Of a stretch of 64,000 nt of DNA, positions 1 through 64,000 are shown one piece after another; position 1 is the first letter of the stretch; the number at the start of each line of letters is the position of its first letter. The DNA lies in contig NZ_ML636813.1 in NCBI RefSeq assembly GCF_006476605.1, forward strand, positions 1 through 64,000, in the 5' to 3' direction. A program made the position numbers and the translations under genes. The stretch is from Brucella gallinifaecis. Its GTDB lineage: Bacteria > Pseudomonadota > Alphaproteobacteria > Rhizobiales > Rhizobiaceae. The notes under the pieces were generated by a model, which had not been told where the DNA came from, did not search any database, and saw only the letters and a program-made list of their open reading frames with translations.

Positions 1-85
1 GGTGGCGGCATAATCGCGGCGGAAATCCACTTAACGAAACGCCCGAAACTGTTCAGACAAACCGAACCACCTCTATGCGCCGGAT

Positions 86-601
86 GTGCTCGTCAACAAT
101 GCAGGCATTCAGACCTGGGGATCCTTGCTTGAGCTTTCGGAAGATGATTGGGATGATGTTATTCACACCAATCTGAAAGGCTGCTTTCTCAACACCCAGG
201 CTGCTGCACGACGGATGATCGAAGTGGGTAAAGGTGGTTCGATCATCAATATTGGATCTGGCTGCAACAAGCTCGCTTTCCCAAATCTCGTTTCCTATAC
301 CGCATCCAAAGGTGGCATCGAGCAATTCACCAAAGTTTCAGCCGTTGAACTTGGGCCAAACAGCATCAGAGTCAATTGTGTGGCGCCGGGAGCCATCCTC
401 AATGAGCGCACTATGGAAGAACAGCCAGACTACGCAGCAACCTGGAGCCGGATAACCCCTTTGCGCCGTGTTGGTCGCGTTGAGGATATTTCTGGCCCGG
501 TACTGTTTCTGGCTTCTGACGCTGCAGGTTTTATTTCCGGCCAGACGCTTTGGGTTGATGGAGGGGTATTTTCTCAGGCTAACTGGCCCTATGGGTCTTG
601 A
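86..601 (+). CDS. SDR-family oxidoreductase, N-terminally truncated
   Basis: This is the C-terminal two thirds of a classical short-chain dehydrogenase/reductase, an NAD(P)-dependent enzyme. Visible motifs are NNAG at the start of the frame, the catalytic Ser in INIGSG, the YTASK catalytic Tyr/Lys and the family C-terminus SGQTLWVDGG. The N-terminal Rossmann TGxxxGxG half is absent: the frame is closed by a stop at 32-34, and no other frame in bases 1-85 reads as an SDR. The open GTG at 86 falls inside the conserved DVLVNNAG block, so it is unlikely to be a genuine start. It is probably a pseudogene, or a gene frameshifted close to the window edge. The substrate cannot be told. Confidence 0.6.
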   Translation: MLVNNAGIQTWGSLLELSEDDWDDVIHTNLKGCFLNTQAAARRMIEVGKGGSIINIGSGCNKLAFPNLVSYTASKGGIEQFTKVSAVELGPNSIRVNCVAPGAILNERTMEEQPDYAATWSRITPLRRVGRVEDISGPVLFLASDAAGFISGQTLWVDGGVFSQANWPYGS

Positions 602-633
602 TGCAAAATATTCCAGATCACGTGCACGATTGG

Positions 634-668
634 CCTGTTAATGTGGTGGATTTGAAGTTCCCATCATT
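634..668 (+). repeat. Half-copy of the 36.5-kb stem-loop family
   Basis: The segment reads as the left arm of the third stem-loop at 36704-36777, with the shared core GTGGTGGATTTGA followed by GTTCC and ATCATT. The matching right arm is missing. It sits just after the truncated SDR gene and may mark a breakpoint. Confidence 0.5.
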
Positions 669-724
669 ATGATGGCATCTGAGCGCATCTGCGGTAGATA
701 AAATTCATCATGGCAGGAGCGCAA

Positions 725-1387
725 ATGAACGACTGGACTGAACATTTCAAAGAATTAGACAAACTACCTGCCGCTATGCGCAACGCACTTCTATGCAATA
801 GCAAAAAGTTGAACTTCCCCCATGGCACCCGACTGTTCGGCGCAGGCCAGCCGGCAGAATATCTGCTTATGCTGATTTCGGGCAAAGTAAAGGTCACACA
901 GATTTCCAGCAATGGTCGCGAAGTCGTCCTGTATCGCATCGGTGCTGGCGAAAGCTGCGTGCTGACCTCAGCCTGTATGCTGGCCTATGACGATCTGGCG
1001 GCTGAGGGCATCGCGGAAACGGATATCGAGGCCATAGGTATCCCCCGCACCACTTTCGACAATATGATGGCGCTATCAAGCGACTTTCGTGAATTTGTCA
1101 TGAGAGCCTGGTCACGACGGGTAACCGATCTCCTGTTGGTCATTGACGACCTCGCCTTTCAACGCATCGATCTGCGGCTGGCCACGCGCCTTCTGGCCAT
1201 GGCTGAAGGCGATACTGTCCACGCGACACACCAGCAACTCGCGACAGAACTTGGTTCAGCACGCGAAGTAATAAGCCGGACTTTGTCCGAATTTCAACGC
1301 CGGGGCTGGCTCGAACAGGCCCGGGGAGTGATCAGGATGATCGATCGGCGCCCGTTTGAAAAACTCAAACAAGAACAGGAACTGTAA
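725..1387 (+). CDS. Crp/Fnr-family transcriptional regulator
   Basis: A 220-residue cytoplasmic regulator with an N-terminal cyclic-nucleotide-binding-type beta roll (about 20-130) and a C-terminal winged helix with the recognition stretch QQLATELGSAREVISRTL. The start at 725 is preferred over an in-frame ATG at 710 because AGGAG at 715-719 lies five bases upstream of it. It lacks the N-terminal cysteine cluster of oxygen-sensing Fnr proteins, but Cys78 and Cys84 lie in the sensor domain (GESCVLTSAC). It is followed by DUF2892 and two YeeE/YedE half-transporters, so it probably controls sulfur-compound uptake or detoxification. The ligand is unknown, and thiol-based sensing is my inference. 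Confidence 0.85.
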   Translation: MNDWTEHFKELDKLPAAMRNALLCNSKKLNFPHGTRLFGAGQPAEYLLMLISGKVKVTQISSNGREVVLYRIGAGESCVLTSACMLAYDDLAAEGIAETDIEAIGIPRTTFDNMMALSSDFREFVMRAWSRRVTDLLLVIDDLAFQRIDLRLATRLLAMAEGDTVHATHQQLATELGSAREVISRTLSEFQRRGWLEQARGVIRMIDRRPFEKLKQEQEL

Positions 1388-1457
1388 CTAAGTCACAGAC
1401 ATGAATGATCAGGCTATGGCATCAACAACCGCATAAACAGATGACTGAGGTGCCCTG

Positions 1458-1670
1458 ATGATCAAGAATATTGGACAGACCGAACGTATATTGCGACTGA
1501 TTGCCGGTATTGCCGTCGCAGTGATCGCCTGGTTTTATGGTGGCGATGGAGCCTTATTGGGCTACATCCTGTGGATCATAGCAGCCGTTCTGGTCCTGAC
1601 ATCCCTCTTTGCCGTCTGCCCGGCTTATCGGCTGTTCGGCTTCTCCACTTGTCCGCTAAAAAGAAAATGA
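1458..1670 (+). CDS. DUF2892 small inner-membrane protein
   Basis: A 70-residue protein with two hydrophobic helices (about 12-28 and 34-52) followed by CPAYRLFGFSTC, a cysteine-bearing ending typical of DUF2892 proteins, which also occur fused to rhodanese domains (YgaP). GAGG at 1449-1452 is the ribosome-binding site. Its stop overlaps the next start (ATGA at 1667-1670), so the three membrane genes are probably translationally coupled. The family is commonly found beside rhodaneses and YeeE transporters. A role in sulfane-sulfur handling is inferred from context. Confidence 0.8.
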   Translation: MIKNIGQTERILRLIAGIAVAVIAWFYGGDGALLGYILWIIAAVLVLTSLFAVCPAYRLFGFSTCPLKRK

Positions 1671-2095
1671 CCAGCTTTACCCCCCTGACTTCCTTCACCG
1701 GAGGCATGCTGATCGAATTGGCTGCCGTTTTGCTAATGGCGCTCCATGGTCGAATTTTGGGCGTAACCGGCATTCTTTCCGGCCTGCTGCGCACAAGCAG
1801 AACGCCCGACTGGTCACTACGCGCAGCACTTCTTCCAGGAATGGTGCTCGCGCCCGGACTGATATTTCTGATAACCGGGAATAAGCCTGCAATAGAGATA
1901 CCAGTATCGATCTTCGCAATAATCAGTGGTGCTTTATTGGCAGGAATCGGCGTCAGCTATGGTGGCGGCTGCACTTCTGGTCACGGGGTCTGCGGCAATG
2001 CCCGCTTCTCACGCCGCTCAATCATCGCAACGCTCTGTTTCATGTTGGCAGCCTTTATCACCGTCTATATTAACCGCCACCTGATTGGAAAGTGA
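1667..2095 (+). CDS. YeeE/YedE-family sulfur transporter, first half
   Basis: A 142-residue membrane protein containing the family signature GGGCTSGHGVCG near residue 100, with conserved cysteines implicated in relaying thiosulfate or sulfide-derived sulfur in TsuA/YeeE proteins. It is half the length of a full YeeE. The adjacent gene at 2097 encodes the other half, as in PmpA/PmpB-type split pairs. The start at 1667 overlaps the stop of the DUF2892 gene; an earlier in-frame start would run through that gene. Substrate specificity cannot be read from the sequence. Confidence 0.85.
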   Translation: MTSFTPLTSFTGGMLIELAAVLLMALHGRILGVTGILSGLLRTSRTPDWSLRAALLPGMVLAPGLIFLITGNKPAIEIPVSIFAIISGALLAGIGVSYGGGCTSGHGVCGNARFSRRSIIATLCFMLAAFITVYINRHLIGK

Positions 2096-2096
2096 T

Positions 2097-2534
2097 ATGC
2101 GCCTTTTTTCCGCCCTTCTCATCGGCCTGATTTTCGGTATTGGCATCGCTATCTCAGGAATGATGAATCCGGCAAAGGTTCTCAATTTCTTCGATATCAC
2201 CGGAAACTGGGATCCAAGCCTGGCCTTTGTCATGGGGGGTGCAATTTTAATCGCTATTCCGGGTTATCATCTGGTTCTGGCACGCAAGGCACCCCTGTTT
2301 GAGACAAAGTTCCAATTACCGGATACAAAACTGATCGATGCAAAACTTATTGCCGGATCAACCCTTTTTGGTATCGGCTGGGGAATTGCAGGTTTCTGTC
2401 CCGGTGGTGCTCTGCCCGCTCTTGGCACCTTGCACCCAAAGGCTCTTGTCTTCGTCGCGGCTCTGATCATTGGCTTGCTGATCGCAAAGGGTATGAAAGC
2501 ACTCACGGCCCGTTATCTCGCCAGATCTGCCTGA
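2097..2534 (+). CDS. YeeE/YedE-family sulfur transporter, second half
   Basis: A 145-residue membrane protein that pairs with the preceding half-transporter. It begins with the hydrophobic segment LFSALLIGLIFGIGIAISGM followed by NPAKVLNFFDI, a typical YeeE second-half sequence, and carries the motif GWGIAGFCPGGALPALG with the conserved cysteine. The ATG at 2097 lies one base after the upstream stop codon, so it is probably co-translated. The two halves are likely to form one inner-membrane channel for thiosulfate- or persulfide-type sulfur. Confidence 0.85.
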   Translation: MRLFSALLIGLIFGIGIAISGMMNPAKVLNFFDITGNWDPSLAFVMGGAILIAIPGYHLVLARKAPLFETKFQLPDTKLIDAKLIAGSTLFGIGWGIAGFCPGGALPALGTLHPKALVFVAALIIGLLIAKGMKALTARYLARSA

Positions 2535-2629
2535 ACTTCAGAGGTTCCAGACCATTTGTCCGACGCACCCTTTATACAGGCCGCACAATGCTTTCAATAT
2601 GCAGTCGGACCATATCCTCAGGGCTGGAG

Positions 2630-3955
2630 CTATGTCACATGCGCAAGAGCTATCGCATCGGCAACGTCTTCATAACGCTCATCCAGCGTTGCTGTTGCCA
2701 CGCGAATGTGATTGCTTGGACCTATATGAAACTTGCTTCCGGAATTGACCGCAATGTTTCGTGCCGCAAGCGTAACCATTGCAAATGACTCAGAAATAAC
2801 CGGCACCCATAAGGATAATCCCTCACCCTCCTGAATATGAACCCCCCGTAATTGCAATGCATCTACCAGCCTGTCGCGTCGTTGTTTATAGATTGAGCGG
2901 GCTGATGCGAGGGATTGTGCCGTTTCAGGCTGTCGTAAAAGCCACGCTCCCGCCGCTTGCAGGATACGGCTGGTCCATGCTGCACTAAAACTGCGATAAG
3001 ACTGTATCTGCTCGACGATCGTCTTGCTGCCTGAAAGAACAGCCAGACGCAAATCCGGGCCCAGTGTTTTTGAAAAAGAAAGAACATGAATCACCCGATC
3101 CGGGAATTCATTGCCCAGCGAGTGACGTGGCGAGCTTGCAATATCTCCGACACCATCATCCTCAATAATCAAGACGTCACTGTCACGCAGAACATTGGCA
3201 AGTTCCATAAAACGATCCGGCGTTACCGTACGGCCTGTCACAGAATGAAGACGTGGCTGAAACAAAAATGCAAAAGGCTTATAACGCATTGCCTCCCTGA
3301 GCGATGAAGGAATTGGACCGTGCTCGTCGCATTTGACTGGAATGATGGGGGTGCCCTGATGCTCAAGAATATCAAGAAGACGCATTGCGGTCGGCTCTTC
3401 AATCGCAACCGGAGCGCCGGAAATTGCCAATGCATGAATCGCAGTATAGATGGCATTATAGCCACCATTCATTGCCAGAAAAGCTTCTGCATCATAAGGC
3501 CATGTTTTGCGCATTTCAGCTTCCAGCTCAGGCAGAATACGGCTGCGATGATAGCTATTGAGTTCTTCTGCCGAAGCAGCATAAGCTAGCGCTTTTTCTA
3601 AAGGCGGCAAGATCGCTTGATCAGGAACTGCCATGGTCAGATCCAATGCGCCGGCAGCATATCGCCCCGAACTTGCAAAGCGCTCAGGCTTGGCGACAAA
3701 CCGGTCCCCGCTTACCCATGTGCCGTTTCGCCCCCTGCCAGTGATAATTTTCTGCTTGCGAAGCTCGCTCCATGCTTCCGAAAGAGTTGCCGGACTGACA
3801 CCGAGTGAAAAAGCAAGATCACGGATCGGAGGCAGCTTTGCACCCACCGGAATCACGCCAGCCCGGATCAAGGCACTGGTTTCTAATGCAATTCCGCGAA
3901 TTGTACGGTTGTTTATCTTTTCAGCAAACCAGTTTGAATCATAAATGTTGTTCAT
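2630..3955 (-). CDS. MocR/PdxR-type PLP-dependent transcriptional regulator
   Basis: A 441-residue GntR/MocR regulator. Residues about 1-75 form a winged helix (PPIRDLAFSLGVSPATLSEA) and about 100-441 an aminotransferase fold type I domain with the PLP lysine in SFSKTLGP (Lys296). I chose the ATG at 3955 over a TTG at 3979. MocR proteins use the aminotransferase domain as an amino-acid or PLP sensor. It is transcribed divergently from the binding-protein/ABC/amidohydrolase cluster at 4058-8975, which it probably regulates. The effector is unknown. Confidence 0.9.
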   Translation of the reverse strand: MNNIYDSNWFAEKINNRTIRGIALETSALIRAGVIPVGAKLPPIRDLAFSLGVSPATLSEAWSELRKQKIITGRGRNGTWVSGDRFVAKPERFASSGRYAAGALDLTMAVPDQAILPPLEKALAYAASAEELNSYHRSRILPELEAEMRKTWPYDAEAFLAMNGGYNAIYTAIHALAISGAPVAIEEPTAMRLLDILEHQGTPIIPVKCDEHGPIPSSLREAMRYKPFAFLFQPRLHSVTGRTVTPDRFMELANVLRDSDVLIIEDDGVGDIASSPRHSLGNEFPDRVIHVLSFSKTLGPDLRLAVLSGSKTIVEQIQSYRSFSAAWTSRILQAAGAWLLRQPETAQSLASARSIYKQRRDRLVDALQLRGVHIQEGEGLSLWVPVISESFAMVTLAARNIAVNSGSKFHIGPSNHIRVATATLDERYEDVADAIALAHVT

Positions 3956-4057
3956 TTTCGGACCATATTTAATGTTCAATAACGTAATAACATTTGATCA
4001 TTATAGAGTGAACATTTTAATCTGGCTTATTGACATTTTTTTGAGACGGTAACTTAA
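3956..4057. promoter_or_regulatory. Divergent promoter region with inverted AATGTTCA repeat
   Basis: This AT-rich gap between the MocR gene and the uptake cluster contains AATGTTCA at 3971-3978 and its reverse complement TGAACATT at 4009-4016, separated by 30 bases. The pair could be operator half-sites for the MocR protein. No binding evidence is available. Confidence 0.4.
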
Positions 4058-5026
4058 ATGAAACTGCGTCTACGAATTGCCCTGCGTGACTGGGATTATA
4101 TGACGCCACTGGTTCTTGGCGATATTTCTTCGAGCAAGCTTGATCTTCAGATCGACCGGGTTGGCACACTGGTTTCGCATCTGGGCAAGGATAAGGACCA
4201 TGAGGCGGCGGAAATTTCATTCAGCCGCTACACGCAATTGCGCCATGATGGCGATGACAGCATCGTGGCTATTCCCAATTTTATCATGCGCGGTTTTCGT
4301 CATCGCTGCATCATAACCATGGGTGATAGCCCTATCACGTCTCTCGGCCAGCTTGCCGGCAAGCGCATCGGCGTTACCGGCTGGCGCGACTCAGGCAATA
4401 CATGGACCCGCGCTGCCTTGCGCCGTGAGGGCGTCGAAGTAAAAGATGCAATGTGGTATGCTGGCCGCCTGACAGAAGCCCACCCGGTTACGGATCGCCT
4501 TGACGGCTTTGGTCAGCCCGGCTTGATCGAAGCCTGCCCCGAAGAACGCCCGATGGTGGATCTGCTGCGAGAAGGCTTCCTGGATGCGATCTTCACGCCA
4601 TTTATGCCTAACGGCTATTTCGAACCAGGTTCGCCATTCCGTCAGGTTCTGACCAATTTCCGCGATGAAGAGCGCCGCTATTTCGATGATGTCGGTTATG
4701 TACCGGGCATGCATCTGATCGGCTTTAAAGCTGAGGTCGTGGAAAAAGATCCATGGATAATCGCTGAAGTGAGCAGAATGATCGATGCATCACAGCAAAT
4801 GTGGACGGAAAAACGCCGCAAATATGCTGAAACCACACCATGGATGTTTGATGAAGTGCTCAAAACCTCGCGCGATCTGCCTGGCGGATGGGATGCCAAT
4901 GGTTTTGCCGTCAACCACAAGATGATCAACGATTTTGCCGCAGAACTCCACGCGCAAGGCATTATGAAAAATCATATGTCGCCTGAAGAACTGTTTTCAT
5001 ACGATACAGATGGAAATCGGATCTGA
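4058..5026 (+). CDS. Periplasmic-binding-fold protein similar to 4,5-dihydroxyphthalate decarboxylase
   Basis: A 322-residue protein of the PBP2/NMT1-like fold that is often annotated 4,5-dihydroxyphthalate decarboxylase. Features are ISFSRYTQL in the first lobe, LAGKRIGVTGWRDSGNTW in the ligand-binding region and the acidic ending typical of the group. There is no signal peptide, so it is probably cytoplasmic, or else an enzyme rather than a transport receptor. It is the first gene of the cluster read divergently from the MocR regulator and lies 60 bases before the ABC transporter binding protein. The decarboxylase name comes from family annotation only; the real substrate may be an amino-acid derivative. 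Confidence 0.65.
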   Translation: MKLRLRIALRDWDYMTPLVLGDISSSKLDLQIDRVGTLVSHLGKDKDHEAAEISFSRYTQLRHDGDDSIVAIPNFIMRGFRHRCIITMGDSPITSLGQLAGKRIGVTGWRDSGNTWTRAALRREGVEVKDAMWYAGRLTEAHPVTDRLDGFGQPGLIEACPEERPMVDLLREGFLDAIFTPFMPNGYFEPGSPFRQVLTNFRDEERRYFDDVGYVPGMHLIGFKAEVVEKDPWIIAEVSRMIDASQQMWTEKRRKYAETTPWMFDEVLKTSRDLPGGWDANGFAVNHKMINDFAAELHAQGIMKNHMSPEELFSYDTDGNRI

Positions 5027-5086
5027 CACCATTCAGGCATTGGTAACATTGCAGAAACTTGGCTTGTTAACACAAGGAAAATGAAC

Positions 5087-5974
5087 ATGTTGCGTATAAA
5101 ACTCATTGCTCTCGCTTTAGCTGGTGTGGCTCTCACTGGTATCGCCAAAGCGCAGGAAACAGCCATCAAGCTGGAAGTGAACAAGGAATTGCATGAGCGT
5201 CTGCCCGCCGACATCAAGGCTGCTGGCAAGATGACATCCGTCAATAACGGTTCGTTTCCACCCTATGAAATCGTAACCGGAACCCAGATGACAGGCGCCA
5301 GTGCCGATCTGACTGATGCGCTCGGTCAAATCCTCGGCATAAAGATCGAACATGCCACCGTAGGCGGCTTGCCTGCACTTCTGGCTGGCGTCAACTCCAA
5401 CCGTTATCAGCTCGCTTTTGGTCCGGTAGGTGATTACAAGGAACGTGAAGCTGCTAATGATTTCGTCGACTGGGTACAGGAATATGTCGTTTTTGCCACG
5501 CTGAAGGGAAACCCGAAAGGCATCACGTCACTTGACACAGCCTGCGGTCAGCGGATTTCAGTTATGGCAGGCGGTTCTGCCGAGCGCGTAATCAAGGTTC
5601 AATCGGAAAAATGCGTAGCTGAAGGCAAAAAGCCGGTTGAAGTCCAGTCCTATACCGATCAGCCTGCTTCTATCCTTGCAGTCCGCTCCAAACGCGCCGA
5701 TGCTTTTTTCTCTTCACAGGCTCCTTTGACCTATTTTGTTTCTCAGGCAAATGGCCAGCTGGAACTTGCAGGTGTTGGACAGCATAACGGATTTGGAGAC
5801 ATCTATCAGGGTGCTGTCGTGCCGAAAGGTTCACCCCTCGGTCCATTGCTGCTCGATGCCATCAAGGTTCTGATGAATAATGGCGCCTATGCAACGATCA
5901 TGAAAAAATGGGGCCTTGAAAATAACATGATCAAGGAACCCGGTATCAACCTTGGTGGACAGCTTCCCAAATGA
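5087..5974 (+). CDS. Polar amino-acid ABC transporter substrate-binding protein
   Basis: A family 3 extracellular solute-binding protein with a cleavable signal peptide (LIALALAGVALTGIAKAQ). The mature part has the typical FPPYEIVTG entry and a C-terminal IMKKWGLENNMI segment. Two ATGs are possible. AAGGA at 5074-5078 is two bases from the ATG at 5081 and eight from the ATG at 5087, so 5087 is preferred (295 residues). The stop overlaps the permease start (ATGA). It delivers an amino acid or small amino-acid derivative to the permease and ATPase encoded next. The ligand is not identifiable. Confidence 0.9.
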   Translation: MLRIKLIALALAGVALTGIAKAQETAIKLEVNKELHERLPADIKAAGKMTSVNNGSFPPYEIVTGTQMTGASADLTDALGQILGIKIEHATVGGLPALLAGVNSNRYQLAFGPVGDYKEREAANDFVDWVQEYVVFATLKGNPKGITSLDTACGQRISVMAGGSAERVIKVQSEKCVAEGKKPVEVQSYTDQPASILAVRSKRADAFFSSQAPLTYFVSQANGQLELAGVGQHNGFGDIYQGAVVPKGSPLGPLLLDAIKVLMNNGAYATIMKKWGLENNMIKEPGINLGGQLPK

Positions 5975-6897
5975 GCGTGGATAACAATATACAGGCAGCA
6001 TCTTCGGGTGCTGCAGATTTTCGCGATGTTGTAACAGCCCATACACCTTTTCGGTATGGCCGCCTTGCCCTCTGGCTGATCGTAGCGATCATCGTCATTG
6101 ATTTTGGCTGGATCGTTGCCAAAAACGAAAATTTCGGCTGGCCCATTGTTGCACAATATTTCTTTGATCCAACTGTTTTAAGCGGCCTTTATATCAGCCT
6201 TGGACTGACAGTCATCGCTATGGTGCTTGGTGTTGCGCTCGGTTTGCTGATTGCCATCATGCGCATGTCCAATGATCGGCTGGCGAGCGGCTTCGCCTCG
6301 CTGTTCATCTGGTTTTTTCGCGGCACACCATTGCTGGTGCAGCTGATTTTCTGGTATAATATGTCAACGCTGTTTCCAGAAATTTCGATTGCAATTCCCT
6401 TCGGCCCTGCATTGGCGAGCTGGGATACCAATTCATTGATTACGCCGATGACTGCTGCAATTGTCGGTCTTGCGCTCAATGAAGCGGCCTATATGGCGGA
6501 AATCATCCGCGGCGGACTGCTCTCGGTTGACCGCGGACAGGCCGAAACGGCTGAAGCCTTTGGCATGACAAAAGCACGCGCCTTGTGGCGGATTATCATC
6601 CCGCAGGCCATGCGTTCAATCGTGCCACCCACCGGCAACCAGCTTATCAGCATGATCAAGGCAACATCACTTGTCAGTGTCATTGCCATGGCCGATCTGC
6701 TCTATTCTGTGCAGTCGATCTATAATCGCACTTTTGAAATCATCCCGATGCTGATGGTCGCAGTTATCTGGTATCTGCTCATCACTTCGATCCTCAATAT
6801 TGGCCAGAACTATATTGAAGCCTATTATGGCCGCAGTGATCGCCGCAATTCAACAGCGCTGAAAGCCGATGCATCCACACAGGAGGCAAGCCATTGA
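5971..6897 (+). CDS. Polar amino-acid ABC transporter permease
   Basis: A 308-residue inner-membrane permease of the HisM/GlnP family. A first helix near residues 28-48 is followed by the core transport domain with the ATPase-contact loop [20 protein letters not shown] and [19 protein letters not shown]. Its start overlaps the binding-protein stop and its stop overlaps the ATPase start, which indicates strict operon coupling. A single permease gene suggests a homodimeric channel. The N-terminal cytoplasmic extension is longer than in many HisM proteins. Confidence 0.9.
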
Positions 6898-7673
6898 CCC
6901 CCGTTATGAATGCAAAGCCCCTCGTACAGGCGCGTAATGTACATAAATCCTTTGAAGACCTCGAAGTGCTCAAAGGTATAGACCTCGATGTCATGCCGGG
7001 TGAAGTTGTTGTCATTCTCGGGCCGTCTGGCTCGGGTAAATCGACTTTTCTGCGTTGTATCAACCACCTTGAAACCATCCAGAAAGGCTTCATTGAGGTT
7101 GATGGCGAACAGATCGGTTATCGGGTCAGGCATGACCGGCTGGAAAAACTGTCCGCCAATGCCATAGCCAAACAGCGCCGCAAGATTGGCATGGTTTTTC
7201 AACAGTTCAATCTCTATCCGCATATGACTGTATTGCAAAACATCATTGAAGCACCGGTCGGTGTTCATGGTGAAAGCCGCAAGGATGCGATTGCAAATGC
7301 CCGTCAATTGCTCAAGCGTGTCGGCTTGTCGGATAAGGAAGCAAACTATCCGCGCCAGCTTTCCGGTGGGCAGCAACAGCGCGTTGCAATTGTCCGCGCA
7401 TTGGCGATCAAGCCGAAACTGATGCTGTTTGATGAACCGACTTCGGCACTGGACCCGGAACTTGTCGGAGAAGTTCTTTCAACCATGCGCGATCTGGCAA
7501 GTCACGGCCTGACCATGATCGTCGTCACCCACGAAATCGGCTTTGCCCGTGAGGCAGCGGATCGGGTTGTCTTCATGGATGGTGGCATTGTCGTTGAACA
7601 GGGCAAGCCGGAAGATGTGATCGACAACCCCAAACATCCGCGCACACAGGCATTCTTGTCGCGCTTCCTCTGA
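6894..7673 (+). CDS. Polar amino-acid ABC transporter ATPase
   Basis: A 259-residue GlnQ/HisP-type ATPase with Walker [10 protein letters not shown], signature LSGGQQQR, Walker [14 protein letters not shown] and the H-loop VVTHE. The start is taken as TTG at 6894 because AGGAGG at 6881-6886 sits seven bases upstream; the next ATG, at 6906, is too far from it. The start overlaps the permease stop. A strong terminator follows the gene at 7684. It powers the importer encoded by the two upstream genes. Confidence 0.92.
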
Positions 7674-7681
7674 TTTTACGT

Positions 7682-7710
7682 TCGGCCCCGCTCTCAGGAA
7701 CGGGGCCTTT
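7682..7710 (+). terminator. Rho-independent terminator of the ABC operon
   Basis: GGCCCCG and CGGGGCC form a seven-pair stem over a ten-base loop and are followed by TTT, directly after the ATPase gene. Confidence 0.7.
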
Positions 7711-7717
7711 CTCATAG

Positions 7718-7757
7718 AGAGCGTTCTGGCTGATCCAATCAGATCGCAACGCGCTCT
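7718..7757. repeat. Palindromic AGAGCG repeat, copy C
   Basis: AGAGCGTT at the left and AACGCGCTCT at the right enclose CTGATCCAATCAGATC. It is related to the near-perfect palindrome at 41719-41753 (shared AGAGCG ends and CAATCAGATC core). It lies between the ABC operon terminator and the amidohydrolase gene. Confidence 0.6.
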
Positions 7758-7790
7758 AATGCGCAAATTTTTCCGAAGACTGGATTTATC

Positions 7791-8975
7791 ATGCTCGCAC
7801 AAGACAATCTTTACGCTCGAATTGCTGATTTCGAACCAATGGAAGCGGAACTCAAGGCGATACGGCAGCATTTGCACGCGCATCCGGAACTTTCCTTTGA
7901 AGAAGCTGAAACAGCCCGTTATGTCGCTGAAAAACTTGAAAGCTGGGGCTACACCGTTACCCGTAATGTTGGTGGTCATGGCGTCGTTGCAACGCTGAAA
8001 AATGGCACTGGTACAAAAAGCATCGGTATCCGTGCCGACATGGACGCCTTGCCTATTTTGGAGGAAACGGGCGCACCATATGCCAGCACAGTATCAGGGA
8101 AAATGCATGCATGTGGACATGACGGCCACACGACAATGCTACTGGGGGCGGCCCAATATCTTGCGCGTACCAGAAATTTCGACGGCACCCTGACACTGAT
8201 TTTCCAGCCTGCAGAAGAAGCAGGACAAAACAGCGGTGCCCAGCGGATGATTGCCGACGGGCTGTTCGAGCGTTTCCCAATCGATGCAATCTTCGGCCTG
8301 CACAATCATCCGGGCATGCCTGCGGGTGCACTCCTGACCCGATCAGGCCCGATCATGGCAGCAGGCGACACTGTAGAAATCACTGTCATTGGCAAGGGAG
8401 GACATGCATCGCGCCCTCATCTGACCATTGATCCGGTTCTCGTTGCCTGCAATCTCGTCGTCACATTGCAATCCGTTGTCTCGCGCAATATCGATCCTAC
8501 GCAAACAGCAGTTGTTACCGTCAGCACGATTCATGCCGGTGAAGCTTCGAATGTCATTCCAAATACAGCGAAAATCGCAATGAGTGTTCGCTCTTTTAAC
8601 CCGGCTATTCGTGCTTTTCTTGAACAACGTATCCGTAAACTTGCGACAAGCGTTGCAGAAGGCCATGGCGCATCTGTCGAGATTGATTATGAACATGGCT
8701 ATCCGGTTGTGGTGAATTCGGAAAAAGAAACTGCTTTTGCCCATCAGGTCGCAGAAGAGCTGATAGGCAGCGAAAATGTTTCGACTTGTCCTTTGCTTCC
8801 TGGCAGCGAGGATTTTGCCTATTTTCTGGAACACCGGCCCGGAAGCTTCTTGCGGCTTGGTAACGGGATAGATTCCAGCATCCTCCACAGTTCAAAATAT
8901 GATTTTAATGACAACAGCCTGACAACCGGAGCTGCAATGTGGGCGCGTCTGGCGGAACGCTATCTTGGCGCATAG
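7791..8975 (+). CDS. M20-family amidohydrolase (HipO/N-acyl-amino-acid hydrolase type)
   Basis: A 394-residue metallopeptidase-fold amidohydrolase. Metal-ligand motifs are GIRADMDALPI, HACGHDGHT and GLHNHP, and the lid domain has a conserved GGHASRPH. Relatives remove acyl, carbamoyl or indole groups from amino-acid conjugates in the cytoplasm. It is preceded by the amino-acid ABC operon and shares its orientation, so the likely pathway is import of an N-acylated or otherwise conjugated amino acid followed by hydrolysis. No strong ribosome-binding site precedes the ATG at 7791. A terminator and a repeat intervene, so it may have its own promoter. Confidence 0.88.
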   Translation: MLAQDNLYARIADFEPMEAELKAIRQHLHAHPELSFEEAETARYVAEKLESWGYTVTRNVGGHGVVATLKNGTGTKSIGIRADMDALPILEETGAPYASTVSGKMHACGHDGHTTMLLGAAQYLARTRNFDGTLTLIFQPAEEAGQNSGAQRMIADGLFERFPIDAIFGLHNHPGMPAGALLTRSGPIMAAGDTVEITVIGKGGHASRPHLTIDPVLVACNLVVTLQSVVSRNIDPTQTAVVTVSTIHAGEASNVIPNTAKIAMSVRSFNPAIRAFLEQRIRKLATSVAEGHGASVEIDYEHGYPVVVNSEKETAFAHQVAEELIGSENVSTCPLLPGSEDFAYFLEHRPGSFLRLGNGIDSSILHSSKYDFNDNSLTTGAAMWARLAERYLGA

Positions 8976-9026
8976 ACGCATAAGGACTGGACATATATCC
9001 AAAAGTAAAATCAGGGTGATTATTTA

Positions 9027-9304
9027 GGGTCAGGACCCATTAATTTAACGGGAATGGTGTGAGGCCATCCGCTCGGATTTGATAAGAAAAGACGAAGAAA
9101 ATGTGGTTCATTTTCAAGACTTTTCGACGAAGTAGGCCGGGCGGATGAACCACATCCTTCGGACATCGAAATGACGTGACGATCTGCTGCGTCGAGCCGC
9201 TCAACCGGGGGAACTACCCCGGTCCTCACGTCTCTCTCTTTGAATGTTCGGGCAAATCTGGTCATTTCAGATGCCATTCTCATCAAATTAATGGGTCCTG
9301 ACCC
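9027..9304. mobile_element. 278-bp MITE-like element with 31-bp terminal inverted repeats
   Basis: The ends GGGTCAGGACCCATTAATTT and its reverse complement match perfectly over 20 bases, and over 31 bases with three mismatches. The dinucleotide TA flanks both ends (9025-9026 and 9305-9306), consistent with a TA target duplication. There is no transposase frame, only internal inverted repeats (TGTGGTTCAT/ATGAACCACA and a CCGGGG/CCCCGG hairpin). This pattern fits a non-autonomous element mobilised by an IS630/Tc1-type or IS5-type transposase encoded elsewhere. Confidence 0.75.
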
Positions 9305-9388
9305 TAGCACCGGCATTTGCTGGAAATAGCACCTCAAATGACCAGTCCTTTATGCAATCGATTTGCTTATTTTCTGTTTGTGTTCCAT

Positions 9389-9451
9389 GTCCTCTGGAAA
9401 GATATCGCTTTAGTTTCTATCATATCAGTTCGATCATCTTATCCAGAGGAC
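9389..9451 (+). promoter_or_regulatory. Leader inverted repeat covering the ribosome-binding site of the CorC-like gene
   Basis: GTCCTCTGGA (9389-9398) is the exact reverse complement of TCCAGAGGAC (9442-9451), which contains the Shine-Dalgarno AGAGGA (9445-9450) of the TTG-start gene at 9456. If paired in the mRNA, the ten-pair stem would block initiation. Confidence 0.45.
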
Positions 9452-9455
9452 AATT

Positions 9456-10751
9456 TTGTTATTTGAAATAGTTACGGTGGTTCTGCTGACGATTCTTAAT
9501 GGCGTTCTTGCAATGTCGGAACTCGCAGTTGTTTCCTCGCGTCCTGCTCGTTTGCGCGTTCTGGCTGATAAAGGCAGCCGGGGCGCACTCATAGCAATCG
9601 AGCTTGCTGAAAACCCGGGCCGGTTTCTCTCCACTGTGCAAATCGGTATCACCCTGGTCGGCATCCTTTCCGGCGCTTTCTCCGGTGCAACACTGGGTGC
9701 ACGTCTGACCGGGTGGCTTCTTGGTCAGGGCATATCCCCTTCCATCGCCGATGCGCTCGGTGTTGGCTCTGTCGTGGTTCTGATCACCTATCTCTCGCTG
9801 ATTGTCGGTGAACTCGTACCCAAACAGATTGCATTGCGTGCACCGGAAATCGTAGCAAGCCGCGTTGCGCCAACAATGAAACTGCTTTCAAAATTGGCAG
9901 CCCCCCTTGTCTGGTTGCTCGATACTTCTGGCCGTCTGGTATTGAAAATGCTCGGTCAGTCAGGAAAATCAGGTGACGGAGTAACGGATGAAGAAATCAA
10001 ATCGGTCCTTGCAGAAGCCCACAGCGCAGGCGTGATCGAAACGGAAGAATCACGCATGATTGCTGGCGTGATGCGGCTGGCCGACCGCAATGCACGCGGA
10101 TTGATGACCCCGCGCATGGATGTGGAAATGATTCATATCAATGATAGTTTCGACGAAATCCGTGAGCAATTACAATCCAGTAGCCGATCCCGCCTTCCAG
10201 TGCGCGGAGAGGATTCAGATGAAATTATCGGGGTTTTGCAAATACGCGATTTTTTCAATCAATTGTCTTTGAAAAATGAAGTAAATATCCGTGACATAAT
10301 TAAAGAGGTCCCGGTCGTATCCGACTTCTCCGATGCGCTTGACGTTGTTGAGGCCATTCGCGGAACACCAATCCATATGGTTCTTGTCTATGATGAATAC
10401 GGCCATTTCGAAGGCGTCATCACAGCTGGCGATGTAATGGAAGCCATTATAGGCGCCATGCAGGAAGACCATTTCGAGGAAAAACCTATCGTGCGCCGCG
10501 CTGACGGCTCCTATCTTGTATCCGGCTGGATGCCAATCGACGAGTTTTCGGAGTTTCTGCACTTTGAAGTCGATGATGACCCTGAATACAATACTGTTGC
10601 AGGTCTTGCGCTGGAAGAATTCAAACATTTGCCGGAAGTCGGTGAAACTTTCACCAGGAACGGCTGGATTTTTGAAGTTGTTGATCTTGATGGACGCCGT
10701 ATCGACAAACTTCTGGTTTCAGCCGAAAATCCGGTTGTGGAAGTAAAATAA
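9456..10751 (+). CDS. HlyC/CorC-type CNNM-CBS membrane protein
   Basis: A 431-residue protein with the DUF21/CNNM membrane domain (about 1-180, four hydrophobic stretches), a CBS pair (about 205-330, with RGLMTPRMDVEMI and VLVYDEYGHFEGVIT) and a C-terminal CorC_HlyC domain (about 345-425). Family members export or sense magnesium and cobalt, and the hemolysin name is historical. The TTG start at 9456 is supported by AGAGGA five bases upstream and by homology beginning at once. The leader inverted repeat suggests translational control. Confidence 0.88.
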   Translation: MLFEIVTVVLLTILNGVLAMSELAVVSSRPARLRVLADKGSRGALIAIELAENPGRFLSTVQIGITLVGILSGAFSGATLGARLTGWLLGQGISPSIADALGVGSVVVLITYLSLIVGELVPKQIALRAPEIVASRVAPTMKLLSKLAAPLVWLLDTSGRLVLKMLGQSGKSGDGVTDEEIKSVLAEAHSAGVIETEESRMIAGVMRLADRNARGLMTPRMDVEMIHINDSFDEIREQLQSSSRSRLPVRGEDSDEIIGVLQIRDFFNQLSLKNEVNIRDIIKEVPVVSDFSDALDVVEAIRGTPIHMVLVYDEYGHFEGVITAGDVMEAIIGAMQEDHFEEKPIVRRADGSYLVSGWMPIDEFSEFLHFEVDDDPEYNTVAGLALEEFKHLPEVGETFTRNGWIFEVVDLDGRRIDKLLVSAENPVVEVK

Positions 10752-10780
10752 TATCTTTTTTTCAGATGCTTAAAACCATA

Positions 10781-10808
10781 TACGGCCTCTTTTTCAGAGG
10801 CCGTAATC
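10781..10808. terminator. Hairpin terminator after the CorC-like gene
   Basis: ACGGCCTCT (10783-10791) pairs with AGAGGCCGT over a short T-rich loop. The T-tract downstream is weak. Confidence 0.5.
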
Positions 10809-10827
10809 ACTCCATTTCCATCAGTCC

Positions 10828-10844
10828 TTAACGAATTATTTACC
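10828..10844 (+). promoter_or_regulatory. Candidate CtrA box upstream of the PodJ-like gene
   Basis: TTAA-N7-TTTACC differs by one base from the alphaproteobacterial CtrA consensus TTAA-N7-TTAACC. It lies about 100 bases before the ATG at 10940. Binding is untested. Confidence 0.35.
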
Positions 10845-10939
10845 ACGTTTGTAGGAAAGTGATTTCAGCAAATCATTGCGTCGATCCGTTCGTGAATTCG
10901 ACTTTCGGCTGTTTCTGTTTTTGGAAAAGTGAATTTCAC

Positions 10940-13783
10940 ATGGCAAATAATCATCAGGAATCCGGTTCTCGTTCTATTATCGAAGAACTAAACGCCCTGC
11001 GTGAGCGTCATGTCTCGCCAAAATCAAACGCAATGAATGAATTGCACAATACACTGACCGAGCTGGAAAAACGTCTGAGTCAGATGGGAAAATTCACGTC
11101 TGAGCCGGACCATTATGAAGCGGTGAAACCCGACCTTTACGCCTGCCCGGAACCAGACCGGGCACACCGTTTTGCCAAGCCCGCAACACAGCCGGCCGAG
11201 ACAGACAGCCTTCGCCAGATCAATTCACGTCTGGACGAAATCAGCCATGCAACTATTGCCGCAACGCGCTACCAGAACACAGATCATGAAGATGTTTTGA
11301 GACTGGAACGTATTGAGCGCCGGTTAACTGAGCTGACACAGCAGCTGGACAATTCTGTCGCCGAGCAGAATGCGGATATGCTTTTTCGCCGTCTTGGCGA
11401 ACTCTCACAGCGTATTGATTCACTCAATGAAAATGCGCATCTGCCGGAACAGGCAATCGACCAACTGGCGCAGCAGATCAATCTTCTTGCGCATCAGCTT
11501 GCTAAGGTTATGGAAAATCTTAGCAATGCTGATTATCAAAGTGTTGATGCACGCCTTGAAGCAATTGCTCAGAAACTTGCAGCAGCGGAAAACTCTGCAC
11601 AGGAGCCTCATCCCGCCCTGCTCGAAAAAATGGACAACCGCTTTAAGGACTTGACCGCGCGTCTGGACGCCCAATATGCAAGCCATTATGCGCAAGGCGG
11701 CATGCTTCATACACTTGAAGGCCGTCTTGATGACATTTCGCAGCAAATTTCGCTCAATCTTTTACAGACACCACAATCAGCAGAAATAGCGCTTGCTGAA
11801 AATGAGGCTATTCGTAACCTTGAAGGCCAGATTGCAAATCTCGCTCATCAGCTGGGCAAGCCATCGTCTGAATTTGCAGAAATAAAGCCTCGCCTTGATG
11901 CAATAGAACGCTCCATATCAGATAATCGTGAAACGCTACTGGATGCAGCACGCAAAGCGGCAGAAACTGCTGTGGCCCATGTCCTCGAACATGGATCAAA
12001 GCACGACACCACAATTGCATTGCAACTTGCCAACGATATGAAATCGCTGGAAGCCATCGCTCGCAATGCTGAAGAGCGGAATGGCAAGACATTTGATACC
12101 GTGCACAGCACATTGGTCAAGATCGTTGATCGGCTGGCCAATCTTGAACAGCATATTGATGCCCTGCCGCGTGCCGCGCAAGAAACATTCAAAGCAAAAC
12201 CTGTTGCTAATCCATATTCAACAGCACCACACGCAGCCACATTCCCCGCATCTTCAATTGCAGATAAGGCGACAACACAGCATAACAGGATGCCAGCTTC
12301 GGATGAAAAGCTGGGTAAACTGACACCAAAAAACCGTAAGGAACCAGAACTCAACACCTCTGTGGATTCAGCACAGCCAGACAGTGACACTGTTCTTGAT
12401 CTCAACACGATCATGAAACGGGTCCGTGAAGAACGCAAGCTGACCGACAGCGTGAAACACGACACTCATGCAAAAGCCGATCTGATCAGTGTTGCACGAC
12501 GGGCCGCGCAGCAAGCTTCCGAAGAAGCTGCCAGGATTGATCAGGCGTCTGAAAAAGAAACAGAGAAAAAGAAAAGCTCCATCACGGATATTTTCAACCG
12601 TCAGCGTAAGCCTATCCTTATGGCCATTGGCGCAGTCGTGCTGGCAATTGCAGGCTTGCAGGTTGGAACGGCTTTCATAAAGCAGAATGAACGCTCAGAT
12701 ATCATCACGCAAACCCTCACACCCGAGATTGATAAGAACACAACAGCTTCTGTCACCCCTGCTCAAACAAGCCTCACTGCCCCTGTCGAGCAGCCGGTAC
12801 CAGAGGCCGTTTTGCCTCAGACCACGATTGTCAAACATGAACAGGAAAGCAATCTGGCTATTCCAGAACAGCAGCAACTGAACCTTTCGGATACGCCATC
12901 CGTTCATGAGCCGGATACTTCTGTTCTTGATGTTCCGGCTGATGTGGGAACTTCAGCTCTGCGTGAAGCGGCAGCCAATGGCGATGCGCATGCGCTGTTT
13001 GAAATCGGCAATCTCTATATGGAAGGCCGTGGCGTTAAAGAAGATCTGGCAGAAGCAGCAAAATGGTATGCAAAATCAGCCGCACGCGGTTTTGCTCCGG
13101 CGCTTTATCGGCTTGGAAACTTCAATGAAAAGGGGCTTGGTATGCCCCGGAATATCAGCAAGGCTATCGACTGGTATCAACAATCCGCACAAAAGGGCAA
13201 TGCCAGCGCCATGCACAATCTCGCTGTGTTATTTGCTTCCGGTGCCAATGGCTCAGCAGACAATGCGTCCGCTGTTCGCTGGTTTACTGAAGCGGCAGAA
13301 CTTGGCGTCAAGGATAGTCAATATAATCTTGGTATTCTTGCCGCTCAGGGACTGGGAATGCCGGTCAATCTTGAAGAAAGCTATAAATGGTTTGCACTTG
13401 CAGCCCAGGCTGGCGACAAGGATGCCGCTGAAAAACGCGATCAGATTGGTGCAGCCATGAAACCTCACCAACTCGAACGCGCAAAGAACATAGTTGAACT
13501 CTGGAAAGCCAAGCCACTCAATCAGGAAGCCAATTCGCTCGAAATTCCTGAAAACTGGTCGGATTCCAAACCGGTTGCCCATGCACCGATTGATATGAAA
13601 AAGGCAGTTCGCAATATCCAGCTCATTCTACAAAAGAATGGCTATGATGTCGGAACAGCCGACGGCATCATGGGTAACAAAACCCGCAATGCCATTTCGG
13701 AAATTCAAAAGGCCAATGGACAGGAGCCAACCGGTGAGGTCAACCAGCAGCTTGTCCAGCTTCTACTTGAAAAAAATAAATAA
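10940..13783 (+). CDS. podJ: PodJ-like polarity protein (coiled coil, one TM, Sel1 repeats, PG-binding domain)
   Basis: A 947-residue protein with the architecture of the Caulobacter polar localization factor PodJ: a long cytoplasmic coiled coil (about 1-540, rich in heptad L/I/A and repeats of the type LEGRLDDISQQI), one membrane helix near 559-582, four Sel1/TPR-like repeats (about 671-831) and a C-terminal PG_binding_1 domain (about 889-946, DVGTADGIMGNKTRNAI). The ATG at 10940 is preferred; a GTG at 10859 would add 27 unlikely residues. PodJ recruits polar signalling and division proteins. Placement beside parBA supports a cell-pole role. The symbol rests on architecture, not alignment. 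Confidence 0.72.
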   Translation: MANNHQESGSRSIIEELNALRERHVSPKSNAMNELHNTLTELEKRLSQMGKFTSEPDHYEAVKPDLYACPEPDRAHRFAKPATQPAETDSLRQINSRLDEISHATIAATRYQNTDHEDVLRLERIERRLTELTQQLDNSVAEQNADMLFRRLGELSQRIDSLNENAHLPEQAIDQLAQQINLLAHQLAKVMENLSNADYQSVDARLEAIAQKLAAAENSAQEPHPALLEKMDNRFKDLTARLDAQYASHYAQGGMLHTLEGRLDDISQQISLNLLQTPQSAEIALAENEAIRNLEGQIANLAHQLGKPSSEFAEIKPRLDAIERSISDNRETLLDAARKAAETAVAHVLEHGSKHDTTIALQLANDMKSLEAIARNAEERNGKTFDTVHSTLVKIVDRLANLEQHIDALPRAAQETFKAKPVANPYSTAPHAATFPASSIADKATTQHNRMPASDEKLGKLTPKNRKEPELNTSVDSAQPDSDTVLDLNTIMKRVREERKLTDSVKHDTHAKADLISVARRAAQQASEEAARIDQASEKETEKKKSSITDIFNRQRKPILMAIGAVVLAIAGLQVGTAFIKQNERSDIITQTLTPEIDKNTTASVTPAQTSLTAPVEQPVPEAVLPQTTIVKHEQESNLAIPEQQQLNLSDTPSVHEPDTSVLDVPADVGTSALREAAANGDAHALFEIGNLYMEGRGVKEDLAEAAKWYAKSAARGFAPALYRLGNFNEKGLGMPRNISKAIDWYQQSAQKGNASAMHNLAVLFASGANGSADNASAVRWFTEAAELGVKDSQYNLGILAAQGLGMPVNLEESYKWFALAAQAGDKDAAEKRDQIGAAMKPHQLERAKNIVELWKAKPLNQEANSLEIPENWSDSKPVAHAPIDMKKAVRNIQLILQKNGYDVGTADGIMGNKTRNAISEIQKANGQEPTGEVNQQLVQLLLEKNK

Positions 13784-13809
13784 TTATTCAATCAGCAACG
13801 AGGCAATCA

Positions 13810-13849
13810 ATATCAGGGCCATAATAATTCACAATACTGGCCCTGATAT
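13810..13849. terminator. Bidirectional hairpin between the PodJ-like gene and parB
   Basis: ATATCAGGGCCA (13810-13821) pairs perfectly with TGGCCCTGATAT (13838-13849) over a 16-base loop, between two convergent genes. Confidence 0.6.
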
Positions 13850-13866
13850 CAAAATAAGACAAAGCT

Positions 13867-14742
13867 TTAACTCTGCAAGCGACGGCAAATTTCATCCAGC
13901 TGTTCAAGTGAACTATAACGGACTTTCACTTCTCCGCCACGTTCACGGTGATTGATCTCAACTTTCATACCAGTGACATCAGACAGCAACTTTTCAAGGG
14001 CTTTGGTGTCAGCATCTTTTTCAGCCGGTGCAGTTTTGTTCGGCTTGGATTCTACGCCATTGCGTGCTTGCGACAAGGCTTCAACCTGCCGCACAGACAG
14101 ACCTTCCTTGACAATGCGTTCCGCTAATGCGGTCGGATCATCCATAGTAATCAGACTGCGGGCATGACCGGCAGACAAAGCACCATCCGAGATAAAATCC
14201 TGCACACGTTGCGGCAATTTGAGAAGACGCAGCGTATTGGCGACATGGCTGCGGCTCTTGCCAATAACTTGGGCAAGATCATTCTGTGTATAATCATGAT
14301 TATCAATAAGCTGTTGATATCCCATCGCTTCTTCGACTGCGTTGAGATCCGCACGCTGTACGTTTTCAACAATTGCAATTTCAAGCGCTACACGATCATC
14401 CACATCGCGGATGATGACCGGAATTGTATCAACCCCTGCACGTTGTGATGCACGCCAGCGACGCTCACCGGCAATCAGTTCATAACGATCCACCTCTCCC
14501 GGCGCTGGACGAACCACGATAGGCTGAACGACGCCATGCTCCTTGATCGACTGAGCCAGATCTTCCAGCTCCACCTCTGAAAACATCCGCCGCGGGTTAC
14601 GCGGATTTCGGGTTACGAATTCAATGGGAACATTCCGTTCGCTGGAAACAGGAATTTTACGCTCTTCCGCCGGGCGGTCGATTTCACCAATCAGTGCGGC
14701 CAAGCCGCGGCCAAGGCGCTTTTTTGAAGGATCATCGTTCAT
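13867..14742 (-). CDS. parB: Chromosome partitioning protein ParB
   Basis: A 291-residue ParB. It has the N-terminal KKRLGRGLAALIGE segment that stimulates ParA, the CTPase motif GERRWRAS, the helix-turn-helix TQNDLAQVIGKSRSHVANTLRLL that reads parS, and a C-terminal dimerisation domain. As a CTP-dependent clamp it loads at parS (sites at 16227, 18370, 18415, 23926 and 38473) and spreads on the origin region. It is the last gene of a leftward block rsmG-parA-parB, with a 68-base gap after parA. Confidence 0.97.
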   Translation of the reverse strand: MNDDPSKKRLGRGLAALIGEIDRPAEERKIPVSSERNVPIEFVTRNPRNPRRMFSEVELEDLAQSIKEHGVVQPIVVRPAPGEVDRYELIAGERRWRASQRAGVDTIPVIIRDVDDRVALEIAIVENVQRADLNAVEEAMGYQQLIDNHDYTQNDLAQVIGKSRSHVANTLRLLKLPQRVQDFISDGALSAGHARSLITMDDPTALAERIVKEGLSVRQVEALSQARNGVESKPNKTAPAEKDADTKALEKLLSDVTGMKVEINHRERGGEVKVRYSSLEQLDEICRRLQS

Positions 14743-14810
14743 CGTCGGCAGTTCCTGAAATTGTTACGGTGTCGAATCAATTGTAAGCATCATATCAATG
14801 ATACTGGCTA

Positions 14811-15635
14811 CTATGCAGCTTTAAGCTGCCGCTCACGCTGAATTACCTCGGAGGCAAGCTGCAAATAAGCCTGGCTGCCTGCGCATTTCAAATCATAGAG
14901 AATTGCTGGCTTACCATGAGATGGCGCTTCCGATACGCGTACATTACGCGGAATGACTGTACGATAGACTTTTTCACCCATAAATGCACGAACATCATCA
15001 ACAACCTGCGAGGCAAGATTGTTACGGCTATCGAACATTGTCAGTACAATACCCTGAATTGTCAGCTCGGAATTCAGGCTTGAGCGCACCTGATCAACGG
15101 TCTGCAAAAGCTGGCTAAGTCCTTCCAGTGCAAAAAATTCGCATTGTAAAGGCACCATAACGGAATCAGCCGCAGCCATTGCATTAAGTGTCAGCAAGTT
15201 GAGAGATGGCGGACAATCGACAAGAATATATGAAAATTTACTGGCGACAGCAGAATCAAAGCGTAATGCATCGCGCAGGCGACGAGTACGATCTGGTGCC
15301 TGAGCTATTTCCATCTCAATCCCAAGAAGATCAAGTGTCGATGGCACAATATAAAGATTTGGGACATCGCTTTGCATCGCAGCATCATTTGCAGAAGCAT
15401 TTTGCGTCAGCACATCATAAGACGACAATGGCCGATTAAGTCGATCAATACCAAGCCCTGTACTTGCATTTCCCTGCGGATCAAGATCAACAATCAGCAC
15501 CGTTTCACCAATCGCGGCCAGAGCTGTTGCAAGATTAATGGCAGTCGTGGTTTTGCCAACACCGCCCTTTTGATTTGCAATGGTTATGATCCGGGATCTC
15601 TTGTTCATTACCGTCGCCCTACTGGTTTCCGCCAT
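14811..15635 (-). CDS. parA: Chromosome partitioning ATPase ParA
   Basis: A 274-residue P-loop ATPase with the deviant Walker A KGGVGKTTTAINLATALAA, a Walker A' region with GNASTGLGI and Walker B VDCPPSLNLLTLNA. It moves ParB-parS complexes over the nucleoid. The ATG at 15635 is used; the ATG at 15608 (nine codons later) is an equally plausible start. It lies 12 bases after rsmG and 68 before parB, in the same direction. Confidence 0.97.
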   Translation of the reverse strand: MAETSRATVMNKRSRIITIANQKGGVGKTTTAINLATALAAIGETVLIVDLDPQGNASTGLGIDRLNRPLSSYDVLTQNASANDAAMQSDVPNLYIVPSTLDLLGIEMEIAQAPDRTRRLRDALRFDSAVASKFSYILVDCPPSLNLLTLNAMAAADSVMVPLQCEFFALEGLSQLLQTVDQVRSSLNSELTIQGIVLTMFDSRNNLASQVVDDVRAFMGEKVYRTVIPRNVRVSEAPSHGKPAILYDLKCAGSQAYLQLASEVIQRERQLKAA

Positions 15636-15647
15636 ATCAATACTGAT

Positions 15648-16289
15648 TTAATCAGAGATACGTTTTAGATTGCTAACCTCAAGTATCACCGAACTGGTAT
15701 CGATAGCACTTTCATGTTGTATCAGATCATAACTCCAACCGACACGGCTTTCATCGATTTCCCTCTGATAATCCCGACCTTTTTGAAAAAGCGCCTTTGA
15801 ACCATTGCTCAACCATGGTTCAGCAAGTTCAAAAAGAACACTCAGAGACGCAAGCGCACGGGCTGTAATTACGTCTGGCGCCTCTATTTTTTCCCACATA
15901 GCTTCAATTCTTGCGCCGTGAATACGGGCTGGCACGCCCAGATGCCCGGAAGCAGTGCGCAAAAATGCAGCCTTTTTGCCAGCGCTCTCAACAAGATCAA
16001 TAGAAGCACCCGGCTTATCTTTCAAAAAACAAGCCGTCACAATCCCGGGAAAACCACCGCCGGACCCAAGATCGAGCCAGCGTTTTGCATCAGGGGCCAA
16101 TGGATATATTTGTGCACTATCGAGAATATGGCGGTTCCACAAATCCGCAAGCGTAGAGGGAGATGCCAGATTGATCGCTTTTGACCACTTGCGAAACAAT
16201 TCCTCGAAAGCGATCAAACGCTCAGTTGTTTCACGTGAAACAACCGGAACAATCTTTTTCAAGTTCAAATATCGGCTATCCACAATCAT
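15648..16289 (-). CDS. rsmG: 16S rRNA (guanine527-N7)-methyltransferase RsmG
   Basis: A 213-residue SAM-dependent methyltransferase (GidB) that modifies G527 of 16S rRNA. The SAM-binding motif [14 protein letters not shown] is clear, with the N-terminal helical region [14 protein letters not shown]. The start ATG overlaps the mnmG stop (ATGA). Codons 14-19 ([10 protein letters not shown]) contain a perfect parS site, so this gene doubles as a centromere sequence. Confidence 0.96.
16227..16242. other. parS site (perfect)
   Basis: TGTTTCACGTGAAACA is a perfect match to the widely conserved 16-base ParB site, within rsmG, about 9 kb left of the proposed origin. Confidence 0.93.
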
Positions 16290-18205
16290 GCTACGCCTTT
16301 CACATCGCTCAATTCTAAAGCGACATGCTCAGCTGCGCCCTGTTTCTTGATATGCGTGATCAACAAGGCAAGCGCCGCAGGTGTGATGCCTTCCAGACGC
16401 TGCGCCTCGGCCATAGTCGTAGGCCTGCGTTGCTTGAGCTTAAACTTAAGCTCATTCGAAAGGCCGGAAATTACATCAAAATCCAGAGTTTCAGGAATAA
16501 GCAGGCGCTCTTCCCGCTCCATCACTGCAATGTCAGTTTGCTGGCGATCCATATAAACTGAATATTGCGCTTCAATTTCCAGCGATTCACATGTGAACCT
16601 ATCAATCTCATTCAGCTCTGGCCAAATAGTCTGCAACTTCTGCAAATCAATATCCGGATAAGAAAGAAGATCATAAGCTGACCGCCTCACCCCATCCTGA
16701 TTAAGATGAAGATTATAACGAGCTGCCTGATTTGGCGTTATCGTCAATTGCTTTGTGATATCCTGAGCAGCCAATAATGCATCTTGCCGTGCAGAAAATT
16801 TCTCGCGACGTTCAGAACCAAGAATCCCAAGCTGATCAGCAAGCGGTGTCAGACGCTGATCAGCATTATCTGCTCGCAGCGACAGACGAAACTCAGCCCG
16901 TGACGTGAACATCCGATACGGTTCACTGACACCACGCGATATCAGATCATCAATCATAACGCCTATATAGGCTTCGGTCCGTTGTATAATGACTGCTTCG
17001 CTGCCCGCTGCCCGTCTGGCAGCATTCAGCCCTGCAAGCAAACCCTGCGCACCAGCTTCTTCATAGCCGGTCGTTCCATTGATCTGGCCTGCGAGAAACA
17101 AACCTGCCACACGGCGGGTTTCCAAACTGCGTTTCAGCTCTCTCGGATCGATAAAATCATATTCAATTGCGTAGCCTGGCTGCAACATAATCGTTTTTTC
17201 AAGACCCGGAATGGTCTTGATATATTCAAGCTGAACCTCTTCAGGCAAAGAAGTCGAAATACCATTGGGATAAACAATATGATCATCCAGACCTTCCGGT
17301 TCGAGGAATATCTGATGTCCGTCTCTATCGCCAAACTTGACAATCTTATCTTCTACTGACGGGCAATAGCGTGGTCCAATACCCTCGATTGAGCCGGAAT
17401 ACATTGCCGAACGATGCAGATTGGCCCGGATAATCGCATGTGTCTCAGGCGTTGTGCGTGTAATACCGCAGTCAATCTGCGGCGTTGTAATCTTGTCAGT
17501 CATCAGCGAGAATGGAACAGGGTCATTATCTGCTGACTGCATATCAAGACTTTGCCAGTCAATAGTCCGTCCATCCAAACGCGGTGGCGTGCCGGTCTTT
17601 AGGCGCCCTACAGCAAAACCCAGTCCCCGCAAAGTATCTGACAACCCAAGCGCTGGATTCTCACCCATACGACCAGCCGGGATTTTCTTTTCACCAATAT
17701 GGATAAGACCATTCAGAAATGTACCCGTGGTCAAAACAACCGCAGCACAGGAAATCTCACGGCCATCTGTAAGAACCACACCAGCAATGGTGCCATCAAC
17801 AACGTGGATATTCGATACACCGGCTTCAACAACTGTCAGATTTTCTTGCGCCGAAATAAGTTCCTGCATCGCAAGTCTGTAAAGCTTTCGGTCAGCCTGT
17901 GTACGCGGACCACGCACAGCCGGACCTTTGCGGCGATTGAGAAGCCGAAACTGGATACCGGCTTTATCCGCAACACGACCCATCAAGCCGTCAAGAGCAT
18001 CTATCTCACGGACAAGCTGCCCCTTGCCGAGACCGCCGATCGCAGGATTACAAGACATAACGCCTATTGTATCAAAATGGTGCGTCACAAGTGCTGTACG
18101 TGCACCAGCACGTGCAGAAGCTGCCGCCGCCTCACAGCCCGCATGTCCACCACCGATAACAATGACGTCGAAAGCAGTCGCTTCGGCAGAACTTTTGATG
18201 TTCAT
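16286..18205 (-). CDS. mnmG: tRNA uridine-5-carboxymethylaminomethyl modification enzyme MnmG
   Basis: A 639-residue FAD enzyme (GidA) that, with MnmE, builds cmnm5U at the wobble position of tRNA. It has the N-terminal FAD motif [21 protein letters not shown], then [25 protein letters not shown], the [13 protein letters not shown] segment, and a C-terminal helical tRNA-binding domain with YSVYMDRQQ. Its length is near the usual 620-630. The leader towards mnmE holds two parS sites. Confidence 0.97.
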
Positions 18206-18369
18206 CCTGATACATCCGAATCCAATTTAGAAAGAAATCTCTTTGACATGTTTATGCTTATAACGAAAGGGAAAACCCCTCATGTCATGATCAACTCTTT
18301 GATAATTTTTGAAAGAATCCGACTCACGGATTGATATTGGAGTCAACAAGCCATCAAAGATTCCACAGA

Positions 18370-18385
18370 TGTTTCACGTGAAACA
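18370..18385. other. parS site (perfect)
   Basis: A perfect TGTTTCACGTGAAACA in the mnmE-mnmG intergenic region. Confidence 0.92.
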
Positions 18386-18414
18386 TTTCTCACAGTCATT
18401 GCCGATCCAGTGGC

Positions 18415-18430
18415 TGTTTCACGTGAATCA
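18415..18430. other. parS site (one mismatch)
   Basis: TGTTTCACGTGAATCA lies 30 bases after the previous perfect site and differs at position 14 only. Confidence 0.75.
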
Positions 18431-18431
18431 C

Positions 18432-19760
18432 TCATTTTCCGATACAGAATTGCGAGAAAATAACACCCAGAATCTCTTCAACATCAACATCTCCTGTAAT
18501 GCGTCCAAGATAATGTGAAGCCCTGCGCATATTCTCGGCACGCAGTTCCAAGGGCAAGTCTGCACGCTCAACGGCTATATCAATTTCTGAAATCGTTGAT
18601 TGCAAAAGATTGATATGTCTCTGCCGCGTCGGTACCGCATCATTAATCTGGCCAATACGCTCTTCTGCAAATTGTTTCAAAGCGTCAATTAATAGATCAA
18701 GCCCATCTGTGCTTTTTGTTGAAATACCATACTGCCAATGACCACGATCATGGGCAACAAGATCAGCTTTGGTTCCAACTATCCAGATATCTGCATCACC
18801 CTTCTCAAGCGATACTGATACTGGATTTTGCATATCTTCAAGAAGAAGAACAAGATCAGCTTCAGCTGCCCGCTCGCGAGCACGTTCAATTCCGATACGC
18901 TCAACCTGGCTTGTCGTCTCGCGCAATCCTGCAGTATCCGTAATATAAACCGGAATACCAGCGAGATTCAGTTTAACTTCCAGAAGATCGCGCGTCGTGC
19001 CAGCCTCTTCAGATATAATTGCAATCTCACGCCCTGCCAGAAAATTCAATAGACTTGATTTACCAGCATTAGGCGCCCCGGCTATCACAACATGCAAACC
19101 GTCACGCAACATTGCGGCACGCTTGCCGCCTTCAATATGTTGAATTATTTCACTGCGCAGGATTTTAAGTTTTTCCCAAACCAGTCCAGAGACAGAGCCG
19201 GGCACATCACTCTCATCAGCAAAATCAAGTTCCGCTTCAATAAGAGCACGGGCTTGGAGAAGGTTCTGACGCCAATCTGTATATAATTGACGCTGCGCAC
19301 CGGAAGCGACCTGCAAAGCGAGACGACGTTGACCTTCAGTTTCCGCTGCAATCAGATCAGCCAGGCCTTCGGCAATGGTCAAATCCATTTTACCATTGGT
19401 AAAAGCGCGACGGGTAAATTCGCCCGCTTCTGCGATACGACAATCTGGAAAACCAGCCAGTTCCTCGAGCAGCTTTTCTACAACAGCAATACCGCCATGG
19501 AGATGAAATTCTGCACAATCTTCACCGGTAAAACTGTTAGGTCCCGGAAAAAACAATGCAAGACCTTTATCAATTGCCTCACCGCTACGTCCATAAAAGG
19601 TTTTATAAGCGGCATATCTCGGCTCTATCATCACACCAAGAATTGTTTCGATAACGAATCGAACTTGCGGGCCAGATATGCGCACCACAGCAACACCGGA
19701 TGGAAGACGCCCACTCGATAAAGCGAAAATCGTATCGATAAGATGTTGCCGCTCGCTCAT
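18432..19760 (-). CDS. mnmE: tRNA modification GTPase MnmE
   Basis: A 442-residue GTPase (TrmE) working with MnmG. It has an N-terminal formyl-THF-binding domain (SFTGEDCAEFHLHGG), a helical domain, a G domain with GAPNAGKSS, DTAGLRETTSQVE and the GTKADL motif, and the C-terminal FCIGK with the catalytic Cys. Its length is normal for the order. It lies 226 bases before mnmG in the same orientation. Confidence 0.97.
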   Translation of the reverse strand: MSERQHLIDTIFALSSGRLPSGVAVVRISGPQVRFVIETILGVMIEPRYAAYKTFYGRSGEAIDKGLALFFPGPNSFTGEDCAEFHLHGGIAVVEKLLEELAGFPDCRIAEAGEFTRRAFTNGKMDLTIAEGLADLIAAETEGQRRLALQVASGAQRQLYTDWRQNLLQARALIEAELDFADESDVPGSVSGLVWEKLKILRSEIIQHIEGGKRAAMLRDGLHVVIAGAPNAGKSSLLNFLAGREIAIISEEAGTTRDLLEVKLNLAGIPVYITDTAGLRETTSQVERIGIERARERAAEADLVLLLEDMQNPVSVSLEKGDADIWIVGTKADLVAHDRGHWQYGISTKSTDGLDLLIDALKQFAEERIGQINDAVPTRQRHINLLQSTISEIDIAVERADLPLELRAENMRRASHYLGRITGDVDVEEILGVIFSQFCIGK

Positions 19761-19802
19761 TTGATTTTCCGTTCTATATTATTAATCACACGCATATTCA
19801 TT

Positions 19803-19870
19803 TAGAGCACAACCCGAAAACTGGGAAGCCAACTTCGGAACAAGATGTGCGTAAATACAATTAGATAGAG
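19803..19870. repeat. Diverged TAGAGC repeat, copy B
   Basis: The order TAGAGC - CCGAAAA - TTCGG - AAGATG-GCG - TAGAGC matches the better preserved copy at 41655-41724. It lies in the gap before the DUF255 gene. Confidence 0.5.
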
Positions 19871-19927
19871 CATTTGATGAGATTAAACTTAATCCGGAAA
19901 AGCTCCAGGACAGGAAAGATAAGCCTT

Positions 19928-21940
19928 ATGACCGATATCAGCAGCAACAGGCTTCGCAATGCGCCCAGTGCTTATCTGCGTCAGCATGCCGATAATCCGG
20001 TTCATTGGCAACAATGGGGAAAAGAAGCACTGGACGCAGCACAGAAACTTAATCGTCCGATACTTTTATCTATAGGTTATGCCGCCTGCCACTGGTGTCA
20101 TGTCATGGCTCATGAGTCTTTTGAAGATCCAGCCGTCGCCGCCGTTATGAATGAGCTGTTTATCAATGTGAAGGTTGATCGCGAAGAACGACCGGATATT
20201 GATCAGATTTATATGGCAGCCCTTGGTGCAATGGGACAGCAAGGCGGTTGGCCGCTTACCATGTTTTTGCGTCCTGACGGTAAACCATTCTGGGGCGGAA
20301 CTTATTTTCCACCCAAAGCACGTCATAATCTACCCGGATGTATTGATGTGCTCCATGCAATTAACAATCTCTGGCAGACCAATAAAGAAAAAATTAACCA
20401 TAATGCAGAGGTTGTTTTCAGCCACCTAGAAACCCGTCTTGCTGCGCAAAGTGAAGCCAGTCCAAATGAAATCGCACATTTTGACACTATAGCCGATCGC
20501 ATCAATGCGATGTTTGATCCTGTTCGCGGTGGCATTAATAATGCGCCGAAATTCCCCAATGCTCCCTTCATGGATGCTTTGTGGCTGTCGTGGCTCTATA
20601 GCGGCAATAGCAATCATCGCGATATATTCCTGCTATCTCTCAAAACGATGCTGCAAGGCGGCATTTACGATCATCTGGGCGGTGGGCTTTGTCGCTATAG
20701 TGTCGATGCTGACTGGCTGGTGCCGCATTTTGAGAAAATGCTCTACGACAATGCTCAGCTGATCAGGCACGCGACTTATGCCTATGCGCAAACGCAGGAT
20801 GAATTGTTCCGTATCCGAATCGAAGAGACAATTAACTGGTTGATCCGAGAAATGCAGCTTCCTGACGGAAGTTTTGCGTCAAGCCTTGATGCAGACAGCG
20901 AAGGTGAAGAAGGAAAGTTTTATATTTTCACCGAGGCTAAGATTGATGCAATATTGGGTGACCAGGCTGCCGCATTCAAAAACTGGTATGGTGTAAAAGC
21001 TGAAGGCAATTTTGAAGGCAGCAATATACTCAACAGGCTTCATGCGGTGAATGAAAAGCCCGAGCTTCCCGCTGACATAAAAGCTTCCAGAGAAAAACTT
21101 TTTAATTATCGCAATAGCCGTATTCGCCCTGGTCGCGATGAAAAGGCACTCACAGACTGGAATGCACTGACAATAAGGGCATTGGTAGAAGCCGGTCGCA
21201 ATTTTCAAAAAACGGAATGGATTGAACATGCCATAACTGCTTATCGTTCAATCATGTCATCCTTTCAAGCTGGACGCATTGCACATTGCCGGATGGATGA
21301 TGTTTTACTCTACCCTGCCCTCTCATCTGATTACGCAGCAATGATCAATGCAGCGCTTTCACTTTTTGAAGCGACAAACGACAAAGCATTTATCCGCGAT
21401 GCCATTGCACTCAAAGATGCACTTGATCAAAACCATCAGGACGCATCGAGCAATTACCGCTTGTCAGCAATAGAGGCAGAAGATGTTATTCTACACAGCT
21501 ATGGAGATTATGACGAAGCCATTCCTTCTGCCACCAGCCAGATTATCGAAGCATTGACGCGGCTGTTTTTAGCGACCGGTGATATGGATTTGTATCAGCA
21601 GAATGAACGTCTGGTTGAACATGCTTCAGGCCGTGCACGAATACAGCAATATGGGCAGATCGGAATTCTCAATGCGAGCCGTTTCGCGGCTGAACCGCTC
21701 TCTCTGGTAATTGCTGATACAGCCGAGAATAGCGACCTTGTAACAGTTGCAAGGCGCAATCCAGATCCAAGACGATTCGACAAATTTGTTGCATATAAAA
21801 TGGGTGCACCGATAAAGCTTCCCACAGGTGGCACAGCAAATGCGGATAAACCTTCATCATGGCTCTGTAAGGGGCAAGTCTGTCTCGCACCAGTGGAGAC
21901 AGCGGCTGCCCTTGAAATTCTGCTCAAAGCCCATTCCTGA
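19928..21940 (+). CDS. DUF255 thioredoxin-domain protein (YyaL/SSP411 family)
   Basis: A 670-residue protein with an N-terminal DUF255 thioredoxin-like domain carrying GYAACHWCHVMAHESFED (Cys-x-x-Cys, about residues 56-73), followed by an (alpha/alpha)6 barrel of the N-acylglucosamine-2-epimerase type (about 200-570). The ATG at 19928 fits the family start (TDISSNRLRNAPSAYLRQHADNPVHW). A TTG at 19874 would extend it through a repeat. The biochemical role of this widely conserved family is not settled. It stands alone, convergent with rho. Confidence 0.88.
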   Translation: MTDISSNRLRNAPSAYLRQHADNPVHWQQWGKEALDAAQKLNRPILLSIGYAACHWCHVMAHESFEDPAVAAVMNELFINVKVDREERPDIDQIYMAALGAMGQQGGWPLTMFLRPDGKPFWGGTYFPPKARHNLPGCIDVLHAINNLWQTNKEKINHNAEVVFSHLETRLAAQSEASPNEIAHFDTIADRINAMFDPVRGGINNAPKFPNAPFMDALWLSWLYSGNSNHRDIFLLSLKTMLQGGIYDHLGGGLCRYSVDADWLVPHFEKMLYDNAQLIRHATYAYAQTQDELFRIRIEETINWLIREMQLPDGSFASSLDADSEGEEGKFYIFTEAKIDAILGDQAAAFKNWYGVKAEGNFEGSNILNRLHAVNEKPELPADIKASREKLFNYRNSRIRPGRDEKALTDWNALTIRALVEAGRNFQKTEWIEHAITAYRSIMSSFQAGRIAHCRMDDVLLYPALSSDYAAMINAALSLFEATNDKAFIRDAIALKDALDQNHQDASSNYRLSAIEAEDVILHSYGDYDEAIPSATSQIIEALTRLFLATGDMDLYQQNERLVEHASGRARIQQYGQIGILNASRFAAEPLSLVIADTAENSDLVTVARRNPDPRRFDKFVAYKMGAPIKLPTGGTANADKPSSWLCKGQVCLAPVETAAALEILLKAHS

Positions 21941-21953
21941 GCCTAACAAATAC

Positions 21954-21987
21954 AAACGCCGCGCTGATTTCTCAACGCGGCGTTTTT
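21954..21987. terminator. Bidirectional terminator between DUF255 gene and rho
   Basis: AAACGCCGCG pairs with CGCGGCGTTTTT over a 12-base loop, with A and T tracts on both sides, so it can serve both convergent genes. Confidence 0.85.
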
Positions 21988-22008
21988 GAAATGATATTCA
22001 AACAGAAC

Positions 22009-23274
22009 TTAAGTGTTCATTGAATCGAAGAAATCGCCATTGCTCTTGGTCTGCTTCAACTTGTCGATCAGGAATTCAATTGCATCGGTGGTTCCCATCG
22101 GCGCAAGAATACGGCGCAGAACAAATATTTTCTGCAGATCAGCGCGTGGAACAAGCAGATCTTCCTTACGCGTACCAGATTTGAGAATGTCCATGGCCGG
22201 GAAGATACGCTTGTCGGCAACCTTACGGTCAAGAACGATTTCCGAGTTACCCGTCCCCTTGAATTCTTCAAAGATCACTTCATCCATACGCGAACCGGTA
22301 TCGATCAGCGCGGTTGCGATAATGGTGAGCGAGCCGCCCTCTTCGATGTTACGTGCCGCGCCAAAAAAGCGCTTTGGACGCTGCAACGCATTTGCATCCA
22401 CACCACCGGTCAGAACCTTGCCTGATGACGGAACAACGGTGTTGTATGCACGACCAAGACGGGTAATAGAATCAAGAAGAATCACCACGTCACGGCCATG
22501 TTCGACAAGGCGCTTGGCCTTCTCAATAACCATTTCAGCAACCTGAACGTGGCGCGTTGCTGGCTCATCAAAGGTTGAAGAAACAACTTCACCCTTCACC
22601 GAGCGCTGCATATCCGTCACTTCTTCCGGGCGCTCGTCTATTAAAAGAACGATCAGATAGCATTCAGGATGATTTGCAGTGATCGAATGCGCGATATTCT
22701 GCAACAGAACCGTCTTACCGGTACGTGGTGGAGCAACGATCAAGCCGCGTTGGCCTTTACCAAGCGGAGCAACAAGATCAATAACGCGCGAAGACAAGTC
22801 TTTATTGGTCGGAACTTCGAGTTCCATTTTGAAACGCTCATTCGGATAGAGCGGTGTCAGATTGTCAAAATGGACCTTGTGGCGGATTTTTTCCGGGTCT
22901 TCAAAATTGATCGTATTGACCTTAAGAAGGGCAAAATAACGTTCACCTTCCTTTGGACCACGGATCGGACCTTCAACCGTATCGCCGGTTTTAAGCGAGA
23001 AGCGCCGAAGCTGGGAAGGTGAAATATAAATATCATCCGGGCCGGGCAGATAATTGGCGTCAGCTGAGCGCAGGAAACCAAATCCGTCCTGCAACACTTC
23101 GACCACGCCTTCACCGATAATTTCGACATCCTGAGCAGCAAGGCTCTTAAGGATTGCGAACATCAGTTCCTGCTTGCGCATGGCGCTTGCATTTTCAACT
23201 TCAAGCGTATCGGCAAATGCCAGCAGCTCGACCGGAGTTTTGTTTTTAAGTTCTTGTAGTTTCATTTCCTGCAT
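22009..23274 (-). CDS. rho: Transcription termination factor Rho
   Basis: A hexameric RNA-dependent ATPase. Starting at ATG 23274 the product is 421 residues, the usual length in this order. An earlier ATG would add 39 residues without family support. Motifs are N-terminal [21 protein letters not shown], an RNA-binding cold-shock-like fold with GFGFLRS, P-loop [12 protein letters not shown], Walker [16 protein letters not shown] and the Q/R-loop region [20 protein letters not shown]. It reads away from the origin, downstream of hemE-hemJ. Confidence 0.96.
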
Positions 23275-23463
23275 GGGTGAGGAACTCTTTTGAAATATAA
23301 AAGGAAAATGCAGTTGTCCGGAAAGAAGGGTCACTTGGGTCGTGACCGGCATCGAAGGCCTGCTATCAAGGTGGGAAGAGGACTCACTCATACCGGTTTA
23401 CAGCATGAAGAGCAAGTATCAGTTAAAGATTGATGCGAATTTGTTCAAGTGTAAAAAGGTTGA

Positions 23464-23488
23464 AGCCCGATATTTTTTCGGGCTTCTT
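23464..23488 (-). terminator. Terminator of the hemE-hemJ unit
   Basis: On the minus strand AAGCCCGA pairs with TCGGGCTT over a short A/T loop, followed a few bases later by a T run, just after the hemJ stop. Confidence 0.6.
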
Positions 23489-23495
23489 TGAAAAA

Positions 23496-24032
23496 TCAAA
23501 ATGGTTTCACAATGACCAGAATGACAATCAGGATCATCAGCACAGTTGGAATTTCATTAACAATGCGCCAGTGTTTGGCTGATTTTATATTCTTGTCTTG
23601 AGCAAAAAGTCGTGTGGCTTTCGATAAATATCCATGAAGGCCGGACATTAGCACAACAAGCAGAATTTTTGCATGCAGCCATCCGCCTTTAAAATCAAAA
23701 ATCTCCCATGCAAGCCAAAGGCCTGCAATCCATGTTACAACCATAGCGGGATTAATTATAAAACGCAGCAACCTGCGTTCCATGATTTTGAAGGTTTCAG
23801 ATGTTTCTGAACCCGGTATAGCGGCACAATGATAAACAAAAAGTCGCGGTAAATAGAGTATTCCTGCCATCCAGGCGATCACCGCAATAACGTGGATCGA
23901 TTTGATCCAAAGATAAGCATCTGCTGGATTCACGTGAAACAATCCCCATAAGCCAAGTATCACTACAGCCAGAGCAATAATGATACGGATCAGCGCGGCC
24001 TTGCCGCTATTTGTTGTGTCAGAAGCTTTCAT
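23496..24032 (-). CDS. hemJ: Protoporphyrinogen oxidase HemJ
   Basis: A 178-residue integral membrane protein with the conserved His/Lys segment WIKSIHVIAVIAWMAGILYLPRL, and further helices around 16-36, 88-107 and 160-177. HemJ oxidises protoporphyrinogen IX to protoporphyrin in many alphaproteobacteria that lack HemG/HemY. It lies two bases after hemE in one unit, so the two haem steps are coupled. Codons near residue 31 (GLFHVNP) contain a parS-like site. Confidence 0.92.
   Translation of the reverse strand: MKASDTTNSGKAALIRIIIALAVVILGLWGLFHVNPADAYLWIKSIHVIAVIAWMAGILYLPRLFVYHCAAIPGSETSETFKIMERRLLRFIINPAMVVTWIAGLWLAWEIFDFKGGWLHAKILLVVLMSGLHGYLSKATRLFAQDKNIKSAKHWRIVNEIPTVLMILIVILVIVKPF
23926..23941. 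other. parS-like site (two mismatches)
   Basis: The minus strand reads TGTTTCACGTGAATCC, inside hemJ, about 1.2 kb from the proposed origin. The identical variant recurs in hisH. Confidence 0.6.
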
Positions 24033-24034
24033 TT

Positions 24035-25054
24035 TCAGCCTCCACGAACCCGGTCGATCATTCGCTGCACATTCTCGATCGGTGCCTGCGGTGTAATTCC
24101 ATGGCCAAGATTGAAGATCAACGGACCATTTCCAAGATTTTCGAGGATCACATCAACACCTTCATCCAAAGCCTTGCCCCCTGCAACAACGCGCAACGGA
24201 TCAAGATTACCCTGAATAGCACCTTCCTTTTGCAATTCCTGAGCAAATGAAACCGGCACGGACCAGTCAAGACCCAGAACATCAACACCGGTCTTTTCGC
24301 GATAGCCGGCGTAAAGCATTCCGGCGCCTTTCGGAAAACCGATAATGCGCGCTTCCGGGTAAACTGCTCTCACCTTTTGCACGATACGCGCTACAGGACG
24401 AATGCAGAAGCGTTCAAAGCAATCTTCATCAAGAACACTCGACCATGAATCAAAAATTTGCACAGCATCAGCACCCGCATCAAGCTGCTGAATAAGATAT
24501 TCCGCTGAAACATCTGCCAGATCATTCAAAAGCTTTTCAAAAGCCTCCGGGAAACGATAGGCAAACAGACGGGCCGGAGCCTGATCCGGGGTGCCATGAC
24601 CAGCGATCATATAGGTCGCAACGGTCCAGGGAGCGCCACAGAAGCCCAACAGCGTTGTTTCCTCAGGCAATTGCTTGCGTAGCAGACGAACCGTCTCATA
24701 GACCGGCTCTAGCCTTTTAGAGACACCTTCCGTTTCAAGCCAGAAAATTTCATCTGCATCAATCGGTGTCATCAAAGGTCCCTTTCCTTCTTCAAAGCGA
24801 AGGTCACGTCCAAGGGCATGCGGGATCACAAGAATGTCTGAAAACAGGATGGCTGCATCAAAACCATAACGACGGATTGGTTGAAGTGTCACTTCAACAG
24901 CAAGATCAGGCGAATAACAAAGGTCGAGAAAGCTTCCAGCCTGTTTGCGTATTTCACGATATTCAGGAAGGTAGCGGCCTGCTTGTCGCATCATCCAGAC
25001 TGGAGGTGGAAACACTGCTTCACCGTCTATGACTTTCAAGACTTTGCGCTTCAT
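24035..25054 (-). CDS. hemE: Uroporphyrinogen decarboxylase HemE
   Basis: A 339-residue cytosolic enzyme that decarboxylates the four acetate side chains of uroporphyrinogen III to coproporphyrinogen III. The substrate loop [18 protein letters not shown] near residues 17-34 and [14 protein letters not shown] are diagnostic. It marks the left border of the origin gap and is read away from it, as in Caulobacter and Sinorhizobium. Confidence 0.97.
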
Positions 25055-25503
25055 TGCATTTCACCCTGTCTGATTTTCATTATCTTGTGTGAAAGTTTTC
25101 CCGTGCTTTCTTCATAAAGAAAGGAGGAATCTTGAATCTGTTTATTCTTAGAGTCTGTTGGAATCGGGGATTAAGCTTTATCCGGTTTTTACCCACAGCT
25201 CTGTTCTGGCTCAACTTTGCCTGTGTGATCATTCACCGATCGGTTTGCCAAAAGCAATGAAAACTCAAATCATTCATTGAATCTAAGGAGTTACCAATTG
25301 CCGCACTTTGGCACTCTTTGTGGACAAGCTGGGCATATCGCAGACATTTTCCAAATGTTACGAGTCTTGTCCACAAGCGCTTTCTAAAGCTTCCCACATG
25401 TGCGCTCGCTGTGGATGACTTGCCAAGTTTCCCACTGCCTGTCATGGCTTGTGAATAAAGCCTCCAAATTACGCACAGCCGTCAACAGGGAGGGGAGAAA
25501 ACT
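25055..25503. other. oriC: Chromosome replication origin (oriC), proposed
   Basis: This gene-free gap lies between divergent hemE and ppsR, the position of the origin in Caulobacter crescentus and Sinorhizobium meliloti. Against TTATCCACA I see one-mismatch boxes at 25189-25197, 25319-25327 (minus), 25367-25375, 25410-25418 (minus) and 25450-25458 (minus; it fits the relaxed TTATNCACA exactly). Six GANTC sites for the cell-cycle methylase CcrM fall at 25127, 25134, 25151, 25161, 25279 and 25362. I see no clear full CtrA box. Confidence 0.82.
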
Positions 25504-26340
25504 GTGACCAGAACACTTTCTTACTTTCATCTTCATCTGATTTCTGATGCGACGGGAGAGACTCTCCTTGCCGCAGGGCGTGCTGCTGCTGCCCAATATG
25601 CCAATGCGCGTGCGATCGAACATATTTATCCGCTCATCCGCACCGAGAAACAATTGTTCAAAGTTCTGGAAAATATCGACACGGAACCGGGTATTGTTCT
25701 TTATACGGTTGTCGATCAGAAGCTGGCTGCAATCATTGATGAAACCTGTGTGCAAATGGGTGTTCCAAGTGTTTCTGTGCTGGAACCGGTGCTCAATACA
25801 TTTCAGTCTTATTTAGGACCGCCCGCGCATCGCCGCGCCAGTGCGCAGCATGTACTGAATGCTGATTATTTTCGTCGCATTGATGCGCTTAATTTTACGA
25901 TGGAACATGATGACGGGCAATTACCGCTCGATATAGAAGAAGCGGATGTCATTCTTGTCGGGATTTCGCGAACCTCAAAAACGCCGACCAGCATCTATCT
26001 CGCCAATCGCGGTATCAAGGCGACCAATGTGCCGATTGTTCCGGGTATCCCCCTCCCCGAACAGCTTCTTACTGCGAAACGTCCGTTGATTGTCGGTCTG
26101 GTGGCAACGGCAGAGCGTATTTCACAGATCAGGCAGAACCGCCCATTAGGTAATATGCCTTCATTTGATACCAGTCTTTATACAGATCGTATTTCAATTT
26201 CCGAAGAACTGGCTTATGCCCGCAACCTGTGCAACCGGCATGGCTGGCCAATCATTGATGTGTCGCGCCGCTCAATTGAAGAAACAGCAGCCGCAATTCA
26301 AGCGCTGCTGCGAGATGGCAGGAAGGACGAACAGCTATGA
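25504..26340 (+). CDS. ppsR: Pyruvate, phosphate dikinase / PEP synthase regulatory protein (DUF299)
   Basis: A 278-residue bifunctional ADP-dependent kinase/pyrophosphorylase that switches PPDK or PEP synthase. The family is marked by the N-terminal [10 protein letters not shown], the nucleotide loop [19 protein letters not shown] and the C-terminal [14 protein letters not shown]. The GTG start at 25504 is backed by a strong GGGAGGGGAG ribosome-binding site. The gene is the right border of the origin (the RP001 homologue of older literature). Its stop overlaps the maf start. Confidence 0.93.
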
Positions 26341-26936
26341 CTACAAAACTTATTCTCGCTTCCAAAAGTCCGTTTCGCTCAGCGCTTTTGAAAAATGCCG
26401 GCATCACCTTTTCAGCTGAAAGTGCCGATATTGACGAGCGCTCGGTGGAAGCACCGCTTTATAAATCAGGTGCCACAGCGGAAGAGGTTGCGCAGGTTCT
26501 GGCCGAGGCAAAAGCCTTGTCTGTGAGTGAAAACAATTCTGATTCTGTGGTGATCGGTTGCGATCAGATGCTTTCGCTTGGTGACGAGATTTTCCACAAG
26601 CCTGTGGATATGGAGGCAGCACGCCGCCAGCTTTTGCAATTTTCGGGCAAAACCCACCAGCTTAACAGCGGCGTAGTGCTGGTTAAAAACGGCGAGACGC
26701 TGTGGCGTCATGTCAGCGTGGCGCATATGACAATGCGTGATCTCGATCCGGGCTTTATCGGGCGCTATCTCGGGCAGGTTGGAGATATTGCTCTTTCCAG
26801 TGTTGGTGCTTATCAGATCGAAGGTCCGGGCATTCAGTTGTTCTCGAAAATCGATGGCGATTATTTCACAATTGTCGGACTTCCACTCTTGCCGCTGCTT
26901 GATGAATTGAGGAAGGAAAACCTGATCGATGGCTAA
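26337..26936 (+). CDS. maf: Maf-family nucleotide pyrophosphatase
   Basis: A 199-residue Maf protein that hydrolyses non-canonical or modified NTPs. Motifs are [19 protein letters not shown], the catalytic VIGCDQML region and [14 protein letters not shown]. It starts within the ppsR stop (ATGA) and runs into aroE by eight bases, in the conserved origin-proximal operon ppsR-maf-aroE-coaE. Confidence 0.94.
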
Positions 26937-27777
26937 AAAGGCATTCGTCACCGGCTTTCCGATAAAACATTCGCGCTCACCGCTCATTCATGGCTTTTGG
27001 CTGAAAGAATATGGCATTGAAGGCTCCTATGAAGCCATTGAAGTGAAGCCGGAAAATTTCGCTGAGTTTGCTTTATCATTGCAGAAAAACGGCTTTGCCG
27101 GCGGCAATGTTACGATCCCGCATAAGGAAATGGCTTTTGCAGCCGTGGAAAGCCGTGATAGCGCTGCGCTTGCCATTGGTGCGGTCAATACGCTCTGGTT
27201 TGAAAACGCAAAGCTCTGCGGTGGCAATACCGATGCCTATGGTTTTAGCGCTAATCTTGATGCCTTGGCGCCGGGCTGGGACAATGCGGATGTGGCTTTG
27301 GTTCTGGGCGCAGGTGGTGCGGGACGCGCAATTGTGCATGCCTTGCAGACACGCGGTTTCTCACGCATTGCGATTGTTAACCGCACACTGAGCCGCGCTG
27401 AAGAACTGGCAAGTCATTTTGGTCAAGGTGTCTTTGCTTATAGATGGGATGCAGCACAGGCTTTGGTCAAAGATGCGGGGCTGATCGTCAACACGACATC
27501 GCTTGGTATGAGCGGTCATGGGGATGCAGAGGATTTTCCGCTTGATCTGGGCGAAGCACAAAAATCAGCCGTTGCAACCGATATTGTCTATATTCCGCTG
27601 AAAACTCCGTTTTTGGCCAAAGCAGAAGCGGCAGGCCTTAAAACTGTCGATGGGCTTGGCATGTTGCTGCATCAGGCGGTTCCGGGTTTTGAACGCTGGT
27701 TTAGCAAAAGACCGCAAGTCACAGACGCGCTGCGTGAACATATTCTGGATGATATGAAAAAGGCTGGCGCTTTATGA
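26929..27777 (+). CDS. aroE: Shikimate dehydrogenase (NADP+)
   Basis: A 282-residue shikimate-pathway enzyme that reduces 3-dehydroshikimate. The shikimate-binding [15 protein letters not shown], the catalytic Lys in NVTIPHKE, the Asp in GGNTDAYGF and the NADP loop LGAGGAGRA are all visible. It overlaps maf at the start and coaE at the end (ATGA). Confidence 0.96.
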
Positions 27778-28373
27778 TCATCCTCGGACTGACCGGCTCC
27801 ATCGGTATGGGAAAAACCACTGCATCCAACATGTTCGCGGAAGCGGGCGTACCGGTTTACAGTGCTGACGATGCCGTGCATGCGCTATATGCGGGTCGGG
27901 CAGCTTCCTTGATCGAAGCCGCCTTCCCTGGCACGGTTCAGGATGGCAGGGTTGATCGGGCAAAATTATCCGCAGCAGTTCTTGGTAAGCCGGAAGCGCT
28001 TAAAAAGCTTGAATCGATCATTCATCCGCTTGTGCATGAAGAAGAAGCGGGTTTTCTCGCACGGGCGCGGGCGGACCATGCCGATATTGTTTTGCTCGAT
28101 ATTCCGCTGCTTTTTGAAACAGGTGCTGAAAGCCGTGTGGACAAGGTGGCTGTCGTTTCAGCCCCTGCCGACATTCAGCGTGAACGTGTTCTCGCACGCC
28201 CCGGCATGACAGATGAGAAGTTCAACGCCATCCTTGTCCGGCAAATGCCGGATGCACAAAAGCGTGCGCGTGCTGATTTCGTCATCGATTCTTCGGCAAG
28301 TTTTGAGGATATGCGCTCGCAGATCATAGCTATTATCGCTCAATTGCGTGGAAAGCCTTTTGATCAATCCTGA
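27774..28373 (+). CDS. coaE: Dephospho-CoA kinase
   Basis: A 199-residue P-loop kinase for the last step of coenzyme A synthesis. Walker [10 protein letters not shown], the DDAVH substrate segment, the lid with HPLVHEEE and DIPLLFETG match the family. It overlaps aroE by four bases. The pantothenate kinase gene coaA lies 12 kb downstream. Confidence 0.95.
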
Positions 28374-28424
28374 TTGCTCGTCTGGCTATGTTATAGAGAA
28401 CAAAACTATTTGAGAGGTTTTTCC

Positions 28425-29126
28425 ATGCGTGAGATCGTTTTTGATACCGAAACCACTGGCCTTGAGCGGTTGGAGGATCGTGTTATTGAAATCGGCGGCG
28501 TGGAAATGATTAATCGCTTCCCCACAGGAAAAACCTTCCATAAATTCATCAATCCGCAGGGGCGCAAAGTGCATCCCGACGCACTTGCTATTCACGGCAT
28601 TACCGATGAACAATTGCTCAAAGAGCCAAGCTTTGCAGAAATTGTCGACGAATTTCTGGAATTTATCGACGGTGCACAGCTCGTCGCGCATAATGCCATG
28701 TTCGATCTTGGCTTCATCAATGCGGAACTCAACCGTCTGGGTAAGCCGGAAATCGCTGTTGATCGCATCGTTGATACGCTGGCGCTTGCACGTCGTCGTA
28801 ATCCGATGGGTCCAAACTCGCTTGATGCGCTTTGCAAGCGCTATGGCATCGATAATTCGCACCGAACCCTGCACGGAGCTTTACTCGATTCTGAGATTCT
28901 GGCGGAAGTCTATATTGAGCTGATTGGAGGCAAGCAGACAGCTCTCGGCCTGACTACATCAGGAAATTCAGGCAATAATAGTGGTTCGGATAATAATAGC
29001 CATATTGTTTTGCGCCAGCGACCAACACCGCTGCCACCACATATTTCAGAAAAAGAACGTGCTGCCCATGATGCTCTGGTGGCCAAAATGGGCGATAAGG
29101 CGATCTGGAAAAAATACTTGAGCTAA
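28425..29126 (+). CDS. dnaQ: DNA polymerase III epsilon subunit (3'-5' proofreading exonuclease)
   Basis: A 233-residue DEDDh exonuclease: motif I VFDTETTGLE, motif II HNAMFDLGFINAEL and motif III HRTLHGALLDSEIL with the His and Asp. The C-terminal tail HDALVAKMGDKAIWKKYL likely contacts the polymerase alpha subunit. The ATG at 28425 with GAGG at 28412 is preferred over an upstream in-frame ATG at 28374. A strong terminator follows. Confidence 0.95.
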   Translation: MREIVFDTETTGLERLEDRVIEIGGVEMINRFPTGKTFHKFINPQGRKVHPDALAIHGITDEQLLKEPSFAEIVDEFLEFIDGAQLVAHNAMFDLGFINAELNRLGKPEIAVDRIVDTLALARRRNPMGPNSLDALCKRYGIDNSHRTLHGALLDSEILAEVYIELIGGKQTALGLTTSGNSGNNSGSDNNSHIVLRQRPTPLPPHISEKERAAHDALVAKMGDKAIWKKYLS

Positions 29127-29135
29127 TTCAAACAT

Positions 29136-29164
29136 AAAAAACCCCGTTAGAAACGGGGTTTTTT
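29136..29164. terminator. Bidirectional terminator between dnaQ and secB
   Basis: AAAACCCCGTT pairs with AACGGGGTTTTTT across a four-base loop, between convergent genes. Confidence 0.9.
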
Positions 29165-29182
29165 ATCAGATAAAAGCTGAAA

Positions 29183-29689
29183 TCAGCTCTTTACTGCATT
29201 TTTGGCTTCTTCTTCGGCCATACGGGCCTGGAACATCTGCGCAAAATCGATCGGGTCGATCATCAGCGGCGGATAGCCACCATTGCGGGTTGCGTCAGCA
29301 ATGATCTGACGGGCAAACGGGAACAGCAAGCGCGGGCATTCGATAAACAGCAATGGAAGCATATGTTCCTGTGCAATGCCCTGAATGCGGAAAACGCCGC
29401 CATAAACCAGTTCTGTGTTGAACAGAACATCCTTGCCGTCGACAGCCTTGGCTTCAAGCGTTAGAACAACGTCAAAATCCGTTTCTGAAAGCGGATTGGC
29501 GTTTACATTCACATTGATATTAATCGAAGGAGCCTTTTCACGCGGGCGCAGCGACAGAGGCGCACCTGGACTTTCAAAGGAGAGGTCCTTGATATATTGG
29601 GTCAGAATGTTGAGGGATGGCTGGACAGTTGCACCATTGCCATTTTTTACTTCGCCCGCTGCGGCCTTATCGGTTGGCGTTTTTGCCAT
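29183..29689 (-). CDS. secB: Protein-export chaperone SecB
   Basis: A 168-residue tetrameric chaperone keeping preproteins unfolded for SecA. Family features are [18 protein letters not shown], the EVVLTLEAK-like strand and the C-terminal [32 protein letters not shown]. It is convergent with dnaQ and head-to-tail after fxsA, with a 135-base gap. Confidence 0.96.
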
Positions 29690-29824
29690 TATGGAATGCC
29701 TTCTATTTTAAAGTTATTAAACTCTTTGCCTATAAAGCAGTGCTGCTTGGCTAGCATGTGCGGACAATTGAGGCAAGGAACGCTTTTTAGGTTAGTATTT
29801 CATCTATTAGTACATCAATAAGGA

Positions 29825-30322
29825 TTAATCCTTGCGGTCTTGATTCCATGGTGAATTCTCATTCGACTTGGAAGAATAATCTTCCGGGTCGAGATCAATA
29901 ATATTATCGTCTTTGCGTCCGGAAGAACTATAGGCTTCTGAATAGCGGGTGGAGGCGGTTGCAACGACCAGACGATTTCGCACAAACCTGTTCCAGACAA
30001 GATCACGCACAAACGGTATAAAAAGCAACAGACCTATAGCGCTTGTGACAAAGCCGGGAACAATGAGCATAATGGCTGCGACCACGATCATCGCTCCATG
30101 CATCATTTCGCGATCCGGCACGCGACCGGCTGCACTTTCTATCCGGATTTTTTGCAAAAGCCCGAAGCCCTGTACCCGCAGCAGAAAAAAACCAAGCATG
30201 GCGCTGAGCACAACAAGACCAAGCGTTGCCAGAACACCGATTTCACTGCCGACGATCACAAAGCCGGCAATTTCGATAAACGGCATTGCCAGCATGACAA
30301 GAGGGGCAAAAGAAGAAGACAC
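29825..30322 (-). CDS. fxsA: FxsA-family membrane protein
   Basis: An approximately 165-residue inner-membrane protein of the FxsA family (overproduction lets F-plasmid cells escape phage T7 exclusion; the normal function is unknown). Hydrophobic segments are near 5-30, 30-52 and 75-107, with the family motif MPFIEIAGFVIVGSEIG and a polar C-terminus. I take GTG at 30322, preceded by AAGGT nine bases upstream. An in-frame ATG at 30430 would add 36 residues of no visible family similarity. It is divergent from the Tim44-like gene. Confidence 0.82.
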   Translation of the reverse strand: MSSSFAPLVMLAMPFIEIAGFVIVGSEIGVLATLGLVVLSAMLGFFLLRVQGFGLLQKIRIESAAGRVPDREMMHGAMIVVAAIMLIVPGFVTSAIGLLLFIPFVRDLVWNRFVRNRLVVATASTRYSEAYSSSGRKDDNIIDLDPEDYSSKSNENSPWNQDRKD

Positions 30323-30515
30323 GGCAGTTATGACCTTATGTTGAAGGATGTTTGTAAAAAAGAAACGGAATTGAAACAGTCTATCATGGATTAACACATA
30401 GGTATGCGCGATCAGGATTTGAATGATCAATCAAGCCGATCTATATGTATAGGTAAAGAAATTGGTGGCGCGAGCGGGATTCGTGATCGTTATCCGTTAA
30501 CTGGTGGCAGGCAGT

Positions 30516-31211
30516 ATGGAATTTTTTGATTTTGGCACGATATTCTTCTTCATTGCAGCGGTGGTGATCTTTCTTCAGCTGAGGAATGTTCTTGGCCGTC
30601 GTACAGGAAATGAAAAGCCACCCATCGATCCTTATACCACCGCTCGAAATGCTGATGCACAGATCAGTGGTACCGATGCTGATAATGTGGTTTCGCTGCC
30701 GCAACGTTCCGCTGAAAAAGATTTCACGTCAATCGATAAGATTGCGCCGGCAGGCACACCGATCAATGATGGCTTGCGCTCTATCCGGGCAGCGGATCCC
30801 TCTTTTGATCCTGCAAGTTTCGTCGATGGTGTGAAAATCGCCTATGAAATGATTGTCATGTCTTTTGCCGATGGCGATCGCAAGATTCTGAAAAATCTTC
30901 TTTCAAAAGAAGTCTATGAGGGTTTTGTTGCGGCAATTGATGAACGCGAAGCCCGTGGTGAAAGCGTGCGTTCAACTTTTGTGGGCATCGACAAGGCGGA
31001 AATTGCCAATGCGGAAATGAAGGGTTCTGAAGCGCATGTGACGCTGAATATCGTCAGCCAGATGATTTCTGCTACAATTGATAAAGATGGCAATGTGGTT
31101 GACGGTGATCAGGAAAATGTCGTCGAGATCCGTGATCTGTGGACCTTTGCCCGTGATACACGTTCGCGCGATCCAAACTGGAAGCTTGTCGCAACAGAAG
31201 CCGAAGACTAA
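30516..31211 (+). CDS. Tim44/TimA-domain inner-membrane protein
   Basis: A 231-residue protein with one N-terminal membrane helix (FFDFGTIFFFIAAVVIFLQL) and a C-terminal Tim44-like domain (about 95-225, SFDPASFVDGVKIAYEMIVMSFADGD). Bacterial members are related to the mitochondrial import-motor subunit Tim44 and are proposed to help membrane-protein handling. The ATG at 30516 starts the helix; a GTG at 30504 is possible. It is followed by a terminator. Confidence 0.88.
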   Translation: MEFFDFGTIFFFIAAVVIFLQLRNVLGRRTGNEKPPIDPYTTARNADAQISGTDADNVVSLPQRSAEKDFTSIDKIAPAGTPINDGLRSIRAADPSFDPASFVDGVKIAYEMIVMSFADGDRKILKNLLSKEVYEGFVAAIDEREARGESVRSTFVGIDKAEIANAEMKGSEAHVTLNIVSQMISATIDKDGNVVDGDQENVVEIRDLWTFARDTRSRDPNWKLVATEAED

Positions 31212-31227
31212 AGAGAGTTTACGATTC

Positions 31228-31253
31228 AGGGCCGCTTATCCAGCGGCCCTTTA
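31228..31253 (+). terminator. Terminator after the Tim44-like gene
   Basis: GGGCCGC and GCGGCCC form a seven-pair stem over a seven-base loop, followed by TTTA. Confidence 0.65.
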
Positions 31254-31269
31254 AGTATGCTACAAACGG

Positions 31270-32364
31270 ATGCGGCTTATGCATAATCTGGCGAACATCA
31301 TACGACCGGTCAGTTTTTCAGATTGTCCGGGATGGTATCAGGATGATCAGGCTCTGGCCTTTTCAGCCTTTCGTCGTTCAGCCGATTATGCGAAAAATAA
31401 TCACTATAAGAGTGGCACTCTCGGCATCAGCTTTGAAGCATTGCAAGGGGCTTTCACTGCGGCACGCCTGCTCGATAATCCCGATACAGCACAGGCGCGT
31501 GCGTTTTTTGAAAATCATTTTGTCCCCTGCTGCATTGATGCAGAAGGATTTGTGACGGGTTTTTACGAGCCGGAAATTGAAGCATCGCGCATACCAGATG
31601 CGCATTTTACGGTGCCATTTCTCAAAAAGCCGGATGATCTTGAGAAGCTTACAGACCAAAATCGCCCCGTGGGAATGGATGTTTCTTATACTTTTGCGCG
31701 ACAGACGGCCAATGGCCTTGAAGAATATGATGATCGCCGGGCAATCGAGCAAGGCAGTCTGAAAGGCCGCGGGCTGGAACTTGCCTATGTGGCTGACCGG
31801 GTTGATGCATTTTTCGCGCATGTGCAGGGTGCAGCACGCCTCAGGCTCACGAATGGTCACTATATGCGGATCACTTATGCCGCAAAGACCGGCCACCCCT
31901 TTACTGGCATTGGCCGCATTCTGGTGGCTGAAGGCGAGATTCCGGCTGAGCGGATTTCCATGCAGACCATTCGACAATGGCTGAAGGATCACCCTGAAAA
32001 GGCTGATGATCTGATTTGGCAGAATCGATCCTATATCTTTTTTCGGGAAGCCGTTGTCGATGATCTGAATGCCGGGCCGATTGCAGCCGCCAAGGTCCCA
32101 CTGACGGAGGGACGTTCCATTGCTGTGGACCGGCTTTTGCATACATTCGGAACAGCTTTTTATGTATATGCGCCAGATGTTACAGAATTTGACAATGCGC
32201 CCTTCTCCCGGCTCATGATTGCACAGGATACCGGAACGGCCATTGTCGGTCCGGCGCGTGGCGATCTTTTTGCAGGTTCGGGTGATGCGGCTGGTGAAAT
32301 TGCTGGCGGCATTAAAAGCAAAGCTGATTTTTACGCGCTGGTTCCAAGCGCTCTGGTAGTATGA
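31270..32364 (+). CDS. mltA: Membrane-bound lytic murein transglycosylase A (MltA)
   Basis: A 364-residue peptidoglycan-cleaving enzyme producing 1,6-anhydro muropeptides. It has the MltA domain (GFYEPEIEASR, RLTNGHYMRITYAAKTGHPFTGIG) and a C-terminal 3D domain (IAQDTGTAIVGPARGDLF) with the three catalytic Asp. No signal peptide is obvious at the annotated start, which is poorly supported (no ribosome-binding site; the ATG at 31279 is also possible). It is followed three bases later by the Smr gene. Confidence 0.9.
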   Translation: MRLMHNLANIIRPVSFSDCPGWYQDDQALAFSAFRRSADYAKNNHYKSGTLGISFEALQGAFTAARLLDNPDTAQARAFFENHFVPCCIDAEGFVTGFYEPEIEASRIPDAHFTVPFLKKPDDLEKLTDQNRPVGMDVSYTFARQTANGLEEYDDRRAIEQGSLKGRGLELAYVADRVDAFFAHVQGAARLRLTNGHYMRITYAAKTGHPFTGIGRILVAEGEIPAERISMQTIRQWLKDHPEKADDLIWQNRSYIFFREAVVDDLNAGPIAAAKVPLTEGRSIAVDRLLHTFGTAFYVYAPDVTEFDNAPFSRLMIAQDTGTAIVGPARGDLFAGSGDAAGEIAGGIKSKADFYALVPSALVV

Positions 32365-32367
32365 ACC

Positions 32368-32961
32368 ATGGCAGCAAAGAACGAAGAACCTGAAAAAGAT
32401 TATCTCCGTCCTGAAGACCGCATTCTTTGGGAAACGGTTGCTAAAACGGCAAAGCCTTTGGCTGGTAAAAAGCTTCAGGCTGAAGAGCTTGTAGTTTTCA
32501 GTGCTTTGATGGCGCAGGAGGTTGAGAAGAAGCCTGCGAAAAAGGCATCTGCGCCTGCTTTAGATACAGTCGAACCTAAAAAGAAAATCACCGCTCTTAA
32601 AGAAATGCCGATTCACAGTTTTGACCGGCCAACGCACCGCAAAATTTCCAAAGGGCGCGTGGATATTGAAGCGCGTATCGATTTGCATGGGCTGACGCAG
32701 AACGACGCTTATGATTTGCTCTATGGTTTTCTGCTCAGCGCTCATGGGCGTGGGCTGAAACATGTCATGGTGATTACCGGCAAAGGCCGTTCATTTGGTA
32801 GCGAAGGCGTTCTCAAACAGGCGGTTCCACATTGGTTTTCAACACCACTGTTTCGGCTTCTTGTCAGCGCCTATGAAGATGCAGCGCATCATCACGGCGG
32901 CAATGGTGCGCTTTATGTAAGGCTGCGCAAACAAACCCAAAATGGAGGTTTTTTACGATGA
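32368..32961 (+). CDS. Smr-domain protein
   Basis: A 197-residue protein with a Lys-rich linker (about 55-75) and a C-terminal Smr domain (about 105-195): DLHGLTQNDAYDLLYGFL, the loop VMVITGKGRSFGSEGVL and YEDAAHHHGGNGALYVRLR. Smr domains are endonucleases acting on RNA or DNA. It follows mltA by three bases and overlaps the XRE regulator at its end (ATGA), so the three genes form one unit. Confidence 0.88.
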   Translation: MAAKNEEPEKDYLRPEDRILWETVAKTAKPLAGKKLQAEELVVFSALMAQEVEKKPAKKASAPALDTVEPKKKITALKEMPIHSFDRPTHRKISKGRVDIEARIDLHGLTQNDAYDLLYGFLLSAHGRGLKHVMVITGKGRSFGSEGVLKQAVPHWFSTPLFRLLVSAYEDAAHHHGGNGALYVRLRKQTQNGGFLR

Positions 32962-33338
32962 CCCCGTTTGGCAAGCGTTTGCGTGAGTTGCGTGAAGAGC
33001 GCAATGTGACGCAAAAGGAAATGGCGGCCGCTTTGCGGGTGTCGCCTGCTTATCTTTCAGCGCTGGAACACGGACGGCGCGGCCAACCGACATGGGATAT
33101 GCTGCAACGCATTATCACCTATTTCAATATTATCTGGGATGAAGCGGAAGAATTGCAGAACCTTGCTTCTGTGTCTCATCCGCGAGTGGTGATCGATACG
33201 TCTGGTCTGTCGCCGCAAGCAACCGAGCTTGCCAATCTGCTGGCACGAAATATCCGCATTATTGATCGCGAGACGATCAAACATTTGAGCGATGAGATTG
33301 AAGCCGCACGCAAGCGCCGTCGTGGTTTGAAAGCCTAA
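32958..33338 (+). CDS. XRE-family helix-turn-helix regulator
   Basis: A 126-residue DNA-binding protein: HTH_3 domain at about 5-58 (LRELREERNVTQKEMAAALRVSPAYLSALEHGRRG) and a basic C-terminus. It overlaps the Smr gene by four bases and meets the convergent mltB gene with overlapping stops. Its target is unknown; the operon with MltA and Smr suggests autoregulation or envelope control. Confidence 0.85.
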   Translation: MTPFGKRLRELREERNVTQKEMAAALRVSPAYLSALEHGRRGQPTWDMLQRIITYFNIIWDEAEELQNLASVSHPRVVIDTSGLSPQATELANLLARNIRIIDRETIKHLSDEIEAARKRRRGLKA

Positions 33339-34300
33339 AATAGCGCTTTCAACTCATCAAGCTTGGAATTGACCAGCCAGCCATAATAATTTTCCTGCGG
33401 CATGAGCGGAGCCTGACCAGATGCCTTGCGCTTTGCATTTTCATTGGCCAGTGCGCGTGCCCGCATATCTGCACCACCGGTATTATAGAGCGTTGCGGTA
33501 ATGCCGGGGTTTTTGGAAATATCAAAATCGGCAATCTGACGATAGGCTGTGATCGACTGTTTGAGCGTGGCCGCGATATAGGGCAGCGTCAGATCAGGGT
33601 CCATGATGGTTTTATAGACTGCATTGCCGTTTTCAGCATTAAGCTTTGGCAGGCCGGAGACGCGATTGACCATATCCGACATCTGCAAAGCGGTGAGCGG
33701 ATTCATCTGACCAAGGCCGAATGTCTGGCCGGCATAAAACGGCTGGAAGAACACAGCGCTGAAACGATTGTTCGGATAGGATTTACCGCTCACCGATTTG
33801 CCACGAAACTGCTTGTTCCAGATATTTTCGCGACATGCCCATAGCGAATAGCTGTCTTTGAACTTGAGGCATTCGGAGAATTCCGGGCGCTTTACAAACT
33901 GGCCGATGCTCTCGCCATTATAGCCAAAATTCACGCCCTGATTCATATAGGACATCGCTTTGACGTAATAGGTCTGCAAACGATCATAGACATCGACATT
34001 ATAGGTATGTTCGCCAATGATTGCGCCGACAATATGGATCGGATCAATGCCATAAGCCGAAGCGGTCGATTTGATCTTTGAGCGCAATGAAGCATCTTTT
34101 TTCAGAAGGCTGTAAATCTTCTGATACTTCTTTTCATAAGTCGTGCTCAGTTCCCTGGTGCGTTTGGCAGATGCGCCGGGAATGGGTGGCTGTTCCGCAT
34201 TGCGATTGCCGGGAGGCACCGAAATGGCTGCAAATGCGCTTTGGCAGGAGAAAGCAATGGCAAGGCAGATGCCTGCAATACGGTTCAGTCGGCTGGTCAT
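33335..34300 (-). CDS. Lytic murein transglycosylase, MltB-like
   Basis: A 321-residue periplasmic lytic transglycosylase with an N-terminal signal peptide (RIAGICLAIAFSCQSAFA) and the central motifs VGAIIGEHTYN and FGLGQMNPLTAL (GLGQ family signature). The DUF1402 family has a similar layout and is an alternative name. The ATG at 34300 starts the signal peptide. An in-frame ATG at 34396 would run through the hslU terminator. It is the second lytic transglycosylase within 3 kb. Confidence 0.75.
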   Translation of the reverse strand: MTSRLNRIAGICLAIAFSCQSAFAAISVPPGNRNAEQPPIPGASAKRTRELSTTYEKKYQKIYSLLKKDASLRSKIKSTASAYGIDPIHIVGAIIGEHTYNVDVYDRLQTYYVKAMSYMNQGVNFGYNGESIGQFVKRPEFSECLKFKDSYSLWACRENIWNKQFRGKSVSGKSYPNNRFSAVFFQPFYAGQTFGLGQMNPLTALQMSDMVNRVSGLPKLNAENGNAVYKTIMDPDLTLPYIAATLKQSITAYRQIADFDISKNPGITATLYNTGGADMRARALANENAKRKASGQAPLMPQENYYGWLVNSKLDELKALF

Positions 34301-34356
34301 TGCGCGGAAACGGCCCCAATATGGCAAATCATGCGTAAAAGTTAGCGCAAAGTAAA

Positions 34357-34392
34357 AAACCCCCTCGATGAAGTCGAGGGGATTTTTGCTTT
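34357..34392 (-). terminator. Terminator of hslU
   Basis: On the minus strand CCCCTCGACTTCATCGAGGGG forms a strong stem followed by TTTTTTAC. Confidence 0.85.
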
Positions 34393-34437
34393 TCAAAATA
34401 ATGCAACCGAAGCGTGGCTTTCAGGTCACTTTATATT

Positions 34438-35742
34438 TTAGAGAATGAAACGCGACAGATCAGTGTTGCGTGCAAGATCACCGACAGTCTTGCGGACATA
34501 ATCGCCGTCAACCTTGAATTCCGAACCGGCCTTGTCTGGAGCGGTGTAGGAAATATCGTCCAGAACCCGCTCCATAACTGTTTGCAAGCGGCGTGCACCG
34601 ATATTTTCAACCGTCGAATTGAGATCAACTGCAATATCGGCGAGAGCATCAATCGCGTCGTCGGTAATATCGAGGTTCACCTCTTCCGTCGCCATCAGGG
34701 CAATATATTGCTTGATCAGGCTGACTTCGGTTTCAGTGAGAATCCGGCGGAAATCTTCGCGCGTCAGCGCACTTAATTCAACGCGGATTGGCAGGCGTCC
34801 CTGAAGTTCCGGCAGCAGATCGGAAGGTTTGGAAACATGGAACGCACCCGATGCGATGAACAGGATATGATCGGTTTTCACCGGGCCATATTTTGTTGCA
34901 ACGGTGGTGCCTTCAACGAGCGGCAGCAGATCGCGCTGCACACCTTCGCGTGAGACACCTGCCCCCATTCCACCTTCGCGCGAAGCAATCTTGTCGATTT
35001 CGTCGAGGAAGACGATACCGTCATTTTCGGTCGAGCGCAGGGCTTCCTGCACAAGCTGATCCTGATCGAGCAGCTTGTCAGACTCATCATTGATCAGAAT
35101 TTTGTAGGATTCCTTGACCGTGGTCTTGCGCATTTTGGTGCGCCCGCCCATGGCCTTGCCGAAAATATCGCCAATATTGATCATACCGATATTGGCGCCC
35201 GGCATGCCGGGGATTTCGAAATTCTGGCCGGAACCTGTATCCGCAACCTCGATTTCGATTTCCTTGTCGTCCAGCTCACCTTCACGCAGCTTCTTGCGGA
35301 AACTGTCACGGGTAGCCGGGCTTGCGGTTTTGCCAACAAGACCGTCAAGCACGCGCTCTTCAGCATTGATATGTGCTTTTGCTTTCACCTCTTCGCGCTT
35401 TTTTTCACGCACGAGACCGATTGCAGCTTCCACCAGATCGCGGATGATCTGCTCAACATCGCGGCCTACATAGCCCACTTCGGTAAATTTGGTGGCTTCA
35501 ACCTTGATGAAAGGCGCACCGGCAAGTTTGGCCAGGCGACGGGATATTTCCGTTTTGCCGACGCCGGTTGGTCCGATCATCAGAATATTTTTTGGCATGA
35601 CTTCTTCGCGCATCTGGCCTTGCAACTGCTGGCGGCGCCAGCGATTGCGCAGAGCGATGGCCACGGCACGCTTGGCGTCGTTCTGGCCGATGATGAAGCG
35701 GTCAAGCTCGGAGACGATTTCGCGGGGAGAAAAATTGCTCAT
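34438..35742 (-). CDS. hslU: ATP-dependent protease ATPase subunit HslU
   Basis: A 434-residue AAA+ unfoldase that feeds HslV. Walker A is [19 protein letters not shown], pore loop [17 protein letters not shown], Walker [18 protein letters not shown] and sensor 2 [20 protein letters not shown]. The start at 35742 gives the standard length; a further in-frame ATG seven codons earlier is less likely. It follows hslV in the same direction with an 86-base gap. Confidence 0.97.
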
Positions 35743-35828
35743 GATTATAACCCGGTTTGCCACTGCCTGATGAACTCGAACGGATGCAGCAGCATGATCA
35801 CGTTGAGCTTATGATTGTCGTGCTGGAA

Positions 35829-36383
35829 TTATTGCGCGTCGAGGCTTTCAACCAGAATGCTGTGATTGGTATAGATGCAGATATCTGCGGCAATCCCCAT
35901 CGCTTTGCGGGCGATTTCCTCGGCATCCAGATCTGTATCGATCAAAGCGCGTGCCGCAGCCAGTGCATAATTACCGCCCGAACCGATGGCCATAACACCA
36001 TGTTCAGGTTCAAGCACGTCGCCTGTTCCGGTCAGCGCCAATGTGACTTTGCTGTCGGCAACAAGCATCATTGCTTCGAGTTTGCGCAGATAACGGTCGG
36101 TGCGCCAGTCTTTTGCCAGTTCCACGCTGGCACGCATCAGCTGGTCAGGATATTGTTCAAGCTTGGCTTCAAGGCGTTCAAGCAGGGTGAAGGCGTCAGC
36201 AGTGGCGCCGGCAAATCCGGCAATGACATTGCCCTTGCCAATACGGCGCACTTTTCGCGCATTACCCTTCATGACGGTATTGCCGAGCGAGACCTGCCCG
36301 TCACCGGCGATAACGACCTTGTTACCCTTGCGAACGGTAACGATGGTCGTGCCGTAAATTGTTGTGGGATTATGTTCAATCAT
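35829..36383 (-). CDS. hslV: ATP-dependent protease peptidase subunit HslV
   Basis: A 184-residue N-terminal-nucleophile peptidase (heat-shock locus V). The N-terminus [14 protein letters not shown] provides the catalytic Thr after processing, and [21 protein letters not shown] and [14 protein letters not shown] are typical. It is nearly identical in wording to Brucella HslV. The 567 bases upstream, towards hisB, hold the stem-loop array. Confidence 0.97.
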
Positions 36384-36537
36384 GGATCACTCCTTTGGCG
36401 GCTTCAACACTTCCAAAGGCAAGTGCAAAAGCCCCTGATATGGGCCAGAACCCTTACTCTGTTTTTCAAGAGCTAACTGAATCGGGTTTCGTTGTGAATA
36501 TTTAAGAACCGTCTGGCAAAATGCAAATTAAGAAAAC

Positions 36538-36615
36538 CTAGTGGATTGAATTTGACATTTGAATCCCGGTTACCCTCACTGCTAGTTCAAATGTCAAATT
36601 CGTAAAATCCACTAG
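36538..36615. repeat. Long stem-loop 1 of the CTAG-ended hairpin array
   Basis: Left arm 36538-36563 and right arm 36586-36615 are complementary over 25 pairs from CTAGTGGAT inward. A 22-base loop starts TCCCGGTTAC, and GTAAA near the base of the right arm bulges out against a single T. The stem core is GAATTTGACATTTGAA. Confidence 0.85.
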
Positions 36616-36629
36616 AAACATATACTTGG

Positions 36630-36705
36630 CTAGTGGTTTTTGGATTCCAACATTTGCCCTCATGGGTGGAGTAACGGGATGCAAATGTTGGAATCAAACC
36701 ACTAG
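36630..36705. repeat. Long stem-loop 2 of the array (inverted relative to 1)
   Basis: CTAGTGGTTT and GATTCCAACATTTGC form the stem with their exact complements. Read on the minus strand, the loop starts ATCCCGTTAC as in hairpin 1 and the A-rich bulge again lies on the 3' arm. Against hairpin 1, four stem positions differ with matching changes in the other arm. Confidence 0.85.
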
Positions 36706-36777
36706 TGTGGTGGATTTGAGGTTCCTATCATTTGTCTTGCATTCCCGTTTAGGAACTTCAAGTCCGTAAACCACACT
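36704..36777. repeat. Long stem-loop 3 of the array
   Basis: AGTGTGG and GGATTTGAGGTTCCTA pair with the right arm, including two G:T or mismatch positions. The right arm has the same unpaired GTAAA as hairpin 1, opposite one T. The loop ends in ATTCCCGTT. It abuts hairpin 2 with shared bases, and its left arm resembles the segment at 634-668. Confidence 0.8.
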
Positions 36778-36792
36778 CGATTCAATAGTTTA

Positions 36793-36868
36793 CTAGTATG
36801 GCTTTAGACCCGAAATTCGCTCAGTTAATTGCAATACAGTGATACGAATTTCGGGTCTGCCATACTAG
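36793..36868. repeat. Long stem-loop 4 of the array
   Basis: CTAGTATGGC and AGACCCGAAATTCG pair perfectly with the right arm apart from a three-base TTT bulge in the left arm, in the same geometry as hairpin 2. The 24-base loop is AT-rich. It ends 82 bases before hisB. Confidence 0.82.
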
Positions 36869-36950
36869 AATAGTGGCGCATGTGCTAAAAGCATTGGCAA
36901 AAGCGGCCAGCTGTTCTAGAAGGCGAAAAGATTTTAAGTGAGGAAATGCA

Positions 36951-37559
36951 ATGACGGCTGAAAGCGCCCGCAAAGCAAGTGTCGAACGTTCGACCAAGGA
37001 AACGAGCATTGCCGTTTCTGTCGATCTGGACGGCAACGGCAAGTTTGACATTACCACAGGTGTCGGCTTCTTCGATCATATGCTTGAGCAACTTTCCCGC
37101 CATTCGCTCATCGATATGCGCGTGATGGCCAAGGGCGATCTGCATATTGATGATCATCACACGGTGGAAGATACCGGTATTGCGCTTGGTCAGGCTGTTG
37201 CGAAAGCACTTGGTGAACGTCGCGGCATTGTGCGTTATGCCTCGATGGATCTGGCTATGGACGACACATTGACAGGTGCCGCAGTTGATGTATCGGGCCG
37301 GGCATTTCTGGTCTGGAATGTAAATTTCACGACTGCCAAGATTGGCACATTTGATACCGAACTGGTGCGCGAATTTTTTCAGGCTTTTGCGATCAATGCT
37401 GGTATTACGCTGCATATCAACAATCATTATGGTGCCAATAATCACCATATTGCCGAGTCGATCTTCAAGGCTGTGGCCCGGGTTCTGCGTGTGGCGCTTG
37501 AAACCGATCCGCGCCAGAAGGATGCAATTCCATCGACCAAGGGGTCACTGAAGGGATAA
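36951..37559 (+). CDS. hisB: Imidazoleglycerol-phosphate dehydratase
   Basis: A 202-residue histidine-pathway enzyme. It has the two metal-binding repeats [14 protein letters not shown] / [16 protein letters not shown] and [18 protein letters not shown]. It is the monofunctional form without the phosphatase domain, as is usual in alphaproteobacteria. The ribosome-binding site GAGGAAATG-type precedes the ATG. First gene of the cluster hisB-DUF2628-hisH-hisA-hisF-hisE. Confidence 0.97.
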
Positions 37560-37596
37560 TCCTTTCCGAAAGGAAATATCTCCGAAAGGAAACATC

Positions 37597-38073
37597 ATGG
37601 CGCAATTCGTCGTTCTGCAGAAAGAAGGCACGAACAGTGCTGAAGACTCTGTCTTCGTGCGCGACGGATTTTATACATTGGCGCTGATCCTGCCCGTCGT
37701 CTGGTTGTTTTCGCAACGGCTGTGGTTTGAGGCTTTTGCTGTTTTGGGCATCACGATCCTGCTTGGATTTGCTGGCTCCATGCTGGACATATGTGATGCT
37801 GTGCCGCTGATCACGCTGCTGTTTTCACTGTTTGTGGCGCTGGAAGGCGCCAACTGGAAGATCGCAAGGCTGAAGCGTCAGGGCTATGTCGAAAAGGCCG
37901 CTATTGATGCATCTGACCTTGAAGAAGCCGAAATTCGTTATTTCTGCGCTCTTGAAGATGCAGCCTCTCCTGTTCATGCGCCAGCGCCGGAATGGGCGCA
38001 TGAGACCCCTCGTCCCACATATTCCTCATTTGGCTCGACGATTGGATTTGTCGGTCATCGCGGAGAAAACTGA
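37597..38073 (+). CDS. DUF2628 membrane protein within the his cluster
   Basis: A 158-residue protein with two or three membrane helices (about 26-45, 46-62 and 66-85) and a soluble, acidic C-terminal part. It matches DUF2628, a family that in this order sits between hisB and hisH. The function is unknown. The gaps of 37 and 2 bases to its neighbours suggest co-transcription with the histidine genes. Confidence 0.8.
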
Positions 38074-38075
38074 AA

Positions 38076-38735
38076 ATGCGTGTTGCAATTATCGACTATG
38101 GTTCCGGCAATCTTCGCTCGGCCACCAAGGCCTTTGAGCGTGCCGTACTGACAAGCGGTGTGAAAGCTGAAATCGAACTGACAGCGGATGCGGATCGTGT
38201 GGCGAGCGCTGATCGTATCGTGCTGCCGGGTGTTGGTGCTTATGCCGATTGTCGCCGTGGCCTTCATGCTGTGCCGGGTATGGTCGAGGCGCTCAATGAT
38301 GTGGTGCTCAAAAAGGCGCATCCGTTTCTTGGCATCTGTGTGGGTATGCAGTTGATGTCAGAACGCGGTCTTGAAAAACAAGTGAGCGAAGGGCTTGGCT
38401 GGATCGCGGGTGATGTGCGTGAAATGACACCATCAGACCCAACGCTTAAAATTCCGCAGATCGGCTGGAACAGGATTCACGTGAAACAATCCCATTTGGC
38501 GCATCCGGTGTTCGACGGTATCGAGACCGGCGAGAATGGCTTGCATGCCTATTTCGTGCATTCCTATATGTTTGACGCGAAGAACGAAGCAGATGTGCTG
38601 GCTGTCACTGATTATGGTGGCGATGTGACCGCAATGGTCGGTCGCGACAATATGATTGGCACGCAGTTCCATCCCGAAAAGAGCCAGTTGCTTGGCCTTT
38701 CGCTTATTGCCAATTTCCTGAAATGGAAGCCTTGA
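38076..38735 (+). CDS. hisH: Imidazole glycerol phosphate synthase glutaminase subunit
   Basis: A 219-residue class I glutamine amidotransferase that feeds ammonia to HisF. The nucleophile elbow [11 protein letters not shown] carries the Cys, and QFHPEKSQ the His-Glu pair. It lies two bases after the DUF2628 gene. Codons for NRIHVKQSH contain a parS-like site. Confidence 0.97.
38473..38488. other. parS-like site (two mismatches) in hisH
   Basis: GGATTCACGTGAAACA is the exact reverse complement of the hemJ site. It lies about 13 kb right of the proposed origin. Confidence 0.55.
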
Positions 38736-38739
38736 AGAT

Positions 38740-39471
38740 ATGATTCTCTTCCCCGCTATCGATTTGAAAGACGGTCAATGCGTGCGCCTCAAGCTTGGCG
38801 ACATGGATCAGGCGACCGTTTACAATGAAGACCCCGCATCTCAGGCCAAAGCTTTTGAGGATCAGGGCTTTGAATGGCTGCATGTGGTCGATCTCAACGG
38901 TGCCTTTGCCGGCGAAAGCGTCAATGGCAAGGCTGTTGAAGCGATTTTGAAAGCGACCAGAAATCCGGTGCAGCTTGGCGGCGGTATCCGTACACTCAAG
39001 CATATCGAAAGCTGGCTTTCCAAAGGCCTGAAACGCGTTATTCTCGGCACCATTGCCGTGCGTGATCCGGCGCTGGTGATCGAAGCCTGTAAGGAATTTC
39101 CGGGACAGGTTGCAGTTGGCATTGATGCCAGGGGCGGCTATGTCGCGGTTGAAGGCTGGGCTGAAGCTTCCGAGCTTGGCGTGGTGGAACTTGCGAAAAA
39201 GTTTGAAGGTGCAGGCGTCGCAGCCATCATCTATACCGACATCGATCGTGATGGTGTGCTGGCTGGCATCAACTGGGATTCCACACTTGCTCTCGCAAAT
39301 AGCGTTTCCATTCCGGTGATTGCATCGGGTGGCCTCGCTTCGATGGATGACATCAAGCGCCTCGCCGCACCCGATGCAGCCAAGCTTGAAGGCGCAATTT
39401 CTGGTCGTGCGCTTTATGATGGACGTATCGATCCGGCGGAAGCATTATCCCTTTTGAGGGCCGCATCATGA
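38740..39471 (+). CDS. hisA: HisA: phosphoribosylformimino-AICAR-phosphate isomerase
   Basis: A 243-residue (beta/alpha)8 barrel isomerase. [14 protein letters not shown] at the N-terminus carries the catalytic Asp, and [13 protein letters not shown] the second Asp. It starts four bases after hisH, with its stop overlapping hisF (ATGA). Confidence 0.97.
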
Positions 39472-40253
39472 CACTCAAAGCACGTGTAATTCCCTGCCTT
39501 GACGTTAAGGATGGCCGCGTCGTCAAGGGTGTGAATTTTGTCGATCTGATTGATGCCGGTGATCCGGTTGAAGCCGCGCGTGCCTATGATGCGGCGGGTG
39601 CGGACGAATTGTGTTTCCTCGATATTACGGCGTCTTCTGACAATCGCGAGACAATTTTCGATGTTATTGCGCGGACAGCAGAACAATGTTTCATGCCGCT
39701 GACTGTCGGTGGCGGCGTGCGTCAGGTGGCCGATATTCGCAAGCTGCTCCTGGCTGGAGCCGACAAGGTTTCAATCAATACGGCTGCGGTGAAGAACCCG
39801 GAATTTGTTGCGGAAGCGGCCGATAAATTTGGTGATCAGTGCATCGTCGTGGCCATTGACGCTAAAAAGGTGTCGGGCACGGGTGAGAGTGATCGCTGGG
39901 AAATCTTTACCCATGGCGGCCGCCAGACGACCGGCATTGATGCGGTGGAATTTGCGCAGAAGGTGGTAAGCCTTGGCGCGGGTGAGTTACTTCTGACCTC
40001 AATGGATCGTGATGGGACCAAAGCAGGCTATGATATTGCATTGACGCGCACTATTGCCGATAGCGTGCGGGTTCCTGTCATTGCTTCTGGGGGTGTCGGC
40101 AATCTCGACCATCTGGTCGAAGGGATTCGCGACGGTCATGCGACGGCAGTTCTTGCAGCATCGATCTTCCACTTTGGCACTTATACCATTGGCGAAGCCA
40201 AGCGCTATATGGCCGAGGCTGGTATCCCGATGCGCCTTGATCCAGTCCGGTAA
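39468..40253 (+). CDS. hisF: Imidazole glycerol phosphate synthase cyclase subunit
   Basis: A 261-residue barrel closely related to HisA. Catalytic Asp residues sit in [16 protein letters not shown] and [15 protein letters not shown], with the phosphate loops GGGVR and GGVGN. It partners HisH to make IGP and AICAR. It overlaps hisA by four bases. Confidence 0.97.
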
Positions 40254-40275
40254 AAACAAGATTTAAGGAAATCCG

Positions 40276-40599
40276 ATGGCAAAGTTCACACTTTCCGATC
40301 TTGAACGCATCGTTGCGGAACGCGCATCCTCATTGGATGGAACGTCTTATACGGCAAGCCTTTTTACAAAAGGTCAGACGCGCGCCGCAAAAAAGCTTGG
40401 TGAAGAAGCCGTGGAAACCGTGATCGCGGCAATTGAAGGTAACCGTGCCGAAGTGGTCACGGAAAGCGCTGATCTGCTGTATCATCTGCTGGTTGTTCTC
40501 AAGATTGCTGATGTGCCGCTTGATGAAGTTCTTGCAGAGTTGCAACGCCGCACGGCGCAGACCGGCCTTGAGGAAAAAGCCGGTCGACCGAAAGCCTGA
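40276..40599 (+). CDS. hisE: Phosphoribosyl-ATP pyrophosphatase
   Basis: A 107-residue MazG-like fold enzyme for the second step of histidine synthesis, with the metal-binding [15 protein letters not shown] and [12 protein letters not shown]. It is a stand-alone HisE, not fused to HisI. It follows hisF by 22 bases and precedes coaA by 54. Confidence 0.96.
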
Positions 40600-40653
40600 A
40601 TGCGAGCGGAACGTTATATAAGTGAATTGGCGTTGAGGGAGAGCAGCGACAAT

Positions 40654-41622
40654 ATGTGGGAAAAAGTGGATCAGCTAACGCCGTCGCGTTACTCACCTTA
40701 CCGCTTCTTTTCGGCGCAGGAATGGGCTGGCTTTCGTGCCGATACCCCCCTCACCCTGACTTACGAAGAAGTTAAACGGCTGCGCTCGCTGGGCGATCCG
40801 ATTGATCTGGATGAAGTGCGGCGCATTTATCTGTCGCTCTCTCGCTTGCTCTATGCGCATGTGGAAGCAAGTCAACTTCTTTTCCGGCAGCGCCAGCAGT
40901 TTCTCAATATGGAAGAACGTTTCAAGACGCCTTTCATCATTGGTATTGCAGGCTCGGTTGCGGTCGGAAAATCCACAACTGCGCGTATTCTGAAAGAATT
41001 GCTTGCCCGCTGGCCTTCAAGCCCCAAGGTCGATCTGGTGACAACGGACGGCTTTCTCTATCCCAATGCGGTTCTGCGTGATCAGAACCTGATGGAGCGC
41101 AAGGGCTTTCCTGAAAGCTATGATGTTGGCGCGGTATTGCGTTTTCTATCGGCAATCAAAGCGGGTATGAGCCATGTGCGTGCGCCGCTTTATTCGCATT
41201 TGAGCTATGACGTGCTGCCCGGCGAATATCAGATTGTCGACAAGCCTGATATTCTGATTTTTGAAGGCATCAATGTGTTGCAGGTGCGCGATCTGCCGGA
41301 AGACGGCAAGATGGTGCCCTTTGTATCCGACTTCTTCGACTTCTCGATCTATATCGATGCGGAACCGGAGCTGATCCACAAATGGTATATTGATCGCTTC
41401 ATGCGGTTGCGTGAGACAGCTTTTGTCAATCCGCAATCCTTCTTCCATCGCTATTCGCAGCTTTCCGAAGAAGCGGCCTATTCTATCGGCGAAGGCCTAT
41501 GGAACAATATTAACATGAAGAACCTGCGTGAGAATATTCTTCCCACCCGCCCCCGCGCAGATATTATTTTGCGCAAAGGCAGCGATCATCTGATCGAAGA
41601 AGTTGCCCTTAGAAAAATCTGA
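40654..41622 (+). CDS. coaA: Pantothenate kinase type I
   Basis: A 322-residue PRK-like kinase, first committed step of coenzyme A synthesis. The sequence [21 protein letters not shown] and Walker [15 protein letters not shown], with TTDGFLYP after it, are typical. The ATG at 40654 gives the standard length; the upstream ATG at 40600 adds 18 residues. Terminates in a hairpin and repeat. Confidence 0.96.
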
Positions 41623-41626
41623 AATG

Positions 41627-41653
41627 AAAAAGACCGGTTTAACCGGCCTTTCC
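41627..41653 (+). terminator. Terminator of coaA
   Basis: GACCGGTT and AACCGGCC form a short stem followed by TTTCCTT directly after the gene. Confidence 0.6.
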
Positions 41654-41654
41654 T

Positions 41655-41754
41655 TAGAGCGCGTTCCGAAAAGTGTGAAACGGTTTTCGGTCAAAGATGC
41701 GCGTTAAAACAACTATTTAGAGCGCCGATCTGATTCAATCAGATCGGCGCTCTA
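41655..41754. repeat. TAGAGCGC repeat with a near-perfect 35-base palindrome, copy A
   Basis: TAGAGCGCG - CCGAAAA - TTTTCGG - AAGATGCGCG - TAGAGCGCC is followed by a palindrome AGAGCGCCGATCTGATT...GGCGCTCT (41719-41753; 17-base arms around one central base). Diverged relatives are at 19803-19870 (first part) and 7718-7757 (palindrome). Confidence 0.7.
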
Positions 41755-41760
41755 ATGGTT

Positions 41761-42216
41761 TTAGCTTTCGAGCGGCGGAATACGCAGCACCTGGCCCGGA
41801 TAGATTTTGTCCGGATGCGTCAGCATTGGCTTGTTGGCTTCAAAGATAATGTCATTCTTTGCGCCCTTGCCCTTGCCATATTGTGCTTCGGCGATTTTCC
41901 AAAGATTGTCGCCCTTCTTTACCGTATAGAATACGGGCTCGGCACCGGTTGTCCCGGAGCTATCGACTTTGAGTTCCGAAGCTTCCACTTTGGAAACGCC
42001 AAGCGAGTTGCCGACTGCGATAACTGCTTTTTCAAAGGCTGACTGATCTTTAACATTGCCAGTCAGGACAGCTTTGTCGCCCTGCACGCTTACCTGCACG
42101 CCATCGGTGCCAAGATTATGCGAATCGAGTTCCTTTTTGAGGTCATCGGCTTTGGGTTCATCTTCGCCGAAACCAAGTTTGGTTCCGACTGATTTCACGA
42201 AATCGAAAATTCCCAT
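41761..42216 (-). CDS. BON/LysM-domain protein (Kbp/YgaU-like)
   Basis: A 151-residue protein with a BON domain (about 20-85, VQVSVQGDKAVLTGNVKDQS) and a C-terminal LysM (about 100-150, YTVKKGDNLWKIAEAQYG, HPDKIYPGQVLRIPP). It has the layout and size of E. coli Kbp (YgaU), a K+-binding protein. No signal peptide is seen, so a periplasmic peptidoglycan role is doubtful. It lies convergent to coaA. Confidence 0.88.
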   Translation of the reverse strand: MGIFDFVKSVGTKLGFGEDEPKADDLKKELDSHNLGTDGVQVSVQGDKAVLTGNVKDQSAFEKAVIAVGNSLGVSKVEASELKVDSSGTTGAEPVFYTVKKGDNLWKIAEAQYGKGKGAKNDIIFEANKPMLTHPDKIYPGQVLRIPPLES

Positions 42217-42385
42217 AGGGCAACTCTCCTTGTTGTTGCTACTTTATCGTTGCATCATATTCACTATCGAGGCCAGTGAAGTTTCCGGTCAGTCAATAGT
42301 CAGTAAACTACAGCGTCAGTCAAATTGGTCAAGCCCATGTTAAATCTGAATTGTCTAATAAGTTCGGATACTTAGAGTTAGGAGC

Positions 42386-42823
42386 TTAATCATAAGAAAC
42401 CTTGCCGCGACCTTTCTTGATATCTGAGCGGCCGGATTTGGCCTTGAGGCGACGTTCAATCGAGCCTTTGGTCGGTTTCGTTTTTCTGCGTGGCGGTGGC
42501 GGTGGTTCCGCTGCCTGTGTGATAAGAGCAATTATCCTTGTGCGTGCATCTTCCCGGTTTCGCTCCTGGGTGCGAAAGCGATTGGCTTCAATCAGGACAT
42601 CACCATCTTTGGTGCCTTTCTGACCGGCCAGTTTGAAAAGACGGATGAGAACATCTTCCGGTAGATTGGAGCGTGCTGCATGAAAGCGCAATTGCACAGC
42701 GGTTGAAACCTTGTTGACGTTCTGGCCACCGGGACCGGATGAACGAATAAAACTTTCCTCCAGATCATCCTCAAGGATCGTCAGGCGGTTTGTTATGCGA
42801 ATGATTTTGCGGCTCTCTTCCAT
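42386..42823 (-). CDS. arfB: Alternative ribosome-rescue factor ArfB
   Basis: A 145-residue peptidyl-tRNA hydrolase that frees ribosomes stalled on truncated mRNA. The catalytic GGQ is at residues 32-34 (SSGPGGQNVNK). The Lys/Arg-rich C-terminal tail (KTKPTKGSIERRLKAKSG) inserts into the empty mRNA channel. The ATG at 42823 is the family start; an ATG twelve codons earlier is less likely. It follows pckA in the same direction, beyond a terminator. Confidence 0.94.
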   Translation of the reverse strand: MEESRKIIRITNRLTILEDDLEESFIRSSGPGGQNVNKVSTAVQLRFHAARSNLPEDVLIRLFKLAGQKGTKDGDVLIEANRFRTQERNREDARTRIIALITQAAEPPPPPRRKTKPTKGSIERRLKAKSGRSDIKKGRGKVSYD

Positions 42824-42856
42824 AAGGGCAAGTGATACACCGCTTTTTATCCATTG

Positions 42857-42886
42857 CAAAAAGAAAACCCGGCCTTTCAGCCGGGC
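42857..42886 (-). terminator. Terminator of pckA
   Basis: On the minus strand CCCGGC and GCCGGG form a stem, followed by a T-rich tract. Confidence 0.75.
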
Positions 42887-42915
42887 TTCCGCTCCTCCTC
42901 AGGATATTCCTTTGT

Positions 42916-44526
42916 TTATTCAGCCGCGACCTGGATCATTGGTGCTGCATTTTTTACGTCATGATCGACATGGCTTTCGAATTTCTCGAAATTGCTTACG
43001 AACATATCGACCAGTTTTTTGGCCTGTGCGTCATAAGCTGCCTTGTCGGCCCATGTTGAACGTGGATCGAGAATGGATGTATCCACGCCCGGCACTTCAA
43101 CCGGAACGGCAAAGCCGAAATTCGGGTCAATGCGGAATTGTGCATTGTTGAGCGAACCATCGAGTGCAGCTGCGAGAAGTGCGCGGGTCGCCTTGATCGG
43201 CATACGTTTTCCAACGCCGTAAGCACCGCCCGTCCAGCCGGTATTGACCAACCAGCAATTAACCTTGTGCTCTGCAATCAGCTTGCGCAGCAGATTACCA
43301 TATTCCGACGGATGGCGTGGCATGAATGGAGCGCCAAAGCAGGTCGAGAATGTTGCTTCCGGTTCTGTTACGCCCTTTTCCGTGCCTGCAACCTTGGCCG
43401 TATAGCCGGACAGGAAGTGATACATGGCCTGTGCAGGGGTTAGTCTGGCAATCGGAGGCATGACACCGAAAGCATCAGCGGTAAGCATGATGATATTCTT
43501 TGGCTGATTGCCGGTGCCGGTTTTGGAGGCATTGGGAATATAATCAAGCGGATAGGCGCAACGGGTATTTTCTGTGAGCGAACCATCATCAAAATCCGGC
43601 TCACGGTTTTCATCAAGCACTACATTTTCCAGAACCGTACCGAAACGCTGCGTGGTCGCATAGATTTCCGGTTCGGCTTCAGCTGAGAGACGGATAGTCT
43701 TGGCATAGCAGCCGCCTTCAAAATTGAAGACGCCATTTTCACCCCAGCCATGTTCGTCGTCACCGATAAGCGTGCGGCTCGGGTCAGCTGAAAGGGTGGT
43801 CTTGCCTGTACCCGAAAGACCAAAGAAGACCGCCGTGTCGCCATTGGGACCCTCATTGGCCGAGCAATGCATCGGCATCACGCCTTTGGCGGGCAGAATG
43901 TAATTCAAGGCTGTGAAGACAGATTTCTTGATTTCGCCAGCATAGGATGTTCCGCCAATCAGAACAATCTTGCGGGTCAGGTCGACTGCGATCACCGTTT
44001 CGCTGCGCACGCCATGGCGCTGCGGGTCTGCCTTGAAGGATGGCAGATCAATGATTGTCATTTCAGCGACAAAAGAGGCAAGTTCCGAGTGTTCTGGCCG
44101 GATCAGCAGATTGCGGATGAACAGTGAATGCCATGCATATTCGGTAATCGTGCGCACATTGAGCTTGTTGCCTTTGTCAGCGCCGCCGACAAGATCCTGG
44201 ACGAAAAGCTCCTTGCCTTTTGCATGCTCAATGAAATCGGCATGAAGCAGATCAAAAGCTTCTGCTGTCATGGGTTTATTATTGTCCCACCAGACATGAT
44301 CTTCGGTGTTTGCATCGCGAACGACGAACTTGTCTTTTGGCGAACGACCCGTGTGCTGGCCGGTGCGTGCAACAAGTGCACCCTGTGCTGAAAGCTCTGC
44401 TTCGCCGCGACGGATCGTCTCTTCATAGAGCCGCGCCGGCCCAAAATTATAAAAGACTGCGGACAGTTCCTTCAATCCTGAAGTGGAAATGGAAGCGGCA
44501 ATATTATGGGTGCCGATCTCTTTCAT
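42916..44526 (-). CDS. pckA: Phosphoenolpyruvate carboxykinase (ATP)
   Basis: A 536-residue gluconeogenic enzyme turning oxaloacetate into PEP. Kinase-1a motif [11 protein letters not shown], the metal-binding [15 protein letters not shown] and the substrate TGRSPKDKF segment are present. It is divergent from chvI. In Brucella the BvrR/BvrS system (here ChvI/ChvG) affects pckA; whether a binding site exists in the shared region is not shown by the sequence. Confidence 0.97.
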
Positions 44527-44889
44527 GGTCTCTCCGCCATCTGGTTCAAAATTTCGTTGGTCCCGGTCAGTTTTAAACGGGATGGCTGTCAGAAACAGAT
44601 TTATTAAATTAAATCAAATATTTAATCGATTTAAAAAATTGAAAATTTTTTTAAATCGTTTCGTTTTGATATTGGAGTCATGATTCACAGTCTGGAATTG
44701 TTCTCATTTGCATTAACCACCGGAAAAGATTCTTCCGAAGGACTTGCCTGTAAGTTAAGCCGTTGCCACATTTTGTACCTAATTTGTACTGCACAAGCGG
44801 GGCGACTATTATATGATCAATACGCTTAGGCGCGTTTGGTGATTTGCACCGCTGCTTTTACGGGGCGGTTAACAAAGGAGAAGGTCCGC
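44527..44889. promoter_or_regulatory. Divergent pckA-chvI intergenic region
   Basis: A 363-base gap. The part next to pckA (44600-44680) is very AT-rich, with three TTAA tetramers and A/T runs, probably the pckA promoter. The chvI side ends in the ribosome-binding site AAAGGAGAAGG at about 44875-44885. I saw no frame or clear operator. Confidence 0.5.
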
Positions 44890-45609
44890 ATGAAGGAAGC
44901 TTCGGCAACGCAGACGATTGCGCTGGTCGACGATGACCGCAACATTCTGACCTCCGTTTCCATTGCTCTGGAGTCGGAAGGTTATCGCGTCGAGACCTAT
45001 ACGGATGGGGCTTCCGCTCTGGATGGCCTTTCGGCACGGCCACCGAATCTGGCGATTTTCGATATCAAGATGCCGCGTATGGATGGCATGGAATTGCTGC
45101 GCCGGCTGCGTCAGAAATCCGACTTGCCTGTTATCTTTCTGACCTCGAAAGATGACGAGATTGATGAATTGTTCGGTCTGAAGATGGGCGCGGATGATTT
45201 TATTACCAAGCCATTCTCGCAGCGTCTTCTGGTCGAGCGTGTAAAGGCGGTTCTGCGCCGCGTTGCTGCGCGTGACGGGACTGCAAAGCCTTCCGGCCAG
45301 CAGGCCAAGTCGCTTGAGCGCGGCCAGCTTGTCATGGATCAGGAGCGTCATACCTGCACCTGGAAGGGCGAACCTGTCACGCTTACTGTGACCGAATTCC
45401 TCATCCTTCATTCGCTTGCACAGCGCCCCGGTGTTGTGAAAAGCCGTGACGCGCTGATGGATGCAGCTTATGATGAGCAGGTCTATGTGGATGATCGTAC
45501 CATCGACAGCCACATCAAGCGTCTTCGCAAGAAGTTCAAGTCGGTTGATGACGACTTCGAGATGATCGAAACGCTTTATGGCGTTGGTTATCGCTTCCGT
45601 GAAGCGTGA
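44890..45609 (+). CDS. chvI: Two-component response regulator ChvI/BvrR
   Basis: A 239-residue OmpR-type response regulator with a receiver domain (phospho-Asp58 in [10 protein letters not shown]; Lys in FITKPF) and a C-terminal winged helix with [15 protein letters not shown]. The ATG at 44890 has a strong ribosome-binding site (AAGGAGAAGG); an in-frame start at 44836 is less likely. ChvG/ChvI (BvrS/BvrR) controls envelope and host-infection genes in Brucella, Agrobacterium and Sinorhizobium. It partners with the kinase encoded next. Confidence 0.96.
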
Positions 45610-45623
45610 TATAGCGATTATAT

Positions 45624-45653
45624 TCGCCAGACATTTTTAGTCTGGCGATTTGT
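45624..45653 (+). terminator. Hairpin between chvI and chvG
   Basis: TCGCCAGAC (45624-45632) pairs perfectly with GTCTGGCGA (45640-45648) over a seven-base loop, followed by TTTGTT. It may partially terminate or cap transcripts between the two genes. Confidence 0.55.
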
Positions 45654-45677
45654 TGAAGAAGGCAAGATTGCAGCGAC

Positions 45678-47483
45678 ATGGTCGCCGAAACCCGCAAAGA
45701 TAGCGCAATGACTATGAGAGAACGCAGGGCACGGCGGCAACGCTCGCTGTTTCTGCGTCGTCTTTTTGCGCCTTTTAACCGGTTTCTTGGCCAGTTTCTG
45801 TTTTCAAGCCTGACGCGTCGTATTCTGTTTCTCAACATAGCCGCCCTTGGCGTGCTTGTTTCCGGCATTCTTTATATGAATCAGTTCCGTGAGGGACTGA
45901 TTGATGCAAAGATTGAGAGCTTGCTGACACAGGGAAAGATTATCGCTGCCGCAATTTCGGCTTCGGCAACGGTCGATACCAATTCTTTGATGATTGATCC
46001 TGAAAAGTTGCTGGAACTTCAGGCCGGGCAAAGCATAACGCCTTCTCCCGATTCACCCGATAACTGGGAATTCCCGATCAATCCTGAAAAGGTTTCTCCG
46101 CTGCTGCGTCAGTTGATTTCGCCAACCAGTACGCGCGCACGCATTTACGATCATTATGCCAATCTGTTGCTTGATTCCCGTTCACTTTATGCGCCGGCAT
46201 TTGCCTCTGGTGGCTCGGTTTTCCGCTATGACCTTCCGCCGATTGATGAAGACGCGCCAAATATTTGGGAGCGTTTTACCGCCTGGTTCTCGCGTCTGTT
46301 TTACGGTGGTGGTTTGCCGCTTTATCAGGAACAGCCGGGTGGTAATGGCCTTGCCTATCAGGAAATTGTCAATGCGCTGAGCGGTTCACCGCAAACAGCG
46401 CAGCGGCGTAACCAGCAAGGTGAACTGGTGGTTTCTGTTGCCGTGCCAATTCAGCAGTCCCGTGCAATTCTTGGTGTATTGCTTTTATCCACCGAAGGCG
46501 ATGATATTGATAAGATCGTTCAGGCAGAACGCATGGCGGTTTTCCGGGTCTTCGGCGTCGTTGCGGCTGTTATGGTGATATTGTCTCTGTTTCTGGCTTC
46601 AACCATTGCAAGCCCCTTGCGAAAGCTTGCTGCGGCGGCGGATCGTGTGCGGCTTGGCGTAAAAAGCCGTGAAGAAATTCCTGATTTTTCGGCACGTCAG
46701 GACGAGGTAGGGCATTTGTCGACCTCGATCCGTGCGATGACCGATGCGCTTTATACACGGATTGAGGCGATTGAAAGTTTTGCCGCCGATGTGAGTCACG
46801 AGCTTAAAAACCCCCTCACCTCCTTGCGCAGTGCCGTTGAAACCCTTCCGCTCGCGAAAAATGAAAACTCACGCAATCGCCTGCTCGATGTTATTCAGCA
46901 TGATGTCCGCCGGCTTGATCGTCTGATTACGGATATTTCCGATGCGTCGCGTCTGGATGCGGAACTTGCGCGTGAGCATTCTGATCGTGTCGATATGAAG
47001 AAATTGCTCAATAATCTGACCAATGCGGCGCGTGAAGTGCGGCGCAACAAGATTGGCACCGAGATCGTTTTCAATACAGGCAAGCTGCCTGCCGGTAAGA
47101 AAGGTTTCTTTGTGGCAGGTCATGATTTGCGGCTTGGACAGGTTGTCAGCAACCTGATCGAGAATGCCCGCTCTTTTGTCCCGGAAGATACAGGCCGCAT
47201 CGTGGTGACACTCAGTGGTGAAGGCAATCGCATACGCATTCTCGTTGAGGATAATGGTCCCGGTATTCCAATTGAAAATATTGAACGTATTTTCGAGCGT
47301 TTCTATACAGATCGTCCGACTTCGGAAGCTTTTGGCCAGAATTCCGGTCTTGGTCTTTCGATCAGCCGCCAGATTATCGAAGCCCATGGCGGCACCTTGA
47401 GCGCTGAAAATATCACCAGTCCGAATGATCCGGATCAAATGCTGGGTGCTCGCTTTATCGTTGATCTGCCAGCCACGACATGA
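45678..47483 (+). CDS. chvG: Sensor histidine kinase ChvG/BvrS
   Basis: A 601-residue inner-membrane kinase: Arg-rich N-terminus, first helix about 47-68, a periplasmic sensor of about 215 residues, second helix about 287-310, HAMP, DHp with His374 in SHELKNPLTS, and an HATPase with VEDNGPGIP and NSGLGLSISRQI. In Brucella BvrS is needed for virulence and reacts to acid and membrane conditions. It is followed after seven bases by hprK. Confidence 0.96.
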   Translation: MVAETRKDSAMTMRERRARRQRSLFLRRLFAPFNRFLGQFLFSSLTRRILFLNIAALGVLVSGILYMNQFREGLIDAKIESLLTQGKIIAAAISASATVDTNSLMIDPEKLLELQAGQSITPSPDSPDNWEFPINPEKVSPLLRQLISPTSTRARIYDHYANLLLDSRSLYAPAFASGGSVFRYDLPPIDEDAPNIWERFTAWFSRLFYGGGLPLYQEQPGGNGLAYQEIVNALSGSPQTAQRRNQQGELVVSVAVPIQQSRAILGVLLLSTEGDDIDKIVQAERMAVFRVFGVVAAVMVILSLFLASTIASPLRKLAAAADRVRLGVKSREEIPDFSARQDEVGHLSTSIRAMTDALYTRIEAIESFAADVSHELKNPLTSLRSAVETLPLAKNENSRNRLLDVIQHDVRRLDRLITDISDASRLDAELAREHSDRVDMKKLLNNLTNAAREVRRNKIGTEIVFNTGKLPAGKKGFFVAGHDLRLGQVVSNLIENARSFVPEDTGRIVVTLSGEGNRIRILVEDNGPGIPIENIERIFERFYTDRPTSEAFGQNSGLGLSISRQIIEAHGGTLSAENITSPNDPDQMLGARFIVDLPATT

Positions 47484-47490
47484 GCCTGAT

Positions 47491-47961
47491 ATGACGCCGG
47501 AAGAGCACAAGAGCGGACTCCATGCAACAACCGTACAATTGCGGGGGTGTGGCGTCATGCTGATGGGGCAATCGGGTGCAGGAAAAACAGAGATAGCGCT
47601 CTCGCTGATTGAGCGTGCCTCTATGCGCGGCGAACCGGCTTCGCTTGTTTCTGACGATCGTACTTTGCTGCATGTGGAGGATGGCAGGCTCATAGCCAGC
47701 GTTCCTGATTCTCTCGCTGGAGGCGTCGAGATTCGCGGTGCTGGCTTATTCACTGTTGCTTATGTGAAACAGACGCCTCTCGATCTTGTTGTCAATCTGG
47801 TCAGCCGCGAAGAGGCTGAACGCTACCCCAGTGGTGAAAACTGGCAGTTTGAAGCTATTGAAATTCCGCGTCTTCTATTGCCTGCACTCTCGTCAAACAG
47901 CGATTCTACCGCGCTTTCGCGTGCTATCGAGGCTTATCTCTTTTATAAACCATGGCCATAA
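47491..47961 (+). CDS. hprK: HPr kinase/phosphorylase, short alphaproteobacterial form
   Basis: A 156-residue HprK reduced to the C-terminal kinase domain: Walker A GQSGAGKT (26-33) and the signature VEIRGAGLFTV. The N-terminal domain of Firmicute HprK (about 130 residues) is absent, which is normal in this class. It phosphorylates HPr on serine (Ser61 here). Start at 47491; a longer frame from 47425 would overlap chvG. It lies directly after chvG. Confidence 0.94.
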   Translation: MTPEEHKSGLHATTVQLRGCGVMLMGQSGAGKTEIALSLIERASMRGEPASLVSDDRTLLHVEDGRLIASVPDSLAGGVEIRGAGLFTVAYVKQTPLDLVVNLVSREEAERYPSGENWQFEAIEIPRLLLPALSSNSDSTALSRAIEAYLFYKPWP

Positions 47962-47973
47962 ATTTCTGTTTGA

Positions 47974-48008
47974 AAAATGCCTGCGGCTGCGGCATTTTGC
48001 TTTTTTTA
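47974..48008 (+). terminator. Terminator after hprK
   Basis: AAAATGCC pairs with GGCATTTT over a nine-base loop and runs into a TTTTTTT tract. Confidence 0.85.
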
Positions 48009-48152
48009 AGGCAAATGTGAAATTTTTCACTTGCTATCATGATTTGCCCTGCCAAGATGCACAACTCGTCGGCTGGGTTCCGGCGAGTTTTTGTGTCATC
48101 TGCGCTCTATGAATGGGTATGGCGGCGGGCACGTGACAGGAGCTTTTAAAGT

Positions 48153-48554
48153 ATGATCGGACTCGTGCTTGTTACGCACGGAAGGCTGGCCGAAGAGTTT
48201 CTTCATGCTGTAGTGCATGTGGTTGGCCCGCAGGACAATTTCGAGACCGTATGTATCGGTGCCGAAGATGATATGGAACAGCGTCGTCGTGATATCGTCG
48301 ATGCTGTGGGCCGTGCCGATAATGGTAGTGGCGTCATCGTTCTGACCGATATGTTTGGCGGAACTCCGTCCAATCTTGCGATTTCTGTGATGGAAGAAGG
48401 CAAGATCGAAGTTATTGCAGGTGTGAATCTGCCTATGCTGATCAAGCTTTCCAGTGTTCGTATCGGCGGGGATATCAAGACAGCCCTGCGTGAAGCGCAG
48501 GATGCAGGACGCAAATATATCAATGTTGCAAGTCAGGTCCTGACCGGAAAGTAA
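48153..48554 (+). CDS. PTS mannose-type EIIA component
   Basis: A 133-residue EIIA-Man-fold protein with the phospho-His at His9 (LVTHGRLAEEF) and the LTDMFGGTPSNLA loop. Alphaproteobacteria carry it with HPr and HprK but without a matching sugar permease, so it acts as a regulator (EIIA of the carbon/nitrogen PTS branch) and not as a transporter. It is followed four bases later by the HPr gene. Confidence 0.93.
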   Translation: MIGLVLVTHGRLAEEFLHAVVHVVGPQDNFETVCIGAEDDMEQRRRDIVDAVGRADNGSGVIVLTDMFGGTPSNLAISVMEEGKIEVIAGVNLPMLIKLSSVRIGGDIKTALREAQDAGRKYINVASQVLTGK

Positions 48555-48557
48555 TTC

Positions 48558-48872
48558 ATGCATCCCACTGTGCTTGTCACTGGCGAATATGATGCCGATA
48601 GCGCTGCGGTCCGGTCTTTCGAGATCGTGAACAAGCGTGGACTGCATGCACGTGCATCCGCAAAATTTGTGCAACTGGTAGACGGCTATAATGCGCATGT
48701 GCGCGTCAGCAAGGATGGTGTGAGCGTGGGCGGCACATCAATCATGGGGCTGATGATGCTGGCAGCTTCCCCGGGTTGCTGCATTGAAGTTCGCGCATCG
48801 GGTGAACAGGCAGAAGCGGTGCTTGATGCGCTGCAAGCCCTCATTGCCGACAAGTTCGGTGAAGAAGCCTGA
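48558..48872 (+). CDS. ptsH: Phosphocarrier protein HPr
   Basis: A 104-residue HPr with a 17-residue N-terminal extension over the E. coli form. His30 (GLHARASAKF) is the phosphate acceptor from enzyme I, and Ser61 (GGTSIMGLMM) is the regulatory serine used by HprK. It relays phosphate to the EIIA encoded just upstream. In Brucella these proteins have been linked to virulence regulation together with BvrR/S. Confidence 0.94.
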   Translation: MHPTVLVTGEYDADSAAVRSFEIVNKRGLHARASAKFVQLVDGYNAHVRVSKDGVSVGGTSIMGLMMLAASPGCCIEVRASGEQAEAVLDALQALIADKFGEEA

Positions 48873-48903
48873 AATTCTATGATCTTCACAAGTTGATATG
48901 CAG

Positions 48904-48923
48904 ACATAAAGAACTCTTTATGT
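48904..48923. promoter_or_regulatory. Candidate operator upstream of ahcY
   Basis: ACATAAAGAACTCTTTATGT is palindromic (nine-base arms) and lies 107 bases before the ahcY ATG. From memory it resembles operators of ArsR-type SAM/SAH-responsive regulators (SahR/SamR class). Untested. Confidence 0.45.
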
Positions 48924-49029
48924 TGCGTTGTGTAGTTTGTTTGAATCTGCTAATCAGTTCGCCAAGCTGAAGCCTGTTGTTTTTTCTTTTGTAAATCAGG
49001 CTTCAAAATCAATTTGATTGGAGCAGATG

Positions 49030-50430
49030 ATGACCGCAAATCAGGATTTTGTCGTTAAGGATCTTGGTCTGGCCGATTGGGGTCGCAAGGAACTTGATAT
49101 TGCTGAAACTGAAATGCCGGGCCTGATGGCTGCACGCGAAGAATTCGGCAAGTCGCAGCCGCTCAAGGGTGCGCGTATTTCCGGCTCGCTGCATATGACA
49201 ATCCAGACAGCCGTTCTGATTGAAACGCTCAAAGCGCTGGGCGCTGATGTGCGTTGGGCATCGTGCAATATTTTTTCGACGCAGGACCATGCTGCGGCAG
49301 CAATTGCAGCGACCGGTACGCCGGTTTTCGCCATTAAGGGCGAAACGCTGGAAGAATATTGGACCTATACCGACAAGATCTTCCAGTGGCCGGATGGTGA
49401 ACCATCAAACATGATTCTCGATGATGGTGGCGATGCTACCATGTATATTCTGATTGGTGCGCGTGCCGAGGCTGGCGAAGACGTTCTTTCCAAGCCGGAA
49501 AGTGAAGAAGAAGAAGTTCTTTTTGCCCAGATCAAAAAGCGTATGGCTGAAACGCCCGGCTTCTTCACACGCCAGCGTGATGCGATCAAAGGCGTCACCG
49601 AAGAAACCACCACGGGCGTCAACCGTCTTTATCAGTTGCAGAAAAAGGGCCTCCTGCCCTTCCCGGCAATCAACGTCAATGACAGTGTCACCAAGTCAAA
49701 ATTTGACAATAAATATGGCTGCAAGGAATCGCTGGTTGACGGTATCCGCCGCGGTACAGACGTCATGATGGCTGGCAAGGTTGCTGTCGTTTGCGGTTAT
49801 GGTGACGTTGGCAAAGGCTCGGCTGCATCGCTGGCCGGTGCGGGAGCGCGTGTAAAGGTTACGGAAATTGATCCGATTTGTGCGCTTCAGGCTGCAATGG
49901 ATGGCTTTGAAGTTGTGACCCTTGATGATGCGGCTCCAACTGCTGATATCGTGATTTCGACAACCGGCAACAAGGACGTCATCACGCTTGATCATATGCG
50001 TAAGCTCAAAGATATGGCGATTGTCGGTAATATTGGTCACTTTGATAATGAAATTCAGGTAGCGGCCTTGCGCAACCTGAAATGGACCAATGTGAAGCCA
50101 CAGGTTGATCTGGTTGAATTCCCGGATGGCAAACGCATTATTCTCCTTTCGGAAGGACGCTTGCTTAATCTTGGCAATGCAACCGGTCATCCAAGCTTTG
50201 TCATGTCGGCATCCTTTACCAATCAGGTTCTTGGTCAGATCGAACTTTTCACGCGTACTGATGCGTATAAAAACGAAGTCTATGTTCTGCCAAAACATCT
50301 TGATGAGAAGGTCGCACGTCTGCATCTCGACAAGCTGGGCGCTAAACTTACCGTGCTTTCTGAAGAACAGGCGGCTTATATCGGTGTTACACCGCAAGGC
50401 CCGTTCAAGTCGGAACACTACAGGTATTAA
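49030..50430 (+). CDS. ahcY: S-adenosylhomocysteine hydrolase
   Basis: A 466-residue NAD-dependent enzyme that splits S-adenosylhomocysteine into adenosine and homocysteine, completing the activated methyl cycle. It has the substrate segments [13 protein letters not shown] and [12 protein letters not shown], the NAD loop [12 protein letters not shown] and the C-terminal PFKSEHYRY. The ATG at 49030 gives the Brucella-like length, with GGAG seven bases upstream; the ATG at 49027 is also possible. A palindrome upstream may be its operator. Confidence 0.97.
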
Positions 50431-50445
50431 TTGCCTGTTAACCAT
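50427..50445 (+). promoter_or_regulatory. Candidate CtrA box upstream of divL
   Basis: TTAA-N7-TTAACCAT is a complete match to the alphaproteobacterial CtrA consensus. It overlaps the ahcY stop codon and lies about 295 bases before the divL ATG, with the ahcY terminator in between. Binding is untested. Confidence 0.45.
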
Positions 50446-50460
50446 ACTGCTACATCTTGT

Positions 50461-50496
50461 AGGCCGGACAGCATAACGCTGCCCGGCCTTTATTTT
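50461..50496 (+). terminator. Terminator of ahcY
   Basis: AGGCCGG and CCGGCCT form a seven-pair stem over a 15-base loop followed by TTATTTTT. Confidence 0.8.
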
Positions 50497-50739
50497 TACG
50501 TGTAACATGCTTCACGTGGAATCCCCGGGAGGGTATTGTGAAGACGAATCAATGTGTTTTGACGGGTGTTTGCGTTCAGCGTTTTTTGCCATTTTGGTCG
50601 AAAAACGGTTGGGCTGTTCATTCGTGAAACATGTCTGGCTCTTTGCATAAATGTGATGTTGAAGAGACAGAATGACGTTTTTTGAAATACGGCGGCATCT
50701 TTTAAGGATTGGCAGTCGGGCGGCGGAGACACGGAAAAT
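50497..50739. other. divL upstream region
   Basis: A gap without a gene before divL. It holds a decayed parS-like sequence (50508-50524) and a half-site CGTGAAACA at about 50624-50632. I saw no clear promoter or RNA. Confidence 0.3.
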
Positions 50740-53304
50740 ATGCCAGGAGTCGGCTCAACGCAGAGTTTGCGAAGAAAGCCTGTAATCAGCGCAGACAGGC
50801 AGCTGAAAGCATCGCTTTCACTTGGCCTTCGCCCTCTCAAACGGGTTATTCTCAAGACTTCGGCTTCTTTTTTAGCACTTGTTGCGGCTGTTCCGGCCTT
50901 TGCACAAGATTCTGAAAATCCGGCACGTATTGCCCTGCCTTTTGGTGGCAGTGTTGGCGCTTTTGAAGTCATCCAGTTTTCAATATTTCTGGGTGCTATG
51001 GGGGCCGCTCTTCTTTCGGCTGGATGGCTGATCCGTGATCGCTCCAAAACTGCCAATGAAAACAAACAGTTGCTTTCACGTCTTTCGGACATGAATCTGG
51101 TGGCTCAACGCAACGAAGCACTGCTTAATCTTAAAGATCAGCGTGCTGTCATTTGGGATGCGCATGCCGAACGTGCCGATTTGGTTGGGCAGTTACCTTT
51201 TGACAGTGGTGCGCCACTTGACCGCTCGCATTTTCTGGCTTTTGGCCGCTGGTTGCGACCGCAATCGGTTGCAGCACTTGAACGGGCAGTCTCTGCCTTG
51301 CGTGAACAGGCTCATGCTTTCGATCTGACGGTTGAAACGAACAATGGTACGCTGCTTGATGTCTATGGTCGTACCTCTGGAAGTTTTGCAATCGTCCGTT
51401 TTCTCGCCCTTCAGGGTGTGCAGGCGGAACGCGCAGCACTTCAGGCGCAAAATCGCGAGCTTTCAGAAAAGCTGGCGCTTCTTCGCCACCTGCTCGATCG
51501 CCTTGAACAACCGGTCTGGGTGCGCGGTGCAGATGGCCGTCTGGAATGGGTCAATGCCGCCTATGCGCGTGCTGTTGATGCTGTTGATAGCAATCAGGCG
51601 ACTTCTGAGCGTCGCGAGCTGTTTGGTGCACAGGCGCGTCAGCGTCTGGAGCGTGACCGCTTTGCCGAACCGGATCTTTATGAAAAGCTGCCTGCCATTG
51701 TGCGTGGTGATCGTCGTATTTTTGATGTGACTGATGTAAGTTCCGAGGCCGGTTCTGCCGGTCTTGGCTTTGATTTGAGCGAAATTGAGCAGGTGCGTGA
51801 AGAATTAAACCGCACCTTGAAAAGCCATGCCGAGACGCTTGATCAGCTTTCCACTGCTGTGGCGATTTTCGATCCTGATATGAAGCTTCAATTCTTCAAT
51901 CAGGCTTTTGTGTCGCTCTGGTCGCTTGATACAGCCTGGCTGGAAACCCATCCGAGCAATACGCTGCTGTTTGATCGTCTTCGTTCGGAAGGCAAGCTGC
52001 CGGAACAGCCGGAATGGCGTAAATGGAAGGATTCCATGCTTGCAGCCTATCGTGCGGTCGAGCCGGAAGAACATATGTGGCATCTGCCCGATACCCGTAT
52101 CCTGCGCGTGGTGGCCAATCCGCATCCGCAGGGCGGCGTGACATGGTTCTTTGAGAACATGACTGAGAAGTTTGAGCTTGAAGGTCGTTACAATACCCTG
52201 ATCAAGGTGCAGGGTGAAACCCTTGATCATCTTGGCGAGGCTGTCGCGGTGTTCGGCTCTGACGGTCGGTTGCGCCTGTCTAATCCGTCTTTTGCTGATC
52301 TCTGGTCGTTGCCGGCGGCCATTACGGTTGAAGGCACGCATATTTCGACCATTTCCAAGCTGTGCAGCCAGCGCGGTGGTGATGGTGTCTGGGATGATTT
52401 CATCTCCGCTGTTACCGGCTTTCTTGATGAGCGCAATGGCCATATGGGACAGGTGGAGCTGGATGATGGCGTCATTCTTTCCTATGCTGTGGTGCCATTG
52501 CCAAAAGGTCAGACGATGCTGACCTTCATCGATGTCACTGATACAGTGCGTGTTGAACGGGCGCTCAAGGAAAAGAACGAAGCGCTGTCGCTTGCTGACC
52601 AGATCAAGAATGATTTCGTGCAGCATGTGTCCTATGAGCTGCGCTCGCCTTTGACCAATATCATCGGCTTTACCGAATTGTTGCAAACGCCAGCCTTTGG
52701 CTCGCTTAATGAACGCCAGCTCGAATATCTCGATCATATCGGCACATCATCAGCGGTGCTTCTGACAATCGTCAATGATATTCTCGATCTTGCTACGGTC
52801 GATGCAGGCATTATGCAGCTTGATATTGATGATGTTGCCATCATGGACGAGATTTCAGCAGCAAGCAAACGTGTGAGTGAGCGTTTGCAGGAGCATGACA
52901 TTGCGCTCAATGTCGATATTGCCGATGACGTCGAAAGTTTCAGGGCCGACGCCAATCGCGTGCGTCAGGTGCTGTTCAATCTTCTGTCCAATGCTTCCAA
53001 TTATGCGCCGGAAGGCTCGACAATTTCGCTACAGGTTGTCTGCGAAGGTACAGATATCCTGTTTGCCGTGCATGATGACGGGCCGGGGATGCCGGGCGAT
53101 GTGCTTGATACTGTGTTCAAGCGCTTTCAGGCCTATCAGAATGGTGGCCGCAGACGTGGTGTCGGGCTTGGGCTTTCCATCGTGAAAAGCTTTGTGGAGC
53201 TGCATGGCGGGCGTGTGGAAATTGAAACCGGTGCGGATATCGGTACAACCGTCATTTGTCGCTTCCCGGCGGAAGCACGCAGCTTCCGTGTTGCTGCCGA
53301 ATAA
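50740..53304 (+). CDS. divL: DivL-type cell-cycle pseudokinase (phospho-His replaced by Tyr)
   Basis: An 854-residue membrane sensor: two N-terminal hydrophobic segments (about 36-56 and 75-97), three PAS-type domains (about 250-320, 365-460 and 493-590) and a DHp/HATPase core. In the H-box FVQHVSYELRSPL the phospho-acceptor is Tyr632 instead of His, the hallmark of Caulobacter DivL. The N- and G-boxes (FNLLSNASNYAPEG, DDGPGMPG, GVGLGLSIVKSFVELHGG) remain. DivL controls CckA and thus CtrA and asymmetric division. The N-terminal layout varies between genera; identity is inferred from the Tyr and the PAS architecture. Confidence 0.85.
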   Translation: MPGVGSTQSLRRKPVISADRQLKASLSLGLRPLKRVILKTSASFLALVAAVPAFAQDSENPARIALPFGGSVGAFEVIQFSIFLGAMGAALLSAGWLIRDRSKTANENKQLLSRLSDMNLVAQRNEALLNLKDQRAVIWDAHAERADLVGQLPFDSGAPLDRSHFLAFGRWLRPQSVAALERAVSALREQAHAFDLTVETNNGTLLDVYGRTSGSFAIVRFLALQGVQAERAALQAQNRELSEKLALLRHLLDRLEQPVWVRGADGRLEWVNAAYARAVDAVDSNQATSERRELFGAQARQRLERDRFAEPDLYEKLPAIVRGDRRIFDVTDVSSEAGSAGLGFDLSEIEQVREELNRTLKSHAETLDQLSTAVAIFDPDMKLQFFNQAFVSLWSLDTAWLETHPSNTLLFDRLRSEGKLPEQPEWRKWKDSMLAAYRAVEPEEHMWHLPDTRILRVVANPHPQGGVTWFFENMTEKFELEGRYNTLIKVQGETLDHLGEAVAVFGSDGRLRLSNPSFADLWSLPAAITVEGTHISTISKLCSQRGGDGVWDDFISAVTGFLDERNGHMGQVELDDGVILSYAVVPLPKGQTMLTFIDVTDTVRVERALKEKNEALSLADQIKNDFVQHVSYELRSPLTNIIGFTELLQTPAFGSLNERQLEYLDHIGTSSAVLLTIVNDILDLATVDAGIMQLDIDDVAIMDEISAASKRVSERLQEHDIALNVDIADDVESFRADANRVRQVLFNLLSNASNYAPEGSTISLQVVCEGTDILFAVHDDGPGMPGDVLDTVFKRFQAYQNGGRRRGVGLGLSIVKSFVELHGGRVEIETGADIGTTVICRFPAEARSFRVAAE

Positions 53305-53318
53305 GGTAAAGGGGCTTT

Positions 53319-54833
53319 ATGAGCACCCTGATCCGTAATTTGGAATTTTTCCTCCCCGATGAAGCCGCGACGAAGCGCTTTGGCGAAGATTTCGCCTTGG
53401 CATTGGCTAAAGGGGATCTTGTTACTTTGTCCGGCGATCTCGGTGCCGGAAAATCCTCGCTGGCCCGTGCCATCATTCGCGCGATTGCCGATGATGAAGG
53501 GTTTGAAGTACCAAGCCCGACATTCACGCTGGTGCAGAGCTATGAGGCGCTGCGTATCCCTGTTGCTCACGCCGATCTTTACCGGATTTCGCATGGCGAA
53601 GAGCTGGATGAGCTGGGACTTGTCGAGTTTCTTGATGATGGCGTTGTGCTGTCGGAATGGCCGGAACAGGCAGAAGGCTTTTTGCCGGAGCCGAGCTTTG
53701 CCGTCACATTGACCCATGAAGGGGCAGGGCGGCGCATTGCAATTAGCGGGCCAGAAGCTGCGATTGTACGTCTTGAACGCACACTGACAATCCGTGCTTT
53801 TCTTGAAAACAATGACCGGGCAGGTGCCACACGCCGCTATTTGCAGGGCGATGCTTCCCCACGCAAATATGAGATCATCGACAGTGCGCATGGGGTCGAG
53901 ATTCTGATGAATGCGCCGTCGATGCCCGATGATCCACCGTTGCGTAACGGCAAATCCTATCGTCAGCTTGCGCATATTGCTGAAAATATTCAGGCTTTTG
54001 TGGCTATTGATAATCTGCTTGCGCAACATGGCCTGCATGTGCCGGAAATACGGGCTTTGGATATTGATGCAGGTCTGTTGATCCTCGAAAATCTGGGCAC
54101 GGAAGGCATTCGTGCACCATCAGGGGAACCTGTGACTGAACGCTATCAAGCGGCGGGGCGATTCCTTGCGCATCTTCACGGGGTTCAATGGCCTGATCAT
54201 GCGCCGGTTGCAGGCTATCCCGATCACATTATTGCAGGCTTTGATCGCGAGGCAATGATGATGGAAGTGAGCCTTGTCGGTCAATGGTATGCGCCTCGCA
54301 TCATGGGGCGTAAGCTGACAGATGCGGAAATACAAGCCTGTGAAGCGGCATGGAACAAGGTTCTTGATGACATTGCTGATTGCGAAAAAAGCTTGCTTTT
54401 GCGCGATTATCATTCGCCAAACCTGTTTTGGTTTGCGGATGCAAAAGGCATAAATAAAATCGGAACAATCGATTTTCAGGACGCGATGATCGGGCCTGCT
54501 GCCTATGATGTGGCTTCACTGGCGCTTGATGCCCGCGTGACGATTACGCCGGAGCTCGAAAAGGCAGTGGTTGATGCCTATTGTGATGAACGCCGCAAGC
54601 TTGGCCATGCTTTTGACGAAGTGGCTTTCCGCAAGGCCTATGCTGCGATGGGGGCACAGCGCAATGCCAAGCTGCTGGGCCTGTTTGTGCGTCTTGATGA
54701 GCGTGATGGCAAACCGCATTATCTTGCGCATCTGCCGCGTATTCACGATTATCTTGACCGCGTTTTAAAGCATCCGGTTATGGCGCCGGTCGCCCGCTGG
54801 TTTGATGATCTCGCATTGCTGGAGAAACAATGA
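53319..54833 (+). CDS. TsaE-AmgK fusion: t6A-synthesis ATPase joined to MurNAc/GlcNAc kinase
   Basis: A 504-residue fusion. Residues 1-150 are TsaE (P-loop GDLGAGKSSLARAI, then FEVPSPTFTLV and HADLYRI), needed for tRNA t6A. Residues about 170-495 are an aminoglycoside-phosphotransferase-type kinase, AmgK-like (LLLRDYHSPNLFWF and TIDFQDAMIGPAAYDVASL), which phosphorylates anomeric MurNAc. The next gene, murU, overlaps by four bases, which supports a cell-wall recycling role for the C-terminal half. The fused form appears typical of this order; substrate assignment is by family and neighbourhood. Confidence 0.85.
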   Translation: MSTLIRNLEFFLPDEAATKRFGEDFALALAKGDLVTLSGDLGAGKSSLARAIIRAIADDEGFEVPSPTFTLVQSYEALRIPVAHADLYRISHGEELDELGLVEFLDDGVVLSEWPEQAEGFLPEPSFAVTLTHEGAGRRIAISGPEAAIVRLERTLTIRAFLENNDRAGATRRYLQGDASPRKYEIIDSAHGVEILMNAPSMPDDPPLRNGKSYRQLAHIAENIQAFVAIDNLLAQHGLHVPEIRALDIDAGLLILENLGTEGIRAPSGEPVTERYQAAGRFLAHLHGVQWPDHAPVAGYPDHIIAGFDREAMMMEVSLVGQWYAPRIMGRKLTDAEIQACEAAWNKVLDDIADCEKSLLLRDYHSPNLFWFADAKGINKIGTIDFQDAMIGPAAYDVASLALDARVTITPELEKAVVDAYCDERRKLGHAFDEVAFRKAYAAMGAQRNAKLLGLFVRLDERDGKPHYLAHLPRIHDYLDRVLKHPVMAPVARWFDDLALLEKQ

Positions 54834-55549
54834 CACGTCCTGATACAGCAATCATGCTTGCGGCAGGCCTTGGCAAACGCATGCGCCCGATCACCGAAAC
54901 CAGCCCCAAGCCTTTGGTCAAGGTTTCCGGCAAGCCGCTGATCGACTGGGGGCTGGATGCGCTGGCATATGCAGGCGTTGAAAAGACAATCGTCAATGTG
55001 CATTATTTAGCCGACCAACTGATTGATCATCTAGGTCACCGTTCAGCGCCAAAAATCACGATCTCCGACGAGCGGGATCTGCTGCTCGATTCCGCAGGTG
55101 GCATTATCAATGTTCTGCCACAGCTTGGGATGAAGCCTTTCTATGTGCTCAATGCCGATACGTTCTGGGTGGGCGATGAGAAGCAGCCGAATATTACGGC
55201 GCTGGCGCATGTCTGGGATAGCGCCCGCATGGATATACTTCTCATGACGGCAAGGCTCGATCAGGCAACCGGTTTTGAGGGCAAAGGCGATTTTATTGCA
55301 GATAATGAAGGCCGTTTGCGCCGTTTGCGTGATGTTGCCGGTGATCCCGTTATCTATGCCGGTGCTGCAATCATCCACCCGCGCATTTTTGAAAATGCAC
55401 AGACAGGTGTTTCATCGCTTAATCGCTATTTTGATGAAGCCATTGCAGCCGGACGGCTTTATGGTATGCCCATGACCGGGCATTGGCTGACTGTGGGAAC
55501 CCCGGAAGCAATTGGCGAGGCGGAGGCTGTGCTATCGGCTTTGGCGTGA
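54830..55549 (+). CDS. murU: MurNAc-1-phosphate uridylyltransferase (MurU-like nucleotidyltransferase)
   Basis: A 239-residue sugar nucleotidyltransferase with LAAGLGKRMRPITETSPKPLVKVSGKPLIDW, the NADTFW metal motif and GTPEAIGEAE. It is overlapped by the AmgK half upstream (ATGA), the pairing of the AmgK-MurU peptidoglycan-recycling route that makes UDP-MurNAc from MurNAc. Annotation as mannose-1-phosphate guanylyltransferase is possible from sequence alone. Confidence 0.8.
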   Translation: MTRPDTAIMLAAGLGKRMRPITETSPKPLVKVSGKPLIDWGLDALAYAGVEKTIVNVHYLADQLIDHLGHRSAPKITISDERDLLLDSAGGIINVLPQLGMKPFYVLNADTFWVGDEKQPNITALAHVWDSARMDILLMTARLDQATGFEGKGDFIADNEGRLRRLRDVAGDPVIYAGAAIIHPRIFENAQTGVSSLNRYFDEAIAAGRLYGMPMTGHWLTVGTPEAIGEAEAVLSALA

Positions 55550-55562
55550 AGAGGGAATTGAT

Positions 55563-58500
55563 ATGAGAGCACCAAAACTGTTTTCCATTCCTTCTGGTAC
55601 GCCTTTTTTGCCAGCTTTTGCCAAGGCACTTCTGGAAGGCCGTTTGATCGAAGGCTTTCCCGGCAATGCCGCTGATCCGCTGGCATTGGCGAATGCAACC
55701 ATCTATGTGCCGACGCGCCGTGCAGCGCGTGCGCTTCGCTCCATTCTGGTTGATATGAATTCGGCTAAATCTGCAATCCTTCCGAGCATTCGCCCGCTGG
55801 GCGATGTGGATGAAGATGCGGCTTTTTTCAATGCGGCTACATCCGGCATATTCGATCTCAATCCGCCCATTGGCAAGGCTGAACGGCTGTTGCTTCTGGC
55901 GCGGCTTATACGCCCGTGGCGTGAATCGCTGCCTGCGCATGTGCGGGCACTGTTTGGCGTCGATGATGTTTCGGTTCCCGCAACAACCTCTGATGCGATT
56001 TGGCTGGCGCGTGATCTGGCAAGCCTTATGGATCAGGTTGAAACCGACAATGCCAAATGGAGCGAGCTTTCAAGCATTGCGCCTGATGATCTTGCCGACT
56101 GGTGGCAGGTCACGCTTGGTTTCCTTGATATTGTCACCAAAATCTGGCCGGAAATTCTTGAAGAACGCAAGCTTTCAAATCCGGCTGCGCACCGCAATGA
56201 ACTGATCTGGGGCGAGGTGCGGCGACTGCGTGATCATCCGCCTCAAGGCCCAGTGATTGCTGCGGGTACCACAGGCTCTATTCCCGCAACCGCTGAGCTT
56301 GTCTCAGTGATTGCCACGCTGCCGCAAGGTGCTGTGGTTCTGCCGGGGCTGGATCGTGATCTTGATGAGGGCGCATGGAATCTTCTGGGCGCATCAGACG
56401 ATAATCCGTCAACCTTCGGCCACCCGCAATATGGTCTCCATAAGCTATTGCAGACTATTGGCGTTACCCGTGATGATGTCGGGCATATTGAAGATATGCC
56501 GGTTAAAAAGCGCGTTCTGGAGCGCGTGGTCAGCGAAGCCTTGCGTCCGGCGGAAACCACCGATGCATGGAGCCTGCTGGAGCGTGATACGCAGATGCAC
56601 TCACAGGCATTGCTTCAACATGCTGGCCATATTGATCTGATTGAAACCGCTAATGAGCGTGAGGAAGCATTGGCAATTGCGCTGGCACTGCGCGATGCGA
56701 TTGATGATGAAAAAAAGACCGCAGCATTGGTCACTGCCGACCGTAATCTGGCGCGCCGCGTGGTGGCGGAGCTGGCACGTTTTGGCATTGACGCCGATGA
56801 TTCCGGCGGTCGTCATTTGCGCGATATTGAAACCGCGACGCTGATGCGTCTCATGGTTGAAACCGTGTTTAATCCCGGTGATCCGGTGGCATTACTGGCG
56901 CTGGTCAAACATCCGATGCTGCGGCTGGGCGGCAAACGCATCGAGCGCCGGCTGGCTGCGGAAACACTTGAGTTGCTGGCATTTCGTGGTGGAACGGGCC
57001 GGGCATCAATTCTCGATCTGCCTGCATTTTTTGACCGTCGTATGGAAGAGAGTGCCAATCAGTCATGGCAACCGGCATGGCATTCAACTGTCTCGCCTGA
57101 CATGATCGAGGCCGCGCGTGCACTTTGCGTGAGCCTTTCTGAAGCTGTGGCGCCATTGGCACCTTTTGCAACCATTAACCGGCGAACGGAAATAGGTGAG
57201 ATCAGCCGCGCCACTGTTGAAGCACTCGAAAATCTGGCGCGTGACGAAAATGACAGCGTCGCACGCTATTATTCGGGCGAGCATGGTGAGAAGCTTGCTT
57301 CTTTCCTGCGGCAATTGGTGTCGAGCGAGGCGGGACTGGATTTTGAGGCCATTGAATGGCCAGCCATTCTCGAAGCACTGATGTCGGACGAAACCGTCAA
57401 GCCGCATCCGGGCGGACATCCACGTGTTTTTATCTGGGGTGCGCTGGAAGCGCGTTTGCAGACCATGGATACGCTGGTGATCGGTGGTCTTAATGAAGGC
57501 ACATGGCCTGCCAGAACACGTAATGATCCTTTCATGTCGCGCCCGATGAAAGCGATGATTGCGCTTGATCCGCCTGAGCGCCGTACCGGCCTTGCAGCCC
57601 ATGATTTCCAGATGGCGCTTGGCATGGATCATGTCGTGCTGGCGCGCTCGCAGCGATCCGATAATGCGCCGACCATTCCATCGCGCTGGTTGCAGCGGCT
57701 TGAAACGGTGCTGGGTGCTGACGTGACGAAGGATATGCGCTTGCGTGGGCAACGTTATATCCATTGGGCACGCGAGATTGATCAGGCGCCCGATGTGCCT
57801 TTCGTCAAGCGCCCGGAACCAAAGCCGCCGGTTTCTGCCCGACCCAGACATTTTTCAGTTACGGAAATCGAAACCCTGCGCCGCGATCCCTATGCGATCT
57901 TTGCCAGAAAAATTCTGAAACTGCGTCCGCTCGAGCCGCTGATCCGTGATCCGGCGGCAGCAGAACGCGGAACGCTGTTTCACGATATTCTCGGGCATTT
58001 CACGCAAGAGGGAATTGACCCGCTTGGTGAGGATGCAGCCGTAAAGCTTGAAGAATTTGGGCGGTATTTCTTTGCTGAAATGGACCTGCCCATTGAAATT
58101 GAAGCAGTCTGGTGGCCGCGCTTTACTGCACTCATTCCGCAGTTCCTCGAATGGGAACGCGAACGTGCATGGAATGTTCAGACCCGCTTTGCCGAAATTG
58201 CATCCGACAAACGCGAAGTCGAAAGCCTTGGCATTACCTTGTCAGGCCGTGCGGACCGAATTGATCTGATGCGCGATGGAACCGCGGAAGTGATCGACTA
58301 TAAGACCGGCTCCACGCCATCGCCAAAACAGGCGCATGTGCTTTTGTCGCCGCAATTGGCGCTGGAGGCAGCCCTTCTTGCACGCGGAGCATTCCGCGAA
58401 CTGGGCGCGGTTCGTGCGTCTGATCTCACTTATGTGCGATTGCGGGCAGGCGGCGAGGTGAAACCGGAATCGATTTTGAAAATCGGCCGGCCACCATCGG

Positions 58501-58700
58501 AAAAGACTGCACCTGCCCTTGGCGAAGAGGCATGGCAGCGTCTGGCGCAATTGCTCATTGAATATCAGAATCCGGCTAAGGGTTATCTTTCCCGTGCGTT
58601 ACCATTCAAAGAAACAGAGCTTTCGGGTGATTATGATCATCTGGCGCGTGTGCTGGAATGGTCTGCTGGTGGCGATAGCGGCGGGGAGGGCGGCGAATGA
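55563..58700 (+). CDS. addB: Double-strand break repair protein AddB
   Basis: A 1045-residue subunit of the alphaproteobacterial AddAB helicase-nuclease, which resects broken ends for RecA. N-terminal YVPTRRAARALRSI and ITPATSEA-like helicase-fold features lack a functional P-loop. The C-terminal PD-(D/E)xK nuclease has AEVIDYKTGSTPS. The ATG at 55563 is preceded by AGAGGGA. It runs on to addA with a four-base overlap. Confidence 0.94.
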   Translation: MRAPKLFSIPSGTPFLPAFAKALLEGRLIEGFPGNAADPLALANATIYVPTRRAARALRSILVDMNSAKSAILPSIRPLGDVDEDAAFFNAATSGIFDLNPPIGKAERLLLLARLIRPWRESLPAHVRALFGVDDVSVPATTSDAIWLARDLASLMDQVETDNAKWSELSSIAPDDLADWWQVTLGFLDIVTKIWPEILEERKLSNPAAHRNELIWGEVRRLRDHPPQGPVIAAGTTGSIPATAELVSVIATLPQGAVVLPGLDRDLDEGAWNLLGASDDNPSTFGHPQYGLHKLLQTIGVTRDDVGHIEDMPVKKRVLERVVSEALRPAETTDAWSLLERDTQMHSQALLQHAGHIDLIETANEREEALAIALALRDAIDDEKKTAALVTADRNLARRVVAELARFGIDADDSGGRHLRDIETATLMRLMVETVFNPGDPVALLALVKHPMLRLGGKRIERRLAAETLELLAFRGGTGRASILDLPAFFDRRMEESANQSWQPAWHSTVSPDMIEAARALCVSLSEAVAPLAPFATINRRTEIGEISRATVEALENLARDENDSVARYYSGEHGEKLASFLRQLVSSEAGLDFEAIEWPAILEALMSDETVKPHPGGHPRVFIWGALEARLQTMDTLVIGGLNEGTWPARTRNDPFMSRPMKAMIALDPPERRTGLAAHDFQMALGMDHVVLARSQRSDNAPTIPSRWLQRLETVLGADVTKDMRLRGQRYIHWAREIDQAPDVPFVKRPEPKPPVSARPRHFSVTEIETLRRDPYAIFARKILKLRPLEPLIRDPAAAERGTLFHDILGHFTQEGIDPLGEDAAVKLEEFGRYFFAEMDLPIEIEAVWWPRFTALIPQFLEWERERAWNVQTRFAEIASDKREVESLGITLSGRADRIDLMRDGTAEVIDYKTGSTPSPKQAHVLLSPQLALEAALLARGAFRELGAVRASDLTYVRLRAGGEVKPESILKIGRPPSEKTAPALGEEAWQRLAQLLIEYQNPAKGYLSRALPFKETELSGDYDHLARVLEWSAGGDSGGEGGE

Positions 58701-61700
58701 AAAAGCAACGTATCATTCCAGCCGAAACAATCGCAGCACAGGCGAGTGCCGCCAATCCTCTGGCTTCTGTCTGGGTGTCAGCCAATGCTGGCTCCGGCAA
58801 GACCCATGTTCTGACCGAGCGGGTTATCCGGCTGCTGCTCGAAGGCACCGATCCATCGAAAATCCTCTGTCTCACCTATACCAAGGCTGCGGCAGCCGTC
58901 ATGCAGAACCGTGTCTTTGCCCGATTGTCCGAATGGGCAATGCTGCCGGATGAAGATCTCACTGACAGGCTGATCAAGCTTGAGGGCAGGCGTCCGGGGG
59001 CTGCACGGCTTGGCGTGGCACGCAGGCTTTTTGCACGTGCACTTGAAACGCCAGGTGGTCTGAAAATCCAGACCATCCACGCATTTTGCGAAGCGATCCT
59101 GCATCAGTTTCCGCTTGAGGCAAATATTGCAGGCCACTTCGAGATGATGGACGACCTCATGCAGGTAGCCCTGATTGGCGAAGCACGGCGCACCCTGCTT
59201 GAGGCTGCATATGGCGGTGGCGACCCGGAACTGGCTAAAGCTTTTGCCGATGTGATGCAGGCTGCGGGCGAGATGGGTTTGCAGGCATTGCTTGATGAAG
59301 CCATTGCTCGTCGCAATGGCTTGCAGCACTATATTGCAGCCCTTGGTGATACGACTCAGCGCAGCGAGACTTTGCACCGGCATTTCCGCTTTCGGCCAGA
59401 TACACGCGAATCCGATTTGCTGGACGATATGTGGCCGGTGCCGGAATTTTCCGACGATGCACTTGATCTCATTTTGTCGATCCAGAAGGGTGCGGCACGT
59501 GCACATGATTTTGCCTTGCAGCTCAAGCAATATGGCAAGGTCAAAAGCAGCTTCGGCAAGGAAGCCGTTTTACGTGCTGCTTTCCTGAAAACGACCGGCG
59601 AAGCAAAATCCGGCTCTTATGTAGGCTCGGCTGCCGTCAAAAAGCTGCTGCCGGATTTCGAGGAAGATTTTAATGCCGCAGCAATGCGCGTTGAACTTGG
59701 CCTTGATAAGATCAAGGAATTGCGGCTGATCCGGCTTAATCTGAGCGCACTCACGCTGATAGACAATCTTCTGCAACGCTATCATGATTTAAAGCGTAGG
59801 CGCGGCTTGCTAGACTTTGAAGACCTGATCACCCGTACCGTGGCGCTTCTGGCGCGAAATGGGGCAGGGCAGTGGGTTCAATACAAGCTTGATCGCGGCA
59901 TTGATCATATTCTGGTTGATGAAGCACAGGATACCAGCCCTGACCAGTGGCAGGTTATCCGTATGTTGTCGGAAGAATTTTTCTCAGGGCTGGGCCAGCG
60001 CAATGTCAACCGCACATTGTTTGCGGTAGGCGATGAGAAGCAATCGATCTACTCGTTTCAGGGCGCAATACCGGAAGATTTTGCAGCGCAGGGTAAGGCG
60101 GTCAGCCGGAGAGCTGCGGATGCAGAGCTGAAATTCGAGCGTGTCAGCCTCAATTTCTCGTTCCGTTCAACGCCTGATGTGTTGCAGGCCGTGGATGAGG
60201 TTTTTGCACGTCCCGAGGCCAATCGCGGTCTGTCGGGTGCCACCGTTCACTCCGCTATTCGCGATCAGGAGCCGGGCGAGGTGGAAATCTGGGATATGCT
60301 GACGCCGGAAGTGGTGGAGGAGCCTGACGACTGGCGCGAACCGGTTGATCATTTGCAGGCGCCTGCAATCAAACTTGCCGAACAGATTGCATCTACCATA
60401 CGCTACTGGCTTGACCGTGGCGAAACCATTCCGGGGCAGAACCGCAAACTAGCGCCGAAAGACATTATGGTGCTGGTGCGCAAGCGCGACCAGTTCATGC
60501 CGGCGCTGTCGCGTGCGCTTAAAAATCTATCCGTGCCGGTGGCGGGTGCCGACCGGCTCAAACTGACAAGCCATATTGCCATTCAGGATCTGATGGCGCT
60601 GGGGCGTTTTGTGTTGCAGCCCTCTGATGATCTGTCGCTGGCCTCGCTTCTCAAAAGTCCGCTATTTGGCTGGGATGATGACAGGCTGTTTGCGCTGGCT
60701 CATCCGCGTAAGGGGGCTGAAACGCTGTTTGAGCGGCTCTATCATGCATCCCTTGAAGACCCGGCGCTTATTCCGGTGCACAAGACGCTGAGCCGCTGGC
60801 GCAATATGGCTGATACAATGCCTATTTTCGAGTTTTATGCGCGAATTTTAAGTGCAGATGGTGCAAGGCGAAAGCTGCTTGCACGGCTTGGACCGGAAGC
60901 AGGCGATATTATTGACGAATTCCAGAACTATGCGCTGTCTGCTGAACGCGCTGGTCTGCCGGGTATGCAGGCATTTCTGGAAACACTCGATGCTGCTTCC
61001 CCGCAAATCAAGCGTGAACTGGATCAGGGCCGCAATGAAGTGCGCATTATGACGGTGCATGCCGCCAAGGGGCTTGAAGGGGCTGTGGTATTTCTGGTTG
61101 ATCCCGGCAATGCCGTCTGGAGCGGAACCCGTGCGCCAAAACTCATTCCCTTTGATCTCACCAATGATGGGCCACAGGTGAATGGCTATCTCTGGCAACC
61201 CAATTCTGGCTATCAGACGGGCTTTCTTGCTTCACAGATTGAAGGTCTCAAGACACGGGCAGAAGAAGAATATCGCCGCCTGCTTTATGTCGGCATGACA
61301 CGTGCGGAAGACCGGCTGATTGTCTGTGGTTATCGCGGCTCGCGTGAAAGCGGCGAGACATGGCACCGGCTGGTTGAGGATGCGTTGGTAAGCCAAGCCG
61401 AAACCTTTGTGCATCCGGTTTCAGGCGTCGCAGCCCGACGCTATCGCAACACGCCGCGAAGTCTGACAGAGATTGCAGAGAAAGAGGTGGAAAAATCGGT
61501 AGAGTTTTCGCCACTGCCGCTCGAATATCTTGCCCCCGTAAAGCCCGAACCGGGACTGCCGCGTCCGCTTGCGCCATCCGGTGCATCGGCCTTGATTGAA
61601 GCAGATGAAGAGCCACCGCTCGATATATTATCGCCGGTTCTGGGACAGGACGGCGCGACATCGGCTTTCGCGTTAAGGCGCGGCACGGCAATCCATATGC

Positions 61701-62239
61701 TGCTGCAATATTTGCCGGAAGTGGCCGAGAAAGAGCGTGAGAAGCTCGCACAGGACTATCTCGCACGCATTGCTCCCGACTGGCCGGAAATCGAGCGTGA
61801 GCGAGCATGGATCAGTGTCGCGACTATTCTGACTGATCCGCAATTCGCGCCGGTCTTTGCCAGCGGATCACGTGGTGAAGTTGCCGTGATGGGCACGATC
61901 ACGCTTGGCGGAAAAGATCACGCTGTTTCAGGCCAGATCGACCGGATCAGTGTTGATGAAAATCGTGTGCTGATCGTGGATTACAAGACCAATCGTCCGC
62001 CGCCAAAGACTGTTGCAGCCGTACCTTTCGCTTATCTTGCGCAGTTAGCACTTTATCGGGAATTGCTGGCTCCCCTTTATCCGGGAAGGGTTGTCGAGGC
62101 GACTTTGCTCTTCACAGAAGGCCCGTATTTGCTGCCATTGCCGGAAGCTATAATGGATGAAGCGCTGAAAGCACTTGGCGACTCTCAAGCAAAGGTTACT
62201 AACCAGAACTTGACGGATGGCAGTCAACACGCCACATGA
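58697..62239 (+). CDS. addA: Double-strand break repair helicase AddA
   Basis: A 1180-residue UvrD-type helicase/nuclease. Walker A is SANAGSGKTHVL, motif II VDEAQDTSPDQWQ, motif III GDEKQSIYSFQGA and motif VI near LLYVGMTRAEDRL. The C-terminal nuclease has VLIVDYKTNRPPP. It overlaps addB by four bases and is followed by trxA after a 63-base gap. Confidence 0.95.
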   Translation: MKKQRIIPAETIAAQASAANPLASVWVSANAGSGKTHVLTERVIRLLLEGTDPSKILCLTYTKAAAAVMQNRVFARLSEWAMLPDEDLTDRLIKLEGRRPGAARLGVARRLFARALETPGGLKIQTIHAFCEAILHQFPLEANIAGHFEMMDDLMQVALIGEARRTLLEAAYGGGDPELAKAFADVMQAAGEMGLQALLDEAIARRNGLQHYIAALGDTTQRSETLHRHFRFRPDTRESDLLDDMWPVPEFSDDALDLILSIQKGAARAHDFALQLKQYGKVKSSFGKEAVLRAAFLKTTGEAKSGSYVGSAAVKKLLPDFEEDFNAAAMRVELGLDKIKELRLIRLNLSALTLIDNLLQRYHDLKRRRGLLDFEDLITRTVALLARNGAGQWVQYKLDRGIDHILVDEAQDTSPDQWQVIRMLSEEFFSGLGQRNVNRTLFAVGDEKQSIYSFQGAIPEDFAAQGKAVSRRAADAELKFERVSLNFSFRSTPDVLQAVDEVFARPEANRGLSGATVHSAIRDQEPGEVEIWDMLTPEVVEEPDDWREPVDHLQAPAIKLAEQIASTIRYWLDRGETIPGQNRKLAPKDIMVLVRKRDQFMPALSRALKNLSVPVAGADRLKLTSHIAIQDLMALGRFVLQPSDDLSLASLLKSPLFGWDDDRLFALAHPRKGAETLFERLYHASLEDPALIPVHKTLSRWRNMADTMPIFEFYARILSADGARRKLLARLGPEAGDIIDEFQNYALSAERAGLPGMQAFLETLDAASPQIKRELDQGRNEVRIMTVHAAKGLEGAVVFLVDPGNAVWSGTRAPKLIPFDLTNDGPQVNGYLWQPNSGYQTGFLASQIEGLKTRAEEEYRRLLYVGMTRAEDRLIVCGYRGSRESGETWHRLVEDALVSQAETFVHPVSGVAARRYRNTPRSLTEIAEKEVEKSVEFSPLPLEYLAPVKPEPGLPRPLAPSGASALIEADEEPPLDILSPVLGQDGATSAFALRRGTAIHMLLQYLPEVAEKEREKLAQDYLARIAPDWPEIERERAWISVATILTDPQFAPVFASGSRGEVAVMGTITLGGKDHAVSGQIDRISVDENRVLIVDYKTNRPPPKTVAAVPFAYLAQLALYRELLAPLYPGRVVEATLLFTEGPYLLPLPEAIMDEALKALGDSQAKVTNQNLTDGSQHAT

Positions 62240-62302
62240 TATAGTCAAAGGAGTGATTTCTCAGTGAGTCTTTCGCTCTCAAACAGATATGAGGATAGCC
62301 CT

Positions 62303-62626
62303 ATGGCAACCGTAAAGGTCGATAACAGCAATTTTCAGTCGGACGTTCTTCAGTCGAGCGAGCCAGTCGTTGTGGATTTCTGGGCTGAATGGTGTGGTCC
62401 TTGCAAGATGATTGCGCCGGCTCTGGATGAAATCGCCGCTGAAATGGCTGGTCAGGTCAAGATCGCCAAGGTCAATATCGACGAAAACCCGGAACTCGCA
62501 GCGCAGTTTGGCGTTCGTTCGATCCCGACCCTGCTGATGTTCAAGGATGGCGAACTTGCAGCCAATATGGTGGGGGCTGCTCCAAAGAGCCGCCTTGCTG
62601 ACTGGATCAAGACTTCCGCTGCTTAA
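62303..62626 (+). CDS. trxA: Thioredoxin 1
   Basis: A 107-residue cytosolic thioredoxin with WCGPC at residues 30-34 and the cis-Pro segment [13 protein letters not shown]. The ATG at 62303 with GAGGA upstream is the family start; an earlier in-frame start adds 13 residues. Downstream lies a bidirectional terminator. Confidence 0.96.
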
Positions 62627-62643
62627 TCAGCAAATCTTTGAGA

Positions 62644-62675
62644 TAAAAAAACCGGCTTTTGAGCCGGTTTTTTTG
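62644..62675. terminator. Bidirectional terminator between trxA and folC
   Basis: AAAAAACCGGCTTTTGAGCC forms a stem with GGCT and CCGGTTTTTTT, with A and T tracts on either side. Confidence 0.85.
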
Positions 62676-64000
62676 TTACATAGGTGGCGTGCCATTGTCG
62701 CGCAGTACTTCGCCTGCCAGATAAAGCGAGCCGCCAATCAATATGCGCGGCGGTGCTTCATCATGCGCCCATGTATCGCGCAAAATCTTGAGCGCATTCT
62801 CAACCGAATGCACTGGCTCTGCCGAAAGTCCGGCCTTTTGCGCACTGACTGCCAGTTCGCTGTTTGAAATTCCCGCATCACTAGACGCAATAGGTACTGT
62901 GAAAACATGGCGTGCCATGCCTGCAAAAGCTTCAAAATAGCCGACAGGGTCTTTGGTGTTGATCATGCCGGTAATCAGGAACAAAGGCCGGGTAGAGCGC
63001 TCTTCAAGATCGCCAAAGGCTTCCGCAATCACCATGCCTGCGCCGGGATTATGCCCGCCATCAAGCCAGATTTCTGATGCCGTTGGTGCGAGATCAACAA
63101 GCGTGCCATGGGTCAGGCGCTGCATGCGTGCGGGCCAGTCCACAACCATCATGGCTTTTTCAGCCGCCTTTTCGGTAATGGTGAAACCAGCCATTTGTAC
63201 GGTCTCAATGGCAGCAGCAGCATTGGCAAGCTGGTGACGACCCGGCAGGCGCGGCAGCGGCAGATCGATCAACCCGTCTTCGTTCTGGAAGACCATACGG
63301 CCATGTTCTTCAAAAGCGAAAAAATCCTGACCATAGATTGAAAGCGGACAGTCTAGCCGGTCGGCAGTTGAGATCAATACTTCACGGACTGCATCAAATT
63401 GCTGGAAGCCGATGACAACAGGGCAGTCTTTTTTGATGATACCGGCTTTTTCAATGGCAATCAGTTCAACACGATCGCCCAGAAATGCCTGATGATCGAT
63501 CGAAATCGGCATGATCAGCGACACGGCAGGTTCTGCAATGACATTGGTCGCATCAAAGCGTCCGCCCAGACCGACTTCCATAATCACGACATCAGCCGGA
63601 TGCTCGGCAAACAGCACAAAGGCAACCGCAGTGAGTATCTCGAAAACCGTAATGTGTTTGCCATCATTGGCGGCTTCCACGCGCTCGATTGCTTCCGCCA
63701 GAACATCGTCGGAAACAAATTTTCCGCCATTTTTTGAAGCGATTCGATAGCGCTCGTGCCAGTTGACGAGATGCGGCGAGGTATGAACGTGAACACCAAA
63801 GCCGCTCGCTTCCAGAAGCGCACGACAGAAAGCGCTGGCCGATCCCTTGCCGTTAGTCCCGGCAATATGGATGACGGGCGGCAGATTGAGGTGCGGATTA
63901 CCGAGCTTTTCCAGAAGACCGCGAATGCGGTCCAGCGAAAGATCAAACCCTTTGGGATGCAATTGCATCAGCCGTTCGATGACGGCATCCGCTTTTCCTG
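62676..64000 (-). CDS. folC: Bifunctional folylpolyglutamate/dihydrofolate synthase, partial at the window edge
   Basis: FolC adds glutamates to folates and makes dihydrofolate. The P-loop VIHIAGTNGKGSASAF, the VGLGGRFDATNV substrate loop and LDGGHNPGAG with the C-terminal lobe are visible. The frame stays open beyond the ATG at 63968: upstream codons read GKADAVIERL before MQLHPKGF, as in other FolC proteins. The true start is therefore outside the window. It is convergent with trxA. Confidence 0.93.
   Translation of the reverse strand, partial: GKADAVIERLMQLHPKGFDLSLDRIRGLLEKLGNPHLNLPPVIHIAGTNGKGSASAFCRALLEASGFGVHVHTSPHLVNWHERYRIASKNGGKFVSDDVLAEAIERVEAANDGKHITVFEILTAVAFVLFAEHPADVVIMEVGLGGRFDATNVIAEPAVSLIMPISIDHQAFLGDRVELIAIEKAGIIKKDCPVVIGFQQFDAVREVLISTADRLDCPLSIYGQDFFAFEEHGRMVFQNEDGLIDLPLPRLPGRHQLANAAAAIETVQMAGFTITEKAAEKAMMVVDWPARMQRLTHGTLVDLAPTASEIWLDGGHNPGAGMVIAEAFGDLEERSTRPLFLITGMINTKDPVGYFEAFAGMARHVFTVPIASSDAGISNSELAVSAQKAGLSAEPVHSVENALKILRDTWAHDEAPPRILIGGSLYLAGEVLRDNGTPPM

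What the first reader, a model, noticed from the sequence alone, without database searches (positions are those of the whole stretch)
36538..36868. Array of four long stem-loops with shared geometry and compensatory stem changes
In about 330 bp between hslV and hisB lie four hairpins of 74-78 bp, mostly with CTAG at the ends, with 22-24-base loops (23 in hairpin 2) and an A-rich bulge in the 3' arm. Hairpins 1, 2 and 3 are homologous, and between 1 and 2 four stem positions differ with matching changes in the opposite arm. Two are inverted relative to the others. This indicates either selection on the structure or palindromic elements that amplify. I know no named family that fits.
Basis: partly seen in the sequence, partly recalled or inferred. 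Interest (0 to 1): 0.75.

Follow-up and report, generated by a model that had tools for sequence, protein, structure and literature searches.

The report
Two mobile twin-hairpin DNA elements
The four hairpins are two neighbouring copies of a small mobile DNA element, built of two facing hairpins and found at CTAG sites in many soil-type bacteria, that carries no gene of its own; what moves it is not yet known.

Summary
The "array of four" is two twin-hairpin elements side by side: A (36538-36705) and B (36702-36868), sharing one CTAG. Each is about 168 bp: hairpin, 13-14-nt linker, reversed hairpin, CTAG (one CTCG) at the feet, and a 3-4-nt bulge on each linker-facing arm. The genome holds 27 such hairpins, ten complete pairs included. 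A model built from 21 of them matches 33 of 35 genomes of the genus; an exact pattern for one end finds the family in Brucella/Ochrobactrum, Nitrobacter, Rhizobium, Mesorhizobium, Jiella and others. In one genome six copies are 96-99% alike in unrelated flanks. Relatives show the uninterrupted site (25 alignments, 10 sites). Another genome has tandem arrays with 163-bp steps and a B inside an A at its internal CTAG. Stems covary, also among 20 divergent representatives. I read this as a non-autonomous element moved in trans by a CTAG-specific transposase. The enzyme was not found: Y1 (RAYT-type) genes are absent from 20 of 24 genus genomes tested; IS630, IS481 and IS5 ends did not match convincingly. 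It looks like a new family, REPIN/MITE-like in plan.

The parts
36538..36705 (+). Element A, complete twin-hairpin unit
   Evidence: Three further copies at 95-97% identity over the same 168 bp elsewhere in the genome
36538..36615 (+). Hairpin A1, 78 nt, bulge GTAA at 36602-36605 in the 3' arm
   Evidence: model score 82.6 bits (it is one of the 21 training sequences)
36616..36629 (.). Linker of element A, 14 nt, AT-rich
   Evidence: linkers of 12-14 nt in 107 complete elements
36630..36705 (-). Hairpin A2, 76 nt, reversed relative to A1, bulge at 36640-36642
36702..36705 (.). CTAG shared by the right end of element A and the left end of element B
   Evidence: the same kind of shared-CTAG junction in other loci
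36702..36868 (+). Element B, complete twin-hairpin unit of the second subfamily
   Evidence: Three further copies at 93-96% and two more at 78-81% in the genome
36702..36779 (+). Hairpin B1, 78 nt, bulge GTAA at 36766-36769, 3' foot CTCG
36780..36792 (.). Linker of element B, 13 nt
36793..36868 (-). Hairpin B2, 76 nt, reversed relative to B1, bulge at 36803-36805
35829..36383 (-). hslV, divergent neighbour on the left
   Evidence: NCBIfam HslV equivalog models above cut-off
36951..37559 (+). hisB, divergent neighbour on the right
   Evidence: NCBIfam HisB equivalog model above cut-off

Best explanation
The region holds two insertions of a non-autonomous transposable element. Shown by comparison: the element has exact ends, inserts at CTAG, has CTAG on both sides afterwards, can insert into a CTAG of its own kind (a nested copy), and has multiplied in several genomes. 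Shown by covariation: both stems (24-26 bp), the inward bulge and the linker length are kept while the sequence changes. Inferred: a transposase encoded elsewhere recognises the outer ends and probably the hairpins, cuts at CTAG, and inserts the element with a 4-bp (or TA) duplication. The likeliest class is a DDE transposase of the CTAG/YTAR-targeting kind (IS5 or IS630 type), because such elements occur in this group and use the same target. In the window, A and B, which belong to different subfamilies, lie side by side because an element end supplies a CTAG target.
For: Copies in unrelated flanks in the own genome and in G022, where six A copies are 96.4-98.8% identical to each other while their flanks are at most 54%. 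Uninterrupted sites in relatives for 10 of the 22 sites queried: 25 alignments, 6 with exact CTAG, 8 one base off, 11 more changed, none with the element. The window gap is uninterrupted in G011 and G005. G040: 128 match rows to one element, tandem runs with 163-bp steps, and a B inside an A at its internal CTAG. Strict plan: 48 of 49 close hairpin pairs listed for two genomes face each other at exactly 13 nt (truncated list); 106 of 107 complete elements have inward bulges. Covariation: 95.6% of 545 cells paired, 109 double changes against 36.8 in shuffles; in 20 divergent representatives 43 and 66 double changes against shuffle maxima of 18 and 24. IS5-family elements with CTAG at both ends in 9 of 11 plasmid loci.
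Against: No transposase was tied to the element. No autonomous copy was found: BLAST with a whole element to E 10 in G022, G009 and G040. IS630 and IS481 ends do not match. IS5 ends resemble the B1 end (p = 0.006) but not the A1, A2 and B2 ends. An ordinary inverted-repeat MITE needs neither paired inner arms nor CTAG at the inner feet, yet exact CTAG is about as common at the inner feet (104 and 100 of 161) as at the outer ones (113 and 108). In G040, neighbours within arrays are more alike (96.4-100%) than other pairs (mean 95.5%, maximum 97.0%), so arrays may grow by local duplication rather than by repeated insertion. The number of further pair types is not above shuffles (26 against 28.7). 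Duplication length (4 or 2 bp) is not settled. Searches used elements chosen for pairing, which inflates the paired fraction.
Confidence: 0.72

Rival explanations
1. REPIN-like movement by a single-strand enzyme. The outer CTAG is the cleavage site and the inner CTAG at the same hairpin foot pairs with it as a guide, as guide tetranucleotides do in IS200/IS605. The hairpins are then the substrate itself, which would explain why inner feet and stems are kept.
For: CTAG at all four feet in most copies; stems and bulge kept; TnpAREP needs a tetranucleotide next to a palindrome, and a bulge in one group (PMC8266576, passages); about a dozen of 41 single hairpins read by eye have no linker or partner beside them.
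Against: Pfam Y1_Tnp matches 4 of 24 genus genomes tested (3 of 15, 1 of 9), and none of G000, G007, G009, G018, G020 and G022, which carry many copies. G040, the genome with the strongest burst, was not tested for Y1_Tnp.
Confidence: 0.17
2. The covariation is not selection. Template switching between the arms during replication rewrites one arm from the other, so stems stay paired by repair in an ordinary mobile element.
For: Bulge-free, well-paired single copies exist (L121; L338 and L354); such correction of imperfect palindromes is known in bacteria (recalled).
Against: An inward bulge of 3-5 nt is kept in 106 of 107 complete elements across genera, although such rewriting should erase it.
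Confidence: 0.2
3. The hairpins are a structured RNA or a regulatory DNA site kept for the host.
For: Strong folds on both strands and a place between two divergent genes.
Against: No Rfam match at gathering score in the window; no promoter- or terminator-like site found in the gap by consensus scan; copies lie in unrelated contexts and are missing at the same site in relatives.
Confidence: 0.05

Closest known systems
REPINs / BIMEs (pairs of REP hairpins with RAYT transposases)
   Same: Two facing hairpins with a tetranucleotide at the foot, mostly intergenic, dispersed, no gene
   Different: Hairpins of 74-81 nt rather than 20-50; CTAG rather than GTAG; a CTAG gained on insertion; Y1 transposase absent from 20 of 24 genus genomes tested
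MITEs of CTAG/YTAR-targeting IS elements (IS5/IS427 group, IS630)
   Same: Short, gene-free, exact ends, CTAG target, inverted-repeat outer ends, bursts of copies
   Different: Two complete hairpins with CTAG also at the inner feet; no convincing match to the IS ends tested
Bru-RS1/Bru-RS2 of Brucella
   Same: Palindromic repeats of the same bacterial group in which a YTAR-targeting IS lands (IS711 there; an IS5-like and an IS630-like element here)
   Different: Bru-RS1 is 103 bp (PMC3163539, passage); a 3.3-Mb genome of the genus, the size of core Brucella but not identified, has no model match. Bru-RS letters were not compared
RIME1 of Rhizobium
   Same: Intergenic element with two large palindromes (recalled)
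   Different: Not compared: the sequence paper is not held; no Sinorhizobium plasmid was among the 8 records matching A+B

Membership tests
REPIN / BIME | Two REP hairpins in inverted orientation with a short spacer | tested here: met
   48 of 49 close pairs facing at 13 nt; 106 of 107 elements with inward bulges
REPIN / BIME | REP of 20-50 nt with conserved tetranucleotide, most often GTAG | tested here: not met
   74-81-nt units with CTAG
REPIN / BIME | Cognate Y1 TnpAREP (RAYT) gene in the genome | tested here: not met
   PF01797 found in 4 of 24 genus genomes and in none of six copy-rich ones; G040 not tested
MITE (general) | Short non-coding mobile unit with terminal inverted repeats and target duplication | tested here: met
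   Empty sites with one CTAG-like site, exact ends, inverted outer ends; 4 or 2 bp not resolved
MITE of IS5/IS427 group | Ends shared with an autonomous IS5-family element | tested here: inconclusive
   Profile of 15 IS5 ends: B1 p = 0.006, A1 0.16, A2 0.52, B2 0.92; over many copies 23% and 17% of outer ends pass the shuffles' 95% mark, against 2% and 11% of inner arms and 1% of loops; smallest p 0.004 of 28 comparisons
MITE of IS630 | Ends shared with an autonomous IS630 element | tested here: not met
   10 of 30 IS630 loci gave an end pair at TA sites; ends begin GAGC or AAGC; no end match longer than 11 bases
MITE of IS481 | Ends shared with an IS481 element | tested here: not met
   30 loci; one 12-base chance-level match in all
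Bru-RS1/RS2 | Sequence homology with the Brucella repeats | tested here: inconclusive
   No model match in G042 (3.3 Mb; identity not proved); Bru-RS letters not seen
RIME1 | Sequence homology with the Rhizobium element | not tested
   Paper not held

The most novel reading that the evidence does not exclude
A new class of hairpin-defined mobile DNA: the working unit is one CTAG-footed, bulged hairpin, the inner CTAG acts as a guide that pairs with the cut site, and an unknown enzyme other than a Y1 transposase recombines CTAG-footed hairpins, usually two at a time, across the Alphaproteobacteria.
Probability: 0.15. Interest if true: 0.8.

Novelty: new variant of a known kind. Interest (0 to 1): 0.52.

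Why it matters
It gives a defined, widespread and recently active family of gene-free mobile elements with strict structure and no known mover. The burst genomes, the empty sites and the 163-bp tandem arrays make the question of which enzyme moves such hairpins directly testable. The paired inner arms are hard to explain by a transposase that sees only the outer ends. The elements also bring several CTAG sites each, on which CTAG-targeting insertion sequences can land.

Tried and rejected
RAYT/IS200: PF01797 searched in 24 genus genomes; too sparse to be the mover. IS630 and IS481: ends differ. IS5: at two contig ends of G040 an IS5-like end stands at the CTAG after the linker. I first took this for a possible autonomous version, but its relatives on plasmids are plain IS5 elements, most with CTAG at both ends, and the end similarity is weak. 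A first profile test gave floor scores throughout, its own training ends included, and was useless; it was redone another way. Facing hairpins spaced widely enough to enclose a gene: none within 6 kb among 143 hairpins listed for two genomes, list truncated. For 41 of 45 hairpins unpaired in that list I read 105 bases downstream by eye: many have a decayed partner, about a dozen none. For single hairpins, one comparison showed a relative without the hairpin but no exact junction (L372/L069) and one could not be aligned (L334/L344). My note that G003, G007 and G008 hold one element in the hslV-hisB gap was wrong: they hold unrelated repeats. A tally of foot variants meant to tell a 4-bp from a 2-bp duplication suffered from register shifts and decided nothing on that. 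One search left seven minus-strand matches unread; they were read, and six more spanning loci; other spanning matches were not fetched. One search was given 80 of the 118 loci.

Full report
What is there. Between hslV and hisB, which are divergent, lie hairpins at 36538-36615, 36630-36705, 36702-36779 and 36793-36868. All eight strands fold far better than shuffles (z -3.7 to -10.2). A BLAST search of the own genome shows that the repeating unit is not one hairpin but a pair: query bases 7-176 (element A) and 172-339 (element B) match elsewhere as separate blocks of about 168 bp, with three further A copies at 95-97%, three B copies at 93-96% and two more B copies at 78-81%. A and B share the CTAG at 36702-36705. 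In each element the two hairpins face each other, with the bulged arms toward a 13-14-nt linker.

Family in the own genome. A covariance model (R1) from 21 hairpins of this genome, turned to one orientation, finds 27 distinct hairpin places at E up to 0.001: ten complete pairs (four A, six B) and seven single or decayed hairpins (each place counted once, although palindromes match on both strands; a 28th place at E 0.38 is left out; 21 of the 27 are the training sequences).

Distribution. R1 matches all 24 genus genomes of a first survey and 1 of 16 genomes of other families, weakly, and 33 of 35 genus genomes in a second; the two without a match are G042 and G049. Match rows run from 4 to 128 per positive genome and count both strands. 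The window's own species was not identified. A plasmid search with A+B finds 8 records at 60-80% identity, adding Aminobacter and Sphingobium. One contig with phage-like structural genes, judged by eye, carries two elements; two other end patterns found nothing in that collection, and a phage-record search gave only chance-level matches.

Movement. In G022 six A copies are 96.4-98.8% identical to each other, while their 200-base flanks are at most 54% identical. I joined 85-base flanks of 22 insertion sites with one CTAG and searched 24 genomes, 15 of them of the genus. I aligned 25 of the spanning matches, at 10 of the 22 sites: the site shows exact CTAG in 6, one base off in 8, and is more changed in 11; none holds the element. 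The window's own gap is uninterrupted in G011 and G005, where the site reads CCAG with a one-base gap, while G003, G007 and G008 have unrelated repeats there. G040 has 128 match rows to one element; elements stand head to tail in steps of 163 bp, in runs of two (L408, L418, L419, L420) and three (L417), and a B element sits in an A element at its internal CTAG (L411). Neighbours in these arrays are 96.4-100% identical, other pairs 95.5% on average and 97.0% at most, so some of the arrays probably grew by local duplication; the window's A and B are different subfamilies and cannot be explained so. A scan of the loci in hand for hairpins sharing a CTAG lists 11 distinct junctions: seven between whole elements, all head to tail, which may only reflect the instability of long perfect palindromes; three with a single B1 hairpin; and the nested insertion. 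Around 107 complete elements no strong base preference beyond CTAG is visible.

Structure. For 143 hairpins listed in two genomes (truncated list), 48 of 49 close pairs face each other at exactly 13 nt, the other being a same-strand call at 13 nt; 45 hairpins are unpaired in the list. Of 41 of these read by eye, many have a decayed partner and about a dozen none. Among 107 complete elements, collected by a pattern that itself requires CTAG-like feet and pairing, hairpins are 77-81 and 74-78 nt, linkers 12-14, and 106 have inward bulges of 3-5 nt. Own-genome covariation: 95.6% of 545 cells paired, 17 of 26 pairs with double changes, 109 such cells against 36.8 in shuffles; the number of further pair types, 26, is not above shuffles (28.7). 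Most of this signal lies between the four hairpin types. Within left and right hairpins of the 107 elements, several stem columns vary while staying paired in 91-100%. After reduction to 20 representatives less than 80% identical, double-changed cells are 43 (shuffle maximum 18) in the first hairpin and 66 (maximum 24) in the second; 11 of 20 and 18 of 20 stem columns show compensation. Choosing elements for pairing inflates the paired fraction and weakens these comparisons, on copies found by BLAST, is freer of this. Exact CTAG stands at the four feet in 113, 104, 100 and 108 of 161 elements, left to right, with 15-24 more at each foot hidden by register shifts.

What moves it. Y1_Tnp (RAYT, IS200) occurs in 3 of 15 and 1 of 9 genus genomes, and in none of G000, G007, G009, G018, G020 and G022; G040 was not tested. 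Ten of 30 IS630 loci gave an end pair, at TA sites, with other ends; IS481 likewise fails. In G040 an IS5-like end and an IS630-like transposase end, the latter judged by eye, abut element CTAGs at contig ends. Of 11 IS5 loci on plasmids (ten fetched, and L438), nine have CTAG at both ends, one TTAG and CTAG, one no credible end pair. A profile of 15 IS5 ends scores the B1 end above shuffles (p = 0.006) but not A1, A2 or B2; over many copies the outer ends score slightly more often above the shuffles' 95% mark (23% and 17%) than inner arms (2% and 11%) or loops (1%). This is a hint, not a match. The mover is therefore unknown. I favour a CTAG-targeting DDE transposase because of the target, the gained CTAG and the presence of such enzymes in the group, but the conserved inner arms and feet speak for recognition of whole hairpins.

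Literature seen. PMC8266576: passages on TnpAREP guide tetranucleotides and bulges. PMC3733652: passages on GTAG/CGTC REP dimers; the term CTAG does not occur. PMC2266754 and PMC3163539: passages on IS711, YTAR and Bru-RS. PMC10969869: passages; the terms for Rhizobium, Brucella and Alphaproteobacteria do not occur. PMC5082802: passages on Br-REP1/2. PMC2573895 and PMC2873474: passages citing RIME elements. PMC2267715: two passages. Others were seen as search listings only. I found no description of this family in searches; most subscription papers are not held, so this is weak evidence of absence.

Judgement. Ordinary in being a small non-autonomous element; unusual in its paired-hairpin plan, kept across many genera with no identified mover. 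I file it as a new variant of a known kind.

Noticed in passing
window 18370-18430: Two palindromes TGTTTCACGTGAAACA / TGTTTCACGTGAATCA 29 nt apart; the motif is that of ParB-binding parS sites as I recall it, which would place the window near the replication origin.
   Followed up: no
window 41717-41755: A perfect 19+1+19 palindrome, unlike the hairpin family by eye.
   Followed up: no
window 639-668: A short B1-like remnant of the same family (30 bp, 90%).
   Followed up: no
L430, L431, L432 (hslV-hisB gap of G008, G003, G007): The same gap holds a different repeat, with units reading about CATTCCAAAAAGTG and AAAATGCGC, in relatives without the hairpins.
   Followed up: no
L377 1017-1185 and 8858-9026: Two complete elements in an IMG/VR contig with phage-like structural genes by eye.
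   Followed up: partly
L121, L338, L354: Single hairpins without the bulge, as if one arm had been rewritten from the other.
   Followed up: no
L117 3757-3784 and L118 3148-3175: Two 28-base remnants in different genomes, each ending at the same place in the loop and followed by TA.
   Followed up: no
L020 1485-1527: A B1 hairpin that has lost its loop and part of its stem but keeps both CTAG feet.
   Followed up: no
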